Of a DNA stretch of 64,000 bases, positions 1 through 64,000 are shown one piece after another. A model generated the notes under the pieces. That model did no database searches. It saw only the letters and a list, made by a program, of their open reading frames with translations, and was not told the origin of the DNA. Numbering within the stretch: the stretch's first letter is position 1; the number at the start of each line of letters is the position of its first letter. Source of the stretch: Oceaniovalibus guishaninsula JLT2003 (GTDB lineage Bacteria; Pseudomonadota; Alphaproteobacteria; Rhodobacterales; Rhodobacteraceae); the NCBI RefSeq assembly GCF_000299575.1, contig NZ_AMGO01000020.1:1-64000 (forward strand). The letters are read 5' to 3'. The translations under genes and the position numbers were made by a program.

Positions 1-59
1 AATCCGACCCCACCTCGGACGCGCTGGGCGCGCGTTTCGTCGTCGGTCTGCCGGTATGA
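1..59 (+). CDS. 3' end of a sensor histidine kinase (partial)
   Basis: Only the last 18 or so codons are present. The frame ends ALGARFVVGLPV and stops at TGA 57-59, overlapping the next ATG at 56. A GARF-hydrophobic-LP ending is typical of the ATP-binding domain of histidine kinases. In many alphaproteobacteria the gene before hprK is the ChvG/ExoS-type kinase of the ChvG-ChvI envelope and acid-stress system, so that identity is inferred from context. The fragment is too short to assign the family on its own. Confidence 0.5.
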   Translation, partial: SDPTSDALGARFVVGLPV

Positions 60-517
60 CCGGCCGGTCCGTCGGGCCTCTGCCGGGCGGTCCGGTCATC
101 GTGCACGCGACCTGCGTGGCCGTGGACGGGCGGGCGGTGCTGCTGCGCGGAGGCTCCGGCGCGGGCAAGTCGGGGACCGCCATCGACATGCTGTCGCGCG
201 GCGCGTCCCTGGTTTCGGACGACCGCACGACTCTGGCACGCATCGGCGATGCCATCGTCGCGTCGCCGCCCCCCGCCATTGCCGGCCGGATCGAGGCGCG
301 GGGCTTCGGCCTGTTGCGCGTCGATCACGTTCCGTCCGCAAGGGTGCATCTGGTCGTCGACCTGACCCTGCGGCCGGACGGGCGCTTGCCGCGGGCGCGG
401 GACTGCGACATCATGGGCGTGGCGCTGCCCCTGTCGGCCGGCGCCGGCGTGTCCCATCTGGGTGCTGTCCTGATGCTTGCCCTTCGACGCGATGATGCCC
501 TGTGCCGCGATGACTGA
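56..517 (+). CDS. hprK: HPr kinase/phosphatase, short alphaproteobacterial form
   Basis: This 153-residue protein is predicted to phosphorylate and dephosphorylate a serine of the HPr protein encoded three genes downstream. The Walker A loop GGSGAGKS is at residues 32-39, followed by VSDD at about 53-56 and the conserved stretch IAGRIEARGFGLL at about 75-87. The protein is about half the length of firmicute HprK because it lacks the N-terminal domain, as is usual for alphaproteobacterial members. Its ATG overlaps the stop of the kinase gene and its end overlaps rapZ, so the block is probably one operon with translational coupling. In this group the enzyme belongs to a regulatory, non-transporting PTS, and no sugar permease is encoded here. 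Confidence 0.9.
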   Translation: MTGRSVGPLPGGPVIVHATCVAVDGRAVLLRGGSGAGKSGTAIDMLSRGASLVSDDRTTLARIGDAIVASPPPAIAGRIEARGFGLLRVDHVPSARVHLVVDLTLRPDGRLPRARDCDIMGVALPLSAGAGVSHLGAVLMLALRRDDALCRDD

Positions 518-1445
518 TCCCGCGCCCGCCCGGCTGCCCGATACGGCGGCCGCGCGGCTGGTGCTGATCACCGGGCCGTCGGGCGCCGGGCGATCCACGG
601 CCATCAACGTGCTGGAGGATATGGGGTTCGAGGCCATCGACAATCTGCCCATCTCGATGATCGGGCGGCTGTTGCAGGCCGATGACGGCGCGCAGGTCCG
701 GCCGCTGGCGCTGGGCATAGACGTGCGCAACCGCCATTTCAGCCCCGCCGCCATGCTGCGGATGATGGACGATCTGGCGGCCTCGCCGGAATTGCAGGCG
801 GAACTGGTCTATCTCGACGCGCGGCCCGACACGCTGCGCACCCGGTATTCCGAGACCCGGCGCCGGCATCCCCTGGCGCCCGAGGAAACCCCCGACGCGG
901 GCATCGCGCGGGAACTGGCGCTGCTGGCGCCGGTGCGCGAGCGGGCGGATTACCTGATCGACACGTCCGAACTGACGCCCCACGATTTGCGCGCAGAACT
1001 GACGCGCCGCTTCGCCCCGGACGGGGCGCCGGGGCTGGCGCTGACCATCGAGTCGTTTTCCTACAAGCGGGGGCTGCCGCAGGGGGCCGACATTGTTCTG
1101 GACATGCGGTTCCTTCGCAACCCGCACTGGGTCCCTGCCTTGCGCGATCTGGACGGGCGCGATCCGGCCGTCGCCGCGCATGTCGCGCAGGACCGTCGCT
1201 ATGACGCGGCGTTCGGGCGGATCGTCGAACTGGTATTGTCGCTTCTTCCCGCCTATCTGGAGGAAGGCAAGGCCCATTTCGCGCTGGCGATCGGCTGCAC
1301 CGGCGGCCAGCATCGGTCGGTCGCGGTGGTCGATGCGCTGGCGAAACGTCTTGCATCGGAAGGATGGCGCGTCTCGACTCGCCATCTGGAACTTGAGCGC
1401 CGCGCCGGCATGCCGTCGCAATATGGCAAGGGGTCAGCGCCGTGA
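510..1445 (+). CDS. rapZ: RapZ-family nucleotide-binding protein
   Basis: A 311-residue RapZ/YvcJ-family P-loop protein. The loop GPSGAGRS lies at about residues 22-29 from this start, and the C-terminal block has the family signature GCTGGQHRS. In E. coli RapZ is an RNase E adapter controlling the GlmY/GlmZ small RNAs; in alphaproteobacteria the role is less clear. ATG 510 is chosen because it overlaps the hprK stop and leaves a short N-terminus before the P-loop. A TTG at 477 and ATGs at 492 and 495 are in frame and cannot be excluded. The stop overlaps the GTG of the EIIA gene. A small-RNA-independent role coupled to the PTS is possible but is not shown by sequence. Confidence 0.88.
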   Translation: MTDPAPARLPDTAAARLVLITGPSGAGRSTAINVLEDMGFEAIDNLPISMIGRLLQADDGAQVRPLALGIDVRNRHFSPAAMLRMMDDLAASPELQAELVYLDARPDTLRTRYSETRRRHPLAPEETPDAGIARELALLAPVRERADYLIDTSELTPHDLRAELTRRFAPDGAPGLALTIESFSYKRGLPQGADIVLDMRFLRNPHWVPALRDLDGRDPAVAAHVAQDRRYDAAFGRIVELVLSLLPAYLEEGKAHFALAIGCTGGQHRSVAVVDALAKRLASEGWRVSTRHLELERRAGMPSQYGKGSAP

Positions 1446-1876
1446 TCGGCATCGTCATCGTCGCCCATGGGGGGCTTGCGCGGGAATTTCTTGCCGCGGT
1501 GGAACATGTCGTCGGCCGACAGCCGGGCATCCGCGCCATCGCCATCGACCCCGATTCGGACAGGGCGGCCAAGCAGCGCGAGATTTGCGAGGCGGCCGAC
1601 CGGGTTGATACCGGCGGCGGCGTCGTGGTGGCGACCGACATGTTCGGCGGATCGCCGTCGAACCTCAGCCTGCGGGCCTGCGCACAGGAGGATCGCCATA
1701 TCGTCTATGGCGCGAACCTGCCGCTGCTGATCAAGCTGGCCAAGTCGCGGCACCTGCCGATGGCCGAGGCGATCCAGCGCGCGCTGATGGCGGGGCGCAA
1801 ATATATCGACACGATCAGCGGCCCGATCGGAACGGTGGTGCCGATGACGCAGGCACGGACGGCGACGCATGGCTGA
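1442..1876 (+). CDS. PTS EIIA component, mannose/fructose-type fold
   Basis: A 144-residue protein starting MIGIVIVAHGGLA, the start of the EIIA-Man fold; His9 is the expected phosphorylation site. The block TDMFGGSPSN is also typical. It begins with GTG at 1442, overlapping the rapZ stop, and ends overlapping the HPr gene. With no EIIB or EIIC gene nearby, it probably acts as the last regulatory step of a PTS relay rather than in sugar uptake. Names such as manX or ptsN are used for homologues; no symbol is given because the target is unknown. Confidence 0.88.
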   Translation: MIGIVIVAHGGLAREFLAAVEHVVGRQPGIRAIAIDPDSDRAAKQREICEAADRVDTGGGVVVATDMFGGSPSNLSLRACAQEDRHIVYGANLPLLIKLAKSRHLPMAEAIQRALMAGRKYIDTISGPIGTVVPMTQARTATHG

Positions 1877-2162
1877 CGAACGCCCGGCTGGCCCGGTCAC
1901 GCGCATCCTGCCCATCGTCAACGAAAAGGGCCTGCATGCGCGCGCCTCGGCCCGGCTGGTCGAGGTTGTCGAAGCTCACGACGCCAGGGCCGAGGTCAGC
2001 CGCGACGGGCTGAGCGCGTCGGGCGACAGCATCATGGGCCTTCTGATGCTGGCGGCCTCGCGCGGCACGACGATCGAGGTCGTCACGTCCGGCCCCGAGG
2101 CGCTGGAGCTGGCGGACGCGCTGGAACGGCTGGTGGCCGGCCGCTTCGGCGAACAGATGTAG
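1869..2162 (+). CDS. ptsH: HPr-family phosphocarrier protein
   Basis: A 97-residue HPr protein. His23 in NEKGLHARAS is the site phosphorylated by enzyme I, and Ser54 in GDSIMGLL is the position expected to be modified by HprK. Both sites are present, so the protein should be bifunctional and match the hprK gene upstream. The ATG overlaps the end of the EIIA gene by 8 bases. Enzyme I is not in this window. The gene is the last of the block; the roughly 100 bases after it show no clear terminator. Confidence 0.92.
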   Translation: MADERPAGPVTRILPIVNEKGLHARASARLVEVVEAHDARAEVSRDGLSASGDSIMGLLMLAASRGTTIEVVTSGPEALELADALERLVAGRFGEQM

Positions 2163-2263
2163 GCCCCGCGCCCCGTCAGCCTGCAAGCCTCGGACCGGCG
2201 CTTCGCACTGGCCTTTCGGCCCCGAATCGCGCAAAGGGCGCGGATCGCGGCGGAAGGACGGGC

Positions 2264-2887
2264 ATGTTCGATTTCATCTCAGGCATCATCGCACAGGTCG
2301 GCTATCTGGGGATCGCCTTTCTGATGTTCGCGGAAAACGTCTTTCCGCCCATTCCGTCCGAATTGATCATGCCGCTTGCCGGCTTCAACGCCGCGTCGGG
2401 CGAGCTTGGGTTGATCGGCGTGCTGCTGGCGGGCATCGCGGGGTCGCTGGCCGGGGCGGTGTTCTGGTACTGGATCGGACTGAAGATCGGGGCCGAGCGG
2501 ATCAGGCGGCTGGCGGCGCGGCATGGACGATGGCTGACGGTATCGCCGCAGGAATTCGACCAGGCGCAGGACTGGTTCAACCGCTATGGCGCGCTGGCGG
2601 TGCTGATCGGCCGCCTGATCCCGACCGTGCGCACCTTCATTTCCGTTCCTGCCGGGTTGCAGCCGATGCCGCTGGGCAAGTTCGTCTTCTATTCGACGCT
2701 GGGCACCGCCGCCTGGACGGCCTTCCTGACGCTGGCGGGCTATTTCCTGGAATCGCAATACAGCCGCGTGTCGGACTGGCTGAACCCCGTCTCGACCGTG
2801 GTCGTGGTCGCCATCGTCGGGATCTATCTGTGGCGGGTGGCGACCTATCGCCGCCGGGTCGGGGCCGAAGGGGACCGCCAAGCGTGA
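2264..2887 (+). CDS. DedA-family inner-membrane protein
   Basis: A 207-residue polytopic membrane protein with the DedA signatures FAENVFPPIPSE near residue 22 and GRLIPTVRTFISVPAG near residue 115. DedA proteins resemble undecaprenyl-phosphate or phospholipid flippases and affect membrane homeostasis; the substrate here cannot be read from sequence. The ATG at 2264 follows GGAAGGACGG, an acceptable ribosome-binding site. It is convergent with the ABC permease gene, whose stop lies 8 bases beyond this one. Confidence 0.88.
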   Translation: MFDFISGIIAQVGYLGIAFLMFAENVFPPIPSELIMPLAGFNAASGELGLIGVLLAGIAGSLAGAVFWYWIGLKIGAERIRRLAARHGRWLTVSPQEFDQAQDWFNRYGALAVLIGRLIPTVRTFISVPAGLQPMPLGKFVFYSTLGTAAWTAFLTLAGYFLESQYSRVSDWLNPVSTVVVVAIVGIYLWRVATYRRRVGAEGDRQA

Positions 2888-2894
2888 ACGTCGC

Positions 2895-5417
2895 TCACTC
2901 CTGCGCGCGCAGCACCGTGGCGGGGCGGGCGGCTAAGGGCGGCCAAGCGAAGGCCAGCCCGCAGGCCATCGTTCCGATCACACCGCCCCCGACGATGGCC
3001 AGCGCCGACAGCGGCGCGAAAAGGTAGTCCGTATCCATCACGAACCGGCTGACCGCCCAGCCCGCAAGCGCCCCCGCGGCGACGGCGACCAGCCCCGCGG
3101 CCAGCCCCAGCAGCGCCCAGCGCAGCGCGAAGCTGCCCAGAACGGTCAGCCGCGACGCGCCGACCGTCCTTAGAACGGCCGCCTCGAACGTGCGGGCGGG
3201 CACGCCGGCGGCGGCGGCGCCCAGCAGCACGACGGCCCCCGTCACCAGCGTCGCGGACGCGCCATAGGTGATGGCGGCGGCGATCCCGGCCAGGATGTCC
3301 GTCACCTGGTCGATGGCGTCGCGGACGCGAACCGCCGTGATGTTGGGATAGGCGTCGGCGAGATCGCGCAGAATGGCCGCTTCGGCCGCTTCGTCGGCAT
3401 AGATGGTGGCGATGAAGGTATGCGGCGCGCCCTGCAAGGCGGCAGGGTTCATCGACAGGATGAAGCCGATCCCGGCCGAGGAAAAATCGACATCGCGGAA
3501 GCTGGTGATCGTTCCGGTGATGTCCCGCCCCAGAATGTTGACGGTCAGGGTATCGCCCAGCTTCAGCCCCATCTCGGCGCCGGTTTCGGCGGCAAAGCTG
3601 ATCTGAGGCGGCCCGTCGTAATCTTCGGGCCACCATTCGCCCTGGGTCACGACCGTCTGGTCGGTCGGCCGGTCTGAATAGGTTACGCCGCGATCGCCCT
3701 CCAACGCCCAGTGATTGCCCGCCACTTCGACGGCTGGACGGCCGTTGATGCGGCTGAAGATGCCGCGCAGCATCGGCGCCGTCTCGACCCGCTCGACGCC
3801 CGGCGCATCGTCGAGGCGCGCGGCAAAGCCGTCGATCTGGTCCGGCTGGATGTCGAGCACGAAATAGCTGGGCGCGACGGCGGGCAGGTCGCGCTGGATG
3901 GCGCCGCGCAGATTGGCGTCGATCTGCCCGATGGTCGCCAGCACCGTCAGCCCCAGCCCCAGCGACAGGATAACCGACAGCGCCTCGCTTCCCGGTCCGC
4001 CGACCGAACCCAGCGCCATCCGCAGCGCCGTCCGTCCGCGCACCGCCCGCAGCCGCGCCAGCGCCCGTGCCGCATGACGCGCCAGCCATGCGACGCCCAC
4101 CAGCGTCACGAACGCGCCACCCAGACCGCCTGCGGTGGACAGCGCCAGCTTCGGCAGGCCCGACAGGATCGCCGACGCGCCGACCAGGACCGCCAGAATC
4201 GCCACGATGGCGGCGATGAAGGGCAGGCGCGGCAGACCGCTCATGTCGTCCAGCGCCCCGCGAAAAAGGGCCGCCGCGCGGACGTCCTGCGCGCGCGCCA
4301 GCGGCCACAGCGTGAACAGCGCGGCGGCAAGGATGCCGTAAAGCGCCGCTTCGGCCAGCGGACCGGGATAAAGCCCGACTTCCGCCGGGATCGGCAGGCG
4401 CGCCTCGATCAGGGGGGCGAAGGCCAGCGGCAGGACCGCCCCCAGACCCAGCCCCAGCACCAGCCCCAGCAGCGTCAGCGCGCCGATTTGCAGGGCATAG
4501 ACCTGAAAAATGGTCGCGCCGCTGGCCCCCAGCGTCTTCAGCACCGCGATGGTGGCCGTCTTGGATGCCAGATGCGCCCGCACGGCAGAGGCGATGCCGA
4601 CGCCGCCCACCGCCAACCCGGCCAGCCCCACCAGAACCAGAAACGCGGCCAGACGGTCCACGAATTCGGACAATCCGGGTGCACCGTTGCGGCGGTCGCG
4701 CCAGCGCGCGCCCGATTGCGTCAGCGCCGGTTCGGCCTGCCGGATCGCCGCGTCCAGATCGGCACCTTCGGGCAGCCGGACGCGATATTCCGTCTCGAAC
4801 AGGGTGCCGGGTTGCAGCAGGCCCGAACCCGCCAGATCGGCCGCCCGGACGATGGTGCGTGGCCCGAGCGAGAAGGCGCTGGCGCTGTCGGGTTCGCGGA
4901 CGATGGCCGCGGCCAGCCGGAAATTCTGCGTGCCCAGCCGGAACGTGTCGCCGACCGACAGACCCAGACGGTCCATCAGCACCCGTTCCATGACCGCGCC
5001 CGGCACCGGCCCGGCGAGGGCCGCGTCCAGCGGCATCGGCGGGTCGAGCGTCACCGCGCCGTAAAGCGGATGGGCGTCGTCGATCCCCTTCACCCGCGTT
5101 AGCGTGCGTTCGGTTCCTTCGGGCCGCTCGACCACGGCCATCGAGTTGAACTTCACGATCTCGGACACATCGCCGAGCGCCTCGAGGGCCGCGCGTTCCT
5201 GGGGTTGGGCATAGCGATAGGTGAACTGCACCTCGATATCGCCGCCCAGAAGCCGCGCGCCTTCGCGCGACAGGCCCGCCTCGATCGCGGCGCGGACGCT
5301 GCCCACGGCGGCGATGGCCGCGATCCCCAGGATCAGGCAGGCCAGAAAGATGCGAAAGCCCTTCAGCCCGCCGCGCAATTCGCGCCGGGCGATGCGGGAC
5401 GCGACGCCTAGCGCCAT
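2895..5417 (-). CDS. ABC transporter permease, FtsX/YbbP type
   Basis: An 840-residue permease of the large FtsX-domain family (YbbP-like). It begins MALGVASRIARREL with one membrane segment near residue 20, then an extracytoplasmic MacB-like domain, two FtsX permease domains and further segments towards the C-terminus. It lies 22 bases downstream of its ATPase in the same direction, so the pair forms one exporter. Homologues are often called lysophospholipase L1-associated or lipoprotein-type exporters. The gene divergent from the ATPase is a TesA-like esterase, an arrangement also seen with ybbA-ybbP/tesA in E. coli. The start at 5417 is chosen over a longer open frame because of this fit. 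Confidence 0.85.
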   Translation of the reverse strand: MALGVASRIARRELRGGLKGFRIFLACLILGIAAIAAVGSVRAAIEAGLSREGARLLGGDIEVQFTYRYAQPQERAALEALGDVSEIVKFNSMAVVERPEGTERTLTRVKGIDDAHPLYGAVTLDPPMPLDAALAGPVPGAVMERVLMDRLGLSVGDTFRLGTQNFRLAAAIVREPDSASAFSLGPRTIVRAADLAGSGLLQPGTLFETEYRVRLPEGADLDAAIRQAEPALTQSGARWRDRRNGAPGLSEFVDRLAAFLVLVGLAGLAVGGVGIASAVRAHLASKTATIAVLKTLGASGATIFQVYALQIGALTLLGLVLGLGLGAVLPLAFAPLIEARLPIPAEVGLYPGPLAEAALYGILAAALFTLWPLARAQDVRAAALFRGALDDMSGLPRLPFIAAIVAILAVLVGASAILSGLPKLALSTAGGLGGAFVTLVGVAWLARHAARALARLRAVRGRTALRMALGSVGGPGSEALSVILSLGLGLTVLATIGQIDANLRGAIQRDLPAVAPSYFVLDIQPDQIDGFAARLDDAPGVERVETAPMLRGIFSRINGRPAVEVAGNHWALEGDRGVTYSDRPTDQTVVTQGEWWPEDYDGPPQISFAAETGAEMGLKLGDTLTVNILGRDITGTITSFRDVDFSSAGIGFILSMNPAALQGAPHTFIATIYADEAAEAAILRDLADAYPNITAVRVRDAIDQVTDILAGIAAAITYGASATLVTGAVVLLGAAAAGVPARTFEAAVLRTVGASRLTVLGSFALRWALLGLAAGLVAVAAGALAGWAVSRFVMDTDYLFAPLSALAIVGGGVIGTMACGLAFAWPPLAARPATVLRAQE

Positions 5418-5439
5418 GACGGACCCCTTGTGCGAACGC

Positions 5440-6132
5440 TCATTCCGCGGCCTCGCGCTGCGCGTGCGCCAGACGGCCATCCTCAAGCCGGATGGTGCGC
5501 ATGCACCGCGCGGCAAGGTCCGGCGCATGCGTCACCAGAACCAGCGTGGCGCCGTGCCGGGTATTCAGACCGAACAGCAGATCCATGATCGTCTGCCCGG
5601 TCGGCCCGTCCAGGTTGCCGGTCGGTTCGTCCGCCAGAAGGATTTGCGGCCGGGGGGCAGCGGCGCGGGCCAGCGCCACGCGCTGCTGTTCGCCCCCCGA
5701 CAGTTGCGACGGATAATGATCCTTGCGGTTGCCCAGCCCCATCGCATCGAGTTCCCGCGCCGCGCGGTCGAAGGCGTCGGGCGCGCCGGCCAGTTCCAGC
5801 GGCGTGGCGACGTTTTCAAGCGCCGTCATCGTCGGAATCAGGTGGAAGGACTGGAAGACCACGCCCATATGGTCCCTGCGGAAGCGCGCCAGCGCGTCCT
5901 CGCCCAATGCGGTCAGGTCGTGTCCCAGCGCCGTGATCCGGCCGCCGGTCGCGCGTTCCAGCCCGCCCATGACCATGAGGAGAGACGACTTGCCCGATCC
6001 CGAAGGCCCCACCAGCCCCACCGTTTCGCCCCGCTTCACGTCCAGCGTGATGCCGCGCAGGATGTCGACGCGCCCCGCATTGCCCATCAGGCTGAGCTGG
6101 ACGTCGTTCAGGGACAGGACTGGTTCGGTCAT
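5440..6132 (-). CDS. ABC transporter ATP-binding protein, LolD/YbbA type
   Basis: A 230-residue ABC ATPase. The Walker A loop is GPSGSGKSS, the Q-loop region VFQSFHLIPTMTALENV, the signature LSGGEQQR and Walker B ILLADEPTGNLDG. These are the features of the MacB/LolD/YbbA subfamily that works with FtsX-type permeases, and the partner follows immediately. ATG 6132 (MTEPVLSL) fits the family start. It is divergent from the esterase gene with only about 30 bases between the probable starts, so the two promoters must overlap the opposite coding sequence. Confidence 0.9.
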   Translation of the reverse strand: MTEPVLSLNDVQLSLMGNAGRVDILRGITLDVKRGETVGLVGPSGSGKSSLLMVMGGLERATGGRITALGHDLTALGEDALARFRRDHMGVVFQSFHLIPTMTALENVATPLELAGAPDAFDRAARELDAMGLGNRKDHYPSQLSGGEQQRVALARAAAPRPQILLADEPTGNLDGPTGQTIMDLLFGLNTRHGATLVLVTHAPDLAARCMRTIRLEDGRLAHAQREAAE

Positions 6133-6161
6133 CGGGTGGCTCCGCCGTGGTCTTGGCGCAT

Positions 6162-6826
6162 ATGGGGCGCGGGGCCGGGTTGCCAACCTTGCCGCGCTGG
6201 CGCTGCTGGTGCCCGCCGCGGCGTCGGCCGATCCGGTGACGATCGCGGCGCTGGGCGATTCGCTGACGCAGGGCTATGGGCTGGTGCAGGAACAGGGCTT
6301 CGTGCCGCAACTGGAACGCTGGCTGAACGCGCGGGGCGCCGATGTCGTGATCGTGAACGCGGGCGTATCGGGCGACACGACGGCGGGCGGCCTCAGCCGG
6401 GTGGACTGGACGCTGACGCCGGACGTGGATGCGATGATCGTGGCGCTGGGCGGCAACGACCTGCTGCGCGGGCTGGACCCGGCCGTCAGCCGTGCCAATA
6501 TCGACGGCATCCTCGATGCGGCGGATGCGGCGGGGGTGCCCGTCCTGCTGGCGGGGCTGAAGGCGCCGGGCAATTACGGCGCGGATTACCAGGCCGAGTT
6601 CGACGCGATCTTCACCGATCTGGCCGCGCAGCACGGCACGCTGCTGGCGCCCGACTTTCTTGGCGCGATCCAGTCGCTGCCGGACCGCAAGGCGGCGATG
6701 GCGGACTACATGCAGCCCGACGGGATCCACCCCAATGCCGATGGCGTCGCGCTGATCGTCGCGGATTTGGGGCCGCTGGTGCTGGATCTGGTCGAAACGG
6801 TCCGTGCTGTCGGGGGGCCGGACTGA
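6162..6826 (+). CDS. TesA-like GDSL esterase/lysophospholipase, start out of frame
   Basis: A periplasmic SGNH hydrolase of the arylesterase/TesA type. The nucleophile block is ALGDSLTQGYG, the oxyanion block GGNDLLRG and the catalytic Asp/His block DGIHPNADG. A signal-peptide-like stretch (VANLAALALLVPAAASA) precedes the mature part, but no ATG, GTG or TTG lies in frame just before it. The only nearby ATG (6162) is in another frame. One extra G in the GGGG run at 6164-6167 would join that ATG to the frame and give a normal signal peptide starting MGARGRVANL. This suggests a one-base deletion or a sequence error. A later in-frame GTG at 6209 would remove most of the signal peptide. The end overlaps the following FAD oxidase gene (ATGA). 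Confidence 0.75.
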
Positions 6827-8232
6827 TGGACATTTTCGAACGCCTGCGGGCCATCCTGGGCGACGCGCATGTGCGCACGGGGGCCGACATGGCCGGTTTC
6901 GACCGCGACTGGACGGGCCGCTATGCCTTCACCCCGCTGGCCGTCCTGCGGCCCGCCGATACGCAGCAGGTGGCGGCCATCATGCGCCTGGCGCACGAGA
7001 CGCGCGTTCCGGTCGTGCCCTTCGGCGGCAATACCGGGCTGATGGGCGGCACGGTGGCCGAGGGCGCGCTGGCGATCAGCCTCGAACGGATGAACCGCAT
7101 CCGCGACATCCGCCCCGCCGCGCGTATCGCCGTGGTCGAGGCGGGCGTCGTTCTCAGCCAGCTTCACGACGCGGCCGAGGCGCAGGGGCTGGTCTTTCCG
7201 CTGACCTTCGGGGCGCGGCAATCGGCGCGGATCGGCGGCGTTCTGGGCACCAATGCCGGCGGGTCGAACGTGGTGCGTTACGGCAATACCCGCGCGCTGT
7301 GCCTGGGGCTGGAGGTGGTGCTGCCGGATGGCCGCATCCTCGACATGATGTCGCAACTGATGAAGGACAATTCAGGCTATGACCTGCGCGATCTGTTCAT
7401 CGGGGCCGAGGGCACGCTGGGCATCGTCACGGCGGCGGTGCTGCGGCTGGCACCCAGGCCGCTGGCCTATGCGACCGCGATGGTCGCCGTCCCGTCGCTG
7501 GACGATGCGCTGGCGCTGCTGAACGCCTTGCAGGAAGGCACCGGCGGCGCGGTCGAGGCGTTCGAATACATGCCGCGCGACTATATCGACGCGCATCTGG
7601 CCCACGATCCCAAGGCGCGGCGTCCCTTCGACGCCGATCACGACCATACGATCATGGTCGAGGTCGGCGCCACCGCCGCGCGCGATGCCATGCCGGGGCC
7701 GGACGGTGCCGTGCCGGTGGTCGCCCGGCTGGAGGAAATGCTGGCCGCGATGATCAAGGAGGGGCGCGTGCTGGATGCCAACGTGGCCCGCAGCGAGGCG
7801 CAAAGGCGCGAGATCTGGGCGCGCCGCGAGGCGGCCGGAGAGCTGACCGTCGCCGGCGGCCCCGGCATCATCACCGATGTCAGCGTGCCGCTGGACAGGG
7901 TGGCCGAGTTCCTGCGCCGGGCCTATGCCGATGTCACGGCGCGCGATCCGCAGGCCCGGTTCATGACCGTGTCGCATCTGGGCGACGGCAACGTGCATCT
8001 GACGATCTGACCGTCCGACGACGGGAACGGCGCCTATGATGCCGCGATGGCGATTGTCGAGAGTATCGTCGCCGATCTGGGCGGATCGTTCAGCGCCGAG
8101 CACGGCATCGGCCTGGACAAACGCGGATCCATGGCGCGCCGCAAGGACGCGGTTGCGCTGGACGTGATGCGCGCGATCAAGGCGGCCCTCGACCCGCAGG
8201 GCATCATGAACCCCGGCAAGGTGCTGCCCTGA
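6826..8232 (+). pseudogene. FAD-binding oxidase (GlcD/D-lactate dehydrogenase type) with in-frame TGA
   Basis: This gene would encode about 468 residues of an FAD_binding_4/FAD-oxidase C protein (2-hydroxy-acid oxidase or D-lactate dehydrogenase type). The FAD-binding block PFGGNTGLMGG is near residue 65, and the C-terminal block SAEHGIGLDKRGSMARRKD is conserved. Codon 395 (8008-8010) is TGA, directly after GDGNVHLTI. The same frame continues with a normal C-terminus to the true stop at 8232. The missing end carries the His of EHG, which belongs to the family flavin/active-site region, so the truncated product is unlikely to work. I infer a nonsense mutation or sequencing error. The gene overlaps the esterase stop. 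Confidence 0.85.
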
Positions 8233-8290
8233 TCCGAAGGCGCGGCAGCACGTCGCGGGATCGCCGGGCGAGGCGCGGCGTTGTTCGAGG

Positions 8291-9436
8291 ATGACCGACC
8301 TGCCGCCCCATATCGCGCCGACCCGCTACCCTGCGCCGCGCCGCGACCCGGCCGATCTGGCCCGCGACCTGCCGCGCGCCAAGCTGCGCGACTGGATGCC
8401 GCGGCGGGTTCTGGTCACGCGGTCCGCCGCCCCGTGGCCCCTGGCGCAACGGGTGATGGACCGTGCCGCCGCCGCCGGGATCGAGGTGGTCGAACTGTCC
8501 GGGGACCGCATCACCGGCCTGAAAGGCGGGACCGAGGCCGAGACCTATCGCCGCGCCAAATCTACGCTGGCCGTGGTCGTCGCGCCGCCGTCGCAGATGC
8601 GGCCGCAGCCCATCCCGCCTTCGGCCGACTGGCGCTTCGATCTGGCCACGGGCTGCCCCGCGCATTGCCAGTATTGCTACCTGGCCGGATCGCTGTCGGG
8701 GCCGCCGGTGACGCGGCTGTTCGCCAACCTGCCGCAGATACTGAACCTTCTGCCCGACAAGGTGGGGCAGGGGCACGTCACATCGGACGATCCCGCGCGG
8801 CGCCACGAAGGCACCACGTTCGAGGCGTCGTGCTATACCGATCCGCTGGCGCTGGAACCGATCTCGGGCGCTTTGTCGCAGACGATCTCGCATTTCGGGG
8901 CATGGGACGCGGCGGTGCAACTGCGCTTCACCACGAAGTACGCCGATGTCGCGCCGCTTCTGGACCTCGACCATCGCGGCAGGACGCGCGTGCGTTTCTC
9001 GGTCAACGTTCCCGCGATCACCCGCCGGTTCGAGGGCGGCACCGCGCCGCTGAACGCACGGCTGGCGGCGATGGGGCAGATGGCGCAGGCGGGCTATCCG
9101 GTCGGGCTGACCGTGGCGCCGATCATGCCGGTCGAGGGATGGCGGGACGCCTATGACCGCCTGTTCGCCGATGCGGCCCGTGCCCTGGCGCCCGGCGCCG
9201 ACCTGACGGTTGAGCTGATCACCCACCGTTTCACCCCCGGTTCGCGCGACGTGCTGATGGGCTGGTATCCGGCCACGACGTTGGAGATGGACCCGGCCGT
9301 GCGCAGTCAGAAGCGCACCAAGTTTGGCAGTGTGAAGTTCGTCTATCCCAAGGACTTGATGGCGGAAATGCGGGCAGCGCTGGATGCGTCGCTGGCGCGG
9401 CATCTGCCGCGGGCGCGGTTCCTCTACTGGACGTAA
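8291..9436 (+). CDS. Radical SAM protein, spore photoproduct lyase family
   Basis: A 381-residue radical-SAM protein with the SPL-type cluster motif GCPAHCQYCYLAGS (Cys-X3-Cys-X2-Cys) near residues 118-131. The flanking blocks ADWRFDLATG and TTFEASCYTDPLALEP fit the SPL family. True spore photoproduct lyase repairs thymine lesions in spores of Firmicutes; non-sporulating Rhodobacterales carry this homologue with unproven function, possibly DNA repair. It is convergent with hemC, with only 4 bases between the stop codons. Start ATG 8291 follows a 58-base gap after the FAD oxidase gene. Confidence 0.85.
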   Translation: MTDLPPHIAPTRYPAPRRDPADLARDLPRAKLRDWMPRRVLVTRSAAPWPLAQRVMDRAAAAGIEVVELSGDRITGLKGGTEAETYRRAKSTLAVVVAPPSQMRPQPIPPSADWRFDLATGCPAHCQYCYLAGSLSGPPVTRLFANLPQILNLLPDKVGQGHVTSDDPARRHEGTTFEASCYTDPLALEPISGALSQTISHFGAWDAAVQLRFTTKYADVAPLLDLDHRGRTRVRFSVNVPAITRRFEGGTAPLNARLAAMGQMAQAGYPVGLTVAPIMPVEGWRDAYDRLFADAARALAPGADLTVELITHRFTPGSRDVLMGWYPATTLEMDPAVRSQKRTKFGSVKFVYPKDLMAEMRAALDASLARHLPRARFLYWT

Positions 9437-9440
9437 TCGC

Positions 9441-10382
9441 CTAGTCGCGCCAGTCGAAGAAGCCCGGCCCGGCCCGTGCCAGCAGCCGTTCGGCCAGCGC
9501 GCGACCCATATCGGCGCCGTCCTCCACCGGGCCATCGATGACGTCCGACAGCGACTCCGACCCGTCCGTGCGCAGTATCTCGCCCCGCAGCGTCAGGGAT
9601 TTGCCGTCGAGGTCCGCAAGGCCGGCGATGGGCGTCTCGCACGACCCGTCTAGGGCGGCCAGGAACGCGCGCTCGGCCGCCAGCCGCTGACCGGTCGCCG
9701 CGTCGTGGATCGCCTCCAGCATCCCGGCGACCCGTATATCGTCCGCGCGCCGTTCGATCCCGATGGCGCCCTGCGCGATGGCGGGCAGCATCGTCTCGGG
9801 CGGGATGGCGCTGCGCGGAATGTCCATGCCCAGCCGGTTCAGTCCCGCCATGGCCAGAAACGTCGCCCCGGCCACCCCATCCTCAAGCTTTCTCATCCTT
9901 GTCTGCACGTTGCCGCGAAACTCGACCACATCCAAGTCGGGGCGGCGATGCAGCAATTGCGCCTTGCGCCGCAGCGAAGACGTGCCGACGACCGCCCCTT
10001 CGGCCAGCGCGTCCAGCCCCGCATCGCCATTCACCGAAATGAAGGCGTCGCGCACATCCTCGCGCGGCAGGTAGGTGTCCAGCAGCAAGCCATCCGGCTG
10101 ATCGACCGGCATGTCCTTCATCGAGTGGACGGCGATGTCGATTCCGCCGCTCAACAGCGCCTCCTCGATCTCGCGGGTAAAGAGGCCCTTGCCGCCGATC
10201 TCCTTCAGCGGCCGGTCGATCACCCGGTCGCCGGTGGTCTTGATGACGACGATGGTGAACGCCTCGCCGGGCAGGCGGAACGCGTCGGCAAGTCGCGCGC
10301 GCGTCTCGTTGGCCTGCGCCAGCGCCAGGGGCGATCCGCGCGTGCCGATCTTCAGCGGGGATTGGGGATCGGGCATGTCCAT
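9441..10382 (-). CDS. hemC: Hydroxymethylbilane synthase (porphobilinogen deaminase)
   Basis: A 313-residue HemC that condenses four porphobilinogen molecules into hydroxymethylbilane in heme and bacteriochlorophyll precursor synthesis. The start IGTRGSPLALAQ, the substrate-binding blocks GGKGLFTREIE and HSMKDMP, and the cofactor cysteine in GSCETPIAG (about residue 248) are all present. ATG 10382 or the ATG two codons later (10376) could serve as start. It is divergent from hemE, a common pairing in Rhodobacterales, with 78 bases between. A TTGTCA-N17-TAAACC promoter on this strand would give a nearly leaderless mRNA. Confidence 0.95.
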   Translation of the reverse strand: MDMPDPQSPLKIGTRGSPLALAQANETRARLADAFRLPGEAFTIVVIKTTGDRVIDRPLKEIGGKGLFTREIEEALLSGGIDIAVHSMKDMPVDQPDGLLLDTYLPREDVRDAFISVNGDAGLDALAEGAVVGTSSLRRKAQLLHRRPDLDVVEFRGNVQTRMRKLEDGVAGATFLAMAGLNRLGMDIPRSAIPPETMLPAIAQGAIGIERRADDIRVAGMLEAIHDAATGQRLAAERAFLAALDGSCETPIAGLADLDGKSLTLRGEILRTDGSESLSDVIDGPVEDGADMGRALAERLLARAGPGFFDWRD

Positions 10383-10390
10383 GATCGTCG

Positions 10391-10419
10391 GGTTTAGGGC
10401 TGTCGGACGGTGCTGACAA
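10391..10419 (-). promoter_or_regulatory. Predicted sigma-70 promoter of hemC
   Basis: On the minus strand TTGTCA (10419-10414) and TAAACC (10396-10391) are separated by 17 bases. The expected start of transcription is about 10384, next to the hemC ATG at 10382, so the transcript may be leaderless or start translation at the second ATG. This rests on pattern only. Confidence 0.35.
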
Positions 10420-10460
10420 CAGATAGCGTCCCGCCGGATGGACGCGGGACGGAGACCGGC

Positions 10461-11492
10461 ATGGCCGACAAGAAACTGATGCGCGCGCTGGCTGGCGAAA
10501 GGATGGACGTGCCGCCCGCCTGGATGATGCGGCAGGCGGGGCGCTATCTGCCCGAATACAAGGCAACGCGCGCGCATGCGGGCGATTTCCTGTCGCTGTG
10601 CTACAATCCCGAACTGGCGGCCGAGGTGACGCTGCAGCCGATCCGCCGCTTCGGCTTCGACGCGGCGATCCTGTTCGCGGACATCCTGCTGGTGCCGCAG
10701 GCGCTGGGGGCGGATCTGTGGTTCGTGACCGGCGAGGGGCCGCGCCTGTCGGTGATCGAGGATCGCGCCGGGGTCGACGATCTGAAGCCCGCCGACCGGA
10801 TCCACGACGTGCTGTCGCCGGTCTATGAAACCGTGCGGATCCTGTCGCGCGAACTGCCGTCCGATGTGGCGCTGATCGGCTTTGCCGGCGCGCCCTGGAC
10901 GGTTGCCACCTATATGATCGCCGGGCGCGGCACCCCCGACCAGGGACCGGCCCATGCGCTGAAGGACCGCGACCGCGCCGCCTTCGACGCGCTGATCGAC
11001 CGGATCACGGAAGCCACGATCGCCTATCTGGACCAGCAGATCCAGGCCGGGGCCGAGGTGGTCAAGCTTTTCGATTCGTGGGCAGGGTCGTTGAAGGGCG
11101 CGGATTTCCAGCGCTATGCGGTCGATCCCACGCGCACCATTATTGCGGCGCTGAAGGCGCGGCATCCGCATGTGCCGGTCATCGCCTTTCCGCGCCAGGC
11201 CGGTGACGGCTATATCGGTTTCGCCAAGGCGACGGGGGCCGATTGCGTGGCGCTGGACGATTCCGTCGATGCCGCGTGGGCGGCCCGCAACGTGCAGATC
11301 GACGGCTGCGTGCAGGGCAACCTGGCCCCGCGCCACATGGTGACGGGCGGGCAGCCGCTGGTGGACGCGGTGCGGCGCATCCGCGACGCGTTCTCGGGCG
11401 GGCCGCATGTGTTCAACCTGGGTCACGGGATCACGCCGGACGCCGATCCCAACAATGTGACGCTGATGTTGCGGACGTTGCGCGAAGGCTAG
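10461..11492 (+). CDS. hemE: Uroporphyrinogen decarboxylase
   Basis: A 343-residue HemE that removes four acetate carboxyls from uroporphyrinogen III to give coproporphyrinogen III. The N-terminal block [16 protein letters not shown] is the family hallmark, with [25 protein letters not shown] and [12 protein letters not shown] further on. ATG 10461 is preceded by GACGGAGAC, a good ribosome-binding site, and gives the usual start [10 protein letters not shown]. It is divergent from hemC, placing two tetrapyrrole genes under one shared control region. The gap to rimO is about 65 bases. Confidence 0.96.
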
Positions 11493-11556
11493 GGCTGGCG
11501 CTGCGCGGTATCCTGTGGCACTAGCGCAGGCCACCCAAGCCCCGGATCGCGCCGCC

Positions 11557-12927
11557 ATGTCCCAGAACCCGCCCGACCTGCGCCCGGACCTTGCCCAAGC
11601 CCGGATTTCCGACACGCGCCGTGCGGGCCAGCCCAGCATCGGCATGGTCAGCCTGGGCTGTCCCAAGGCGCTGGTCGACAGCGAGCGGATCCTGACGCGC
11701 CTGCGCGCCGAAGGCTATGGCATCAGCGCCGATTATGCCGGCGCGGATGCGGTCATCGTCAACACCTGCGGGTTTCTGGACAGTGCCAAGGCCGAATCGC
11801 TGGATGCGATCGGCGAGGCGCTGGCCGAGAACGGGCGTGTCATTGTGACGGGCTGCCTGGGGGCGGAACCCGACTATATCACCGGCGCACATCCGCGCGT
11901 TCTGGCGGTGACGGGACCGCATCAATACGAACGGGTGCTGGATGCCGTCCACGCCGCCGTTCCGCCCGCGCCCGATCCTTTCGTCGATCTTCTGTCCGCG
12001 CAGGCGGTGTCGCTGACCCCGCGGCACTACAGCTATCTGAAGATCTCGGAAGGCTGCAATCACAAGTGCCGCTTCTGCATCATTCCCGACATGCGCGGGC
12101 GTCTGACCTCGCGCCCCCACCGCGCGGTGATGCGCGAGGCGGAAAAGCTGGTCGAGGCGGGTGTGAAGGAGCTGCTGGTCATCAGCCAGGACACGTCCGC
12201 CTATGGCACCGACTGGGCCGACCGGGCGGACCGCACGCCGATCACCGCGCTGGCGCGCGATCTGGGATCGCTAGGGGCGTGGGTGCGGTTGCATTATGTC
12301 TATCCCTATCCGCATGTGCGCGACCTGATCCCGCTGATGGCCGATCCCGCATCGGGTGTGCTGCCGTATCTGGACATTCCGTTCCAGCATGCGCATCCCG
12401 ACACGCTGCGTCGCATGGCGCGTCCCGCCGCCGCCGCCCGCACCCTGGACGAGATCGCCGCCTGGCGCCGCGACTGCCCCGGCATCACCCTGCGCTCGAC
12501 CTTCATCGTCGGCTATCCGGGCGAGACCGAGGCGGAGTTCCAGACGCTTCTGGACTGGCTGGACGAGGCACAACTGGATCGCATCGGGTGCTTTCAATAC
12601 GAAAACGTCGCCGGCGCCCGGTCGGCGGCCCTGCCGGATCACGTCGCGCCCGAAGTCAAGCAGGACCGCTGGGACCGCTTCATGGCCCGCGCGCAGGCCA
12701 TATCCGAGGCGAAGCTGGCCGCGAAGGTGGGCACGCGGATGCAGGTGCTGGTCGATCTGGTCGAGGACGACGCCGCCACCTGCCGCACGATGGGAGACGC
12801 GCCGGAAATCGACGGGCACCTTTACATCGACGAAGGGCATGAAGCCCTTTCGCCCGGCGATCTGGTGACGGTCACGGTTGACGAGGCCGGCGAATACGAT
12901 CTGTGGGGGTCGCTGACGGGCGCTTGA
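11557..12927 (+). CDS. rimO: Ribosomal protein S12 methylthiotransferase
   Basis: A 456-residue radical-SAM methylthiotransferase that modifies the conserved aspartate of ribosomal protein S12. The N-terminal UPF0004 domain has [13 protein letters not shown] and [10 protein letters not shown] with the second cluster cysteines. The radical-SAM motif [10 protein letters not shown] is near residue 165, and the TRAM domain is at the C-terminus. RimO rather than MiaB is indicated by the CPKALVDSE start. ATG 11557 (MSQNPP) is preferred to the upstream in-frame GTG-like starts at 11515. The stop overlaps the -35 box of the tRNA-Met promoter. Confidence 0.94.
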
Positions 12928-12952
12928 CACGGACCGGCGCCGCGCCTATCGG
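12924..12952 (+). promoter_or_regulatory. Predicted sigma-70 promoter of tRNA-Met
   Basis: A perfect TTGACA (12924-12929) overlaps the rimO stop codon and is followed after 17 bases by TATCGG (12947-12952). Transcription would begin near 12959, about 9 bases before the tRNA. Confidence 0.6.
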
Positions 12953-12967
12953 GGGCGCCGGATGCAT

Positions 12968-13044
12968 GGCGTGGTAGCTCAGCTGGTTAGAGCACAGCAC
13001 TCATAATGCTGGGGTCGGCGGTTCAAGTCCGCCCCACGCTACCA
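12968..13044 (+). tRNA. tRNA-Met (CAT), elongator type
   Basis: A 77-base cloverleaf. The acceptor arm GGCGTGG pairs with CCACGCT (G1-U72 wobble). The D arm is GCTC/GAGC, the anticodon arm CAGCA-CTCATAA-TGCTG with anticodon CAT, and the T arm GGCGG-TTCAAGT-CCGCC; CCA is encoded. The D-loop and variable loop match elongator tRNA-Met, and the first pair is not the C-A mismatch of initiator tRNA. A lysidine-modified tRNA-Ile(CAT) is a less likely alternative. Confidence 0.93.
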
Positions 13045-13049
13045 TCCGC

Positions 13050-13520
13050 TCAGCGGCAGTTCTTCGCGACCTCGCGGTCCTTCAGCCCGGTTTCGACCAG
13101 CAGGCAGCGGTTGCGCGCTTCATAGTAATACCCCCGCGCATACCAGCCCACGGCGGCCTCTTCGTTGCCGTCCGCGACGATCCATGCGCCGCGCAGATAC
13201 GGCACCGCATAGCGCAGGTTCGTTTCGGCGTTCAGCAGATCGGCGGCGGGGCCGCGATGGCCCATCGTCGCCGCGGTTTCGGGCAGGATCTGCATCAGAC
13301 CCATATAGGGGCCGTTGCGCGCCTGCGGGCGATAGCCGCTTTCGCGCTGCACGATCCGGTGCACCAGCGATCTCGGGACGCGGTATTCGTCCGACACACG
13401 GTCGATCAGACGGTTGAGTTCGGGCAGATCGGCGGGTCCGAAGGACGCGCGGCTTGCCGGCGGGGCCTTGCCGGCGCAGGCGGCGAGGGCAAGGCAGGAC
13501 AGGATCAGGGCAATACGCAT
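13050..13520 (-). CDS. Lipoprotein lytic transglycosylase (SLT domain)
   Basis: A 156-residue lipoprotein with signal LILSCLALAACAG; Cys in LAAC is the lipidation site. The SLT domain follows, with catalytic Glu in RIVQRESGYRP (about residue 60) and the blocks GPYMGLMQILPETA and NLRYAVPYLRGA. It is predicted to cleave peptidoglycan glycan strands at the outer membrane or in the periplasm. It is a minimal enzyme, short for the family, which usually carries extra domains. Its stop is 5 bases from the 3' end of tRNA-Met, convergent. Confidence 0.88.
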   Translation of the reverse strand: MRIALILSCLALAACAGKAPPASRASFGPADLPELNRLIDRVSDEYRVPRSLVHRIVQRESGYRPQARNGPYMGLMQILPETAATMGHRGPAADLLNAETNLRYAVPYLRGAWIVADGNEEAAVGWYARGYYYEARNRCLLVETGLKDREVAKNCR

Positions 13521-13905
13521 GACCGAAATCCATGGCCGGGCGCGTCCGTCCGAGCAAGCGGCAGATCGACGGCAGGGGCGTCCGACCGGGCCGACCGGCG
13601 GAACCTTGCCGACGCGGCGGTCATCGGGCGGGCACGCGGCGCGTTGGCAACCGCCGGGATCGGTTCCCCCGGTTGCACAATAATTTCCAAGGGTGGGTCC
13701 AGCCGGGGGATATGCCGTCTAACCTATTGCAACGGATAACAATTAACCAAGCGAAATCTGGCCGATGTGTTCTTTATGTCGCCAACGGGAACGGCGTAGC
13801 GAATGCAGGGTCCGTTCACCTTTGGGATGCGTTAGGTCGGCGCATCCCGGACAGGTCCAGCACGACCCCACCGGTACATCTTGCATCGAAAGAAGGGGAC
13901 ACCCG
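13521..13905. promoter_or_regulatory. Intergenic region between divergent envelope genes
   Basis: These 385 bases separate the transglycosylase (minus) from the DUF481-like gene (plus). The stretch 13675-13790 is visibly richer in A/T than its surroundings and probably holds the promoter of the outer-membrane gene. I could not find a convincingly spaced -35/-10 pair, and I see no small gene with good start signals. An AGAAGGGGA ribosome-binding site precedes ATG 13906. Confidence 0.35.
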
Positions 13906-14880
13906 ATGAAAATGAACACCTCACTCGCTCTCGCCGCTCTGGCGAGCGTCATCGGCACCGCAGCGCTGGCGCAGACCGACACCTTCGCCAATACCGGCTT
14001 CGGCACCGGCAAAAGCGCCGTCGAAGAGCGTAACGAAGACCTTGCCGACGACATCGAAGACGATTTCGAGCGCAACGTGGACCGGTTCGGCAACGAAGGC
14101 CGCCGTCTGGGCTTCGACGGATCGCTTTCGGCCCGCGGTCTTGCGACCGACGGCAACGACCGCGACTACAACCTCGGCATCGGCGCCAATCTGGGCTATT
14201 TCGACGGCGTCAACGGCTATGAGCTGAACCTGTCCTATGCCTTCTCGCGCGGCGAGTACAAGAACGAGGCGGGCGAGGACGAACTTCAGACCAGCCAGGA
14301 CAACCTGCTGTACGAATTCCAGTACACCCGTGACTTCAACCCCGATCTTTACGGCTTCGTGAAGTTGCAGGGTTCCTATAACGGCGACGACGAAGGCGGC
14401 AGCGATTTCGTCGACGCGGATGGCGACGGCATCAACGACAACGAGGACGAGGCCTATCGCCGGAACGACGTGTTCCTGGGGCTGGGCATCGGCTATCGCA
14501 TCATCAACACGCCGGATCAGCAGTGGGCCATCCAGGCCGGACCGGGCTATCGGTTCTCGGATTTCGGCAATATCGACAACGCGATCCTCAGCGGCGACAT
14601 CCTTGAAGGCGACGGTGACGACATCAACGAAGCCGCGTTCGGCGTGTCGTCGAACTACTTCCAGCGGATCAACGACACCGTGTTCTTCACCATCGACACC
14701 GACATCATCACGTCTTCGGCCGATACGGTCGTTTACAACGATGCCGGTCTGAACGTGGCGATGTCGAACCGCCTGGCGCTGCGGACCAGCCTGCAAACCG
14801 AATACCACACCGATCCCATCGGCAGCCGCGACAGTACCGACAACCGTCTGGGCGTCGCCGTGGTTTACAACTTCAACTGA
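13906..14880 (+). CDS. DUF481-like outer-membrane protein
   Basis: A 324-residue secreted protein with signal peptide LALAALASVIGTAALAQ. Alternating aromatic/glycine strands, for example LGIGANLGYFDG and YELNLSYAFSRGEY, and the terminal VVYNFN (aromatic last strand) indicate an outer-membrane beta-barrel of the DUF481 (YdiY-like) group. A loop near residue 170 reads DADGDGINDNED, which resembles a Dx[DN]xDG calcium-binding loop, and the whole protein is acidic. A long charged N-terminal segment (EERNEDLADDIEDDFERN) precedes the barrel. ATG 13906 has a strong ribosome-binding site. A Rho-independent terminator follows, so it is transcribed alone. Function is unknown. Confidence 0.75.
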   Translation: MKMNTSLALAALASVIGTAALAQTDTFANTGFGTGKSAVEERNEDLADDIEDDFERNVDRFGNEGRRLGFDGSLSARGLATDGNDRDYNLGIGANLGYFDGVNGYELNLSYAFSRGEYKNEAGEDELQTSQDNLLYEFQYTRDFNPDLYGFVKLQGSYNGDDEGGSDFVDADGDGINDNEDEAYRRNDVFLGLGIGYRIINTPDQQWAIQAGPGYRFSDFGNIDNAILSGDILEGDGDDINEAAFGVSSNYFQRINDTVFFTIDTDIITSSADTVVYNDAGLNVAMSNRLALRTSLQTEYHTDPIGSRDSTDNRLGVAVVYNFN

Positions 14881-14903
14881 TCGCCTTTTCCGGGCGACAG
14901 CGA

Positions 14904-14931
14904 CGGGCGGGGCTTCGGCTCCGCCCGTTTT
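14904..14931 (+). terminator. Rho-independent terminator
   Basis: Hairpin CGGGCGGGGC-TTCG-GCTCCGCCCG (one G-U pair, UUCG loop) at 14904-14927, followed by TTTT. It lies 24 bases after the outer-membrane protein gene. Confidence 0.85.
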
Positions 14932-15040
14932 ACGTAGGGGCATCCGTCTCGCGGCTATTGACGCATCCGCAGAATCCGTCACGGTCTAAGTCAACGATCC
15001 GCGAAGCGGGCAGACGACAGGCCGACCGGGAGAGACCCCA

Positions 15041-16996
15041 TTGACCGAGGCACCGACCTCCATTCCGGCGCTTCTGGCGCGCAACGTCGCGCGCCACGGC
15101 GCGCGCACCGCCTACCGCGAAAAGGAATTCGGGATCTGGCAAAGCTGGACCTGGGCCGAAGCCGCCGCCGAGATCGCGGCGCTGGCCCTGGGCCTTGTCG
15201 ATATGGGGCTGGCGCCGGGCGAACATGTGGCCATCGCCGGCCGGAACCGGCCGCACCTTTACTGGGCGATGGTCGCCGTGCAGCGCGCGGGCGGGATTCC
15301 CGTGCCGCTCTATCAGGACGCCGCGGCCGAGGAAGTCGCCTATGCGATGGATCATTGCGGCGCCGTCATGGCCATTGTCGGGGATCAGGAACAGGTCGAC
15401 AAGCTGCGCGATGCCCAAGCCAGCCTGACCGCGCTGCGCCAGATCGTCTATCTCGATCCACGCGGCCTGCGGCGTTACGACCATTCGGTGCTGACCGCCT
15501 ATACCGACGTTCAGGCCCGCGGGCGGGACGCGCGCGACCGTCTGGCCGATGAATTGCAACGCCGCACCGATGCGCTCGGCTATGGCGATACCTGCGTGAT
15601 GCTCTATACCAGCGGCACGACAGGGCGTCCGAAGGGCGTGGTGCTGTCGAACCGCAATATCATCGAGACATCGAAGAACAGCGCCGAATTCGACCGGTTG
15701 AGCGTCGATGACGAGGTTCTGGCCTATCTGCCGATGGCCTGGGTCGGCGATTTCATATTCTCGATCGGGCAAGCCTATTGGACGGGGTTCTGCGTTAACT
15801 GCCCCGAATCCCCCGATACGATGATGCAGGATCTGCGTGAGATCGGACCGACCTATTATTTCGCGCCGCCCCGCGTCTTCGAATCGCAACTGACCAACGT
15901 GATGATCCGTATGGAGGATGCGACGCGGATCAAGAAATGGCTGTTCGATACGTATATGGCCGTGGCGCGCCGTGTCGGTCCCGCCATTCTGGACGACAGA
16001 CAGGTGGGTGCCTGGGACCGGATGCAATACCGGCTGGGCGAAGTGCTGGTTTACGGGCCGCTGAAGAACACGCTGGGGTTCAGCCGCGTGCGCGTCGGCT
16101 ATACGGCGGGCGAGGCGATCGGGCCGGAAATTTTCGACTTTTACCGGGGACTTGGCATCAACCTCAAGCAGCTTTACGGCCAGACCGAGGCATCGGTCTT
16201 CATTACCCAACAGCCCGACGATGGCGTGCGGTCCGATTGCGTCGGCGTTCCCAGCCCCGGCGTGGAACTGCGGATCGCCGATAACGGCGAGGTTTTCTAT
16301 CGCTCGCCGGGCGTGTTCGAAAGGTATTACAAGAACGACGAAAGCACCGCCTCGACCAAGGATTCCGAAGGCTGGGTGGCGACGGGGGATGCCGGGTTCA
16401 TCGACAAAGAAAGCGGCCAGTTGCGGATCATCGACCGCGCCAAGGATGTCGCCAAGCTGTCGGACGGGCGGCTGTTCGCGCCGAAATACGTCGAGAACAA
16501 GCTGAAGTTCTTTCCGAATATCCTTGAGGCGGTGGTTTTCGGGGCCGGGCGGGACCGGTGCGTCGCGTTCCTTAACATCGACCTGAACGCGGTGGGCAAC
16601 TGGGCCGAGCGCAACAATATCGCCTATGCCAGCTATCAGGAGTTGTCGCAGCATCCCCGCGTGCTGGAGATGATGCGCGCTCACGTGGCCGAGGTGAACC
16701 GTTCGGTCGCCGAGGACGAGATGCTGTCGGGCTGTCAGGTTCACAGATTTCTGGTTCTGCACAAGCAGTTGGACGCCGATGACGGCGAGCTGACGCGAAC
16801 GCAGAAAGTCCGCCGCGCGGTCATTGCCGACAAGTTCCGCGACCTTGTCGATGCGCTGTATGACGGGAGGGACGAGATCTATACCGAGACCGAAGTGACC
16901 TATGAGGACGGTCGCAAAGGAAAAATCCGCGCGACGCTGAAGATTCAGGATGCCGAAGTGGTTCCCCTCGCGGATCAGAGGATGGCGGCGGAATGA
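15041..16996 (+). CDS. Long-chain acyl-CoA synthetase (AMP-binding)
   Basis: A 651-residue adenylate-forming ligase. The phosphate-binding block YTSGTTGRPKGVVLSN is near residue 190, GQTEAS near 380, and the hinge WVATGDAGFIDKESGQLRIIDRAKD near 440. The length and blocks fit the FadD15/long-chain acyl-CoA synthetase group. It starts with TTG at 15041 behind GGGAGAGA; no ATG fits. In Rhodobacterales this gene commonly heads a branched-chain-amino-acid-type ABC transporter operon. Here livG follows, but an AT-rich small gene separates them. The true substrate is unknown; a carboxylic acid imported by the transporter is plausible. Confidence 0.85.
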   Translation: MTEAPTSIPALLARNVARHGARTAYREKEFGIWQSWTWAEAAAEIAALALGLVDMGLAPGEHVAIAGRNRPHLYWAMVAVQRAGGIPVPLYQDAAAEEVAYAMDHCGAVMAIVGDQEQVDKLRDAQASLTALRQIVYLDPRGLRRYDHSVLTAYTDVQARGRDARDRLADELQRRTDALGYGDTCVMLYTSGTTGRPKGVVLSNRNIIETSKNSAEFDRLSVDDEVLAYLPMAWVGDFIFSIGQAYWTGFCVNCPESPDTMMQDLREIGPTYYFAPPRVFESQLTNVMIRMEDATRIKKWLFDTYMAVARRVGPAILDDRQVGAWDRMQYRLGEVLVYGPLKNTLGFSRVRVGYTAGEAIGPEIFDFYRGLGINLKQLYGQTEASVFITQQPDDGVRSDCVGVPSPGVELRIADNGEVFYRSPGVFERYYKNDESTASTKDSEGWVATGDAGFIDKESGQLRIIDRAKDVAKLSDGRLFAPKYVENKLKFFPNILEAVVFGAGRDRCVAFLNIDLNAVGNWAERNNIAYASYQELSQHPRVLEMMRAHVAEVNRSVAEDEMLSGCQVHRFLVLHKQLDADDGELTRTQKVRRAVIADKFRDLVDALYDGRDEIYTETEVTYEDGRKGKIRATLKIQDAEVVPLADQRMAAE

Positions 16997-17445
16997 GTAA
17001 GAGATTGGATTGGTCCAAAACCCAACAGACTACAAAAATTCATAAGCGTGGGGCAGAGCGGGTTCCCTCGATCAACGATGGAAAACCCAGTAGTTTTAAG
17101 AGGAAAGTGTATAAACGTTCTGAAGATGATAAGTCAGTTAGCTCTCATAAGACTTCTAAGAGCGTAATTAGAAGCCCCATTAAGCGGACTGAACACCGAA
17201 AGTTATTAAGGGCGTATATATACGAGATAAAGAAGGACCTCGCTGCCAGTATATCGGAGTATAAGAGAATTCCTGTTGCCGAGAGACATTCCAAGGGGGC
17301 TGGAGGCGATCTTCGTCGCCGTATTAACCGCCTAAGGCGCATACTGGAGCCTGTCAAATAAGTCGTGATCGGCATAAGGTAGTATCAAACATTAGAAATG
17401 GGCCAATGTGGTGGCCGATGACAAAGCAGAGGTGAGTTACCCTTG
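16990..17445. other. AT-rich tract A
   Basis: By hand count 181 of 410 bases (44%) from 16991 to 17400 are G or C. The tract starts at the ligase stop and ends at or just inside the livG start, whose first codons (AAT GCT ATT CTG CCA GAA) are also AT-leaning. It holds one small gene and about 80 non-coding bases. No inverted ends or direct repeats are evident. Confidence 0.7.
16993..17361 (+). CDS. AT-rich small gene, unknown basic protein
   Basis: A 122-residue protein I do not recognise. The first 70 residues are rich in Lys, Arg, Ser and Thr and look disordered. The rest is probably helical and strongly basic (RTEHRKLLRAYIYEIKKDL, then RRRINRLRRILEPVK). GC content by hand count is about 45%, against mostly well over 60% in this window. 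The ATG overlaps the ligase stop (ATGA), so it would be translationally coupled. A nucleic-acid-binding role is possible from charge alone. It sits exactly between the ligase and livG, with another 80 AT-rich bases after it. It is probably acquired DNA, but no integrase, repeat or target duplication is visible. Confidence 0.6.
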   Translation: MSKRLDWSKTQQTTKIHKRGAERVPSINDGKPSSFKRKVYKRSEDDKSVSSHKTSKSVIRSPIKRTEHRKLLRAYIYEIKKDLAASISEYKRIPVAERHSKGAGGDLRRRINRLRRILEPVK

Positions 17446-18257
17446 TGAATGCTATTCTGCCAGAAATCACGACTTCCCGCACCATAGGCGGTGTCCTTCT
17501 GGACCTGCGGCACATCACCTTGCGGTTTGGCGGCGTGGAGGCGATCAAGGATATCAGCTTCGACATCCGCGAGGGCGAGATCCGGGCGATCATCGGGCCG
17601 AACGGGGCTGGGAAATCGTCGATGCTGAATGTGATCAGCGGGTTCTATACTCCGCAGGAAGGGGAGGTCTGGTTTCGGGGGCAGAAGCGGCCCGCCGTCA
17701 AGCCATATATGGTTGCGCGTCAAGGGGTTGCACGGACGTTTCAGAACATCGCCCTGTTCGAGGGAATGAGCGTTCTGGACAACGTGATGACCGGGCGGTT
17801 GACCGAGATGAAATCGGGGTTGCTGAGCCAGGCGATCTGGTGGGGAAGGGCGCAGCGCGAGGAGGTGGAGAACCGGGAAGTCGTTGAGAAGATTATCGAC
17901 TTTCTGGAGATCCAGCATATCCGCAAGACTCCGGTGGGGCGGCTGCCTTACGGGTTGAAGAAGCGGGTGGAACTGGCCCGCGCGCTGGCCGCCGAGCCCA
18001 AGCTGCTGCTGCTGGACGAGCCGATGGCCGGCATGAACGTCGAGGAGAAGGAGGATATGAGCCGCTATATCCTTGACGTGAATGACGAATTCGGGACGAC
18101 GGTGGCCCTGATCGAACACGATATGGGCGTCGTCATGGACCTGTCCGACCGCGTGGTGGTGATGGATTACGGCCGCAAGATCGGCGACGGCACCCCCGAC
18201 GAGGTGCGCGGCAATCAGGAAGTGATCGACGCCTATCTGGGCGTCGCGCACGACTGA
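17445..18257 (+). CDS. livG: Branched-chain amino acid-type ABC transporter ATPase (LivG)
   Basis: A 270-residue ABC ATPase. Walker A is GPNGAGKSS near residue 55, Q-loop VARTFQNIALFEGMSVLDNV, and Walker B LLLLDEPMAGMN. The signature is degenerate (LPYGLKKRVELARAL), as in many LivG proteins. The domain ending VIDAYLGVAHD fits the family. GTG 17445 gives a start (MNAILPE..TIGGVLLDLRHITLRFGG) similar to Rhodobacterales LivG. The usual permeases livH/livM, the binding protein and livF do not follow: after the stop there is a new promoter and unrelated genes. It may serve permeases encoded elsewhere or be a remnant. Confidence 0.88.
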   Translation: MNAILPEITTSRTIGGVLLDLRHITLRFGGVEAIKDISFDIREGEIRAIIGPNGAGKSSMLNVISGFYTPQEGEVWFRGQKRPAVKPYMVARQGVARTFQNIALFEGMSVLDNVMTGRLTEMKSGLLSQAIWWGRAQREEVENREVVEKIIDFLEIQHIRKTPVGRLPYGLKKRVELARALAAEPKLLLLDEPMAGMNVEEKEDMSRYILDVNDEFGTTVALIEHDMGVVMDLSDRVVVMDYGRKIGDGTPDEVRGNQEVIDAYLGVAHD

Positions 18258-18260
18258 AAC

Positions 18261-18297
18261 GTACAAATTGTACAGTTCAGGGGCCGAAACGTACAAT
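18261..18297 (+). promoter_or_regulatory. Promoter with palindromic operator
   Basis: TTGTAC (18268-18273) and TACAAT (18292-18297) form a -35/-10 pair with an 18-base spacer. The -35 box is half of a perfect palindrome GTACAA-A-TTGTAC (18261-18273). The -10 box lies in a second GTACAATT half-site, and AAACGTACAA occurs twice (18258 and 18288). This layout suggests a repressor-controlled promoter, TetR-like in appearance, for the next two genes. No regulator gene is adjacent. Confidence 0.6.
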
Positions 18298-18359
18298 TCG
18301 CCGCCGCCGGTGAACGGAACCCCGCCGCGCCACGTTGGGCCGGCAAATGGAGGGCACCG

Positions 18360-18755
18360 ATGACCGACTATACCTGGACCAAGAAGACGCTGGCCGACAT
18401 TCTGGGCGACGATCGTGGGCTGCCCGACTGGGCCGCCGACATGGTGGCGAAGTTCGGCCCCGAGGATCTGGACGAGCTGCGCCGCGACGAACGCGAGGCG
18501 GCGTTGTCGGCCTTCGGGCGCATCGCCCGGCAATCGCGCGACGCGCGGGGCCGCGAGGCGGGCGAGGACCGGCCGGCCTGGGTCGAGGGCGATATCGACT
18601 GGGGCCTGCGCGCGGCCCGCGCGGCGCTGGAGGCGGTGCCGGCCGGCAAGCGCAGCGAGAAGGCCACCGACCTGCTGGCCGATTGCGAATGCCCCTCGGC
18701 GGTGGGGCCGCATCCTGGCCGGGACGCCAGCACGCCGGGAACCGAAAACTGGTGA
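18360..18755 (+). CDS. Small conserved-looking protein of unknown function
   Basis: A 131-residue soluble, acidic protein that I do not recognise. It starts MTDYTWTKKTLADILGDD, with probable helices through residue 100 and a proline-rich tail containing CECPSAVGPHPG. The ATG follows AATGGAGGGCACCG, a clear ribosome-binding site. Codon usage is typical of the GC-rich genome. The end overlaps the GTG of the sulfotransferase (GTGA), so the two are probably cotranslated under the palindromic promoter upstream. Confidence 0.7.
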   Translation: MTDYTWTKKTLADILGDDRGLPDWAADMVAKFGPEDLDELRRDEREAALSAFGRIARQSRDARGREAGEDRPAWVEGDIDWGLRAARAALEAVPAGKRSEKATDLLADCECPSAVGPHPGRDASTPGTENW

Positions 18756-19654
18756 CGGACACGGCAGCGGGGCGGTCCGTCCTTTTCGTGATCGGCAATC
18801 CGCGCAGCGGCAGCACGCTGGTCACGATGATCGCCGGATCGCATCCCGAATGTCTGGCGCTGGGCGAGGTCGAGAATGTCGCCGGGGCGCTGAACGAACA
18901 GCACCGCAAGGCGCGCAGCACGCCATGCCTGTGCTGCGCGACCGATTGCCCCGTCTGGGACCGCGCGGACATGCGGGCGCTGCTGATGCGCCAGGTGCGG
19001 GTAACGGATGCGGATCCGTCTTTCGAGCGGCAACCGAACGACGGCCCCTTCTATGCGCCGATCTTCGAGGCGACGGGCGCGCGGGTGCTGGTGGACAGTT
19101 CAAAGCAGGTCGGCTGGCTGAACCGCCGTCTGGCGGTGGCCGATGACTGGGCGGGGGCCGAACCCCGGCTGCTGCTGGCCACGCGGGACGGGCGCGGCGC
19201 GGTCCATTCCTGGGCGCGGAAATTCACCAGGGTTCCTTTCGAGGATCATGTCCGCAAATGGCTGGCGAACGTGCAGCGGGCCGAGGCGGCGTTCGATGCC
19301 TTTCCCGCCGACCGCCGCCTTCGGATCGCTTATGAGGATGTGGCCGACGCGCCCCAAGCGGCGGCGGAGCGGATCTGCGGGTTTCTAGGGCTGACGCCGG
19401 TGCCGGACATGGCGTCCTACTGGACGCATCCGCATCATATCCTGCGCGGTAATCACGGCACGATCTCGCTTTGCTGGAACGGCGGAGATCATCCGGCGCA
19501 ACCGCTGACCTCGACCGCGCGGCGCAGGTTCTATGCCGATCTGGGACAGGCGATCCGGCCCGACGAAAGCTGGCGGACCGAGATGACGCCGGAACAGGGC
19601 GCCGTCTTCGACAGGCTGGCGGGACGGGCGAACGCGGCCTATCGGCGGGACTGA
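18752..19654 (+). CDS. Sulfotransferase-family protein
   Basis: A 300-residue protein with the PAPS 5'-phosphosulfate loop FVIGNPRSGSTLVTM at residues 12-26. The second family region (RVLVDSSKQVGWLNRR, then LLATRDGRGAVHSWARKF) matches the 3'-phosphate-binding region. It would transfer sulfate from PAPS to a carbohydrate or small molecule. Start GTG 18752 overlaps the upstream small gene. Two adjacent Cys pairs (CLCCATDC) near residue 57 are notable. The acceptor is unknown. Confidence 0.8.
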   Translation: MTDTAAGRSVLFVIGNPRSGSTLVTMIAGSHPECLALGEVENVAGALNEQHRKARSTPCLCCATDCPVWDRADMRALLMRQVRVTDADPSFERQPNDGPFYAPIFEATGARVLVDSSKQVGWLNRRLAVADDWAGAEPRLLLATRDGRGAVHSWARKFTRVPFEDHVRKWLANVQRAEAAFDAFPADRRLRIAYEDVADAPQAAAERICGFLGLTPVPDMASYWTHPHHILRGNHGTISLCWNGGDHPAQPLTSTARRRFYADLGQAIRPDESWRTEMTPEQGAVFDRLAGRANAAYRRD

Positions 19655-19800
19655 AGCGCCGCGTCAGACGGCCGGGGGCCGGGGCAATGGCGGCGCCCGG
19701 CGGGCAAGATGCCGGGGTCAGCCCCACGAACAACATCGCTGGCGGCATCGCCGCAAACATGGCACACCGCGCAGGCCCCCAAAGCACGCGGACGGACAGC

Positions 19801-22581
19801 ATGACGACATTCGGCAAGGGCCATCACCTGCATCTGATCGACGGGTCGGCCTTCATCTTTCGCGCCTATCACGCGCTGCCCCCGCTGACGCGGGCGTCGG
19901 ACGGGTTGCCGGTGGGGGCGGTGTCGGGCTTCGTCAACATGCTGTTCAAGACGATCCGCGACAATCGCGGCCCCGACGCGCCGACCCATGCGGCGGTGGT
20001 CTTCGACAAGGGATCGCAGACCTTCCGCAACGAGCTTTACGACGCCTACAAGGCCAACCGGACCGAGATGCCCGAGGATCTGCGCCCCCAGATCCCGCTG
20101 ACCCGCGAGGCGACGCGCGCCTTCAACATCGCCTGTCTGGAACAGGAAGGGTTCGAGGCCGACGACATCATCGCCAGCCTTGCCTGCCGCGCGCGCGAGG
20201 CCGGGGGGCGGGTGACGATCGTCAGTTCCGACAAGGACCTGATGCAGCTTGTCGGCGACGGCGTGGTGATGTTCGACGCGATGAAGAACGCCACCATCGA
20301 CCGCGAGGGCGTCATCGCCAAGTTCGGCGTCGGCCCCGAACGGGTGGTGGACGTGCAGGCGCTGGCGGGCGATTCCATCGACAACGTGCCGGGCGCGCCG
20401 GGCATCGGCATCAAGACGGCGGCCCTTCTGATCAACGAGTTCGGCGATCTCGATACGCTGCTGGACCGCGCGGCCGAGATCAAGCAGCCCAAGCGCCGGC
20501 AGGTGCTGATCGACCATGCCGACCAGATCCGGCTGTCGAAACGTCTGGTGCAGCTCGATTGCGGGATGGATCTGGACTATGATCTGGACAGCCTGGAAGT
20601 GAAGGATCCGGTCGCCGACGACCTGATCGCTTTCCTGACGGCGATGGAGTTCCGCAGCATCACCCGCCGCGTGGCCGAGGCGATGGGCCAGACCGCCCCG
20701 GCGATCCCCGAACCGCAGGTCGCGACCCCTGACGACGCGCCGGATTTCGGCAGCTACGAACACGTGCGCGACGAGGCGGCGTTGCGGATCTGGATCGACC
20801 GGGCCCGCGCCACGGGCCATGTCGCCGTCGACACCGAAACGACCGCGCTGAACGAAATGCGCGCGGCTCTGGTCGGCGTGTCGCTGGCCGTGGCGCCGGG
20901 GCGGGCCTGTTACGTGCCGCTGGCGCACAAGCGGGATGCGGGCGAGGATCTGTTCGCCAGCGACGCCTTGGCCGAGGGGCAGATGCCGATGGACCGCGCG
21001 CTGGCGATGCTGAAGCCGCTGCTGGAAGACCCGGCGGTGCTGAAGATCGCGCAGAACGCCAAGTACGATGTCAAGATCCTCGCCCGGCTGGGGATCGACA
21101 TGGCGCCCGTGGACGACACGATGCTGCTGTCCTATGCGCTGCATGGCGGCCTGCACAATCATGGCATGGACACGCTGGCGGAACGCTATCTGGCGCATAC
21201 GCCCATCCCCATCAAGCAGGTGATCGGCACCGGCAAGGCGCAGATCACCTTCGACAAAGTGGCGGTCGACAAGGCCGTGGACTATGCGGGCGAGGATGCC
21301 GACATTACCTTCCGGCTGTGGCAGGCGTTCCGGCCGCAACTGCATCGCAGCCGCGTCACGACCGTCTATGAAACGCTGGAACGGCCGCTGGTCCCGGTCC
21401 TGGCGCGGATGGAGATGGCCGGCGTGCAGGTGGACCGCGACACGCTGTCACGCATGTCGGGCGCCTTCGCGCAGACCATGGCGCGGCTGGAATCCGAGAT
21501 CCGCGAACTGGCCGGCGCGGATTTCATGGTCAGCAGCCCCAAGCAGCTGGGCGAGATCCTGTTCGACCGGCTGGGCCTGCCGGGGGGCAAGAAGGGCAAG
21601 ACCGGTGCCTATGCCACGGGCGCCGACATCCTCGAGGATCTGGCGACCGAACACGAACTGCCCGGCCGGGTGCTGGATTGGCGGCAGATCTCCAAGCTAA
21701 AATCGACCTATACCGATGCGTTGCAGGATCATATCGACCCCGCCACGGGCCGCGTGCACACGTCCTATTCCATCGCGGGGGCGAATACCGGGCGGCTGGC
21801 CTCGACCGACCCGAACCTGCAGAACATCCCCGTGCGGACCGAGGAAGGCCGCCGCATCCGCGAGGCATTCGTCGCCCCCGAGGACCGCGTGCTGGTCAGC
21901 CTCGACTACAGCCAGATCGAGCTGCGGATCCTCGCCCATATCGCCGGCATAGACGAGCTGAAGCAGGCGTTCCGCGACGGGCAGGACATCCACGCGCTGA
22001 CCGCGTCCGAGATGTTCGGCGTGCCGCTGGAGCGCATGACGCCCGAAGTGCGGCGGCAGGCCAAGGCGATCAATTTCGGGGTGATCTACGGCATCAGCGG
22101 CTTCGGGCTGGCACGCAACCTGCGGATTCCGCGCGACCAGGCGCAGGGCTTCATCGACCGCTATTTCCAGCGGTTTCCGGGCATCAAGGACTACATGGAC
22201 GACACCGTGCGCTTCGCCAAGGAACACGGCCGGGTCGAGACGCTGTTCGGCCGCCGCATCCACACGCCCGAGATCAACGCGCGGGGGCCGGGCGCGGGGT
22301 TCGCCAGGCGCGCGGCCATCAACGCGCCCATCCAGGGGACTGCCGCCGACGTGATCCGCCGCGCGATGGTGCGAATGGAGGCTGCGATCGCGGGCATTCC
22401 CGCACGCATGTTGTTGCAGGTGCACGACGAATTGCTGTTCGAGGTGGACGAGGGCCATCAGGACGCCCTGATCGCCGCCGCGCGCGACGTGATGGAGGGC
22501 GCGGCGCTGCCCGCAATCGCCTTGTCCGTCCCGCTGGAGGTCGATGCCGGCACGGGCGCCAATTGGGCGCAGGCGCATTAG
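19801..22581 (+). CDS. polA: DNA polymerase I
   Basis: A 926-residue PolA for repair and Okazaki-fragment processing. The 5'-3' exonuclease domain covers about residues 8-290 (LIDGSAFIFRAYHALPPL). The 3'-5' exonuclease domain keeps its acidic pair (AVDTETTAL), so proofreading is probably active. The polymerase domain has TGRLASTDPNLQNIP, motif A VSLDYSQIELRILAHI, motif B RRQAKAINFGVIYGIS and motif C LQVHDELLFEV. ATG 19801 gives a standard start. About 146 bases separate it from the sulfotransferase gene; no promoter was clear there. Confidence 0.97.
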   Translation: MTTFGKGHHLHLIDGSAFIFRAYHALPPLTRASDGLPVGAVSGFVNMLFKTIRDNRGPDAPTHAAVVFDKGSQTFRNELYDAYKANRTEMPEDLRPQIPLTREATRAFNIACLEQEGFEADDIIASLACRAREAGGRVTIVSSDKDLMQLVGDGVVMFDAMKNATIDREGVIAKFGVGPERVVDVQALAGDSIDNVPGAPGIGIKTAALLINEFGDLDTLLDRAAEIKQPKRRQVLIDHADQIRLSKRLVQLDCGMDLDYDLDSLEVKDPVADDLIAFLTAMEFRSITRRVAEAMGQTAPAIPEPQVATPDDAPDFGSYEHVRDEAALRIWIDRARATGHVAVDTETTALNEMRAALVGVSLAVAPGRACYVPLAHKRDAGEDLFASDALAEGQMPMDRALAMLKPLLEDPAVLKIAQNAKYDVKILARLGIDMAPVDDTMLLSYALHGGLHNHGMDTLAERYLAHTPIPIKQVIGTGKAQITFDKVAVDKAVDYAGEDADITFRLWQAFRPQLHRSRVTTVYETLERPLVPVLARMEMAGVQVDRDTLSRMSGAFAQTMARLESEIRELAGADFMVSSPKQLGEILFDRLGLPGGKKGKTGAYATGADILEDLATEHELPGRVLDWRQISKLKSTYTDALQDHIDPATGRVHTSYSIAGANTGRLASTDPNLQNIPVRTEEGRRIREAFVAPEDRVLVSLDYSQIELRILAHIAGIDELKQAFRDGQDIHALTASEMFGVPLERMTPEVRRQAKAINFGVIYGISGFGLARNLRIPRDQAQGFIDRYFQRFPGIKDYMDDTVRFAKEHGRVETLFGRRIHTPEINARGPGAGFARRAAINAPIQGTAADVIRRAMVRMEAAIAGIPARMLLQVHDELLFEVDEGHQDALIAAARDVMEGAALPAIALSVPLEVDAGTGANWAQAH

Positions 22582-22635
22582 CGGAACCGATCCGCGCCGG
22601 TGGCGCTGACGCCCTGCCAACCGACAGGAGCCTTC

Positions 22636-23157
22636 ATGCCCACAACCCCGACGCCCGGCGCGCCCGCGCCCGCCCTGACCGTTCCGCTGATCATCGGTAC
22701 CGAATGGAGCCTGGACCGGCAGGAGCCGGACAGCTTCACCATGATCGTCGTCTATCGCGGCCTGCATTGCCCGGTCTGCAAGGCCTATCTGCAAGGGCTG
22801 AAGGCGCTTTATCAGGGGTATCTCGACAAGGGGTTCAACGTGCTCACCTTGTCGATGGACCCCGAGGACAAGGCCAAGAAGGCCCATGACGACTGGGATC
22901 TCGCGGACATTCCGATGGGATACGGGTTGACGGAAGATCAGGCGCGCGATTGGGGACTTTATTTGTCGGACAGCATTTCGGATGCCGAAACGTCCGTCTT
23001 CGCCGAACCGGCGGTGTTCTGGGTGAAGCCCGACGGCACGCTTTACATGGCGGCGATATCGAACATGCCGTTCGCGCGGCCCGACCTCGAGTTTCTGCTG
23101 GGCAAGGCCGATTTCATCGCGGAAAAGGACTATCCGCCGCGCGGCACGCATGGATAG
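22636..23157 (+). CDS. Peroxiredoxin-like (AhpC/TSA) protein
   Basis: A 173-residue redoxin-fold protein. The active-site block is VVYRGLHCPVCKAYL, with Cys-X2-Cys near residues 47-50, which differs from classic peroxiredoxins (Pro-X3-Thr-X2-Cys) and resembles the PRX-like2/bacterioferritin-comigratory-like group. It has no signal peptide. ATG 22636 is preceded by CAGGAG. It lies 54 bases after polA and is convergent with the DUF1285 gene across a hairpin repeat. Peroxide reduction is likely but the reductant is unknown. Confidence 0.8.
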   Translation: MPTTPTPGAPAPALTVPLIIGTEWSLDRQEPDSFTMIVVYRGLHCPVCKAYLQGLKALYQGYLDKGFNVLTLSMDPEDKAKKAHDDWDLADIPMGYGLTEDQARDWGLYLSDSISDAETSVFAEPAVFWVKPDGTLYMAAISNMPFARPDLEFLLGKADFIAEKDYPPRGTHG

Positions 23158-23160
23158 GCC

Positions 23161-23217
23161 TTCATCTTTCTTCAAATACCTCGGGGAGCGCGAGGGGCTG
23201 GCCCCTCGCCCCGTCCG
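23161..23217 (-). repeat. Hairpin-plus-AGATGAA repeat, copy 1
   Basis: On the minus strand this reads a GCGAGGGG/CCCCTCGC hairpin, then CCCCGAGGTATTTGAAG, then AAAGATGAA. It fills the gap between two convergent genes. Copies 2 (28508-28566) and 3 (33687-33730) share the CCCCG[AG]GGTATTTG[AG]GGAAAG-type core. The hairpin could end transcription from either side. Confidence 0.75.
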
Positions 23218-23811
23218 TCAGGGCAGGTCCGACGCCGGAATGATGGGAAAGAACATGCCTTGCGACCGCACCCCGAACCACTCGGCCCCATCATGCGGCG
23301 CGGTCTCGCCGATCTCGACCAGGCGGTAGAAGCTCTTGCGGTCGATCAGCGCTTCCAGACCCCGGCGCACATGCAGATAGGGCGCAGGTTCGCCCGTCTC
23401 GGCATCCCGTTCGACGCGGATGGCGTGGTCGGGTCCGGCGGTGACGGTATCGCCGACATTGGTGGTGAAGGTCAGCGCCGGCGGATCGCCCGCGACGTCG
23501 AAATCGACGGCGACGAAAGGCGCGTCGTCGACGGCGATGCCCACCTTCTCGACCGGCGTGACCAGATAATGCCGTTCGCCCTCGCGCTTGAGGATGGTCG
23601 AGAACAGCCGCACCAGCGCCGGGCGGCCGATGGGCGTGCCGTCGTAGAACCATGTGCCGTCGCGCGCGATGCGCATGTCCAGATCGCCGCAGAATGGCGG
23701 ATCCCATTTCTCGACCGGCGGCAATCCGCCCTTGGCCGCCGCGCGGGCGCTTTCCGCGATGCCGGCGGCGCTGGGGGTCACGCCGAATTGTCCTTGCGTC
23801 TCTTTTGCCAT
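23218..23811 (-). CDS. DUF1285 protein
   Basis: A 197-residue cytoplasmic protein of the DUF1285 family. Typical blocks are PPVEKWDPPFCGDLDMRIARDGTWFYDGTPIGRP (in pieces), LVRLFSTILKREGERHYLVTPVEK and DRKSFYRLVEIG. Its structure class is known but its biochemical role is not. It starts at ATG 23811 and is divergent from the moxR gene, with 61 bases between. In Rhodobacterales it regularly sits next to the MoxR/DUF58 cluster, so a shared role in envelope or stress function is an inference. Confidence 0.85.
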   Translation of the reverse strand: MAKETQGQFGVTPSAAGIAESARAAAKGGLPPVEKWDPPFCGDLDMRIARDGTWFYDGTPIGRPALVRLFSTILKREGERHYLVTPVEKVGIAVDDAPFVAVDFDVAGDPPALTFTTNVGDTVTAGPDHAIRVERDAETGEPAPYLHVRRGLEALIDRKSFYRLVEIGETAPHDGAEWFGVRSQGMFFPIIPASDLP

Positions 23812-23872
23812 TTGTGCCCGCCGCGATAGGTTCGCATCATACCCCCGACATAGCCGCGCGAGGAGAGAAGTC

Positions 23873-24874
23873 ATGTCCGAGGTTCTGCTGGACGAGATCG
23901 ACGCGCTGGGCGACCGCCTGCGCGAGGCGCGGGCCAGCATCACGCGGCGCTTCATCGGCCAGACGCAGGTGGTCGATCTGGTGCTGTCGGCGCTGCTTTG
24001 CGGCGGCCACGGGCTGCTGATCGGGCTGCCGGGCCTGGGCAAGACGCGGCTGGTCGACGCGCTGGGCACGGTCATGGGGCTGAAAAGCGCGCGGGTGCAG
24101 TTCACCCCCGATCTGATGCCCGCCGACATTCTTGGGTCCGAAGTGCTGGAGACGGGCGCCGACGGAAGCCGCGCGTTCCGCTTCATCGAGGGGCCGGTTT
24201 TCTGCCAGTTGCTGATGGCCGACGAGATCAACCGCGCCAGCCCGCGCACGCAATCGGCGCTGTTGCAGGCGATGCAGGAAAAATCCGTCACCATCGCCGG
24301 CCAGCCGCACGGGCTGGAAGCGCCATTTCACGTCCTGGCGACGCAGAACCCGATCGAGCAGGAAGGCACCTATCCGCTGCCCGAGGCGCAGCTCGACCGG
24401 TTTCTGGTGCAGATCGACGTGCCCTATCCCGACCGCGCGACCGAGCGCGACATCCTGCTGGCGACGACGGGCGCGGTCGAGGATCAGGCCCATGCCGTCT
24501 TTACCGCCGCGCAGCTGATCGAGGCGCAGGCGCTGCTGCGGCGGATGCCGGTGGGCGATGCGGTGGTCGAGACGATCCTCGATCTGGTGCGCGCCTGCCG
24601 CCCCGAGGACGAGCGCGCCCCGCAGGCGGTGCGCGACCATGTCGGCTGGGGGCCGGGGCCGCGCGCGGCGCAGGCGCTGATGCTGACGGTGCGCGCGCGG
24701 GCGCTGCTGGACGGGCGGCTGGCGCCCGATGCGGACGACGTGGCGGCGATGGCGGTCCCGGTGCTGAGCCACCGCATGGCGCTGAGCTTTGCCGCCCGCG
24801 CGCGGGGCGAGACGCTGGCCGGGATCATCGCGCAGGTGGTGGACGGCACGACGCGCGCGCGGGCCGCGGCGTGA
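23873..24874 (+). CDS. MoxR-family AAA+ ATPase
   Basis: A 333-residue AAA+ ATPase. Walker A is GLPGLGKTR near residue 50, Walker B LLMADEINRASPRTQ near 115, and the sensor region ATQNPIEQEGTYPLPEAQLDRF is family-typical. MoxR ATPases act as chaperones with VWA/DUF58 partners, and those genes follow without gaps. ATG 23873 follows GAGGAGAGAAG, a strong ribosome-binding site. The end overlaps the GTG of the DUF58 gene. Confidence 0.94.
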   Translation: MSEVLLDEIDALGDRLREARASITRRFIGQTQVVDLVLSALLCGGHGLLIGLPGLGKTRLVDALGTVMGLKSARVQFTPDLMPADILGSEVLETGADGSRAFRFIEGPVFCQLLMADEINRASPRTQSALLQAMQEKSVTIAGQPHGLEAPFHVLATQNPIEQEGTYPLPEAQLDRFLVQIDVPYPDRATERDILLATTGAVEDQAHAVFTAAQLIEAQALLRRMPVGDAVVETILDLVRACRPEDERAPQAVRDHVGWGPGPRAAQALMLTVRARALLDGRLAPDADDVAAMAVPVLSHRMALSFAARARGETLAGIIAQVVDGTTRARAAA

Positions 24875-25746
24875 CCGATCCCGCCGCCCTGCGCGCCCGC
24901 GCCGAAGGGCTGGCGGCGCCGCTGCCGCCGCTGCTGGCGGGGGCGCGGCATCTGGCGCGGACGGTGGCGCTGGGCAGTCACGGGCGCAGGCGGCCGGGGC
25001 AGGGCGACGAATTCTGGCAATACCGCCCCTTCGCGGGCGGCGACGAGGCGCGGATGATCGACTGGCGCCGGTCGGGCCGGTCGGACGGGCATTTCCTGCG
25101 CCAGAAGGAATGGCAGGCGGCGCAATCGGTGATGCTGTGGGTGGATGGCGGCCGGTCGATGGCGTTCGCCAGCGGCGACCGCCTGCCCGCCAAGGGCCAC
25201 CGCGCGTCGGAACTGGCGCTGGCGCTGGCCATCCTGCTGCTGCGCGCGGGCGAACGGGTGGGGCTGGCCGACCGCGACCTGCCGCCGCGAACCGGCGAGT
25301 TGCAGCTTCTGCGCCTGGCCGGGGCACTGGGCGACGCGGAATCGGCGGCGGAATACGGCGCGCCCGGCACCCGCGACATGCGCGCGGGGTCGCGGGCGGT
25401 GTTCCTGTCCGATTTCCTGGGCGACATCGCGCCGGTTCACGCGGCCCTGACGGCGGCGGCGGACAAGGGCGTTTCCGGCGTGCTGATGCAGATCCTCGAT
25501 CCGCAGGAAGAAGCGTTCCCGTTCGACGGCCGCACGATCTTCGAATCCATGGGCGGCGGTCTGCGGCACGAGACGCTGAAGGCGGGCGATCTGCGCGGCC
25601 GCTATCTGGACCGGCTGGCCGCGCGCAAGGCCGAATTGCGCGATCTGGCGCGGCTGACCGGCTGGCAATATGGTTGTCATCATACGGGCGATGCCGCCCA
25701 GACGGCGCTGCTTTGGCTTTACGCCGCGCTGGAGCGCGATCACTGA
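24871..25746 (+). CDS. DUF58 protein (VWA-like MoxR partner)
   Basis: A 291-residue DUF58 protein with the family block GRRRPGQGDEFWQYRPFAGGDEARMIDWRRSGRSD (in pieces, near residues 40-72) followed by a VWA-like domain (VMLWVDGGRSM replaces the usual MIDAS DxSxS with DGGRS). It starts with GTG overlapping the moxR stop and ends overlapping the next ATG. With MoxR and the two membrane proteins downstream it forms a four-gene complex of unknown substrate, often linked to stress or envelope maintenance. Confidence 0.88.
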   Translation: MTDPAALRARAEGLAAPLPPLLAGARHLARTVALGSHGRRRPGQGDEFWQYRPFAGGDEARMIDWRRSGRSDGHFLRQKEWQAAQSVMLWVDGGRSMAFASGDRLPAKGHRASELALALAILLLRAGERVGLADRDLPPRTGELQLLRLAGALGDAESAAEYGAPGTRDMRAGSRAVFLSDFLGDIAPVHAALTAAADKGVSGVLMQILDPQEEAFPFDGRTIFESMGGGLRHETLKAGDLRGRYLDRLAARKAELRDLARLTGWQYGCHHTGDAAQTALLWLYAALERDH

Positions 25747-28505
25747 TGCTGGTTCTCGGTCCCATCGGGTTCACCGCGCCGTGGCTACTGGCGGGCCTTG
25801 CCGCGCTGCCGCTGCTGTGGATCGTGCTGCGCGCCGTGCCGCCCGCGCCGATCCGGCGGCGGTTTCCAGGCGTGGCGCTGCTGCTGGGGCTGCGCGATGC
25901 CGACCAGACCGCCGACCGCACGCCCTGGTGGCTGCTTTTGCTGCGGATGCTGGCGCTGGCCGCGGCGATCGTCGGCTTCGCGGGGCCGGTGCTGAACCCG
26001 GTGCAGCGGATCGCCGGAACGGGGCCGCTGCTGGTGCTGATGGACGGGACATGGGCCGATGCGGGGGACTGGCAGCGGCATCTGGACCGCGCGGCGCAGG
26101 CGCTGGACGAAGCGGCGCGCGACGACCGGACGGCGGCCGTCGTGGTGCTGACCGACCGGCCGGAAGGCCCGTTGCCGTTCCGCGCCGCATCCGACTGGGC
26201 GATGCAGGTGCCGTCGTCGATGCCGAAGCCGTGGCAGCCCGAGGGTGCCGCCGCCTGGGCCGATGGGCTGGACGGCGCCTTCGACACGATCTGGCTGAGC
26301 GACGGCCTCGACCGCGAGGAGCGCGCGCCCGTGCTTGCCGCGCTGGAAAAGCGGGGCACGGTGCGCGTCTTCCAGTCGGCCCGCCCGGTGCGCGCGCTGC
26401 GGCCGCCGGTCTTTCAGGACGGCGTGATCGAACTGACCGCGCTGCGGATGGACAGCGACGGCGCGGCGACGGTCGGGGTCGTCGCGCGCGGGCTGGATCC
26501 CAACGGCATCGAGCGGGATCTGGCGCGGGGCGATCTGACGTTCCCGGCGGGGCAGGCCGAAGGCGTGCTGCGCCTGTCGCTGCCGCCCGAACTGCGCAAC
26601 CGCGTGTCCCGGTTCGAGATCGAGGGCGCGCGGTCGGCCGCCGCCGTGGCACTGACCGACGATTCGCTGCGCCGGCGCGAGGTGGCGCTGATCGCCGGAT
26701 CCGAGGACCGCGAGGCGCTGCAATTGCTGTCGCCGACCTATTACCTGGAACGGGCACTGGCCCCTTCAACCGATCTGCTGCACGGCACGCTGGGCGATGT
26801 GCTGCTGGCCAATCCCGACGCGATCGTTCTGGCCGATGTGGCCCGTATCGCGCCGGGGCAAAGCGAAGCGTTGCAGGACTGGGTGCGCGAGGGCGGTTTG
26901 CTGGTGCGCTTCGCGGGGCCGCGTCTGGCGGCCAGCGACGTCAGCCGCGACGGTCCCGACCCGCTGTTGCCGGTGCGGCTGCGCGCGGGCGGCCGCAGCA
27001 TCGGCGGCGCGATGAGCTGGGGCGAGCCGAAATCGCTGCGGCCTTTCGCCGACACGTCGCCGTTCCACGGCCTGCCGCTGCCGGGCGATGTCAGCGTCAC
27101 TGCGCAGGTGGTGGCCCAGCCCGACCCCGATCTGGCCGAGCGGACCATCGCCAGCCTTGAGGACGGCACGCCGCTGGTGACGCGCAAGCGGATCGGCGCG
27201 GGGCAGGTGGTGCTGTTTCACGTCACCGCCAATGCCGAATGGTCGTCGCTGCCGCTGTCGGGGCTGTTCGTGTCGATGCTGGAACGCCTGGCCGTCAGCA
27301 CCCGCGCCGCCCCGCCGGGCACGGCCGATCTGGACGGCACGATCTGGACGCCCGACACCGTGCTGGACGCCTTCGGGCGGATCGGCGACGCGGACGGGCT
27401 GGCGGGGGTCGCGGGTGCCGAACTGGCCGCCGCGCGCCCTGGCCCCGCCACGCCGCCCGGCCTTTATGCGGGCGACGACCGGCGCGTCGCGCTGAACGTG
27501 ACCGGACCCGACACGCGGCTGGAACCCGCGGCATGGCCCGCCCGGATCGCCGTCGAAGGAATGGAGACGGCGCAGGAGACCGCGCTGAAGGGCGCGCTGC
27601 TGGCGGCGGCGCTGGGGCTTCTGGCGCTCGACCTGATCGCGTCGCTTTGGCTGGCCGGACGGCTGCGCGGGCCGCGTGCCGCGGTGGCGGCGCTTGCCGC
27701 CCTGATGATCGTCGGCCAGCCGCTGCCGGGCCTGGCGCAAGAGGCGGACGAAGCCTTTGCCATCGAGGCGACGCGCGATGTCGTTCTGGCGCATGTGCTG
27801 ACCGGCGACGCCCGGCTGGACGGGCTGGCGCAGGCGGGGTTGCGCGGGCTGTCGCGCACGTTGCAGGCCCGCACGACGGTCGAGCCGGCCGAACCTGTCG
27901 GCGTCGATCTGGAACGGGACGAGCTGGCGTTCTTTCCGTTCCTCTACTGGCCGGTTTCGCCCGATCAGCCGCGGCCTTCGGACGAGGCCTATGCGCGGCT
28001 GAACACCTATCTGCGGGGCGGCGGGATGATCCTGTTCGACACGGGCGACGCGGATGTGGCGGCCTTCGGGACGCAGACTCCCGCCGCCCTGCGGTTGCAG
28101 GAACTGGCGCGCCCGCTGGACATCCCGCCGCTGGAGCCGGTGCCCGCCGATCACGTCCTGACGCGCACCTTCTATCTGTTGCAGGACTTTCCCGGCCGGT
28201 TCGCGGGTCGCGACGTTTGGGTCGAGGCGGCCCCGCCCGATGTCGAAACGGTCGAGGGGATGCCGTTCCGCAACCTCAACGACAACGTGACGCCGGTGGT
28301 CATCGGCGGCAACGACTGGGCATCCGCCTGGGCGGTGGGCGAGGACGGACGCCCCCTGCATGCCGTCGGGCGGGGTTATGCGGGCGAGCGCCAGCGCGAG
28401 ATCGCGCTGCGCTTCGGTGTCAATCTGGTGATGCACGTGCTGACGGGGAACTACAAATCCGACCAGGTGCACGTTCCGGCCCTGCTCGACCGGCTGGGAC
28501 AATAG
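25746..28505 (+). CDS. DUF4159 membrane protein with BatA-like N-terminus
   Basis: A 919-residue inner-membrane protein. Two membrane segments near residues 8-80 form the BatA/aerotolerance-regulator N-terminal domain (PIRRRFPGVALLLGLRDADQTADRTPWWLLLLRM, in pieces). A large periplasmic part follows, then membrane segments near residues 615-665 and a C-terminal DUF4159 domain (FFPFLYWPVSPDQ, LRGGGMILFDTGD). ATG 25746 overlaps the DUF58 stop. It is the scaffold-sized member of the MoxR cluster. Repeat copy 2 lies just after it. Confidence 0.85.
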   Translation: MLVLGPIGFTAPWLLAGLAALPLLWIVLRAVPPAPIRRRFPGVALLLGLRDADQTADRTPWWLLLLRMLALAAAIVGFAGPVLNPVQRIAGTGPLLVLMDGTWADAGDWQRHLDRAAQALDEAARDDRTAAVVVLTDRPEGPLPFRAASDWAMQVPSSMPKPWQPEGAAAWADGLDGAFDTIWLSDGLDREERAPVLAALEKRGTVRVFQSARPVRALRPPVFQDGVIELTALRMDSDGAATVGVVARGLDPNGIERDLARGDLTFPAGQAEGVLRLSLPPELRNRVSRFEIEGARSAAAVALTDDSLRRREVALIAGSEDREALQLLSPTYYLERALAPSTDLLHGTLGDVLLANPDAIVLADVARIAPGQSEALQDWVREGGLLVRFAGPRLAASDVSRDGPDPLLPVRLRAGGRSIGGAMSWGEPKSLRPFADTSPFHGLPLPGDVSVTAQVVAQPDPDLAERTIASLEDGTPLVTRKRIGAGQVVLFHVTANAEWSSLPLSGLFVSMLERLAVSTRAAPPGTADLDGTIWTPDTVLDAFGRIGDADGLAGVAGAELAAARPGPATPPGLYAGDDRRVALNVTGPDTRLEPAAWPARIAVEGMETAQETALKGALLAAALGLLALDLIASLWLAGRLRGPRAAVAALAALMIVGQPLPGLAQEADEAFAIEATRDVVLAHVLTGDARLDGLAQAGLRGLSRTLQARTTVEPAEPVGVDLERDELAFFPFLYWPVSPDQPRPSDEAYARLNTYLRGGGMILFDTGDADVAAFGTQTPAALRLQELARPLDIPPLEPVPADHVLTRTFYLLQDFPGRFAGRDVWVEAAPPDVETVEGMPFRNLNDNVTPVVIGGNDWASAWAVGEDGRPLHAVGRGYAGERQREIALRFGVNLVMHVLTGNYKSDQVHVPALLDRLGQ

Positions 28506-28507
28506 GC

Positions 28508-28566
28508 GGGGACGGGGCGAGGGGCCTACCCCTCGCGCTCCCCGGGGTATTTGAGGAAAGATGAAG
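28508..28566 (+). repeat. Hairpin-plus-AGATGAA repeat, copy 2
   Basis: Plus-strand hairpin GCGAGGGG-CCTA-CCCCTCGC, then CTCCCCGGGGTATTTGAGG and AAAGATGAAGG. It occupies the whole space between two genes of the MoxR cluster, and its GAGGAAAG is the only ribosome-binding site candidate for ATG 28569. It is nearly the mirror of copy 1. Confidence 0.75.
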
Positions 28567-28568
28567 GC

Positions 28569-30626
28569 ATGGACGTGACGGGCAGTGTGATCCTCGACCC
28601 GCTGGTGCCGCTTTGGGTGCTGGCGGCGCTGGCGATCCTTGCGGGCGCGGCGACGGGCCTTGCCCTTTGGCGGCGTCTGCCCGGCTGGTGGCTGCGGGGA
28701 CTGGCGGCGCTGGCCCTTCTGGCGGCCTTGTCCGGCCCCGCGCTGCAACGCGAGGATCGCGCGCCGCTGTCCGACATCGTCATCGCGGTGGTGGACGAAA
28801 GCGCGTCGCAGCGCCTGTCGGACCGGCCGGACCAGACGCAGGCGGCGCTGGCGCGGCTGGAGGCGGGGGTCGCGGCGCTGCCCGATACCGAGCTGCGCGT
28901 CGTGCGGCTGGGCGATGCCGAAGGCGATGCGGGATCGCTGGCGATGACGGCACTGTCCGACGCGATGGCCGAGGAGCCGCGCGGCCGTTTGGCGGGCGCG
29001 GTGCTGATCAGCGACGGGCGTATTCACGACATCGACCGCGCGCCGGACTTTCCTGCGCCTGTCCATCTGCTGCTGACGGGCCGGCCCGGCGACTGGGACA
29101 GGCGGCTGGCGATCACCACCGCGCCCGCCTTCGCCATCATGGGCGAGCCCGTGACGCTGGGCCTGCGGATCGAGGATCAGGGCGCGGCGCCCCCTTCGGA
29201 CGGGCTGGTGCGGCTGAGCATCGCGGTAGATGGCGGACCGCCGGCGCAGTTCTCGGTCCCGGTGGGCGAGGATCTGGAGCTGCCGGTGACGCTGCCCCAT
29301 GCCGGGCGCAATGTGATACAGTTCAGCGTCGCCGCCGAGCCGGGCGAGCTGACCGACCGCAACAATGCCGCCGTGGTGCAGATCAACGGCGTGCGCGACC
29401 GCCTGCGCGTGCTGCTGGTGTCCGGAGAGCCGCATGCCGGCGAACGCACGTGGCGCAATCTGCTGAAAAGCGATCCGTCCGTCGATCTGGTGCATTTCAC
29501 CATCCTGCGCCCGCCCGAAAAGCAGGACGGCGTGCCGGTGGACGAGCTGTCGCTGATCGCCTTCCCCACGCGCGAGCTGTTTCTGGACAAGATCGACGAG
29601 TTCGACCTGATCATCTTCGACCGCTACCGGCTGCGGGGGATCCTGCCGGCGCTCTATCTGGAAAACGTGCGGTCCTATGTCGAGGGGGGCGGGGCGGTGC
29701 TGGTGGCGGCGGGGCCGGATTACGCGTCGGCGGCATCGCTTTATCGCTCGCCCCTGGGCGACATCCTGCCCGGCGCGCCGACCAGCCGGGTGATCGAGCG
29801 GTCGTTCCTGCCCGAGTTGACCGATCTGGGGCAGCGTCATCCGGTGACGGAAGGGCTGGACGGCGGCGGCGACGCGCCCGATTGGGGCCGCTGGCTGCGC
29901 CAGGTCGAGTTGCGCCCCGTGGCGGGCGATGTGGCGATGACGGGGGCGGACGGCGCGCCGCTGCTGCTGCTGGACCGGGTCGGCGAAGGGCGGGTCGCGC
30001 TGCTGGCCAGCGATCAGGCGTGGCTGTGGTCGCGCGGCTATGACGGCGGCGGGCCGCAACTGGAGCTGCTGCGGCGGCTGGCACACTGGATGATGAAGGA
30101 ACCCGATCTGGAGGAGGAGGCGCTGGAGGCCAGCGCCGAGGGTCAGGCGATGACCGTCGAACGGCGCACCCTGCGCGACGGCATCGGCCCGGTCGAGGTG
30201 ACGGGACCGGACGGCGACGTGACGATGCTGACGCTGCGCGCGGTGTCGCCGGGGCGGTTCCGTGCCGTCTGGAACGCGCCCGAGGCCGGGCTTTACCGTC
30301 TGGCGGAAGGCGACGAGGAGACGGTCATCGCGCTCGGTCCCAGCGCGCCGCGCGAATTCGAGCAGACCGTCGCCGACGGGTCGCTTCTGGCGCCGGTTGT
30401 CGAGGCCGGAAGGGGCGGGATCCGTGCGATCGCCGACGGGCTGCCCGCGCTGCGCCAGGTCGGCGAAGGGCGTCCGGCCGCGGGGCGCGGCTGGATCGGG
30501 ATCACGCCGCGCGACGCCTATCTGACGGCGGATGTGACGACGTTCCCGCTGCTGCCGGCCTGGGCATGGCTGCTGCTGGCCGGGTTGCTGAGCGTCGGCG
30601 CCTGGCTGCGCGAGGGGCGGCGCTGA
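28569..30626 (+). CDS. Large membrane protein with glutamine amidotransferase-like domain
   Basis: A 685-residue protein with two N-terminal membrane segments (residues about 12-60), a periplasmic region, and a class-I amidotransferase-like domain (RLRVLLVSGEPHAGERTWR near 280, DEFDLIIFDRYRLRGILPALYLENV near 345, GGGAVLVAAGPDY). One C-terminal segment (PAWAWLLLAGLL) precedes a basic tail. The catalytic Cys of true amidotransferases is not evident. It belongs to the MoxR-DUF58-DUF4159 cluster. ATG 28569 (MDVTGS) is chosen over a TTG at 28551 that lies inside the repeat. Confidence 0.8.
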   Translation: MDVTGSVILDPLVPLWVLAALAILAGAATGLALWRRLPGWWLRGLAALALLAALSGPALQREDRAPLSDIVIAVVDESASQRLSDRPDQTQAALARLEAGVAALPDTELRVVRLGDAEGDAGSLAMTALSDAMAEEPRGRLAGAVLISDGRIHDIDRAPDFPAPVHLLLTGRPGDWDRRLAITTAPAFAIMGEPVTLGLRIEDQGAAPPSDGLVRLSIAVDGGPPAQFSVPVGEDLELPVTLPHAGRNVIQFSVAAEPGELTDRNNAAVVQINGVRDRLRVLLVSGEPHAGERTWRNLLKSDPSVDLVHFTILRPPEKQDGVPVDELSLIAFPTRELFLDKIDEFDLIIFDRYRLRGILPALYLENVRSYVEGGGAVLVAAGPDYASAASLYRSPLGDILPGAPTSRVIERSFLPELTDLGQRHPVTEGLDGGGDAPDWGRWLRQVELRPVAGDVAMTGADGAPLLLLDRVGEGRVALLASDQAWLWSRGYDGGGPQLELLRRLAHWMMKEPDLEEEALEASAEGQAMTVERRTLRDGIGPVEVTGPDGDVTMLTLRAVSPGRFRAVWNAPEAGLYRLAEGDEETVIALGPSAPREFEQTVADGSLLAPVVEAGRGGIRAIADGLPALRQVGEGRPAAGRGWIGITPRDAYLTADVTTFPLLPAWAWLLLAGLLSVGAWLREGRR

Positions 30627-30642
30627 ACCGCCCCCCGGCTGG

Positions 30643-31230
30643 TCAGGACTTGCGGCGGACGAAGCCCAGCGCGCCGAGGGCGCCCGCCAGCAGCCATGCG
30701 GCCGCGGGCAGGGGCACGACCGCCGGCGGAACGGCCATCGTTTCCGTCAGGCTGATCCGTGTCAGGTAGGGTCCGTAATTGTTGTTCCCGACCGTGTTCA
30801 GGGCGATGCGCAGGGGTGCCGTCGCGTTCGCCCCGGCGGTGAAACTGAGCGTCTCGGCCAGAGGAAAGGCATAGCCGGTATAGGATCGGCTGAAGGCACC
30901 CAAAGAGACGGTGAACGGATCTTTCTGGGTGCCGACCGGCATCAGGAAGTCGATTGCATAAGTGTTGCCCGATGTCAGCGTGAAGGCGGTCTTCGTCTCG
31001 ATGATCGTGGGCAGGCTGCGCGGCGTCGATCCGTCGACGTCGATGCACTTTCCGGTGCCGCTACATCCCACAAGATCGACGGACCCCTGCACGATCGTCC
31101 AGTTCGTCAACGTGGTGTTGTAGCGGCCGGTTTCGGTGTCGAAGTCGTCCTCGAACAGCGTCGTGGTGGCTGCGGATGCAGCCCCGGCGGACAGGGCGGC
31201 CAGTGCCGCGGTCAGGATCAGGTATTTCAT
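30643..31230 (-). CDS. Secreted protein with VPLPA-CTERM sorting tail
   Basis: A 195-residue secreted protein with signal peptide LILTAALAALSAGAASA. A beta-rich middle (FEDDFDTETGRYN, TNWTIVQGSVDLV) resembles a carbohydrate-binding-like sandwich. The C-terminus is VPLPAAAWLLAGALGALGF followed by VRRKS, the three-part exosortase substrate tail (motif, hydrophobic segment, basic end). A single Cys pair (CSGTGKC) may form a disulfide. It is divergent from terC; the gap contains a perfect 22-base palindrome. A second protein with this tail is encoded at 57570-58262. The exosortase itself is not in this window. Confidence 0.82.
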   Translation of the reverse strand: MKYLILTAALAALSAGAASAATTTLFEDDFDTETGRYNTTLTNWTIVQGSVDLVGCSGTGKCIDVDGSTPRSLPTIIETKTAFTLTSGNTYAIDFLMPVGTQKDPFTVSLGAFSRSYTGYAFPLAETLSFTAGANATAPLRIALNTVGNNNYGPYLTRISLTETMAVPPAVVPLPAAAWLLAGALGALGFVRRKS

Positions 31231-31302
31231 GAATGTCTCCTCGTCGAATGATGTCCGCTGGAAAAACGGGCGCGGACGATAGAGGTATATCACATTTGCG
31301 CC

Positions 31303-31324
31303 CATCCGTCCTACAGGACGGATG
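31303..31324. promoter_or_regulatory. Perfect palindrome, probable operator
   Basis: CATCCGTCCT-AC-AGGACGGATG: 10-base arms with a 2-base centre, between the divergent VPLPA-CTERM gene and terC. A GATATA -10-like box for the minus-strand gene at 31291-31286 places the palindrome centre near -34, so a regulator bound here would affect that promoter. No T-run follows, which argues against a terminator. Confidence 0.55.
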
Positions 31325-31363
31325 CATTCCTTGCGCCGACCCCGATAAAGGAGCCTTCCGCCC

Positions 31364-32149
31364 ATGCTCGACCTTCTGACATCGCCGCAGGCCTGGGCCG
31401 CGCTGGCTGCGTTGATCACGATGGAAATCGTGCTGGGAATCGACAATCTGATCTTCATCTCGATCGTCAGCGGCAAGCTGCCGCCGGCGCAGCAGAAGCG
31501 CGCGCGGCAGGTCGGCATCGGGCTGGCGCTGATCCTGCGGCTGGCGCTGCTGTCGGTGGTGGCCTGGATCGTCGGACTGACGGCGCCGGTCTTCGATCTG
31601 GGCATCACCGGCGCCCCCGACATGCATGGCGAGCCGAGCTTCGAGACCGCGTTCAGCTGGCGCGACCTGATCCTGATCGCGGGCGGAATCTTCCTGGTCG
31701 TCAAGGCCACGCAGGAGATCAATCACAAGGTGCGCCCCGAACCGCCCGCCGAACACGGCAAGGGGCCGAGCGCGGGCACCCTGGGCGCGGCCATCGCGCA
31801 GATCGTGGCGCTGGACGCGGTGTTTTCGGTGGACAGCATCCTGACGGCCATCGGCATGACCGAGGAGTTGCCGATCATGGTCGTGGCGGTCATCGTGGCG
31901 GTCGCGGTGATGTATCTGGCGGCAGGCCCGGTGACGCGGTTCGTCAACGACAACCCGTCGGTGGTGATGCTGGCGTTGGCCTTCCTGCTGATGATCGGCA
32001 TGGTCCTGATCGCGGACGGATTCGGGCGGCATGTGCCCAAGGGCTATATCTATTCCGCCATGGCCTTCGCGGTGGCGGTCGAGGTGCTGAACATGCTGGC
32101 GCGGCGGCGGCGCGAAAGGCTGGCGCAGGGGACAGGGCGCGCGGCATGA
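31364..32149 (+). CDS. TerC-family integral membrane protein
   Basis: A 261-residue polytopic membrane protein. The TerC signatures ITMEIVLGIDNLIFISIV near residue 20 and VALDAVFSVDSILTAIGM near residue 150, each with the conserved membrane Asp, are present. The family includes Mn(II) exporters (Alx, MntP-like) and tellurite-resistance proteins, and helps metal loading of exported proteins. ATG 31364 follows AAAGGAGCC. There is no room for a yybP-ykoY riboswitch leader between the palindrome and the start. Confidence 0.9.
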   Translation: MLDLLTSPQAWAALAALITMEIVLGIDNLIFISIVSGKLPPAQQKRARQVGIGLALILRLALLSVVAWIVGLTAPVFDLGITGAPDMHGEPSFETAFSWRDLILIAGGIFLVVKATQEINHKVRPEPPAEHGKGPSAGTLGAAIAQIVALDAVFSVDSILTAIGMTEELPIMVVAVIVAVAVMYLAAGPVTRFVNDNPSVVMLALAFLLMIGMVLIADGFGRHVPKGYIYSAMAFAVAVEVLNMLARRRRERLAQGTGRAA

Positions 32150-32192
32150 CGGCGGATCCGCAGATCGCCGGACCGGCGCGCATCACGCCGCA

Positions 32193-32221
32193 TTGCGGCA
32201 GGTCGCTTTGCCGCCTATCGT
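32193..32221 (+). promoter_or_regulatory. Predicted promoter of glcDEF
   Basis: TTGCGG (32193-32198) and TATCGT (32216-32221) are separated by 17 bases. Transcription would start near 32228, shortly before the glcD ATG at 32244. This is pattern evidence only. Confidence 0.35.
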
Positions 32222-32243
32222 GAACCGGATCGGGGGGTGAGCC

Positions 32244-33686
32244 ATGCAGATGCCGGAACCGGATGTCCGTATCCTGAACCGCAAGGCGCAGGTGGTGCAG
32301 CGCCTGCTGTCGGTGCTGCCGGCGGATGCCGTCATCCACGAACCGCACGAGACGCGCGCCTATGAATGCGACGCGCTGACCGCCTATCGCTGCCCGCCGC
32401 TGGCCGCCGTCCTGCCGCGCAGCACCGACGAGGTGGCGGCGGTCCTGCGGATCTGCCACGAGGAAGGCGTGCCGGTGGTGCCGCGCGGATCGGGCACCAG
32501 CCTGGCGGGCGGCGCGCTGCCCACGGCCGACAGCGTGATCCTGGGCGTCGCGCGCATGAACGCGGTGCTGGAAACCGATTACGACGACCGCTTCATCCGC
32601 GTGCAATCGGGCCGGACGAACCTGAGCGTGACCGGCGCGGTCGAGGAGGACGGGTTCTTCTATGCGCCCGATCCGTCGTCGCAACTGGCCTGCGCCATCG
32701 CAGGCAACATCGCGATGAATTCGGGCGGGGCGCATTGCCTGAAATACGGAGTGACGACCAACAACCTGCTGGGCGTCACGCTGGTGCAGATGGATGGCAG
32801 CGTGCTGGAAATCGGCGGTCCGCATCTGGATGCTGCCGGTTACGATCTGCTGGGGGTGATCTGCGGCAGCGAAGGCCAGCTTGGCGTCGTGACCGAGGCG
32901 ACGCTGCGCATCCTGCCCAAGCCCGAAGGCGCGCGCCCGGTTCTGATGGGGTTCGACGACAACGAAACCGCGGGCGCCTGCGTCAGCGCCATCATCAAGG
33001 CCGGGGTGCTGCCCGTGGCGATCGAGTTCATGGACCGCCCCTGCATCCGCGCGACCGAGGCGTTCGCCCAAGCGGGATACCCCGATTGCGAGGCGCTGCT
33101 GATCGTCGAGGTCGAGGGATCGCCGGCCGAGATCGACGAGCAGCTGGCGCTGATCCTGAAGATCGCGCGCGGCTTCGACCCGGTCGAGCTGCGCGAAAGC
33201 AAATCCGCCGAGGAAAGCGCGCGGATCTGGCTGGGGCGCAAGTCGGCCTTCGGGGCGATGGGGCAGATCAACGACTACATGTGCCTCGACGGGACGATCC
33301 CGGTCAGCGAATTGCCCCTGGTGCTGCGCCGCATCCGCGAACTTTCGGTGCCCTACGGGCTGGACGTGGCCAACGTGTTCCATGCGGGCGACGGCAACAT
33401 GCACCCGCTGATCCTGTTCGACGCCAACAAGCCCGGCGATCTGGAGAAGTGCGAGGCACTGGGCGCCGACATCCTGCGGCTTTGCGTCGAGGTGGGGGGC
33501 TGCCTGACGGGCGAGCATGGCGTCGGCGTGGAGAAGCGCGACCTGATGCACGACCAGTTCACCGATGACGACATGGAGGCGCAGTTGCGCGTCAAGGACG
33601 TGTTCGATCCCGCCTGGCTGCTGAACCCCGCCAAGGTCTTTCCGCTGGACATCACGCGGTCGCGCCGCCCGGTGGCGGCCGAGTGA
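32244..33686 (+). CDS. glcD: Glycolate oxidase FAD subunit GlcD
   Basis: A 480-residue FAD-linked oxidase that oxidises glycolate to glyoxylate, working with GlcE and GlcF encoded next. The FAD-binding block is VPRGSGTSLAGGALP near residue 78, followed by AIAGNIAMNSGG and the C-terminal GEHGVGVEKRDLM and LLNPAKVFPL. The intact C-terminus contrasts with the interrupted paralogue at 6826-8232. ATG 32244 has GGGGGGTGAG upstream. The gene is separated from glcE by repeat copy 3. Confidence 0.93.
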   Translation: MQMPEPDVRILNRKAQVVQRLLSVLPADAVIHEPHETRAYECDALTAYRCPPLAAVLPRSTDEVAAVLRICHEEGVPVVPRGSGTSLAGGALPTADSVILGVARMNAVLETDYDDRFIRVQSGRTNLSVTGAVEEDGFFYAPDPSSQLACAIAGNIAMNSGGAHCLKYGVTTNNLLGVTLVQMDGSVLEIGGPHLDAAGYDLLGVICGSEGQLGVVTEATLRILPKPEGARPVLMGFDDNETAGACVSAIIKAGVLPVAIEFMDRPCIRATEAFAQAGYPDCEALLIVEVEGSPAEIDEQLALILKIARGFDPVELRESKSAEESARIWLGRKSAFGAMGQINDYMCLDGTIPVSELPLVLRRIRELSVPYGLDVANVFHAGDGNMHPLILFDANKPGDLEKCEALGADILRLCVEVGGCLTGEHGVGVEKRDLMHDQFTDDDMEAQLRVKDVFDPAWLLNPAKVFPLDITRSRRPVAAE

Positions 33687-33730
33687 CCGGGGCGCTGCCC
33701 CGGACCCCGAGGTATTTGGGGAAAGATGAA
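33687..33730 (+). repeat. Hairpin-plus-AGATGAA repeat, copy 3
   Basis: Hairpin CCGGGGC-GCT-GCCCCGG, then ACCCCGAGGTATTTGGGG and AAAGATGAATG. It fills the glcD-glcE spacer. Its GGGGAAAG is the nearest ribosome-binding-like sequence to the glcE starts. The hairpin stem differs in sequence from copies 1 and 2 but keeps the shape. Confidence 0.7.
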
Positions 33731-33741
33731 TGGGGGCCGGT

Positions 33742-34830
33742 ATGCTGAGCCCGAGGGACGAGGCGGACCTGGCCGAGGCGATCCGGGGGGCGAACACGCC
33801 CCTGCATGTCCGGGGCGGCGGAACGCGCGGCGTGCCGGCGCAGGGCGAGGCGCTGTCGGTGGCAAGGCTTTCGGGCGTCACGCTTTACGAGCCGGGGGCG
33901 CTGACGCTGGTGGCGCGGGCGGGCACGCCCCTGGCCGAGATCGAGCAGGCGCTGGCCGCCGAGAACCAGCGCCTGGCGTTCGAGCCGATGGATCATCGCC
34001 CGCTGCTGGGCACGCAAGGCACGCCCACCATCGGCGGCGCGGTGGCGATGAATGCCAGCGGGCCGCGCCGCATCCAGGTCGGCGCGCTGCGCGATGCGCT
34101 GCTGGGGGTGCGGTTCGTGGACGGGACCGGCATGATCGTCAAGAACGGCGGGCGGGTGATGAAGAACGTCACCGGCTACGATCTGGTCAAGCTGATGGCC
34201 GGATCGCGGGGCACGCTGGGTGTGCTGAGCGAGGTCAGCCTGAAGGTGCTGCCCGCGCCCGCGGCCGCCGCCACGCTGGTGCTGCCCGACGAGGGGCCGG
34301 ACCGGGCGGTGCGCCAGATGGCGGCCGCGTTGCGTTCTCCGTTCGAGGTGAACGGGGCCGCGTATCTGCCGGGGCAAGGCACGCTGCTGCGCGTGGAGGG
34401 TTTCGCAGATTCGGTGGCCTATCGCGCGGGGCGGCTGCGCGACCTGCTGGACGATGCGGCGGACGGCGACGGCGATGTCTGGACCGGGATCCGCGATGCC
34501 GTGCCGTTGGGACGGGATGGCGATGCCTGGCGCATCTCGGTCCGGCCGTCCGACGGACCGCGCGTGGTGGCGGCGGCAAAGGCGGACCGCTGGTTCATGG
34601 ATTGGGGCGGCGGGCTGGTCTGGGCGGCATTGCCCGAGGGGACCGACCTGCGGGCGCGTCTGGCGGGCATCGACGGCCATGCGACGCTGGTGCGCGCCGG
34701 GTTTGACACGCATGCGCGGCTGGGCACGCTGCATCCCGAGGCGCCGGCGCTGCGGACACTCTCGGACGGGCTGCGCGCGCGGTTCGATCCGCGCGGTATC
34801 CTGAACCCCCGCGCGATGGCGACGGTGTAG
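33742..34830 (+). CDS. glcE: Glycolate oxidase subunit GlcE
   Basis: A 362-residue FAD-binding subunit of glycolate oxidase. Typical blocks are LHVRGGGTRGVPAQG, TLVARAGTPLAEIEQALA, GTPTIGGAVAMNASGPRRIQ and GGRVMKNVTGYDLVKLM. It is shorter than GlcD because the C-terminal oxidase domain is reduced. ATG 33742 (MLSPRDEADL) fits the family; ATG 33730 adds four residues and is closer to the repeat's GGGGAAAG. It is 3 bases from glcF. Confidence 0.9.
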   Translation: MLSPRDEADLAEAIRGANTPLHVRGGGTRGVPAQGEALSVARLSGVTLYEPGALTLVARAGTPLAEIEQALAAENQRLAFEPMDHRPLLGTQGTPTIGGAVAMNASGPRRIQVGALRDALLGVRFVDGTGMIVKNGGRVMKNVTGYDLVKLMAGSRGTLGVLSEVSLKVLPAPAAAATLVLPDEGPDRAVRQMAAALRSPFEVNGAAYLPGQGTLLRVEGFADSVAYRAGRLRDLLDDAADGDGDVWTGIRDAVPLGRDGDAWRISVRPSDGPRVVAAAKADRWFMDWGGGLVWAALPEGTDLRARLAGIDGHATLVRAGFDTHARLGTLHPEAPALRTLSDGLRARFDPRGILNPRAMATV

Positions 34831-34833
34831 ATC

Positions 34834-36216
34834 ATGCAGACGACGTTCACCCCCGAACAGCTTGCCGATCCGGCCACCGCGCGCAGCAACGAAATCCTGC
34901 GCGCCTGCGTCCATTGCGGATTCTGCACCGCGACATGCCCCACCTATCAGGTGCTGGGCGATGAGCTGGACAGCCCGCGGGGGCGCATCTATCTGATCAA
35001 GGACATGCTGGAGAACGACCGGCCGGCGGACGAAAAGACCGTCAAGCATATCGACCGCTGCCTGTCGTGCCTGGCCTGCATGACGACCTGTCCGTCGGGT
35101 GTGCATTACATGCACCTGGTCGATCACGCCCGCGCGCATATCGAACGCACCTATCGGCGGCCCTGGGCCGATCGCGCCCTGCGGTCGCTGCTGGCGCGGA
35201 TCCTGCCTTATCCGGGGCGGTTCCGGCTGGCGCTTCGGGGGGCGAAGCTGGGCTATCCGCTGCGGCGCCTGATGCCCGATGCCCGGCTGCGCGCCATGCT
35301 GGACATGGTGCCGCGCCGCATCCCGCCCGCCAGCCCCAACGACCGCCCGCAGACGTTCCCGGCGCAGGGCGCCCGAAGGATGCGCGTCGCGCTGCTGACG
35401 GGCTGCGCGCAAAAGGCGCTCGACACCGACATCAACGACGCGACGATCCGCCTTCTGACGCGGCTGGGGGCCGAGGTGGTGGTGGCGGACGGCATGGGCT
35501 GCTGCGGCGCGCTGGTCCATCACATGGGGCGCGAGGACGAAAGCCATGCCGCCACCGCCCGCAACATCAGCGCCTGGATGGGCGTCAGGGCGCAGGGTGG
35601 GCTGGACGCCATCGTCGTCAATACCAGCGGCTGCGGCACGATGGTCAAGGATTACGGCCACATGCTGCGCAACGGCCCGCTGGCCGAGGATGCGGCCGAG
35701 GTCAGCCGCCTGGCCGCCGATGTCAGCGAGGTACTGTTGCGCCTGCTGCCGGGCGATGCCCCGCTGGGCGAGGTGAACCGCGCCGCCGGGGCCATCGCCG
35801 GCACCGACGCGCATCCCGACAACGGGCCGCACGGGCCGGGGCCGATCCGCGTCGCCTATCACGCGGCCTGTTCGCTGCAACATGGCCAGCAGATCAAGAC
35901 GGCGCCGAAGACCCTGCTGAAACGCGCCGGGTTCGAGGTGGTGGAACCTGCCGATCCGCACCTATGCTGCGGGTCGGCGGGCACCTACAACCTGATGCAG
36001 CCCGAGATTTCGGGGCAGTTGAAGGACCGCAAGATCCGCACATTGGAAGCCCGCACGCCCGACATCATCGCCGCCGGCAATATCGGCTGCATGATGCAGA
36101 TCGGGTCGGGCACAAGGGTGCCGGTGGTGCATACGGTCGAACTGCTGGACTGGGCGACGGGCGGGCCACGCCCCGCCAAACTGGACGGCGCGAACGGGGT
36201 GCCGAAACTGCGATAG
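34834..36216 (+). CDS. glcF: Glycolate oxidase iron-sulfur subunit GlcF
   Basis: A 460-residue subunit that passes electrons from the flavin subunits to the respiratory chain at the inner membrane. Two 4Fe-4S motifs, CVHCGFCTATCPTYQ near residue 28 and CLSCLACMTTCPSG near residue 75, are followed by two CCG domains (MGCCGALVHHMG near 225 and LCCGSAGTYNLM near 380). ATG 34834 lies 3 bases after the glcE stop, so the three genes form one operon. An insertion of Pro/Gly-rich sequence near residue 320 is unremarkable. Confidence 0.94.
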   Translation: MQTTFTPEQLADPATARSNEILRACVHCGFCTATCPTYQVLGDELDSPRGRIYLIKDMLENDRPADEKTVKHIDRCLSCLACMTTCPSGVHYMHLVDHARAHIERTYRRPWADRALRSLLARILPYPGRFRLALRGAKLGYPLRRLMPDARLRAMLDMVPRRIPPASPNDRPQTFPAQGARRMRVALLTGCAQKALDTDINDATIRLLTRLGAEVVVADGMGCCGALVHHMGREDESHAATARNISAWMGVRAQGGLDAIVVNTSGCGTMVKDYGHMLRNGPLAEDAAEVSRLAADVSEVLLRLLPGDAPLGEVNRAAGAIAGTDAHPDNGPHGPGPIRVAYHAACSLQHGQQIKTAPKTLLKRAGFEVVEPADPHLCCGSAGTYNLMQPEISGQLKDRKIRTLEARTPDIIAAGNIGCMMQIGSGTRVPVVHTVELLDWATGGPRPAKLDGANGVPKLR

Positions 36217-36275
36217 CTGCCATGATTCTGCCCCGATTGCGGTTTAGGCAGCGAAAGGCGCAAAGCAGGGGCAGC

Positions 36276-37055
36276 ATGTCGGTCGGATGGGTCTTTCGCG
36301 CGGTCCTGACGGGGCTGCTGATGGCGGGATTGTCCGCCGCAGCACAGGATAGCGGTTCGCGCCGCCTGTCGCTGCGCGCCGATCTTCTGGGATGGGAGGC
36401 GGTGGGAAGGCTGGATCTGGCCGGGCGCGGGTTCTGCACCGGCGTGCTGATCGCGCCCGATCTGGTTCTGACGGCGGCCCATTGCATCCACGACCGTGCC
36501 ACGGGGATCGACGTTGCCGCGCGGGACATCGCGTTTTCCGCCGGGTTGCGCGACGGGGTCGCCGTCGCTGTCCGGCAGGGCGCGACGGTGGGCATCGCGG
36601 CGGAATACCGCGTGCCGGATGCCGACCGATGGGCCGTGCTGCGCAACGATGTCGCGCTGGTGCGGCTGGCATCGCCCATCCCGGCGGCGGTGGCGGCGCC
36701 CTTCGTCGCCGGTTTGCCGCCAGCGCGGAACAGCGCGGTCGCGCTGGTTTCCTATGGCCGGGACCGGGAAGGGGCGCCGTCGTGGCAACGGCGATGCCGA
36801 ACGCTGGACCAGCGGGAGGGAATCGTCGCGGTTTCGTGCGACGCGACGCACGGGTCGTCCGGTGCGCCGATCCTCGACATGTCGGGGCGCAGGGGGCGCA
36901 TCGTCTCGCTGGTTTCGGCGGGGGCCGAGGCGGAGGGGCGCAAGGTGGTGTTCGGCATGGCGCTGGGCGCGCCGCTGGCGTCGGCCCGCGCGGCCCTGCA
37001 TCGGGCCGATACGGACAGGCGAAGCGGGGCAGGGGCGAAATTCGTGCGTCCGTGA
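36276..37055 (+). CDS. Secreted trypsin-like serine protease
   Basis: A 259-residue exported protease. Signal peptide VFRAVLTGLLMAGLSAAAQ is followed by the chymotrypsin-fold triad: His in VLTAAHCIHD, Asp in RNDVALVRLAS and Ser in ATHGSSGAPILDM. Four Cys could form two disulfides. The catalytic Ser lies in GSSGAP rather than GDSGGP, as in the glutamyl-endopeptidase-like S1B group. The start ATG 36276 gives a clean signal peptide; ATG 36222 would add a basic extension. It has its own space after glcF. The substrate is unknown. Confidence 0.85.
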   Translation: MSVGWVFRAVLTGLLMAGLSAAAQDSGSRRLSLRADLLGWEAVGRLDLAGRGFCTGVLIAPDLVLTAAHCIHDRATGIDVAARDIAFSAGLRDGVAVAVRQGATVGIAAEYRVPDADRWAVLRNDVALVRLASPIPAAVAAPFVAGLPPARNSAVALVSYGRDREGAPSWQRRCRTLDQREGIVAVSCDATHGSSGAPILDMSGRRGRIVSLVSAGAEAEGRKVVFGMALGAPLASARAALHRADTDRRSGAGAKFVRP

Positions 37056-37064
37056 AAGGCGGGT

Positions 37065-37094
37065 CTTGAAGGACCGTGGGCCGTTTCCCATATT
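37065..37094 (+). promoter_or_regulatory. Heat-shock (RpoH/sigma-32) promoter of hsp20
   Basis: CTTGAA (37065-37070), 16 bases, then CCCATATT (37087-37094) matches the sigma-32 consensus closely. Transcription would start near 37101 and give a leader of about 90 bases before the hsp20 ATG. Confidence 0.8.
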
Positions 37095-37100
37095 CCGGCT

Positions 37101-37192
37101 ACCGGATGCCCCGATGGGGTCCGGCAGGCGCCCGTCCCCCGGTGGGAGGGCAAAACGATGTTATCGCTTGTGAAATGAGGATGACCCAGATG
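37101..37192 (+). promoter_or_regulatory. ROSE-like RNA thermometer in the hsp20 leader
   Basis: The last hairpin pairs TTATC-G-CTT (37161-37169) with GAGGATGA (37177-37184), leaving G37166 bulged opposite the GG of the ribosome-binding site GAGGA. This reproduces the ROSE core U[UC]GCU paired to AGGA with a bulged G, which melts on warming. Two stronger hairpins precede it: GGATGCCCC/GGGGTCC at about 37113-37131, and GCCC-G-TCCC/GGGA-GGGC at about 37134-37160, again with a bulged G. The location on a small heat-shock gene is the classic one. Confidence 0.65.
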
Positions 37193-37654
37193 AGAACCTT
37201 CGATCTTGCCCCGCTCTATCGTGCCAGTGTGGGCTTCGACCAGGTGGCCAGCGTGCTGGACCGCGTTCTGTCCGATACCAACGGCGCGCAGACCTATCCG
37301 CCCTACAACATCGAGAAGACGGGCGACGATGCCTGGCAGATCCAGATCGCCGTCGCCGGTTTCTCCGCGGATGACCTGACGCTGGAGCAGCGTCAGAACG
37401 CGCTGATCGTGACCGCCCGCAAGGGGGAAGAGCCCGAGGGCCGCACCTTCCTGCATCGCGGCATCGCCACCCGCGCGTTCGAGCGGCGCTTCCACCTTGC
37501 CGACCATGTGCGCGTGTCGGGTGCCAGCCATGCCGACGGCATGCTGATCGTCGATCTGGTCCGCGAGGTGCCCGAAGCCCTGAAGCCCCGCCGGATCGAG
37601 ATCACCGATGCCCGCGGCAGCGAGCCGAAGACGGTCGAGCATCAGGCGGCCTGA
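37190..37654 (+). CDS. Small heat-shock protein, Hsp20/IbpA type
   Basis: A 154-residue alpha-crystallin-family chaperone that binds unfolding proteins. It starts MRTFDLAPLYRASVGFD, with YPPYNIEKTGDDAWQIQIAVAGF leading the core domain and GIATRAFERRFHLADHV and DGMLIVDLVREVPE (beta strands) after it. The start with this N-terminus is typical of rhizobial and Rhodobacterales class A sHSPs. ATGs at 37175 and 37181 are in frame, but GAGGA at 37177-37181 is correctly spaced for 37190. It has its own sigma-32 promoter, ROSE-like leader and terminator. Confidence 0.92.
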   Translation: MRTFDLAPLYRASVGFDQVASVLDRVLSDTNGAQTYPPYNIEKTGDDAWQIQIAVAGFSADDLTLEQRQNALIVTARKGEEPEGRTFLHRGIATRAFERRFHLADHVRVSGASHADGMLIVDLVREVPEALKPRRIEITDARGSEPKTVEHQAA

Positions 37655-37678
37655 GCGGCCCGACAGCGATCGAAACGA

Positions 37679-37706
37679 AGGCGCGCGGAAAACCGCGCGC
37701 CTTTTT
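37679..37706 (+). terminator. Rho-independent terminator of hsp20
   Basis: Perfect 10-base stem AGGCGCGCGG-AAAA-CCGCGCGCCT followed by TTTTC, 25 bases after the hsp20 stop. Confidence 0.92.
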
Positions 37707-37734
37707 CAATAGATTGGCCGCATGCTCTACGCTA

Positions 37735-38073
37735 GAGTTTCACCCATCCTTCATTACAAATTTAGCTTCAATAGAACTTCGAGGCGGGCTAAGTAATCCC
37801 TCATGGTCTTCTTCGATAGTTCGGGGTAACATCCGTCATTATAGAAGTAAATTCTTTCTTCAGTGCCTTCTCTGCGATAGTCCAGTTCCTGTAGGGTCTT
37901 TGGTCCTAATCTCTTGATCTCTATTTTATAGCGTGGGTCGTCCCAGTCGTGATATCCGTCGCAGACTACGCCGACTGGTGAATATTCTCGATTAAATAGG
38001 GTCCAAGTGCCATCCTTATTTCTAGCCATTCCGTAAGGAAATAGCGTACTCCTAAGACTCTTTGGCATATTTA
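37735..38073. other. AT-rich tract B
   Basis: By hand count 145 of 330 bases (44%) from 37741 to 38070 are G or C. The tract lies between the hsp20 terminator and gabD, and the AT lean continues for about 60 bases into the 3' end of gabD (codons for EEYLEMKYVCL). It encodes one small minus-strand gene. No inverted ends or repeats were seen. Confidence 0.7.
37754..38068 (-). CDS. AT-rich small gene after gabD, unknown protein
   Basis: A 104-residue soluble protein I do not recognise with certainty. It starts MPKSLRSTLFPYGM, then RNKDGTWTLFNREYSPVGV, a middle DWDDPRYKIEIKRLGP, RIYFYNDGCYPELSKK and a helical end YLARLEVLLKLNL. The layout, a strand-rich DGTWxLFNRxYxPxG start and a helical C-terminus, recalls small proteins seen on mobile DNA, but this is a memory-based impression. 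It begins 2 bases after the gabD stop, and the GGAGG in the last gabD codons is its ribosome-binding site, so it is coupled to gabD. GC is about 44%. Confidence 0.65.
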   Translation of the reverse strand: MPKSLRSTLFPYGMARNKDGTWTLFNREYSPVGVVCDGYHDWDDPRYKIEIKRLGPKTLQELDYRREGTEERIYFYNDGCYPELSKKTMRDYLARLEVLLKLNL

Positions 38074-39555
38074 ATTACCTCCGTCCTGATCTTTGACCGA
38101 CAGACACACATATTTCATCTCAAGATACTCCTCGATTCCGTGGCGCGATCCCTCGCGGCCGAGGCCTGATTGCTTGACGCCGCCGAAAGGGGCCGATTCG
38201 GTGCTGATGAGGCCCGTATTCACGCCGACGATGCCGTATTCCAGCGCCTCGGAGACGCGGGTGACGCGCGACAGGTTGTTCGAGAAGAAATAGGCGGCGA
38301 GGCCGAAGATCGTGTCGTTGGCCAGCGCGATCGCCTCGTCGTCCGTCTCGAACCGGAAGATCGGGGCGAGGGGGCCGAACGTTTCCTGATGCGCCACGTC
38401 CATGTCCTGCGTCACGCCGGTCATCACCGTGGGCTGGAAGAACGTGCCGCCGCGTTCGTGGCGCGCCCCGCCCAGCCGGACCTGCGCGCCCTTTTCCTGC
38501 GCGTCGGCGATGTGCGCCTCGACCTTTTCGACCGCCGCCATGTCGATCAGGGGGCCGAAATCGGTGCCCTCGTCGAAACCGTCGCCGACCTTCATCGTCC
38601 TCAACCGTTCCGCCAGCCGCTCGGCAAAGGCGTCGTGGATGCCGGCCTGCACATAGAGGCGATTGGCGCAGACGCAGGTTTGCCCGGCATTGCGGAACTT
38701 GCAGGCGATGGCGCCGGCGACAGCGGCGTCCAGATCGGCGTCGTCGAAGACGATGAAGGGTGCGTTGCCGCCCAACTCCATCGAGCATTTCATTACCTGC
38801 GGCGCTGCCTGCGCCAGCAGGATGCGCCCGACCTCGGTCGAGCCGGTGAAGCTGAGCTTGCGCACGACCGGGTTCTCGCAGAATTCCTTGCCGATCTCGG
38901 ACGACGAAGCCGATGGCAGCACCGAGAAGATGCCGCGCGGCAGACCCGCACGGTCGGCCAGCACCGCCAGCGCCAGCGCCGAAAGCGGCGTCAGCGACGG
39001 CGGGCGCACGACGAAGGCGCAACCGGCGGCCAGCGCCGGCGCGGCCTTGCGGGTGATCATCGCGTTGGGGAAGTTCCAGGGCGTGATGGCGGCGGCCACG
39101 CCGATGGGCTGGCGCAGGACATGGATGCGCTTGTCGGGCTGGTGGCCCGGCACGATCTCGCCATAGACGCGCTTGGCTTCCTCGGCGAACCATTCGACGA
39201 AGGACGCGCCGTAGAGGATCTCGCCCTTCGCCTCGGCCAGCGGCTTGCCCTGCTCGGCGGTCAGGATGGCGGCCAGATCGTCGGCATTCTCGACCATCAG
39301 GTCGAACCAGCGGCGCAGGATCTGGCTGCGATCCTTGGCGGTACGCGCGGCCCAATCCTTTTGCGCGGCCTGCGCGACGTCGATGGCGCGGGCGACCTCG
39401 GCGCGGGACAGGTCGGCCACCTGCGCGATCCTTCCGCCGGTGGCGGGGTTCGTGACGTCGAACGTGCCGCCCGCGCCATCCGTCCAGTCGCCGCCCAGAT
39501 AGGCGCGGCCGGTCAGAAGGTCCGGATCCGACAGACGCGAGGTCAGATCGGTCAT
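38071..39555 (-). CDS. gabD: NAD(P)-dependent succinate-semialdehyde dehydrogenase
   Basis: A 494-residue aldehyde dehydrogenase that oxidises succinate semialdehyde to succinate, the last step of GABA breakdown. The blocks ITPWNFPNAMITRK, FTGSTEVGR, catalytic Glu in MELGGNAPF (about residue 265) and catalytic Cys in NAGQTCVCANR (about residue 299) are all there. The usual lysine of the nucleotide-binding V-K-P-A/S block reads VVRPPSLTP here, an Arg/Pro variant worth noting. ATG 39555 gives a standard start. The last seven codons carry the ribosome-binding site of the AT-rich gene downstream. Confidence 0.9.
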   Translation of the reverse strand: MTDLTSRLSDPDLLTGRAYLGGDWTDGAGGTFDVTNPATGGRIAQVADLSRAEVARAIDVAQAAQKDWAARTAKDRSQILRRWFDLMVENADDLAAILTAEQGKPLAEAKGEILYGASFVEWFAEEAKRVYGEIVPGHQPDKRIHVLRQPIGVAAAITPWNFPNAMITRKAAPALAAGCAFVVRPPSLTPLSALALAVLADRAGLPRGIFSVLPSASSSEIGKEFCENPVVRKLSFTGSTEVGRILLAQAAPQVMKCSMELGGNAPFIVFDDADLDAAVAGAIACKFRNAGQTCVCANRLYVQAGIHDAFAERLAERLRTMKVGDGFDEGTDFGPLIDMAAVEKVEAHIADAQEKGAQVRLGGARHERGGTFFQPTVMTGVTQDMDVAHQETFGPLAPIFRFETDDEAIALANDTIFGLAAYFFSNNLSRVTRVSEALEYGIVGVNTGLISTESAPFGGVKQSGLGREGSRHGIEEYLEMKYVCLSVKDQDGGN

Positions 39556-39627
39556 GGTTGCATCCTTTCGCAGTTGCCTTGGCCCGAGTCAGCGCCGATT
39601 GTGGCCCCGATGCAAGGGGGGCTGCCG

Positions 39628-40434
39628 GTGTCGAATGACGAAGCCTATTCCAACGGCGAATTCATCGCCGACGCCGACGCCTATCCGCCGCGCTGGCGGG
39701 CCGAGGCGGCGGCTCTGCGCGACAGCCTGGGCGCGCGGGCCGAGATGGCGCTGCCCTATGGCGCCGGCACTCGCGAGGTGTTCGATCTGTTCCGTCCCGA
39801 AGGGGACGCGCGGGGAACGCTGATCTTCGTGCATGGCGGCTATTGGCGCGCGTTCGAGGGGCGGGACTGGTCCGGTTTCGCCGCGGGCGGGCTGGCGGCG
39901 GGGCTGAACGTGGCCATGCCGACCTATACGCTGGCACCCGAAGCGCGCATTTCGCGCATCACCCGCGAAATCGTGGCGGCGGTGACGGCCATCGCCGGCC
40001 GGGTCGAGGGGCCGATCCATCTGGCGGGCCATTCCGCCGGCGGGCATCTGGTCGCGCGGATGCTGAATGCCGACGCGCTGCTTCAGACGGATGTGGCCGC
40101 GCGCATTACGCGATGCGTGCCGATCTCGCCCCTGGGGGATCTGCGACCGCTTCTGGATACCGGCATGAACGCCGACCTGGCCCTGACCCCCGAGGAGGCC
40201 GAGACGGAAAGCCCCGCCCTTTATCCCCGCGTGCTGGACGTGCCGGTGACGGTCTGGGTCGGCGGGGCCGAGCGGCCGGCGTTTCTGGGTCAGGCGCGCG
40301 GGCTGGCCGATGCCTGGGACGTGCCCCTGGTCATCGACGGCGACGCACGGACGGGACGCCACCATTTCGACGTGATCGACGGCCTGCGCGACCCGGACAG
40401 CCCGCTGATGCGGACGATCCTGGGCGGGCCCTAG
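39628..40434 (+). CDS. Alpha/beta hydrolase, arylformamidase (KynB)-like
   Basis: A 268-residue alpha/beta hydrolase. The oxyanion block is FVHGGYWRAFEGRDWSGFA, the nucleophile Ser in AGHSAGGHLVARM, and the catalytic His in GRHHFDVIDGL near the end. These match the kynurenine formamidase/carboxylesterase group that cleaves N-formylkynurenine in tryptophan breakdown, though the substrate is not certain. GTG 39628 (MSNDEAYSNGEF) is preferred because AAGGGGG lies 7 bases upstream; ATG 39610 is the alternative. It is divergent from gabD. Confidence 0.82.
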   Translation: MSNDEAYSNGEFIADADAYPPRWRAEAAALRDSLGARAEMALPYGAGTREVFDLFRPEGDARGTLIFVHGGYWRAFEGRDWSGFAAGGLAAGLNVAMPTYTLAPEARISRITREIVAAVTAIAGRVEGPIHLAGHSAGGHLVARMLNADALLQTDVAARITRCVPISPLGDLRPLLDTGMNADLALTPEEAETESPALYPRVLDVPVTVWVGGAERPAFLGQARGLADAWDVPLVIDGDARTGRHHFDVIDGLRDPDSPLMRTILGGP

Positions 40435-42170
40435 CGCCAGCAGCCGACCAGGACGGTCAGGTCCGCCGCCCGGTCGATCAGTTCGCCCTGCCGCAGGCGG
40501 CCGTCGCCGAAGGATCTGTCGGCCTCGATCCCGGCCGAATCCAGAAAGGCGGTGATCGCCTCGACATCGGCGGCAAAGGCCACGCCGGCGGGCAGGCGGC
40601 GCGCGGCATCGTCGTCGCCGGGCAGCAACATGCCCAGAACGCCGCCCCCCGCATCGAGGACCGGACCGCCCGCATCGCCGGGCCGCGCGTCGAGGGCCAG
40701 CCGGCGGCGATCCTCCTCGCCGTCGAGCCCCCTGAGATCGGCCAGCGTGCCATAGGTCAGCGACGGCGCGCCCAGCGCCCCGCCGAACGAATAGCCCGCG
40801 ACGCCCACATCCGATTGCAGGCGCGGCGCGACGCTGCGAAACCTTGCATGGCCGCGGGGCGCCAGCGGTTCGTTGGGCGTCAGCAGCGCCAGACCGGCGG
40901 CGTCGTCCTTCGCCGCGACCTCGGCCTCGGTCGCGTCGTCTAGGGTGATGCGGGCGCAGTCGCCGACGGCTTCGGCCGTGGTCAGCACCGATCCGCGTTC
41001 GTCCACGTAAAAGCCGGACCGTTCCAGTGCCGGCCGGCGAATCTGTAGCCCGGCCAGCAGATCGACGCGCTGATCCTCGTCGGGGGTGCCGTCCATGTCG
41101 CCCATCACGCGGTCGGGGATGACGGCAAGGCTGGCGCGCATTTCGTCCAGCACGCGCTGGCGGCGTTCCTCGTCCCCGGCGGGCCAGACCAGGGTGAACC
41201 CCTTGACCGTGCCGTCGATCAGCCGCGCTTCGGTCTGGCTGACGATGCGCTCGTCAGCGCCGGTCAGGGTGAATCCGGTCGGCGTCGCGGCGCGCGGACC
41301 TTCGGGCGGCACAATTTCAAGCGTCTGCATCACGTCGAACAGGCCGCGCAGGGTGGCCTGATCGCCGCGCCTGCTGATCAGCAGGACGGTATGGGGTGCA
41401 CTGTCGTCCGTCGGGCCATAGCGCGCGAAAGGGGGGGCATATTCGTCGAAGCCGACCACTTCCGTCGGCATCGCGATTTCGATGCCCGCCGTTTCGTCGC
41501 GCAGCACGGCCATGCCCACCCCGTCCAGTATGGCGTTATAGGCCTGCATCAGATCCGCGCGTTGCCGGGTGGTCAGGATGCCGGTCGGCCTGTCGCCGCG
41601 CGCCTGCTGCCATGCGGCCATCGCATTGCGGGTGCCGCGCCCGAAGGCGCCGTCGATGGCCGCGTCGTAAAAGCCCGCCCATTCCAGCGCCTTCTGGATC
41701 CCGCGCCGTTCCAGGGGGGTCAGATCCGCCTCGGACCGGCGGGCTTCTTCGGGCGTTTGGTCGTCCGGGGCATCCGGGGCATCCGGGGCGGGCGGGGCAT
41801 CCGGGGCAGGGGGCGCGGCGGCGGCAGGATCTGCGGCGACCCCTTCGGGATAGACCCGTTCGCGATAGCTGGACCCGTCGGTGACGAAACTGTCCGCCGC
41901 GATCAGGCCGCGCGCGCGCAGATCGCGGCGTAGATCGGCCGCCGCATCCGCGCCGTAGGGACCGAGCGCGATGGCATACCAGTCCGACGTTCCGATGCGG
42001 AAGGCGCTGACATCGTCCAGCAGCGCGTCGCGGTCGCCGGCCAGTTCCGCCGCCTCGGCCGCCGAAGGACGCGCGGCGATCTGCACCCATGCGTCCTGCG
42101 CTTGCGCGAGCCCCGCCCATAGCAGCATCGCCAGCGCGCCAAGCACCCGTATTCCCGCCCGTTGCGACAT
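40431..42170 (-). CDS. SPOR/peptidoglycan-binding protein with inactive trypsin-like domain
   Basis: A 579-residue exported protein. After signal VLGALAMLLWAGLAQAQ comes a SPOR-like segment (AWVQIAARPSAAEAAEL..YAIALGPY, about 25-80), a Pro/Ala/Asp linker (PAPDAPPAPDAPDAPDD), a peptidoglycan-binding type 1 domain (IQKALEWAGFYDAAIDGAFGRGTRNAM, in pieces, about 165-195) and a C-terminal trypsin-like domain. The catalytic Ser position reads GDAGGPV and the His block reads LTTAEAV instead of TAAHC, so protease activity is unlikely. It is probably an envelope binding or scaffold protein. The stop overlaps the KynB-like gene end by 4 bases (convergent). Confidence 0.78.
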   Translation of the reverse strand: MSQRAGIRVLGALAMLLWAGLAQAQDAWVQIAARPSAAEAAELAGDRDALLDDVSAFRIGTSDWYAIALGPYGADAAADLRRDLRARGLIAADSFVTDGSSYRERVYPEGVAADPAAAAPPAPDAPPAPDAPDAPDDQTPEEARRSEADLTPLERRGIQKALEWAGFYDAAIDGAFGRGTRNAMAAWQQARGDRPTGILTTRQRADLMQAYNAILDGVGMAVLRDETAGIEIAMPTEVVGFDEYAPPFARYGPTDDSAPHTVLLISRRGDQATLRGLFDVMQTLEIVPPEGPRAATPTGFTLTGADERIVSQTEARLIDGTVKGFTLVWPAGDEERRQRVLDEMRASLAVIPDRVMGDMDGTPDEDQRVDLLAGLQIRRPALERSGFYVDERGSVLTTAEAVGDCARITLDDATEAEVAAKDDAAGLALLTPNEPLAPRGHARFRSVAPRLQSDVGVAGYSFGGALGAPSLTYGTLADLRGLDGEEDRRRLALDARPGDAGGPVLDAGGGVLGMLLPGDDDAARRLPAGVAFAADVEAITAFLDSAGIEADRSFGDGRLRQGELIDRAADLTVLVGCWR

Positions 42171-42269
42171 CGTTCGTTCCGCCTGATTGACCAATCCGCG
42201 CATCAGGGCAGACCACAGTGGCATTTTCGGGGCGAGGTCAAGAAACGGCCGGACGCCCCGGCCCCGCGA

Positions 42270-42298
42270 TTGACCCTTGTTGCCCATCTGCCTATGCA
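42270..42298 (+). promoter_or_regulatory. Predicted sigma-70 promoter of glyQ
   Basis: TTGACC (42270-42275) and TATGCA (42293-42298) with a 17-base spacer. Transcription would start near 42305, giving a leader of about 23 bases before ATG 42328. Confidence 0.6.
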
Positions 42299-42327
42299 GG
42301 CCGCGCCCCTGACCCCCGGATGCCCCC

Positions 42328-43260
42328 ATGACCGCCACCCGCCCGCGCAGCTTTCAGGACATCATCCTGTCCTTGCAATCCTATTGGGCACGGCAGGGCT
42401 GCGCGATCCTGCAACCCTACGACATGGAGGTGGGTGCGGGCACCTTCCATCCGGCCACCACGATGCGGGCGCTGGGGCCGCGCGACTGGACGGCGGCCTA
42501 TGTCCAGCCCTCGCGCCGCCCCACGGACGGGCGCTATGGCGACAGTCCGAACCGCTGGCAGCATTACTATCAGTTCCAGGTCATCATCAAACCGTCGCCG
42601 CCCGATCTTCAGGCGCTCTATCTGGGCAGCCTTCAGGCCATCGGCATCGACGCGGCCCTTCACGACATCCGCTTTGTCGAGGACGACTGGGAAAGCCCGA
42701 CGCTGGGCGCGTGGGGGCTGGGCTGGGAAGTGTGGTGCGACGGCATGGAAGTGTCGCAGTTCACCTATTTCCAGCAGGTCGGCGGCCACGATTGCCACCC
42801 CGTCTCGGGCGAGCTGACCTATGGGCTGGAACGGCTGGCGATGTATGTGCTGGGCCATGACGACGGCAACGCGATGCCGTTCAACGCGCCCGACGCCGCG
42901 ATCCCGCTGACCTATGGCGACGTCTTCGGCGAGGCCGAGGCGCAATATGCGCGCTGGAACTTCGACACTGCCGATACCGACATGCTGTTCCAGCACTTCA
43001 AGGACGCCGAGGCGGAATGTGCCCGCATCCTCGACGCGCCGGCGGACGATCCCAAGACCGGCCGCCGCATCGTCATGGCGTTGCCGGCCTACGACCAGTG
43101 CATCAAGGCCAGCCATCTGTTCAACCTGCTGGATGCGCGCGGCGTGATTTCGGTCACGGAACGGCAATCCTATATCGGCCGGGTCCGCGCGCTGGCCAAA
43201 CGCTGCGCCGACGCCTTCGTGCAGACGGAAGCGGGCGGATGGTCGGCCGATGCGGCCTGA
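42328..43260 (+). CDS. glyQ: Glycyl-tRNA synthetase alpha subunit
   Basis: A 310-residue catalytic subunit that activates glycine and pairs with GlyS. The blocks [36 protein letters not shown] (in pieces), [20 protein letters not shown] and [23 protein letters not shown] are family hallmarks. ATG 42328 fits the family start and has a promoter just upstream. It overlaps the next gene by 11 bases. The operon glyQ-membrane protein-glyS is typical of Rhodobacterales. Confidence 0.97.
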
Positions 43261-43798
43261 CCGGCGTGGCGGCATCCTTGGCAAGGTCATCGTGGGGGCC
43301 ATCGTGCTGATCGCCCTCGTCGGCGGGGCGGCGCTGTATTATCTGCAAGTCTATGCCTTTTACGACGAGGTGCCGCTGCAAGACGGCGACATCCGCCTGA
43401 CCGGCATCGTCAGCGGGCAGCCCGAACCGATTCTGGCGCAGAACGTCGCGGCCATCGACGCCGACAGCAGCCCGCTGCGGTTCCGCGCCTGTTTCGACAC
43501 CCCGATGAGCCTGGCCATGCTGACCGAAACCTTTGTCGTCGCCGACGACCCCGTGCCGCTGCTGGCGCCCGGCTGGTTCGGCTGTTTCGACGCCGGCGCC
43601 ATCGGGGCCGATCTGGATTCGGGGCGCGCGGTGGCGTTCTTGTCGGAAAAGAACGTGCATTACGGCGTGGACCGCATTGTCGCCGTCACCGAGGACGGGC
43701 GCGGCTATGTCTGGCACCAGCTTAACGATTGCGGCGCGCTGGCCTATGACGGCACGCCCGTGGGCGAGGCCTGTCCGCCCCGGCCCGAGGAGGATTGA
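43250..43798 (+). CDS. DUF6446-like single-pass membrane protein
   Basis: A 182-residue protein with one N-terminal membrane segment ([20 protein letters not shown]) and a periplasmic domain containing [22 protein letters not shown] and [17 protein letters not shown]. Homologues sit between glyQ and glyS in Rhodobacterales and are called DUF6446 as far as I recall; the role is unknown. It overlaps glyQ and is followed directly by the glyS ATG. Three Cys residues are in the periplasmic part. Confidence 0.75.
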
Positions 43799-46096
43799 AT
43801 GCCCGACCTGCTGATCGAATTGCTGTCCGAGGAAATCCCGGCGCGGATGCAGGCCCGCGCGGCCGACGACCTGCGCCGTCTGGTGACGGACGGTCTGGTC
43901 GAGGCCGGGCTGACCTATGCCCATGCCGGCGCCTTCGTGACGCCCCGCCGCCTGACGCTGCATGTCGAAGGGCTGACCGACCGGTCGCCCGACAGCCGCG
44001 AGGATCGCAAGGGCCCCCGCGTCAGCGCGCCCGACAAGGCGGTCGAGGGGTTCGCCCGCGGCGCCGGCGTGGCGCGCGACGCGCTGGTGGCGCGCGATAC
44101 CGGCAAGGGCGAGGTCTGGTTCGCCGTCATCGACCGCAAGGGCCGCCCCGCATCCGACATCGTGGCCGAGGTGCTGGAACGCACGATCCGCGATTTTCCG
44201 TGGCCCAAGTCGATGCGCTGGGGGCGCGGCACCCTGCGTTGGGTCCGACCGCTGCATCGCATCCTGTGCCTGCTGACGCGCGAGGACGGCGCGCAGATCG
44301 TGCCGCTGGACGTGGACGGCATCGTCGCGGGCGACGTGACCGAAGGCCACCGCTTCATGGCGCCCGAGCCTTTCCGCGTCACGGGGTTCGAGGATTACGC
44401 CGCCCGCCTGCGCCGCGCCTTCGTCGTGCTGGACGCGGACGAGCGGGCCGAGACGATCCGCAACGCGGCCCAGAACGCCGCCTTCGCGCTGGGGCTGGAA
44501 GTGGTCGAGGACAACGCCCTGCTGGCCGAGGTGGCGGGGCTGGTCGAATGGCCCGTCGTGCTGACCGGTGCGATCGAGGAGCGTTTCCTGACCCTGCCGC
44601 CCGAAGTGCTGCAAACCTCGATGCGCGAGCATCAGAAGTTCTTCTCCCTGCGCGACCGCGAGGGGCGGATCGTGCGTTTCGTCACCGTCGCCAACCGCGA
44701 AACGGCCGATGACGGCGCGACGATCCTGGCGGGCAACCAGCGCGTGCTGTCCGCGCGCCTGTCGGATGCCGCGTTCTTCTGGGCCAACGACCTGCGTGTG
44801 GCCAGGGCGGGCATGGGTCCGTGGCTGGACAAGCTGCGCGACGTGACGTTCCACGCGAAACTGGGCAGTCAGGCCGAGCGCATCGACCGCATCGCCGCCC
44901 TCGCGCGCGAGATCGCGGGGGATGTCGGCGCCGACCCAGATCTCGCCGAACAGGCCGCGCGTTTCGCCAAGGCCGATCTGGCGTCCGAGATGGTCTATGA
45001 GTTCCCCGAATTGCAGGGGGTCATGGGCCGCTATTATGCGGCCGAGGCGGGATTGCCGCCCGAGGTCGCGCAGGCCGCGCAGGATCACTATGCCCCCCTC
45101 GGCCCCTCCGACGCCGTGCCGACCGCCCCGGTCTCCGTCGCCGTCGCGCTGGCCGACAAGATCGACACGCTGACAGGGTTCTGGGCGATCGACGAAAAGC
45201 CAACGGGCAGCAAGGATCCCTATGCGTTAAGGCGGGCGGCGCTGGGGGTTATACGGCTCATCATAGAGTTGGACATCAGAATAGATATGTCCGAGGTCTT
45301 TTATCGTTCACGGATGCTTAGTGATCGTACGATCTTGAGTCTTACGGAACAGGATAAACTGACGGAACTCGAACAAGTTATGAGTTTTTTAAATATTCAA
45401 ACGCGCGCAGACTTAGAAAAGATTCAAAATAGGCTTTCGCGGGAGCAAGCAAAGCAAATACGATCACCAGAATGGGAGAATCTGACGTTTGAAGAGGCGC
45501 AGGAAAAGCTTGAAGACCTGCTGCGGGTCGGAAGGATCGAAAACGCGGCCGCAGACGCCATTGCCGCAAAGACCAGCACTCTCGCCTTCCTCCACGACCG
45601 CCTCAAGGTCCATCTGCGCGAGCAGGGCATCCGGCACGATGTGATCGACGCCTGCCTTGCCATGCCCGGCAACGACGACCTGACCCTGCTGGTCAGGCGG
45701 GCCGAGGCGTTGGAGGCGTTCTTGCGGACCGAGGATGGCGCCAATCTGGTGCAGGGGTTCAGGCGCGCCAACAACATCTTGACCCAGGCCGAGGAAGCCG
45801 ATGGCGTCGAATATTCCTATGGCGCCGACGTGAAATACGCCGAGACGGACGAGGAACGCGCGCTGTTCGCCGCCCTCGATGCCGCGCAGCCGAAGATCGA
45901 CGCCGCCATGAAGGCCGAGGATTTCGGTGCGGCGATGACGGCGCTGGCCGGTCTGCGCGCCCCCATTGACGCCTTTTTCGACGGGGTGCAGGTCAATACC
46001 GACAGCCAGATCCTGCGGCGCAACCGTCTGAACCTGCTCAGCCGGATCCGCCGCCTCTGCCTTGACGTGGCGGACCTGACGCGGTTGCAGGGCTGA
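43799..46096 (+). CDS. glyS: Glycyl-tRNA synthetase beta subunit with AT-rich internal tract
   Basis: A 765-residue GlyS that binds tRNA-Gly. The start MPDLLIELLSEEIPARMQ, the block MREHQKFFSLRDREG and the C-terminal anticodon-binding region (RRNRLNLLSRIRRLCLDVADL) are conserved. E. coli GlyS is 689 residues; the surplus lies between DPYALRRAALGV (residues 473-484) and LAFLHDRLKV (from 595), a gap of about 110 residues against roughly 38 in E. coli. This stretch is Glu/Lys/Gln-rich, probably helical, and encoded by DNA of about 43% GC. Reading frame is kept throughout, so the protein is probably functional with an added domain. Confidence 0.93.
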   Translation: MPDLLIELLSEEIPARMQARAADDLRRLVTDGLVEAGLTYAHAGAFVTPRRLTLHVEGLTDRSPDSREDRKGPRVSAPDKAVEGFARGAGVARDALVARDTGKGEVWFAVIDRKGRPASDIVAEVLERTIRDFPWPKSMRWGRGTLRWVRPLHRILCLLTREDGAQIVPLDVDGIVAGDVTEGHRFMAPEPFRVTGFEDYAARLRRAFVVLDADERAETIRNAAQNAAFALGLEVVEDNALLAEVAGLVEWPVVLTGAIEERFLTLPPEVLQTSMREHQKFFSLRDREGRIVRFVTVANRETADDGATILAGNQRVLSARLSDAAFFWANDLRVARAGMGPWLDKLRDVTFHAKLGSQAERIDRIAALAREIAGDVGADPDLAEQAARFAKADLASEMVYEFPELQGVMGRYYAAEAGLPPEVAQAAQDHYAPLGPSDAVPTAPVSVAVALADKIDTLTGFWAIDEKPTGSKDPYALRRAALGVIRLIIELDIRIDMSEVFYRSRMLSDRTILSLTEQDKLTELEQVMSFLNIQTRADLEKIQNRLSREQAKQIRSPEWENLTFEEAQEKLEDLLRVGRIENAAADAIAAKTSTLAFLHDRLKVHLREQGIRHDVIDACLAMPGNDDLTLLVRRAEALEAFLRTEDGANLVQGFRRANNILTQAEEADGVEYSYGADVKYAETDEERALFAALDAAQPKIDAAMKAEDFGAAMTALAGLRAPIDAFFDGVQVNTDSQILRRNRLNLLSRIRRLCLDVADLTRLQG
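45223..45545. other. AT-rich tract C, inside glyS
   Basis: Hand count gives 102 G or C in 240 bases (about 43%) from 45241 to 45480. The shift begins inside conserved codons (TTA AGG for Leu-Arg in ALRR, later ATA, TTG, AGA) and fades by about 45545. It covers codons about 475-582. The frame is open and no repeat or inverted end is visible. Confidence 0.75.
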
Positions 46097-46149
46097 TCCT
46101 TGCCAGCGGGGGGCCGCGCGCCTTAGGGTGCGCGCGAAAGGATGCCGCG

Positions 46150-48693
46150 GTGCAGCACGATCCGGTTCTTCCCCCAGGCGCGACGCTGATCACGCCCACC
46201 GCCCCCATCCGCATCGCCGCGCATGGGGCGCGGGCGAAGTGCCTGCAACGCCTGATCCGCCTCGGCCTGCCGGTGCCGCGCACCGTCGCGCTGGACGCCG
46301 CGACCGTCGCCATGCTGGCCGAGGGCGGCACTATCGACACGCGCGCGGTTCTGGCGGCGTTCGGACCCGATACGCTGGTGTCGATCCGCCCTTCGAGCGG
46401 CCAGCACGAATGGGGCGGCCCGGCCAGCGTGCTGAACGCGGGCATGAACGACGCGCGCCATGCGGTGCTGTCGGGCCGCATCGGGGCGGACAAGGCGCTG
46501 CGCCTTCATGCGCGCTTCATCCGGTCCTATGCGATGGTGGTGGCGGGCGTCGATTGCGGCGGGGCGGACGACATCCCCGCCATGCTGGCCGCGTTCGAGG
46601 CCGCGCATGGCCGGCCCTTCCCGCAGGATCCGGCGGTGCAACTGGCCGATGTGCTGCGCGGCATGGCGGCGGCCTGGAACGCGCCCACGGCCCGCCTGCT
46701 GCGCGCGGCGCGCGGCGCGCCCGACGACGCGGCGCTGGGTCTCGTCGTGCAGCAGATGGTGCTGGGCGTCGGCGATCCCGCGCTGGGCGAGGACGGCGCG
46801 GGCGTGATCCAGTTCGTCGACGGCGAGACGGGCCGTCCGCGCATCGTCGGGCGCTATCTGTCGCAAAGCCAGGGCCGCGATGCGTTGCAGGGGCAGGGCG
46901 CGCTTTACCTCACGTCCGATCCGCGCGGACCGGCCTTGCAGGACGTCTATCCGCAGGTCTTCATGGATTTGCAGCATTACGGAACGCTCTGCCGCACCCG
47001 CCTGCGCGAAGAAATGCAGATCGAGTTCACGTTGCAGGACGGCGCGCTTTACGTTCTCGACGCGGTCGGCGTGCAGCGATCCACCCGCGCCGCCCTGCGC
47101 ATCGCCGTGACGCTGGCCACCGACGGCATCATCCCCGAGGCCGAAGCGGTGTCGCGCGTGCAGCCGCGCGCGCTGCTCAACGTGCTGCACCGCCGTATTC
47201 GGCCCGGTGCAGGGGGGGCCGAGATCGGCAGGGGCATCGCCGCATCGCCGGGGGCGGCGACGGGCGCGCTGGTCCTTACCGCCGCCGATGCCCATGCCGC
47301 CGGCGCGCGGGGCGAGGCGTGTATCCTCGTGCGGTCCGAAACGGTGCCCGAGGACGTGCTGGGCATGCACGCCGCCGCCGGCATCCTGACCGTGCGCGGC
47401 GGCGTCAGCAGCCATGCCGCCGTCATCGCGCGGGGGCTGGGCCTGCCCTGCGTCGTCGGCGCCGCGGGCCTGTCGCTGGATGCGGGGCAGGGCCTGATGG
47501 TCGCCAGCGACGGTCGGGTGCTGCATTCGGGGCAGACCGTGACGCTGGACGGTCATGGGGGACGGGTAATCGCGGGGGCCGTTCCGCTGGTCGAGCCGAT
47601 GCTGGACGACGCCTTCGCCACCCTGCTGTCCTGGGCGGACGAGGTGCGCGACATCGGCGTGCGCGCCAATTGCGACACCCCGTCCGAGGCGCAGACGGCC
47701 GCGCGGTTCGGCGCCGAGGGAATCGGCCTTTGCCGGACCGAGCACATGTTCTTCGAACCCGACCGTCTGGCCGTCATGCGCGAGATGATCTTCGCCGAAG
47801 ATCCGCAGGATCGCGCCCGCGCGCTGGCGCGTCTGCTGCCCGTGCAGCGCGCCGATTTCACCGAGCTTTTCGCGATCATGGCCGGGCGGCCGGTCTGCAT
47901 CCGTCTGCTCGACCCGCCCCTGCATGAATTCCTGCCGTCGGATGCGGACGGCATCGCCGCGATGGCCGCGGCCCTGCATATCGCGCCCGATGCCGCCCGT
48001 CGCCGCGCCGCCGCGCTTGCCGAAGCGAACCCGATGCTGGGCATGCGCGGCGTGCGGCTGGGGATCGCCATCCCCGAAATCTACGACATGCAGGCCCGCG
48101 CCATATTCGAGGCAGCTGCTGCCCAGGGCGATGTCGTGCCCGAGGTGATGATCCCGCTGGTTTCGGCCCGGCGCGAGGTCGATCTGGTCGCCGCCCGCAT
48201 CGCCGCCGTGGCCCGATCCGTCCGCGACGAGATGGGCGTTCCGCTGGAATACCGGCTGGGCGTGATGGTCGAGACGCCGCGCGCGGCCCTGCGCGCCGAC
48301 GAGATCGCCGAAGCCGCATCGTTCCTCAGCTTCGGGACCAACGACCTGACCCAGATGACCTATGGCCTGTCGCGCGACGATGCCGGGCGGTTCCTGTCGT
48401 CCTATGTCGCGCAGGGCGTCTTTGCCGACGATCCGTTCCTGCGGCTCGACATGGATGGCGTGGGCGAATTGCTGCGGATCGGCGCCGAGCGCGGACGCCG
48501 CGCGCGGCCCGACGTGACCCTGTCGATCTGCGGCGAACACGGCGGCGATCCCGACAGCATCGACTTCAGCCGCGCGGCGGGGTTCGACTACGTCTCGTGC
48601 TCGCCCTTCAGGGTGCCGGTGGCGCGGCTGGCGGCGGCGCATCTGGCCATCCGCGACCGCGGCGGCAGCCTGACCGCGCCGCCCGAACGCTGA
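46150..48693 (+). CDS. ppdK: PEP-utilising pyruvate phosphate dikinase-like enzyme
   Basis: An 847-residue PPDK-like protein. The N-terminal ATP-grasp part is variant: standard PPDK has RSGAxxSMPGMMDT, here it is IRPSSGQHEWGGPASVLN. The phosphohistidine domain has GGVSSHAAVIARGLGLPC near residue 417, and the C-terminal PEP/pyruvate domain has LCRTEHMFF, FGTNDLTQMTYGLSRDD and the Cys block SICGEHGGDP. The catalytic residues are kept, so interconversion of pyruvate and PEP is plausible, but the group may have another nucleotide preference. It starts with GTG 46150 behind AAAGGA and follows glyS by 53 bases. Confidence 0.8.
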   Translation: MQHDPVLPPGATLITPTAPIRIAAHGARAKCLQRLIRLGLPVPRTVALDAATVAMLAEGGTIDTRAVLAAFGPDTLVSIRPSSGQHEWGGPASVLNAGMNDARHAVLSGRIGADKALRLHARFIRSYAMVVAGVDCGGADDIPAMLAAFEAAHGRPFPQDPAVQLADVLRGMAAAWNAPTARLLRAARGAPDDAALGLVVQQMVLGVGDPALGEDGAGVIQFVDGETGRPRIVGRYLSQSQGRDALQGQGALYLTSDPRGPALQDVYPQVFMDLQHYGTLCRTRLREEMQIEFTLQDGALYVLDAVGVQRSTRAALRIAVTLATDGIIPEAEAVSRVQPRALLNVLHRRIRPGAGGAEIGRGIAASPGAATGALVLTAADAHAAGARGEACILVRSETVPEDVLGMHAAAGILTVRGGVSSHAAVIARGLGLPCVVGAAGLSLDAGQGLMVASDGRVLHSGQTVTLDGHGGRVIAGAVPLVEPMLDDAFATLLSWADEVRDIGVRANCDTPSEAQTAARFGAEGIGLCRTEHMFFEPDRLAVMREMIFAEDPQDRARALARLLPVQRADFTELFAIMAGRPVCIRLLDPPLHEFLPSDADGIAAMAAALHIAPDAARRRAAALAEANPMLGMRGVRLGIAIPEIYDMQARAIFEAAAAQGDVVPEVMIPLVSARREVDLVAARIAAVARSVRDEMGVPLEYRLGVMVETPRAALRADEIAEAASFLSFGTNDLTQMTYGLSRDDAGRFLSSYVAQGVFADDPFLRLDMDGVGELLRIGAERGRRARPDVTLSICGEHGGDPDSIDFSRAAGFDYVSCSPFRVPVARLAAAHLAIRDRGGSLTAPPER

Positions 48694-48791
48694 GATCGGC
48701 AAGGAACCGCCAAGCGGATGCCCGCCGGGTTTCCCCCAGCGTCAAGACCATCTAGCAGCGGCGCAACCCCAACTTACCCCGATCGGAACGG

Positions 48792-49433
48792 ATGATGACG
48801 CTTGTCGCCTCGGCCCGCCGTGCCGCCTTTCTGTTGCTTCTCTGCGCCCCCGCCTTCGCCGATACGGGCAGCCCGGTCGCTGCCGACACGTCGCCCCTGG
48901 CGGTGCTGGGCGACGATGCGCCGTTGATCGAACCCAGTCGCGGCGCGGGCCTTTCACGGCTTTTGCGCGAACCCCGCCTGCCGCCCGGCGCGGATTTCGC
49001 CAGAACCGACACCTATCTGGACACGTTGCCAGCGGCCAGTGGCGATGCGGAATGGCAATGCCTGTCCGAAGCGCTTTATTTCGAGGCGCGCGGCGAAAGC
49101 GCCGAGGGGCTGTTCGCGGTGGCCGAGGTGATCCTGAACCGGCGCGACAGCGGCCTTTATCCCGCCACCGTCTGCGCCGTGGTCAGCCAAGGCACCGGAC
49201 GGCGCTATCAGTGTCAGTTCAGCTATGCTTGCGACGGCGCCAGCGATGCCATCCACGAGCCCGAGGCGTTCGTTCGCGTCGGCAAGGTGGCGCGCCTGAT
49301 GCTGGACGACGCGCCGCGCGATCTGACCGGCGGCGCCTTGTTCTATCACACCAAATCCGTCAGCCCTTACTGGAGCCATCGGTTCGATCATTCCGCGACC
49401 ATCGGCGCGCATCTGTTCTATACCAGCGGCTAG
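48792..49433 (+). CDS. Cell-wall hydrolase, SleB/Hydrolase_2 family
   Basis: A 213-residue exported protein with signal AAFLLLLCAPAFA. The Hydrolase_2 domain starts at CLSEALYFEARGESAEG (Glu expected catalytic, about residue 100), then EVILNRRDSGLYPATVCAVVSQG, CQFSYACDG and the terminal ALFYHTKSVSPYWSHR. Relatives cleave peptidoglycan (SleB in spores); in non-spore formers the role is wall remodelling. ATG 48792 is used; a second Met follows immediately. A 98-base gap separates it from the PPDK-like gene and shows no strong signal. Confidence 0.85.
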   Translation: MMTLVASARRAAFLLLLCAPAFADTGSPVAADTSPLAVLGDDAPLIEPSRGAGLSRLLREPRLPPGADFARTDTYLDTLPAASGDAEWQCLSEALYFEARGESAEGLFAVAEVILNRRDSGLYPATVCAVVSQGTGRRYQCQFSYACDGASDAIHEPEAFVRVGKVARLMLDDAPRDLTGGALFYHTKSVSPYWSHRFDHSATIGAHLFYTSG

Positions 49434-49497
49434 GGGGTTTCGTCGCGCCGGGCGTTGCCCTATTGCGCGGCCAGGCCCGGCGGCGAGGAAGGTTCCG

Positions 49498-50421
49498 ATG
49501 GCGGACGACACGGCCCTTGCGTTCCAGCATCCCGAAGCGCGGTCGCGGGCCGGTGGTGGCGCGCCCATCCACGACCGCATCTCCCTGCGCGACCACATCG
49601 TCGAGGTCGAGATCGGCGCGTTCCAGCCCGAACGCGGCCGCACCCAGCGCATCTGCTTCAACGTGGTGGTCGAGGTGGACAAGCCCGACACCCGCGCCGA
49701 CGACGTGGACCGCATCCTGTCCTACGACACGATTACCGACGCCATCGCGGCGGAACTCAAGGCCGAACGCATCAACCTTCTGGAAACGCTGGCCGACCGG
49801 ATCGCCGCGCGGATCCTGGCCGCGCCGCAGGCGCTGCGCTGTTTCGTGCGGATCGAGAAGCTTGATCGCGGGCCGGGCGCGCTGGGGGTCGAGATCGTCC
49901 GCTCGGCCGCCGACCGTCCCGTTGCGGCGGACGCGGCCGAAACGCCCCGCCCGCTCATCGTGCTGCTGTCGAACGATGCCATCGCATCGCCGCACCTGAC
50001 GGGCTGGCTGGATCAACTGGCGGCGCGACTTCCGGTCGTGCTGACGGTGGGGGCCGCGCAGGGGGCCGTGCCGCGATCCGCCTCGCCCGCCGCGCAGCGT
50101 CGCATCGACCTTCTGGCGATCGAACAGAACGCCTGGATCCTTGCGGGCCGCGACCGGCGCTGCCTTGTCGTCAACACCCGGACCGAACTCGACTGGGCGA
50201 TGCGGCACGGGCAGATGACCGTCTGGGCGCCGTCCAAGATCGTGCTGGACAGCCCCGGCGCGCCGTCGGTCCGGGCCGGGGACGCGCCCGCGCTGGCGGC
50301 GTGGTTCGCCGACCGGATGCAGGCGCGGGCGCTGCTGGCGATCGGCCCGGACGCCCCCGATACCGCCCTGCCGCTGGTCCGCGCGGATCCGGCGGCCGAT
50401 CGCCTGCCCGACAGCCCATGA
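49498..50421 (+). CDS. folB: Dihydroneopterin aldolase with C-terminal extra domain
   Basis: A 307-residue protein. Residues about 25-140 form the FolB domain (RISLRDHIVEVEIGAF, LSYDTITDAI, INLLETLADRIAARIL, RIEKLDRGPGALGVEI) that cleaves dihydroneopterin in folate synthesis. The remaining 165 residues are an additional domain (RPLIVLLSNDAIASPHLTGW, RRIDLLAIEQNAWILAGRDRR, DWAMRHGQMTVWAPSKIVLD) of unknown function. FolB alone is usually about 120 residues; this longer form is common in Rhodobacterales. ATG 49498 is 64 bases after sleB, and the end overlaps folP. Confidence 0.88.
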   Translation: MADDTALAFQHPEARSRAGGGAPIHDRISLRDHIVEVEIGAFQPERGRTQRICFNVVVEVDKPDTRADDVDRILSYDTITDAIAAELKAERINLLETLADRIAARILAAPQALRCFVRIEKLDRGPGALGVEIVRSAADRPVAADAAETPRPLIVLLSNDAIASPHLTGWLDQLAARLPVVLTVGAAQGAVPRSASPAAQRRIDLLAIEQNAWILAGRDRRCLVVNTRTELDWAMRHGQMTVWAPSKIVLDSPGAPSVRAGDAPALAAWFADRMQARALLAIGPDAPDTALPLVRADPAADRLPDSP

Positions 50422-51428
50422 CCCGCTTCCGCCCCCTTGCGCAGGGCGGTCGCGCCCGTCCCGCCGGGGCGCTGACGCTTGCGGGCGGCTGGACATGGTT
50501 CACCCATGCCGAGGTGCTGGAACGCGGCGCGCCCCCGCGCATCGTGCCCGCCGCCGATCTGCCCGCCGCCGCGCGCGACCGGCTGACCGCCCCGCGCGCG
50601 CCGCTGGCGGGACTGGCGCTGGACCGGCCCCGCATCATGGCAATCCTCAACGTCACGCCCGACAGTTTTTCGGATGGCGGCCTGCATGCCGCGCCCGACA
50701 GCGCGCGCGCGCAGGCCGAGGCGCTGATCGCGGCGGGCGCCGACATTCTGGACATCGGCGGCGAAAGCACACGGCCCGGCGCGCAGACCCTGCCCGATGG
50801 GGACGAAGCGGCGCGCATCGTCCCCGCCGTTCAAGCGGCGCGCGCCGTCTGGTCCGGCCCGATCAGCATGGACACGCGCAAGGCAGGCGTCGCGCGCGCC
50901 GCCGTCGCGGCCGGTGCGTCCTTCGTCAACGATGTCGCGGCGCTGACGTTCGATCCAGGCATGGCCGCCTTCGTCGCGGAAACCGCGCTGCCCGTTTGTC
51001 TGATGCACGCGCAGGGCACGCCCGAAACGATGCAGCGCGATCCGCATTACGACGACGTGGTGCTGGACGTGCTGGACTGGCTCGAGGCACGGATCGACGC
51101 CGCCGTCGCCGCCGGTATTCCGCGCGACCGCATCGCGGTCGATCCGGGCATCGGGTTCGGCAAGACGCTGGACCATAACCTTGCGCTGCTGGCCAAGCTG
51201 TCGGTCTTTCACGATCTGGGCTGTGCCGTGCTGCTGGGCGCGTCGCGCAAGCGGTTCATCGGCACCCTGACGGACACCGACCGCCCTAACCGGCGCATGC
51301 CGGGATCGCTGGCGGTGGCCCTTGCGGCGGTGGCGCAGGGTGTGCAGATCGTCCGCGTGCATGATATGGCCGAAACGCGCGCCGCCCTGACGGTGTGGCG
51401 GGCCGCGACGACAGGAGAACGCGAATGA
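50418..51428 (+). CDS. folP: Dihydropteroate synthase
   Basis: A 336-residue FolP that joins p-aminobenzoate to the pterin. The signature [15 protein letters not shown] is near residue 75, followed by [40 protein letters not shown] and [17 protein letters not shown]. About 70 residues precede the domain, longer than in E. coli but common in this group. The ATG overlaps the folB stop, and the end overlaps glmM, so folB-folP-glmM form one operon. Sulfonamides act on this enzyme family. Confidence 0.95.
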
Positions 51429-52768
51429 CCCGACAGCTTTTCGGGACCGACGGCGTGCGCGGCACGGCCAACACTTACCCGATGACCGCCGACATGGCGA
51501 TGCGGCTGGCGGCCGCCGCCGGCCGCTATTTCCGGCGCGGCGGCGATGTCGGCGTCCACCGCGTGGTGATCGGCAAGGATACGCGGCTGTCGGGCTACAT
51601 GTTCGAGACCGCGATGACGGCCGGCTTCACCTCGACCGGCATGAACGTGCTGCTGCTGGGGCCGGTGCCGACGCCCGCCGTGGGGCTGCTGACGCCGTCG
51701 ATGCGCGCCGATCTGGGCGTGATGATCTCGGCCTCGCACAATCCCCATTACGACAATGGCATCAAGTTTTTCGGTCCCGACGGCTACAAGCTGAGCGACG
51801 AGGCCGAGGCCGAGATCGAGGCGCTGGCGCTGGCCGGCGTCGAACCGGCCCGCCCCGAGAATATCGGCCGCGCCAAGCGTATCGACGACGGCCGGTTCCG
51901 CTATGCCGAACGCGTGAAGGCGACGCTACCGCCGGGTCAGCGGCTCGACGGGTTGAAGGTGGTCGTGGATTGCGCCAACGGCGCCGCCTATCGCGCCGCC
52001 CCCGAGATCCTGTGGGAATTGGGGGCCGAGGTCATCCCGATCGGCGTCACCCCCAACGGTCTGAACATCAACGAGGATTGCGGATCGACCGAGCCCGCCG
52101 CCGCGTCGCGCGCGGTGATCGAACACGGCGCCGATATGGGCATCTGCCTCGATGGCGACGCCGACCGGGTGATGATCATCGACGAGGCGGGACGCGTCGC
52201 GGATGGCGACCAGATCATGGCGCTTTTCGCGACCCGCTGGGCCGAGCAGGGGCGCCTGTCGGGCGGTACGCTGGTCGCCACGGTGATGAGCAATCTGGGC
52301 CTCGAACGGCATTTGCAGGGGCGGGGTCTGGTCCTGCACCGCACCGCCGTGGGCGACCGCTATGTCGTGGCCGCGATGCGCGCGGGCGGCTTCAATCTGG
52401 GCGGCGAGCAATCGGGCCACATCGTCATGACCGACCACGCCACCACCGGCGACGGGCTGGTCGCTGGTCTGCAATTCCTGTCCGAGATGGGGCGCACCGG
52501 TCAATGCGCCTCGTCTCTTGCCGCGCAGTTCCAGACCGTTCCTCAAAAGCTGCGCAATGTGCGGTTCGGCGGCGGCGATCCGCTGACCGACGCCGCCGTG
52601 GTGGCCGCCATCGCCGATGCCGAGGGGATGCTCGCCGGGCAGGGCCGCCTGCTGATCCGCAAGTCCGGCACCGAACCCCTGATCCGCGTCATGGCCGAAT
52701 GCGAGGATGAAACGCTGCTGGGCCAAGTCGTCGAGAACATCGCCGGCGCGGTGGAACGCGCGGCCTAG
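51425..52768 (+). CDS. glmM: Phosphoglucosamine mutase
   Basis: A 447-residue enzyme converting glucosamine-6-phosphate to glucosamine-1-phosphate for UDP-GlcNAc and peptidoglycan synthesis. The start [19 protein letters not shown], active-site Ser in [18 protein letters not shown] (about residue 100), metal loop [11 protein letters not shown] and [14 protein letters not shown] near the end are all as expected. ATG 51425 overlaps the folP stop. RapZ, encoded at the start of this window, controls GlmS in E. coli, a possible but unproven functional link. Confidence 0.96.
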
Positions 52769-52852
52769 GTGCGCGTCAATATCCGGAGGCTGGCCGACCA
52801 GGTCGCGGACCCGTGCGGCGAGGCTGGGCGTTCGGTGGGAAAGGAGGCGCCC

Positions 52853-53119
52853 ATGTTTCGACCTTTTATTGCCGCTGCCGTTCCGCTGGCCTTGCTGGCG
52901 CTGACCGGCCCCGCATCGGCGCAGACCGGGATGACCTGCGCCGAGTTCATCGCGCTGGATATCGAGGCGCAGAAGCGTACCCTGTCCGAGCTGGCCGAGG
53001 ACGGGGGCGGCGAGGTGCCGCCCGAGAGCCTGATCGCCGGAGAGGAGCAGGTGACGCTGATCGTTGCGGCCTGCGCGGCCGATCCCGACGCCGCCTTGAC
53101 CGATAAAACGGTCCGCTGA
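52853..53119 (+). CDS. HdeA/HdeB-like small exported protein
   Basis: An 88-residue protein with signal peptide FIAAAVPLALLALTGPASAQ. The mature part has TCAEFIALDIEAQKR and a second Cys in VAACAADPDA, spaced as the disulfide of HdeA/HdeB. In E. coli these are periplasmic acid-stress chaperones; the alphaproteobacterial relatives are less studied. ATG 52853 follows AAAGGAGG, a strong ribosome-binding site. It stands alone after glmM. Confidence 0.72.
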   Translation: MFRPFIAAAVPLALLALTGPASAQTGMTCAEFIALDIEAQKRTLSELAEDGGGEVPPESLIAGEEQVTLIVAACAADPDAALTDKTVR

Positions 53120-53285
53120 GCGGGGCTTCCAGGGTATGCGCGGGCTTGCCGGATCGCGGATGCGGTTCGGTTGGCCGTGACGGGGACACGGGCCGGCCTG
53201 CGCGGTGCGGAAGGTGGCGGACCGGGCGGTATCCTGTATCATCGGCGCGACGACCGATTGTCCCTTGCAACGAAGGTGCCGCCCG

Positions 53286-54497
53286 ATGACCGATACCGAC
53301 GAGACCCGCAGTCCCGAAGCGCGCGCCGCCGCCATCGCCGATGCGCTGCCGCGACAGATCGCGCGGGCGCAGGCTTTGCCGGGTTACGCGGCCTTGTGCG
53401 ATGCGGATGCGGGCGGCGTGACGGACCGCGCGGCGCTGGCGCGACAGCCGGTGCTGCGCAAGGCCGATCTGGTCGCGGCGCAGAAGGCGGCGCCGCCTTT
53501 CGGCGGGCTGGCCGGGCCTGCGACGGATTTCACCCATGTATTCCAGTCGCCTGGCCCCATCTACGAGCCGGGGCGCATCGACGGCGACTGGTTCCGGCTG
53601 GGCCGGTTCCTGCGCGCCTGCGGGATCGGGGCGGACGATCTGGTGCAGAACTGCTTCGGCTATCATCTGACGCCGGCCGGGATGATGTTCGAAAGCGGCG
53701 CGCGGGCGGTCGGGGCGCGGGTTCTGCCCGCCGGCACGGGCCAGACCGAATTGCAGGCGCAGGCGGCCGCCGATCTGGGCGTCACGGCCTATGCAGGCAC
53801 CCCCGATTTCCTGAAGGCGATCCTGGAGAAGGCCGATGCGATGGGGCTGGGTCTGGGCATCGGGAAGGCCGCGGTAAGCGGCGGCGCGCTCTTTCCGTCG
53901 CTGCGCCAGTTCTATGCCGATCGCGGCATCGATTGCCGGCAATGCTATGCCACCGCCGATCTGGGGCTGATCGCCTATGAATCGGACGCGATGGAGGGGA
54001 TGATCGTGGACGAGGGCGTCATCGTCGAGATCGTCACCCCCGGCACCGGCGACCCGGTGGATGACGGCGATGTCGGCGAGGTCGTCGTCACCACGCTGAA
54101 CCCCGATTATCCGCTGATCCGCTTCGCCACGGGCGATCTGTCGGCGGTGCTGCCGGGCGTGTCCCCCTGCGGACGGACCAACATGCGGATCAAGGGCTGG
54201 ATGGGGCGCGCGGACCAGACGGCGAAGGTCAAGGGCATGTTCGTGCGGCCGGAACAGGTGGCGGCGCTGGTCGCGCGCCATCCCGAGGTCGCGCGCGCCC
54301 GTGTGACGGTGACGCGCCGGGACGAGGCCGACGCGATGGCCGTGGCGCTGGAAACGGACGCGCCGGGCGACCTGGCCGGTTACGAGGCATCGGTGCGCGA
54401 GGTGCTAAAGCTGCGCGGAACCGTCAGCGTCTTGGCGCCCGGCAGTCTGTCGCGCGACGGCAAGGTGATCGACGATCAACGGACATACGAGGGATAG
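53286..54497 (+). CDS. Phenylacetate-CoA ligase-like adenylating enzyme
   Basis: A 403-residue AMP-forming enzyme of the PaaK group. Blocks include PGYAALCDADAG, LVQNCFGYHLTPAGMMFESGARAVGARVLPAG, CRQCYATADLGLIAYE, LIRFATGDLSAVLPG, MRIKGWMGRADQTAKVKGMFVRPEQV and LKLRGTVSVLAPGSLSRDGKVIDDQR (in pieces). It appears complete, ending with the conserved catalytic Lys block DGKVID. The phenylacetate pathway genes are not nearby, so the substrate is open. ATG 53286 has GAAGGTG upstream. The next gene starts 3 bases after its stop. Confidence 0.82.
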   Translation: MTDTDETRSPEARAAAIADALPRQIARAQALPGYAALCDADAGGVTDRAALARQPVLRKADLVAAQKAAPPFGGLAGPATDFTHVFQSPGPIYEPGRIDGDWFRLGRFLRACGIGADDLVQNCFGYHLTPAGMMFESGARAVGARVLPAGTGQTELQAQAAADLGVTAYAGTPDFLKAILEKADAMGLGLGIGKAAVSGGALFPSLRQFYADRGIDCRQCYATADLGLIAYESDAMEGMIVDEGVIVEIVTPGTGDPVDDGDVGEVVVTTLNPDYPLIRFATGDLSAVLPGVSPCGRTNMRIKGWMGRADQTAKVKGMFVRPEQVAALVARHPEVARARVTVTRRDEADAMAVALETDAPGDLAGYEASVREVLKLRGTVSVLAPGSLSRDGKVIDDQRTYEG

Positions 54498-54500
54498 GGA

Positions 54501-56111
54501 ATGCGGATCATCGGGATGATGCTGGCCGCCGGGCTGGCAACCGGCGCGGCGCAGGCCGACGAGGTGGCGCTGCTGCTGGGCAACGCGCAATACGACGACG
54601 GCATGCTGGTCGAGGATGCGGGGCGCGTGGCCGATGCCGGCGACGCACTGGACGCGGCGGGCGTGGACGTGGTGCGCCTGACGGACGGCGACCGGCGCGA
54701 CGTGGTGCAGGCGCTGCGCCGGGCCGAGGCGATGGCGGGCGATGCCGACGCGCTGGTGATCGCGCTGGCCGGGCGTTTTGTCCATGCGGGAACCGAGACG
54801 TGGTTCCTGCCCGTCGATGCCGAACCCGAGACGCTGGCCGACATGTTGGAGGACGGCCTGCCGCTGTCGATCCCGCTGGCGCTGCTGGCGCGGCATACGG
54901 GCCGCGCGCTGCTGGTGCTGTCGCCGGGCGGCGTGGACGGGGCAGAGGGCCTGTTGATGCCGGGGCTGGGCGATCTGGAGATTCCGCAGGGCGTCGGCGT
55001 CATCGTCGGGCCGCCCAAGGCCGCCGCGCGGCTGCTGCGCGACACGCTGGCAGTGCCGGACGCGTCGTTCGCCGATGCCGTCGCCGATGACAGGGCGCTG
55101 ACCGGGCAGGGGTTCCTGCCGCGGGGCGCCAGCCTGCTGACCGGGGACGCGGGGGCGGCGTCACCGTCGCGGGACGATGCCGAGCGGCTGGCCTGGGCGC
55201 TGGCCGGGCAGCGCGACGATGCGGACGGGTACCGCGCCTATCTGGACAGGTATCCGTCCGGCCCCGAGGCCGCCGAGGCGCGCAGGCGGCTGGACGCGAT
55301 CAGCGACGAGCCCAACCGCGCCGAGCGTCTGGCCGAGGAGGCGCTGGCGCTGTCGGCGGACCGCCGGCGCGCGATCCAGCGCAACCTGTCGCTGCTGGGC
55401 TATGACACGCGCGGGATCGACGGCATCTTCGGACAGGGCACGCGCAGCGCGCTGCGCGACTGGCAGGCCGATCAGGACCGGGCCGTGACGGGCTATCTGG
55501 ACGCCGCGCAGATCGACCGGCTGGATGCGCAGGCGACCCGCCGCGCGGCCGAGCTGGACGCCGAGGAGCGCGCCGCGCGCGAGGAGATGCGCCGCAAGGA
55601 CGATGCCTGGTGGCAGGAGACGGGGGCCGGCAATACGGTCGAGGGCCTGCGCGCCTATTTGCAACGTTATCCCGAGGGGGAACATGCCGCGACGGCGCAG
55701 AAGCGGCTGACCGCGCTGACCGGGGCGGAAACCGGGCGCAGGGAGGCCGACGCCTGGGCGCGCGCGCAGGACAAGGGCGATGCGGCGGCCTATCGCGCCT
55801 ATCTCGACGCGTTTCCGCAAGGGCCGCATGCAGACGAGGCGCGCGCGGCGCTGGACCGCGACGCGGCGCGCGACGCGGCCCGGCAGGCCGAGGTGGCGCT
55901 GAACCTCAACCCGGTGATGAAGCGCGCCGCCGAGGAACGGCTGAAGGCGCTGGGCTATGAGCCGGGCAAGGTGGACGGCGAGTTCGACCGCGACACCCGC
56001 CGCGCGATCCGCCGCTATCAGGAGGCGGCGGGCCAGCCGGTGACGGGGTTCCTGGATCAGGGCGTGGTGGTGCGGCTGCTGGCCGACAGCCTGCGCGATC
56101 TGCTGCGATAG
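54501..56111 (+). CDS. Exported protein: degenerate caspase-like domain plus two peptidoglycan-binding domains
   Basis: A 536-residue protein with signal peptide MMLAAGLATGAAQA. Residues about 22-210 have a caspase/peptidase-C14-like layout (VALLLGNAQYDDG; VVRLTDGDRRDVVQALRRAEAMA), but the expected His-Gly and catalytic Cys are not seen (ALAGRFVHAGTE), so it looks inactive. Two peptidoglycan-binding type 1 repeats follow: IQRNLSLLGYDTRGIDGIFG near 290 and AEERLKALGYEPGKVDGEFD near 485. Between them are tetratrico-like YLDRYPSG/YLQRYPEG/YLDAFPQG repeats. It probably binds the cell wall. A bidirectional terminator follows. Confidence 0.72.
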   Translation: MRIIGMMLAAGLATGAAQADEVALLLGNAQYDDGMLVEDAGRVADAGDALDAAGVDVVRLTDGDRRDVVQALRRAEAMAGDADALVIALAGRFVHAGTETWFLPVDAEPETLADMLEDGLPLSIPLALLARHTGRALLVLSPGGVDGAEGLLMPGLGDLEIPQGVGVIVGPPKAAARLLRDTLAVPDASFADAVADDRALTGQGFLPRGASLLTGDAGAASPSRDDAERLAWALAGQRDDADGYRAYLDRYPSGPEAAEARRRLDAISDEPNRAERLAEEALALSADRRRAIQRNLSLLGYDTRGIDGIFGQGTRSALRDWQADQDRAVTGYLDAAQIDRLDAQATRRAAELDAEERAAREEMRRKDDAWWQETGAGNTVEGLRAYLQRYPEGEHAATAQKRLTALTGAETGRREADAWARAQDKGDAAAYRAYLDAFPQGPHADEARAALDRDAARDAARQAEVALNLNPVMKRAAEERLKALGYEPGKVDGEFDRDTRRAIRRYQEAAGQPVTGFLDQGVVVRLLADSLRDLLR

Positions 56112-56128
56112 GGCGGCCCGAAACGCAA

Positions 56129-56152
56129 AAAGGACCGCGCAGGCGGTCCTTT
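56129..56152. terminator. Bidirectional Rho-independent terminator
   Basis: Stem AAAGGACCGC-GCAG-GCGGTCCTTT: perfect 10-base arms with A-run on one side and T-run on the other, so it can end transcription of the plus-strand gene and of rpmJ on the minus strand. Confidence 0.9.
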
Positions 56153-56174
56153 CGACGTCTCGCGGCGGGGCGGT

Positions 56175-56300
56175 TCAGCCCTGGCGGGCCTTGAACCGGC
56201 GCTGCGTCTTGTTGATCACATAGACGCGGCCCTTGCGACGCACCACCTGGCAATCGCGGTGGCGGGTCTTGAGCGAGCGAAGCGAGTTGCGGACTTTCAT
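56175..56300 (-). CDS. rpmJ: Ribosomal protein L36 (bL36)
   Basis: A 41-residue bL36 of the longer alphaproteobacterial form: [20 protein letters not shown], then [21 protein letters not shown]. It carries one Cys, so the four-residue zinc site of the classic form is absent. The stop lies just after the bidirectional terminator. tRNA-Val lies 78 bases upstream on the same strand. Confidence 0.97.
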
Positions 56301-56378
56301 CGGCACCCTCCATCTGTCGCGGCGCGGGTCGCGCGCCTGTTGCTGTCTGCCGGTTGCCCGGCGGCGGATCGTCGGCGT

Positions 56379-56453
56379 GGTGGGCGATACTGGGATCGAA
56401 CCAGTGACCCCTTCGATGTCAACGAAGTGCTCTACCGCTGAGCTAATCACCCT
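56379..56453 (-). tRNA. tRNA-Val (GAC)
   Basis: A 75-base minus-strand cloverleaf. Acceptor GGGTGAT pairs with ATCGCCC (one T-G), D arm GCTC/GAGC, anticodon arm CTTCG-TTGACAT-CGAAG with anticodon GAC, T arm CTGG-TTCGATC-CCAG, encoded CCA. It reads GUC and GUU codons. Confidence 0.95.
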
Positions 56454-56512
56454 TGCCGTCGCCGGGACGGCCCAAGGGGCCAATCGGGGCCGAAGCCCGC
56501 GCCGGTGGGCGG

Positions 56513-56541
56513 TCCATAAAAGGTTTGCGCAGGGTGTTCAA
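56513..56541 (-). promoter_or_regulatory. Predicted sigma-70 promoter of tRNA-Val
   Basis: On the minus strand TTGAAC (56541-56536) and TATGGA (56518-56513) are separated by 17 bases. Transcription would start near 56506, about 50 bases before the tRNA. Confidence 0.55.
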
Positions 56542-56608
56542 GGCCTTTCGACGCCCCATTTTAGCGCCTAAGGTGGCGGCGGGTGCAGGGGCGGACGCAA
56601 GGGGCGGA

Positions 56609-57463
56609 ATGAGCGATTCCTTCGATCTGATCCTGCCGCGCCGGCGGACGACGCCGGCGATCTTCGCCTCGCCGCATTCGGGGCGCGTCTATACGCGCGA
56701 ATTCCTGCGCCGCACCGTTCTGACGCCCGACCGGCTGCGGTCGTCAGAGGATGCGTTCATCGACCGGTTGTTCGGGACCGCGCCGGATGCGGGCGCGCCG
56801 CTGCTGCTGGCGCAGGTGCCGCGCGCCTGGATCGACCTGAACCGCGCGCCGGACGAATTCGACCCCGCGCTGATCGCCGGGGTGCGGCGCGGGCCGCACA
56901 ATCCGCGCATCGCTAGCGGGCTGGGCGTCGTGCCGCGCGTGGTGGCGGGCGGGCGGTCCATCTATCGCGGCAAGATCACGCTGGACGAGGCGCGCGGCCG
57001 CGTCCGCGATGTCTGGCGTCCCTATCACGCGACCCTGCGGCAACTGGTGGACGAGACGCTGGCCGGGTTCGGCCGGGCGATCCTGATCGACTGCCATTCC
57101 ATGCCGCACGAGGCGCTGGAGGGGCTGGGACCGCGCGGCGCGCGCCCCGATGTGGTGCTGGGCGACCGGTTCGGCAAGGCCGCGTCGGCCGAGGTGATGG
57201 ACGCGGTCGAGGCGGCGTTCGTTGGGGCGGGTCTGCGCGTGGGCCGCAACGCGCCCTTCGCGGGGGCCTATACCGCGCAGCATTACGGTCGTCCCGAGCA
57301 GGGCAGCCATGTCGTGCAGGTCGAGATCGACCGCGCGCTTTACATGGACGAGACGCGGATCGCCCCTTTGCCGGGTTTCGACGCGTTCGCGGCGGCGATG
57401 GCGGGCATCGTCGCCGACATCGCCGCGATCGGCGCGCCGGGGATGCGGCTGGCGGCCGAGTAA
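56609..57463 (+). CDS. N-formylglutamate amidohydrolase family protein
   Basis: A 284-residue protein of the FGase (HutG-type) family, related to zinc hydrolases. Family blocks are IFASPHSGRVYTREFLRRT, the Asn/Asp block AWIDLNRAPDEFDP, RRGPHNPRIASGLGVVPRVV, LIDCHSMPHEA and TAQHYGRPEQGSHVVQVEIDRALYMDE (in pieces). The His/Glu/His zinc set is plausible. It would deformylate N-formylglutamate in histidine breakdown, but no other hut genes are nearby, so another formyl substrate is possible. ATG 56609 is preceded by GGGGCGGA. Confidence 0.85.
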   Translation: MSDSFDLILPRRRTTPAIFASPHSGRVYTREFLRRTVLTPDRLRSSEDAFIDRLFGTAPDAGAPLLLAQVPRAWIDLNRAPDEFDPALIAGVRRGPHNPRIASGLGVVPRVVAGGRSIYRGKITLDEARGRVRDVWRPYHATLRQLVDETLAGFGRAILIDCHSMPHEALEGLGPRGARPDVVLGDRFGKAASAEVMDAVEAAFVGAGLRVGRNAPFAGAYTAQHYGRPEQGSHVVQVEIDRALYMDETRIAPLPGFDAFAAAMAGIVADIAAIGAPGMRLAAE

Positions 57464-57569
57464 GCCGGGCGGCGCCGGATGGGAAACGCCCTGAACCGTT
57501 GGAACAACCGCAAGCGGGCGGGATTGTCGATCACTCGACCACAGTTCGAGACAATTCGAGGATTTCGAC

Positions 57570-58262
57570 ATGAACAAGACACAACTGGCCATCCCGGCCG
57601 CATGTGCGGCGCTGGCCCTGCTGGCGGGTCAGGCGGGTGCGGCGACGCTGGTGTTGAACGGGGCGCCGTTCGGCGCGTCCGGTACAATCAGCGACGGCAA
57701 CTTCGACATCGAGGACGACACGCGTCTGTCGTTCGACAAGTTCGATCCCAGCCTTGGCAAGCTGACCGGCGTGACGCTGGATTACAGCCTGTCCACCGAC
57801 CTGACGGGCACGTTCGACTATGCCGGCGACGGCGGAAGCTGGAACGCGAATACCAACGTGAATCTTGGATGGGATGCCGGCGGGTTCGGCGACGGTGACG
57901 GCGACGGCGACGGCAACGGTCGTCCGGGCGGCGGATCCGATAGCGTGGACATCGCGGCCGGCATTTCGGGCACCGCGTCGGCCAGCGACCTGTCGAACTT
58001 CCTCGGCAGCGGGCAGACGGACGTGTTCGTGAAATACGTCTTCGGGGGCGGCGGCGGACCGGGTGCGTTCGACCTGACCTATACCGCCGATTCGTCCGTC
58101 GTGCTGACCTATACCTATGACGCCGACGGTGACGGCGGTAATGGCAACGGCAACGGTGACGGCAATGGCGGCACCCCGCCAGTCGTGCCCTTGCCAGCCG
58201 GTCTGCCGCTGCTTCTGGGCGGTTTCGGGGCGCTGGCGTTCCTGCGCCGCCGCCGCGGATAG
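57570..58262 (+). CDS. Secreted Gly/Asp-rich protein with VPLPA-CTERM sorting tail
   Basis: A 230-residue secreted protein. Signal peptide PAACAALALLAGQAGAA; a beta-rich domain; two low-complexity Gly-Asp-Asn runs (FGDGDGDGDGNGRPGGG near 110 and DGDGGNGNGNGDGNGG near 190); and a terminal VVPLPAGLPLLLGGFGALAF with FLRRRRG. The tail matches exosortase sorting. The acidic repeats could bind calcium. It stands alone with a GC-rich hairpin after it. A leader of about 105 bases precedes ATG 57570; there the TCGA-rich stretch 57520-57560 is the only visible pattern. Confidence 0.82.
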   Translation: MNKTQLAIPAACAALALLAGQAGAATLVLNGAPFGASGTISDGNFDIEDDTRLSFDKFDPSLGKLTGVTLDYSLSTDLTGTFDYAGDGGSWNANTNVNLGWDAGGFGDGDGDGDGNGRPGGGSDSVDIAAGISGTASASDLSNFLGSGQTDVFVKYVFGGGGGPGAFDLTYTADSSVVLTYTYDADGDGGNGNGNGDGNGGTPPVVPLPAGLPLLLGGFGALAFLRRRRG

Positions 58263-58269
58263 CGGCCGT

Positions 58270-58290
58270 GCGGGGCCGTCGTGGCCCCGC
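58270..58290. terminator. Possible terminator hairpin between convergent genes
   Basis: Stem GCGGGGCC-GTCGT-GGCCCCGC, 8 perfect bases, located between the VPLPA gene stop and the maeB stop. No T-run follows, so efficiency is uncertain. Confidence 0.45.
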
Positions 58291-58296
58291 GCATCG

Positions 58297-60576
58297 TCAG
58301 CCGTAGGCGGCGACGGGCGTGCCGGCGATGGCGCTCATGTTCAGCAAGCCGCGCGCGGTAATCGCATTGGTGACGATATGGGCGCGGTTGCCCATGCCCA
58401 TCAGGATCGGCCCGACCTCCAGCCCGTTTGCCTTGACCTTGAGGATGTTGCTGACGCCCGACGCGGCATCGGTATTGGCGAAGACCAGCACGTTGGCCGG
58501 ACCCTGCATCCGGCTGTTGGGGAACAGGCGGTCGCGCACGGCCGGATCCATCGCGGCGTCGGCATGCATCTCGCCTTCGTAGACGAAGGACCGTTCCTCG
58601 GAATCGAGGATATCCAGCGCGGCGCGCATCCGCAGGCCGGTATCGCAATCGTAATTGCCGAATTGCGAATGCGAGCAGAGCGCGACGCGCGGCTCCAGCC
58701 CGAAGCGGCGGACATGGCGCGCCGCCCCGATCGCGGTGTCGGCGATCTGGCGCGGCGTCGGGACCGGATTGACATAGGTGTCGGCAATGAACAGCGGACC
58801 GTCCTCGAGGATCATCAGCGACAGCGCCCCGGTGGCGCGGTGGGTGGCGTCGCCCAGCACCTGCGTGATGTAGTTCAGGTGCCACAGATACTGGCCCAGA
58901 GTGCCGCAGATCATGCTGTCGGCCTGGCCCAGATGCACCATCACCGCGCCGATGGCGGTTGTGTTGGTGCGCATGATCGCCTTGGCGATGTCGGGGGTGA
59001 CGCCGCGCCGCTGCATGATGGCGTGATAGGTGGTCCAATATTCGCGGTAGCGCGGATCGTCCTCGGGGTTGACGATCTGGAAGTCGCGGTCGGGGCGGAT
59101 CGCCAGCCCCGAGCGTTCGGCCCGCGCCTCGATCACGTCGGGGCGGCCGATGAGGATGGGGATGTCGGTCGTTTCCTCCAGCATCGCGTTGGCGGCGCGC
59201 AGCACACGCTCGTCCTCGCCCTCGGCGAAGACGATGCGGCGGTTGACCTTGGCCGCCGCTTCGAAGATCGGGCGCATCAGCATGGCCGAGCGGAAGACAG
59301 ACCCGTCGAGCCGCAGCTTGTAGGCCGCCAGATCGTCGAGCGGGCGGGTGGCGACGCCGGTTTCCATCGCGGCCCGCGCGACGGCGGTGGCGACGACGCC
59401 CATCAGGCGCGGATCGAACGGTTTTGGGATCAGGTAATCGGGTCCGAAGGTCAGTTGTTCGCCCTGATAGGCGGCCGCCGCCTCGGCGCTGGTGGTGGCG
59501 CGGGCGAGGGCGGCGATGCCTTCGATGCAGGCCAGCTTCATCTCGTCGTTGATCTCGGTCGCGCCCACATCCAGCGCGCCACGGAAGATGAACGGAAAGC
59601 AGAGGACGTTGTTGACCTGATTGGGAAAATCCGAGCGGCCCGAGGCGATCAGCGCGCCGGGGGCGACGCTGCGCGCGATGTCGGGGTCGATTTCCGGATT
59701 AGGGTTGGCCAGCGCGAAGATGATCGGACCCGGCGCCATGCGGGCGACCATTTCCGCCTTGAGCACGCCAGGGCCGGACAGCCCCAGAAAGAGGTCCGCG
59801 CCGTCGATGACGTCGCCCAACGCGCGCGGGCCGCCCGGCTGGGCATAGGCGGCCTTCTGCGGGGTCATGTCGGCCTCGCGCCCCTCGTGGACCAGGCCGT
59901 GCAGGTCGCAGAGCCAGACGTTTTCGCGCCGCACGCCCAGTTTCAGCAGCATGTCCAGGCAGGCGATGCCCGCGGCGCCCCCGCCGGTCGAGACGACCTT
60001 GATGTCGGCCCAGTCCTTGCCGGCGACGCGCAGGGCGTTGGTGGCGGCGGCGCCGACGACGATGGCGGTGCCGTGCTGGTCGTCGTGGAAGACCGGGATG
60101 TTCATCCGCTCACGGCAGAGGCGTTCGACGATGAAGCAGTCGGGCGCCTTGATATCTTCCAGATTGATGGCACCGAAGGTGGGTTCCAGCGCGCAGACGA
60201 TGTCGGCCAGCTTCTCGGGGTCGGCGCAGTTCAGTTCGATATCGAAACAGTCGATATTGGCGAATTTCTTGAACAGGACGGCCTTGCCCTCCATCACCGG
60301 CTTGGACGCCAGCGCGCCTATATTGCCGAGGCCCAGAACGGCGGTGCCGTTGCTGACCACGGCCACCAGGTTGGCGCGCGCGGTATAGTCGCGGGCAGTG
60401 GCGGGATCGTCGCGGATTTCCAGACACGCCTCGGCCACGCCGGGGGAATAGGCGCGGCTGAGGTCGCGGCCGTTGGCCATGGGCTTGGTCGCCCGGATCT
60501 CCAGCTTGCCGGGCTTCGGCAAGCGGTGATAGTCCAGCGCCGCCTGACGCGCGGCGGCGTGCTTGTCGTCGGTCAA
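58297..60576 (-). CDS. maeB: NADP-dependent malic enzyme with phosphotransacetylase-like domain
   Basis: A 759-residue hybrid MaeB. Residues about 1-430 form the malic enzyme part ([73 protein letters not shown]). The C-terminal 320 residues resemble phosphate acetyltransferase ([35 protein letters not shown]), which in MaeB binds acetyl-CoA as a regulator. It converts malate to pyruvate with NADPH. It starts with TTG 60576 behind AAGGGAGGG; no in-frame ATG fits better. Confidence 0.94.
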
Positions 60577-60642
60577 AGCGCGACCCTCCCTTTAACGGCC
60601 CTGCGATAGCGGATCGGCGGGCCGTGGGGAAGGGCGGTCGCG

Positions 60643-60870
60643 TCAGTCGTTCGCGCCGCGCCCGGTCTTTGCTTGCAACGCATCGATGCGGCGCGACGCG
60701 TCGGCCTTGGTCATGTCGGGATCGAACTCCTCTCCCGCCTCCTCGCTCAGCGTCTTGAGATACGAGGCCTGCGCGCCGGTCATCGGTTCGTCGCCCGTGA
60801 CCCAATCGTCCACGGGCTTGTCGGCATTGCCGGGCGCGTCGGTCTTGGGGGTGTCGGTCGGCTTGTCCAT
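60643..60870 (-). CDS. DUF3072 protein, paralogue 1
   Basis: A 75-residue acidic protein. The DUF3072 core is EPMTGAQASYLKTLSEEAGEE (in pieces) followed by FDPDMTKADASRRIDALQAK, about residues 28-68. The N-terminus is Asp/Pro-rich. The second paralogue follows 60 bases upstream on the same strand. Function unknown; the family is small and often near stress genes. Confidence 0.82.
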   Translation of the reverse strand: MDKPTDTPKTDAPGNADKPVDDWVTGDEPMTGAQASYLKTLSEEAGEEFDPDMTKADASRRIDALQAKTGRGAND

Positions 60871-60929
60871 CGGAAATCCTTTCGGGGCAGTTTCGTTCCC
60901 CTAATGTTTCGCGGCCCCGGCGGTTCCCG

Positions 60930-61154
60930 TCACCCTTTGTCGCGGTTTTCCAGCGCCTCGATCCGGGCGTCGGCCTGCGCCTGGGTCAGGTTGCCGTCGA
61001 ACGGTTCGTCCAGCTTCTGGCAAAGCTCGCGCAGGCGGACGGCCTGCACTTCGGTCATCGGCTCCTCGGCGGTGGGGCTTTCGCCCGACACGACGGTGCC
61101 GCCGATGGGAAATTCGGCGGCGGCGATGGGGTCGGCCTTCTTGCGGTCGGTCAT
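60930..61154 (-). CDS. DUF3072 protein, paralogue 2
   Basis: A 74-residue protein with the same core as its neighbour: EPMTEVQAVRLRELCQKLDE and FDGNLTQAQADARIEALENR. The pair has the pattern PMTxxQAxxLxxL then FDxxLTxAxAxxRIxAL. The two genes are in tandem on the minus strand, probably from a duplication, and lie between maeB and cdd. ATG 61154 follows GGGAGGGACGACA. Confidence 0.82.
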   Translation of the reverse strand: MTDRKKADPIAAAEFPIGGTVVSGESPTAEEPMTEVQAVRLRELCQKLDEPFDGNLTQAQADARIEALENRDKG

Positions 61155-61240
61155 TGTCGTCCCTCCCTTGTGCAGCCCAATGGCGGGGAAGGCGGCCGGG
61201 TTCCGCTTGCACCCGTGCGGCCGGCGGGACAGGGTGGGGC

Positions 61241-61633
61241 ATGGACCTGCTGAACGCCGCCCGCGCCGTGCGCGACAATGCCCACGCCCCCTATTCGGGG
61301 TTCAAGGTCGGGGCCGCGCTGCTGTCGCGCGAGGGCCGCATCCATGTCGGCTGCAACGTCGAGAACGTGGCCTATCCCGAAGGCACCTGCGCCGAAGCGG
61401 GGGCCATCGCGGCGATGATCGCGGCGGGCGACCGGCGCGTTGCCGAGATCGCGGTGATCGCCGACAGCCCCGCCCCCGTGCCCCCCTGCGGCGGATGCCG
61501 TCAGAAGCTGGCCGAATTCGCGGATGGCGACGTGGCGGTGACGCTGGCCACCACCGACGGCGCGACCCTGCGGACGAGCGTGGCCGACCTGCTGCCGGGG
61601 GCCTTCGGCGCGGCGCATATGGACCGGACCTGA
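61241..61633 (+). CDS. cdd: Cytidine deaminase
   Basis: A 130-residue homotetrameric-type Cdd that deaminates cytidine to uridine. Zinc ligands are in TCAEAGAI (Cys with catalytic Glu) and PCGGCRQKLAEF, and the substrate block APYSGFKVGAALLSREG is near the start. ATG 61241 follows AGGGTGGGG. It opens the cdd-deoA-deoB nucleoside salvage operon; deoA starts 5 bases after its stop. Confidence 0.94.
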   Translation: MDLLNAARAVRDNAHAPYSGFKVGAALLSREGRIHVGCNVENVAYPEGTCAEAGAIAAMIAAGDRRVAEIAVIADSPAPVPPCGGCRQKLAEFADGDVAVTLATTDGATLRTSVADLLPGAFGAAHMDRT

Positions 61634-61638
61634 GCTTC

Positions 61639-62931
61639 ATGGGCGTGCGCGCGCTGCTGGACAATCTGCGGCACGGGCGCGACGTGGCGCCCGATGCGCT
61701 GGCCGCGTTCGCGCGCGGGCTGGCGGACGGCACCGTCAGCGACGCGCAGGCGGGGGCGTTTGCGATGGCGGTCTGCACCGGGCCGGGGCTGGGCGAGGCG
61801 GGGCGCGTGGCGCTGACCCGCGCGATGGCCGATAGCGGCGACAGGCTGGCCTGGCCCGATGCGCCGGGGCCGGTGGTGGACAAGCATTCGACGGGCGGCG
61901 TGGGCGACGCGGTGTCGCTGGTGCTGGCGCCGATGCTGGCGGCCTGCGGCGCGGCGGTGCCGATGATCTCGGGCCGGGGGCTGGGGCATACGGGCGGCAC
62001 CTTGGACAAGCTGGACGCGATACCGGGCCTGAGCGTCGAGCAGGACGAGGACGGGCTGCGGCGGATCGTCGATGCGGCGGGATGCGCCATCGTCGCGGCC
62101 AGCGTGCGCGTCGCGCCGGCCGATCGCAGGCTTTATGCCATCCGCGACCAGACGGGGACGGTGGACCAGATCGACCTGATCACTGCGTCGATCCTGTCGA
62201 AGAAGCTGGCGGCGGGGCTGGGCGCGCTGGTGCTGGACGTGAAGGTGGGATCGGGCGCCTTCATGCGCGACATCGCCGCCGCGCGGGATCTGGCGCGGGC
62301 GCTGGTGGCCACGGCGAACGGCGCGGGGTGCCCGACGGCGGCGCTGCTGACGGACATGGATCGGCCGGTGGCCCCCGCCTGCGGCAACGCGCTGGAAGTC
62401 GCGGCGGCGATGGAGGTGCTGGAGGGCGGCGGCGGAAGGCTGGCCGATCTGTCGGTCGCGCTGGGGGCGCGGGTGCTGGCGCTGGCCGGGATCGACGCGC
62501 CCGAGACGCGGTTGCGCGCGGCGCTGGCATCCGGCGGGGCGATGGACCGCTTCGGCCGCATGGTGGCAGCGCAGGGCGGGCCGGTGGATTTCGCCGATCG
62601 CTGGCGCGGTGCGCTATCCTCGGCGCCGGTCGTGCGCGAGGTTCCGGCGCCGGTCGCGGGGCATGTGGCGCGGATCGACGGCACGGCGCTGGGGCGCATC
62701 GTCATCGCCCTTGGCGGCGGGCGCGAGGTGCCGGGCGCGCGCATCGACCCCGCGGTGGGACTGGACCGCATCGCGCGTCTGGGCGACAGGGTGGAGGCGG
62801 GGGCGCCGCTGGCCCGCATCCACGCGGCGGATGCCGATGCGGCGGACCGGGCGGCGGCGGCGGTGCTGGCGGCGATCCATGTGGGCGACGCGCGCGCCGT
62901 GCCGCCGCTGATTCACGAGGAGGCGGGATGA
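61639..62931 (+). CDS. deoA: Thymidine phosphorylase
   Basis: A 430-residue enzyme that splits thymidine to thymine and deoxyribose-1-phosphate. The phosphate-binding block DKHSTGGVGDAVSLVLAP is near residue 80, then ISGRGLGHTGGTLDKLDAIPG and LYAIRDQTGTVDQIDLITASILSKK (in pieces). The C-terminal domain is intact. ATG 61639 lies 5 bases after cdd, and the end overlaps deoB by 4 bases, so translation is coupled. Confidence 0.95.
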   Translation: MGVRALLDNLRHGRDVAPDALAAFARGLADGTVSDAQAGAFAMAVCTGPGLGEAGRVALTRAMADSGDRLAWPDAPGPVVDKHSTGGVGDAVSLVLAPMLAACGAAVPMISGRGLGHTGGTLDKLDAIPGLSVEQDEDGLRRIVDAAGCAIVAASVRVAPADRRLYAIRDQTGTVDQIDLITASILSKKLAAGLGALVLDVKVGSGAFMRDIAAARDLARALVATANGAGCPTAALLTDMDRPVAPACGNALEVAAAMEVLEGGGGRLADLSVALGARVLALAGIDAPETRLRAALASGGAMDRFGRMVAAQGGPVDFADRWRGALSSAPVVREVPAPVAGHVARIDGTALGRIVIALGGGREVPGARIDPAVGLDRIARLGDRVEAGAPLARIHAADADAADRAAAAVLAAIHVGDARAVPPLIHEEAG

Positions 62932-64000
62932 GCAGGCGGGCCTTTCTGATCGTGCTGGACAGCGTCGGCATCGGCGGCGCGCCCGACGCGGCATCCTTCG
63001 GCGACGAGGGGGCCGATACCGTGGGCCATATCCGCAAAGCGACGGGCGTGCGTCTGTCCAACCTCGACGCGCTGGGGCTGGCGGCGGCGCAGAAGCTGGC
63101 GAAGGGCGAGGCGGCGGAAGCGCCGGGCATGTGGGGGGCGGCGACCGAGGTGAGCCGGGGCAAGGACACGCCGTCGGGGCATTGGGAACTGGCGGGCGTG
63201 CCGGTGCCGTGGGACTGGCACTATTTCCCGCAGGTCGAGGGTTGCTTTCCGGCCGAGCTGGTCGCGCGGATTCGCGATCTGGCGGGGACGGACGGCATTC
63301 TGGGCAACCGCCCCGCTTCGGGCACCGCCATCATCGACGCCGAAGGCGCGCGGCATATCGAAACGGGCTGGCCCATCGTCTATACCTCGACCGACAGCGT
63401 GGTGCAGATCGCGGCGCACGAGGATGCGTTCGGGCTGGACCGGCTGCTGACCTTGTGCGCGCGGCTGGCGCCCGATCTGCATGCGATGAAGGTCGGGCGG
63501 GTGATCGCGCGGCCCTTCGTCGGGCAGCCGGGCGATTTCCGCCGCACGCCCCGGCGGCGCGACTATGCAATTGCCCCGCCCGCGCCCACCTTGTGCGACT
63601 GGGTGCAGGCCGCGGGGGGCCGGGTGAACGCGGTGGGCAAGATCGGCGATATCTTCTCGATGCGGGGAATCGACCGGGTGGACAAGGGCACGGATGCCGA
63701 ATTGCTGGACCATCTTGCCGCAAGGCTGGACGACGCGCCCGGCGGCAGCCTGACGTTCGCCAATTTCGTCGAGTTCGACAGCGAATACGGTCATCGCCGC
63801 GATCCGCAGGGCTATGCGCGGCATCTGCAATGGTTCGATGCCGCGCTGCCGCGCCTGCTGGGCGCGATGCGCGACGGCGACATGCTGGTGGTGACAGCGG
63901 ATCACGGCAACGATCCCACGTTCCGCGGCACCGATCACACCCGCGAACGGGTGCCAGTGCTGGTGGCGGGACTGGGCGACGGCGCGCTGGGCCATGTCGC
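62928..64000 (+). CDS. deoB: Phosphopentomutase (3' end outside the window)
   Basis: At least 357 residues of DeoB, which converts (deoxy)ribose-1-phosphate to the 5-phosphate. The metal-binding start AFLIVLDSVGIGGAPDA, DTPSGHWELAGV, TSTDSVVQIAAHE, RVNAVGKIGDIFS, NFVEFDSEYGHRRDPQGYA and VVTADHGNDPTFRGTDHTRE are all conserved. The end is cut by the window edge, with about 30-50 residues missing. ATG 62928 overlaps the deoA stop. Confidence 0.95.
   Translation, partial: MSRRAFLIVLDSVGIGGAPDAASFGDEGADTVGHIRKATGVRLSNLDALGLAAAQKLAKGEAAEAPGMWGAATEVSRGKDTPSGHWELAGVPVPWDWHYFPQVEGCFPAELVARIRDLAGTDGILGNRPASGTAIIDAEGARHIETGWPIVYTSTDSVVQIAAHEDAFGLDRLLTLCARLAPDLHAMKVGRVIARPFVGQPGDFRRTPRRRDYAIAPPAPTLCDWVQAAGGRVNAVGKIGDIFSMRGIDRVDKGTDAELLDHLAARLDDAPGGSLTFANFVEFDSEYGHRRDPQGYARHLQWFDAALPRLLGAMRDGDMLVVTADHGNDPTFRGTDHTRERVPVLVAGLGDGALGHV

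Follow-up and report, generated by a model that had tools for sequence, protein, structure and literature searches.

An AT-rich segment within glyS

The glyS gene of Oceaniovalibus guishaninsula JLT2003, which encodes the glycyl-tRNA synthetase beta subunit, occupies positions 43799–46096 (+) of the stretch of DNA analysed here (positions 1–64,000 of contig NZ_AMGO01000020.1, assembly GCF_000299575.1, termed the window). The gene is a single open frame of 765 codons, and a DUF6446 gene lies just upstream (43250–43798, +). The protein matches the GlyS family on both sides of the feature described below (TIGR00211, E 8.4e-226, in two stretches of which the best covers residues 3–539; PF02092, residues 4–620, E 1.3e-181; DALR_1, residues 655–752).

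An AT-rich tract of about 100 codons had been proposed within glyS from inspection of the sequence alone, and this observation is confirmed. The GC content of 45223–45545 is 46.4%, where a hand count had given about 43%, compared with 68.9% for the window and 69.4% for glyS without 45223–45585. The tract is one of the three lowest separate 300-bp stretches in the 64 kb (0.42, 0.43 and 0.45, where the mean of all 300-bp windows is 0.689 with a standard deviation of 0.051). The other two are small separate orphan genes rather than tracts inside a gene. The first, at 16993–17361 (+), encodes 122 aa and contains the lowest of the three stretches (0.42); its ATG overlaps the stop codon of the upstream gene, which by eye resembles an acyl-CoA synthetase, and it matched no Pfam family and no plasmid record. 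The second, at 37754–38068 (−), encodes 104 aa and lies next to a gene that by eye resembles an aldehyde dehydrogenase. It was found in 1 of 60 genomes searched (its own), with distant relatives (34% and 36.5% identity) on a Chryseobacterium and a Microscilla plasmid.

The segment that varies among relatives, which we term the variable core, spans 45281–45586 (102 codons, GC 0.47), and its third-position GC is 0.49 compared with 0.88 in the flanks. The left flank (45215–45280), DPYALRRAALGVIRLIIELDIR, is the helix that corresponds to H19 of E. coli GlyS. As the original prediction stated, the compositional shift begins inside conserved codons rather than at a clean edge (TTA AGG at 45227–45232, and GTT ATA before Arg486), and it is over by codons 591–600. 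The right junction and the start of the conserved downstream helix (LAFLHDRLK) lie at 45581–45607 and overlap the stretch whose codons are conserved in long-allele carriers (below). E. coli GlyS (7YSE) aligns up to its residue 505 (window 502) and again from residue 525 (window 595), which leaves 19 residues in E. coli against 92 in the window. Measured between the anchor motifs used in the original prediction, which gave roughly 38 residues for E. coli and about 110 here, the lengths are 37 and 110.

Location of the segment in GlyS

In the structure of E. coli GlyRS with tRNA, helix H19 and the loop before it, with Asp476 and Arg482, and also Arg531, contact the tRNA acceptor stem or the discriminator base (PMC9908026). 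By alignment these residues correspond to window D473, R479 and R601, all of which are invariant in 41 aligned GlyS sequences, as are P474, L477 and R478. The insert therefore lies in the HD domain between two conserved elements that bind the acceptor stem in E. coli, and the flanks appear to keep their known role on both sides of the exchanged segment. The frame is intact and the flanks are conserved.

AlphaFold2 models of the window protein predict the insert to be mostly helical, but with low to middling confidence (block-mean pLDDT of about 47–78). The insert found in many relatives (class A, below) is predicted to form three helices, in a 197-residue model with a mean pLDDT of 89.7. The possibility of a separate helical hairpin is thus supported only weakly for the window and better for this class. 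Among solved structures, the best matches to both models are GlyRS chains. Below these, the full-length model has weak matches to CCA-adding enzymes and HD hydrolases (E 0.02 or worse), and the model of the class A insert has nothing convincing.

Comparison of the site among relatives

To determine whether this position holds inserts of varying length and composition, as had been suggested as a test, we collected GlyS sequences from relatives by whole-genome searches, to which we added the best 80 of 582 loci and further fetched regions. In 14 genomes of the genus, the stretch between the LRR and F..DRL anchors is 28, 31, 33, 33, 33, 52, 52, 52, 52, 52, 85, 104, 113 and 117 residues long. Close relatives do not carry the same sequence at normal GC, as the insert of the window was found in 1 of 394 family genomes, its own.

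Three kinds of allele occur at this site in Rhodobacteraceae. The first is a conserved 'resident' insert (class A), with the motifs LDRFIDxQLLRH and EIADHGVFGAA, which remains alignable across the family (41% mean column identity over 40 sequences) and has a GC content near that of its flanks (mean difference −0.026 in 40). The second is a short linker. The third comprises long non-resident inserts, which are AT-rich (mean difference −0.130 in 72) and mostly unrelated to each other. Insert GC follows flank GC at r = 0.80 for 40 resident alleles, but at only 0.37 for 72 long non-resident alleles. When 299 genomes drawn across the phylum were searched for the resident class, 4 matched, all from the family of the window. 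Two of these are GlyS loci already identified in the whole-genome searches, and the other two matches lie in open frames of 744 and 843 aa. Longer segments with GC below that of their flanks also occur at this site in three class-level relatives outside the family (72, 93 and 89 residues in loci L155, L158 and L168, where L numbers denote individual GlyS loci), and therefore the variability may be wider in Alphaproteobacteria.

In assembling the set, loci L111–L121 were omitted because they are second halves of loci already included, 27 loci could not be parsed and 11 were duplicates. With some of the 27 restored from an earlier parse, 217 loci remained. For the tree and the pairwise comparisons, 16 loci of more distant relatives were left out, two of which (L154 and L157) bear the same family label as the window. 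The resulting 201 GlyS comprise 62 resident, 82 strict long, 48 short and 9 other alleles. We define strict long alleles as those that are non-resident by motif, have at least 75 residues between the anchors, and have a GC content at least 0.06 below that of the flanks, although a few, such as L040, are divergent resident alleles. As most loci were chosen from the best-scoring matches, these proportions are not population frequencies; a sample less selected by score (L001–L030, L151 and L152) gave 18 short, 6 long, 5 resident, 1 other and 2 unplaced.

Inserts differ between sister species with conserved flanks

We next compared the relatedness of variable cores (blastp E below 1e-3) with the identity of the flanking DNA, counting only pairs whose flanks align over more than 650 nt. 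Related inserts occur in 1788 of 1880 resident pairs, but in only 8 of 3206 long–long pairs, 15 of 1050 short–short pairs and 0 of 3740 long–short pairs. The classes are not perfectly separate, as 57 of 4961 resident–long pairs score as related because some long alleles such as L040 are divergent resident ones. When restricted to pairs with flanks at least 80% identical in DNA, 38 of 39 resident pairs are related, compared with 0 of 70 long–long pairs.

The same pattern is seen for 71 sister pairs on a tree built from the flanks, with 15 codons before and 12 after the insert left out. Related inserts are present in 13 of 13 resident pairs, 0 of 19 long–long, 0 of 9 resident–long, 0 of 8 long–short, 0 of 7 resident–short, 2 of 9 short–short, and 1 of 6 pairs that involve the nine other long alleles. 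Three pairs of loci, L054/L063 from Leisingera (flank DNA 92.2% identical), L106/L142 (91.2%) and L064/L071 from Tritonibacter (90.5%), have cores without a blastp hit at E 0.01. Ungapped flank identities calculated per pair were unreliable for L127/L134, L068/L215, L030/L052 and L017/L152, and were not used here.

A neutral sequence at this divergence would still be alignable, and therefore replacement of whole segments is the best reading of these data. Ordinary point-mutation drift of one ancestral insert with relaxed codon choice is very unlikely as the main process, given also that codon-position structure is intact in 82 of 82 strict long inserts and that the resident allele stays alignable at far greater distances. 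In favour of drift, a few non-resident alleles can be aligned distantly across genera (for example, L003, L074 and L176 are 20–30% identical to L128).

The resident/non-resident label changes at least 40 times on the tree of 201 sequences, compared with 44–61 times in 200 shuffles. Thus the label is very scattered, though somewhat more clustered than expected by chance. The identity of resident inserts is tied only weakly to that of their flanks (Spearman 0.24, 1880 pairs), with cases of 82% identical inserts over 75% identical flanks, which fits exchange between lineages. However, codon identity in the left flank is hardly raised in long-allele carriers (0.52 against 0.45 in the five codons next to the insert, and equal or lower in the 15 codons before those), and therefore long tracts of co-transferred flank are not shown.

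Nature and origin of the inserts

The 82 strict long inserts have GC contents of 0.60, 0.37 and 0.50 at the first, second and third codon positions, with the first above the second in 82 of 82. This is the pattern of established coding DNA rather than of captured non-coding DNA. In the allele-family pairs that we tested, pN is below pS throughout, although pS is near saturation in most. Clustering at E below 1e-3 gives one large cluster of 69 (resident alleles and allies), eleven small clusters and 103 singletons. Of the 82 strict long inserts, 12 have a relative among the others, at low identity, and 70 have none that is detectable.

In 41 long-allele loci, a low-GC dip lies at the insert in 40 and elsewhere inside glyS in 3, whereas the corresponding numbers for 27 resident loci are 7 and 2. 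Such dips also occur in the neighbouring genes or the gaps between them in 25 of the 41 long-allele loci and 16 of the 27 resident loci, and therefore dips as such are not special to glyS.

No donor of these segments was found. The insert of the window has no match in 50 697 phage records, 72 556 plasmid records or solved structures. Likewise, the insert of L030 has no match in the phage or plasmid collections, that of L136 has none in phages, and the resident insert of L058 has none in plasmids. Neither a relative of GlyS nor an exact copy of the junction motif was found in viral contigs. Scans of 78 inserts against Pfam, PHROGs, NCBIfam and PADLOC gave only scattered one-member hits no better than E 0.0016, which is about chance level for that many scans. 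The window insert matched no Pfam family, and none of the 25 weak Pfam families inspected, out of 40 hit by the 78 inserts, was named as an intein. Searches of 198 family genomes for free-standing homologues of two allele families returned nothing for one, a weak negative because no source genome of that family is known to be in the sample, and only the GlyS of a source genome for the other.

We also considered whether the acidity of the inserts is a special feature. This was rejected, as 80 of 84 inserts carry net negative charge but so do 418 of 420 control segments from upstream in GlyS.

Conserved codons at the 3′ junction

In long-allele carriers the nine codons across the 3′ junction (DLLS, then FFHDR; the place of 45575–45601 in the window) are unusually conserved at synonymous sites. 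Among pairs with flank identity below 78%, which are mostly from different genera, the identical codon is used in 0.70 of cases for the last four insert codons and 0.86 for the next five. The corresponding values are 0.41 and 0.62 in the resident class and 0.42 and 0.71 in short alleles, and the effect is gone by codons +6 to +10 (up to 1500 sampled pairs per class). The preferred codons all end in C. In contrast, the left edge is poor in C, but its codons are hardly more conserved.

This conservation, which remains unexplained, may mark a DNA site used in the exchange, and could be consistent with a dedicated diversity generator or mobile element such as a retroelement, an invertible cassette, a repeated palindromic element or a site-specific recombinase acting at the junction. 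We regard such a generator or element as unlikely on present evidence. No reverse transcriptase match (PF00078) was found in the genome of the window, whereas 3 of 14 control genomes gave one, which argues against a diversity-generating retroelement. Invertible DNA was rejected because the reverse frames of the inserts are not kept open (2, 3 and 2 of 84, compared with codon-shuffle expectations of 2.0, 7.9 and 0.7). A silent cassette array was rejected because the junction is present in a single copy in the genome, allowing up to 3 mismatches. The left motif was found in 17 of 198 family genomes, one copy each. As protein, the window insert matches only itself in its genome, unlike the repeated copies expected for in-frame palindromic elements of the Rickettsia type.

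Pairing in the mRNA between the G-rich left edge and the C-rich right edge does not account for the conservation either. The duplex energies of long alleles (−38.5 on average) are no lower than those of the resident class (−40.2). In minimum-energy folds of 40 loci per class, long alleles have more left–right pairs than the resident class (6.7 against 2.2), but a single synonymous shuffle of each gives nearly as many (5.3 and 2.5), and we therefore attribute the difference to composition.

A proposed hypervariable replacement site in GlyS

We propose, with fair confidence, that the AT-rich tract is one allele of a hypervariable replacement site in the HD domain of GlyS, which in Rhodobacteraceae holds the resident insert, a short linker, or one of a very large pool of unrelated, mostly AT-rich coding segments of about 60–150 codons. 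The comparative data establish directly that the position is fixed between conserved flanks, that the long alleles differ completely between sister species whose flanks are up to 92% identical in DNA while the resident type stays recognizable across the family, and that the inserts have coding structure; in the searches made, homologues were found in GlyS only. We infer, as the likely course of events, that new alleles arrive as whole segments of foreign or formerly mobile coding DNA and are swapped by recombination in the conserved flanks. Gene transfer agents, which are particularly well conserved in this order (PMC9836097) and which in Rhodobacter capsulatus deliver fragments of about 4.5 kb that integrate by allelic replacement (PMC9690577), are a plausible vehicle.

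The original prediction offered two readings, an in-frame insertion with exchange through flanking homology or a fast-evolving loop with relaxed codon choice, and its interpretation is supported in part. Our data favour the first reading, although that exchange runs through flanking homology is plausible rather than shown directly. A strain-specific insert had been named as support for acquisition, and such specificity is shown here between species, not within one.

The reason for the rapid turnover is a matter of inference, and of less certain inference than the replacement itself. Our preferred but tentative explanation is that some phage or protein antagonist recognizes this exposed part of an essential enzyme, so that a new surface that leaves aminoacylation intact would be favoured. 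In this view the insert would not be a catalytic part but a replaceable surface. A SNP in glyS of phage-resistant E. coli and an indel upstream of glyS in phage-coevolved Vibrio (PMC8711792; PMC8521149) are at most a hint of such a role.

The main rival, which we consider similarly possible, shares the replacement step but requires no antagonist. The site might be a permissive loop that tolerates any in-frame, soluble segment, with chance insertions and deletions of DNA replacing it often and AT-richness reflecting foreign or unselected codons. Consistent with this possibility, lengths from 28 to 167 residues occur between the anchors, short alleles are common and also mostly unrelated to one another, the site lies between two helices, and the net negative charge of the inserts is no greater than that of the rest of GlyS. 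However, the resident class is conserved over the family with pN well below pS, and therefore the site is not simply free. Furthermore, the middle half of 94 long cores is 75–96 residues long rather than decaying to nothing, and turnover within flank DNA divergence of 8–10% is very fast for an essential gene.

A bolder and more doubtful possibility is that GlyS of Rhodobacteraceae carries a site resembling those of antigenic variation, where an essential translation enzyme is under attack by phage or by rival bacteria at one surface of its HD domain and lineages escape by swapping in unrelated coding segments from a very large pool, guided by a conserved DNA junction. If true, GlyS would be a hidden arena of phage–host or bacterium–bacterium conflict. 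More generally, essential cytosolic housekeeping enzymes are expected to diverge slowly. A site where sister species carry completely unrelated segments of 60–150 residues while the enzyme stays intact implies either very strong selection for novelty or an unusually efficient segment-swapping process. It also provides many natural examples of a protein that accepts unrelated segments at one point.

Comparison with known systems

Our literature searches, which were confined to titles and abstracts with subscription papers mostly absent, revealed no report of a hypervariable segment in GlyS or of segment swapping in a synthetase of this group. Several known systems nevertheless share some characteristics with this site. 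Diversity-generating retroelements also have a variable region next to a conserved 3′ DNA motif, but the alleles described here are unrelated rather than mutated copies of one template, and no reverse transcriptase match is present in the genome of the window. The replacement of variable domains in conflict proteins, such as HsdS target-recognition domains, polymorphic toxin tips and phage tail tips, likewise involves a conserved frame with an exchangeable and highly diverse segment, many alleles and wide scatter on the tree. Those are surface or conflict genes, whereas GlyS is an essential cytosolic translation enzyme for which no partner, target or donor is known. Finally, lineage-specific insertions in aminoacyl-tRNA synthetases (compare E. 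coli GlyS, 7YSE, and rice plastid GlyRS, 7XOF) also add an in-frame segment between conserved helices of the HD domain while the family fold is kept. Such insertions are usually inherited and conserved within a lineage, but in the present case sister species carry unrelated segments at one fixed point.
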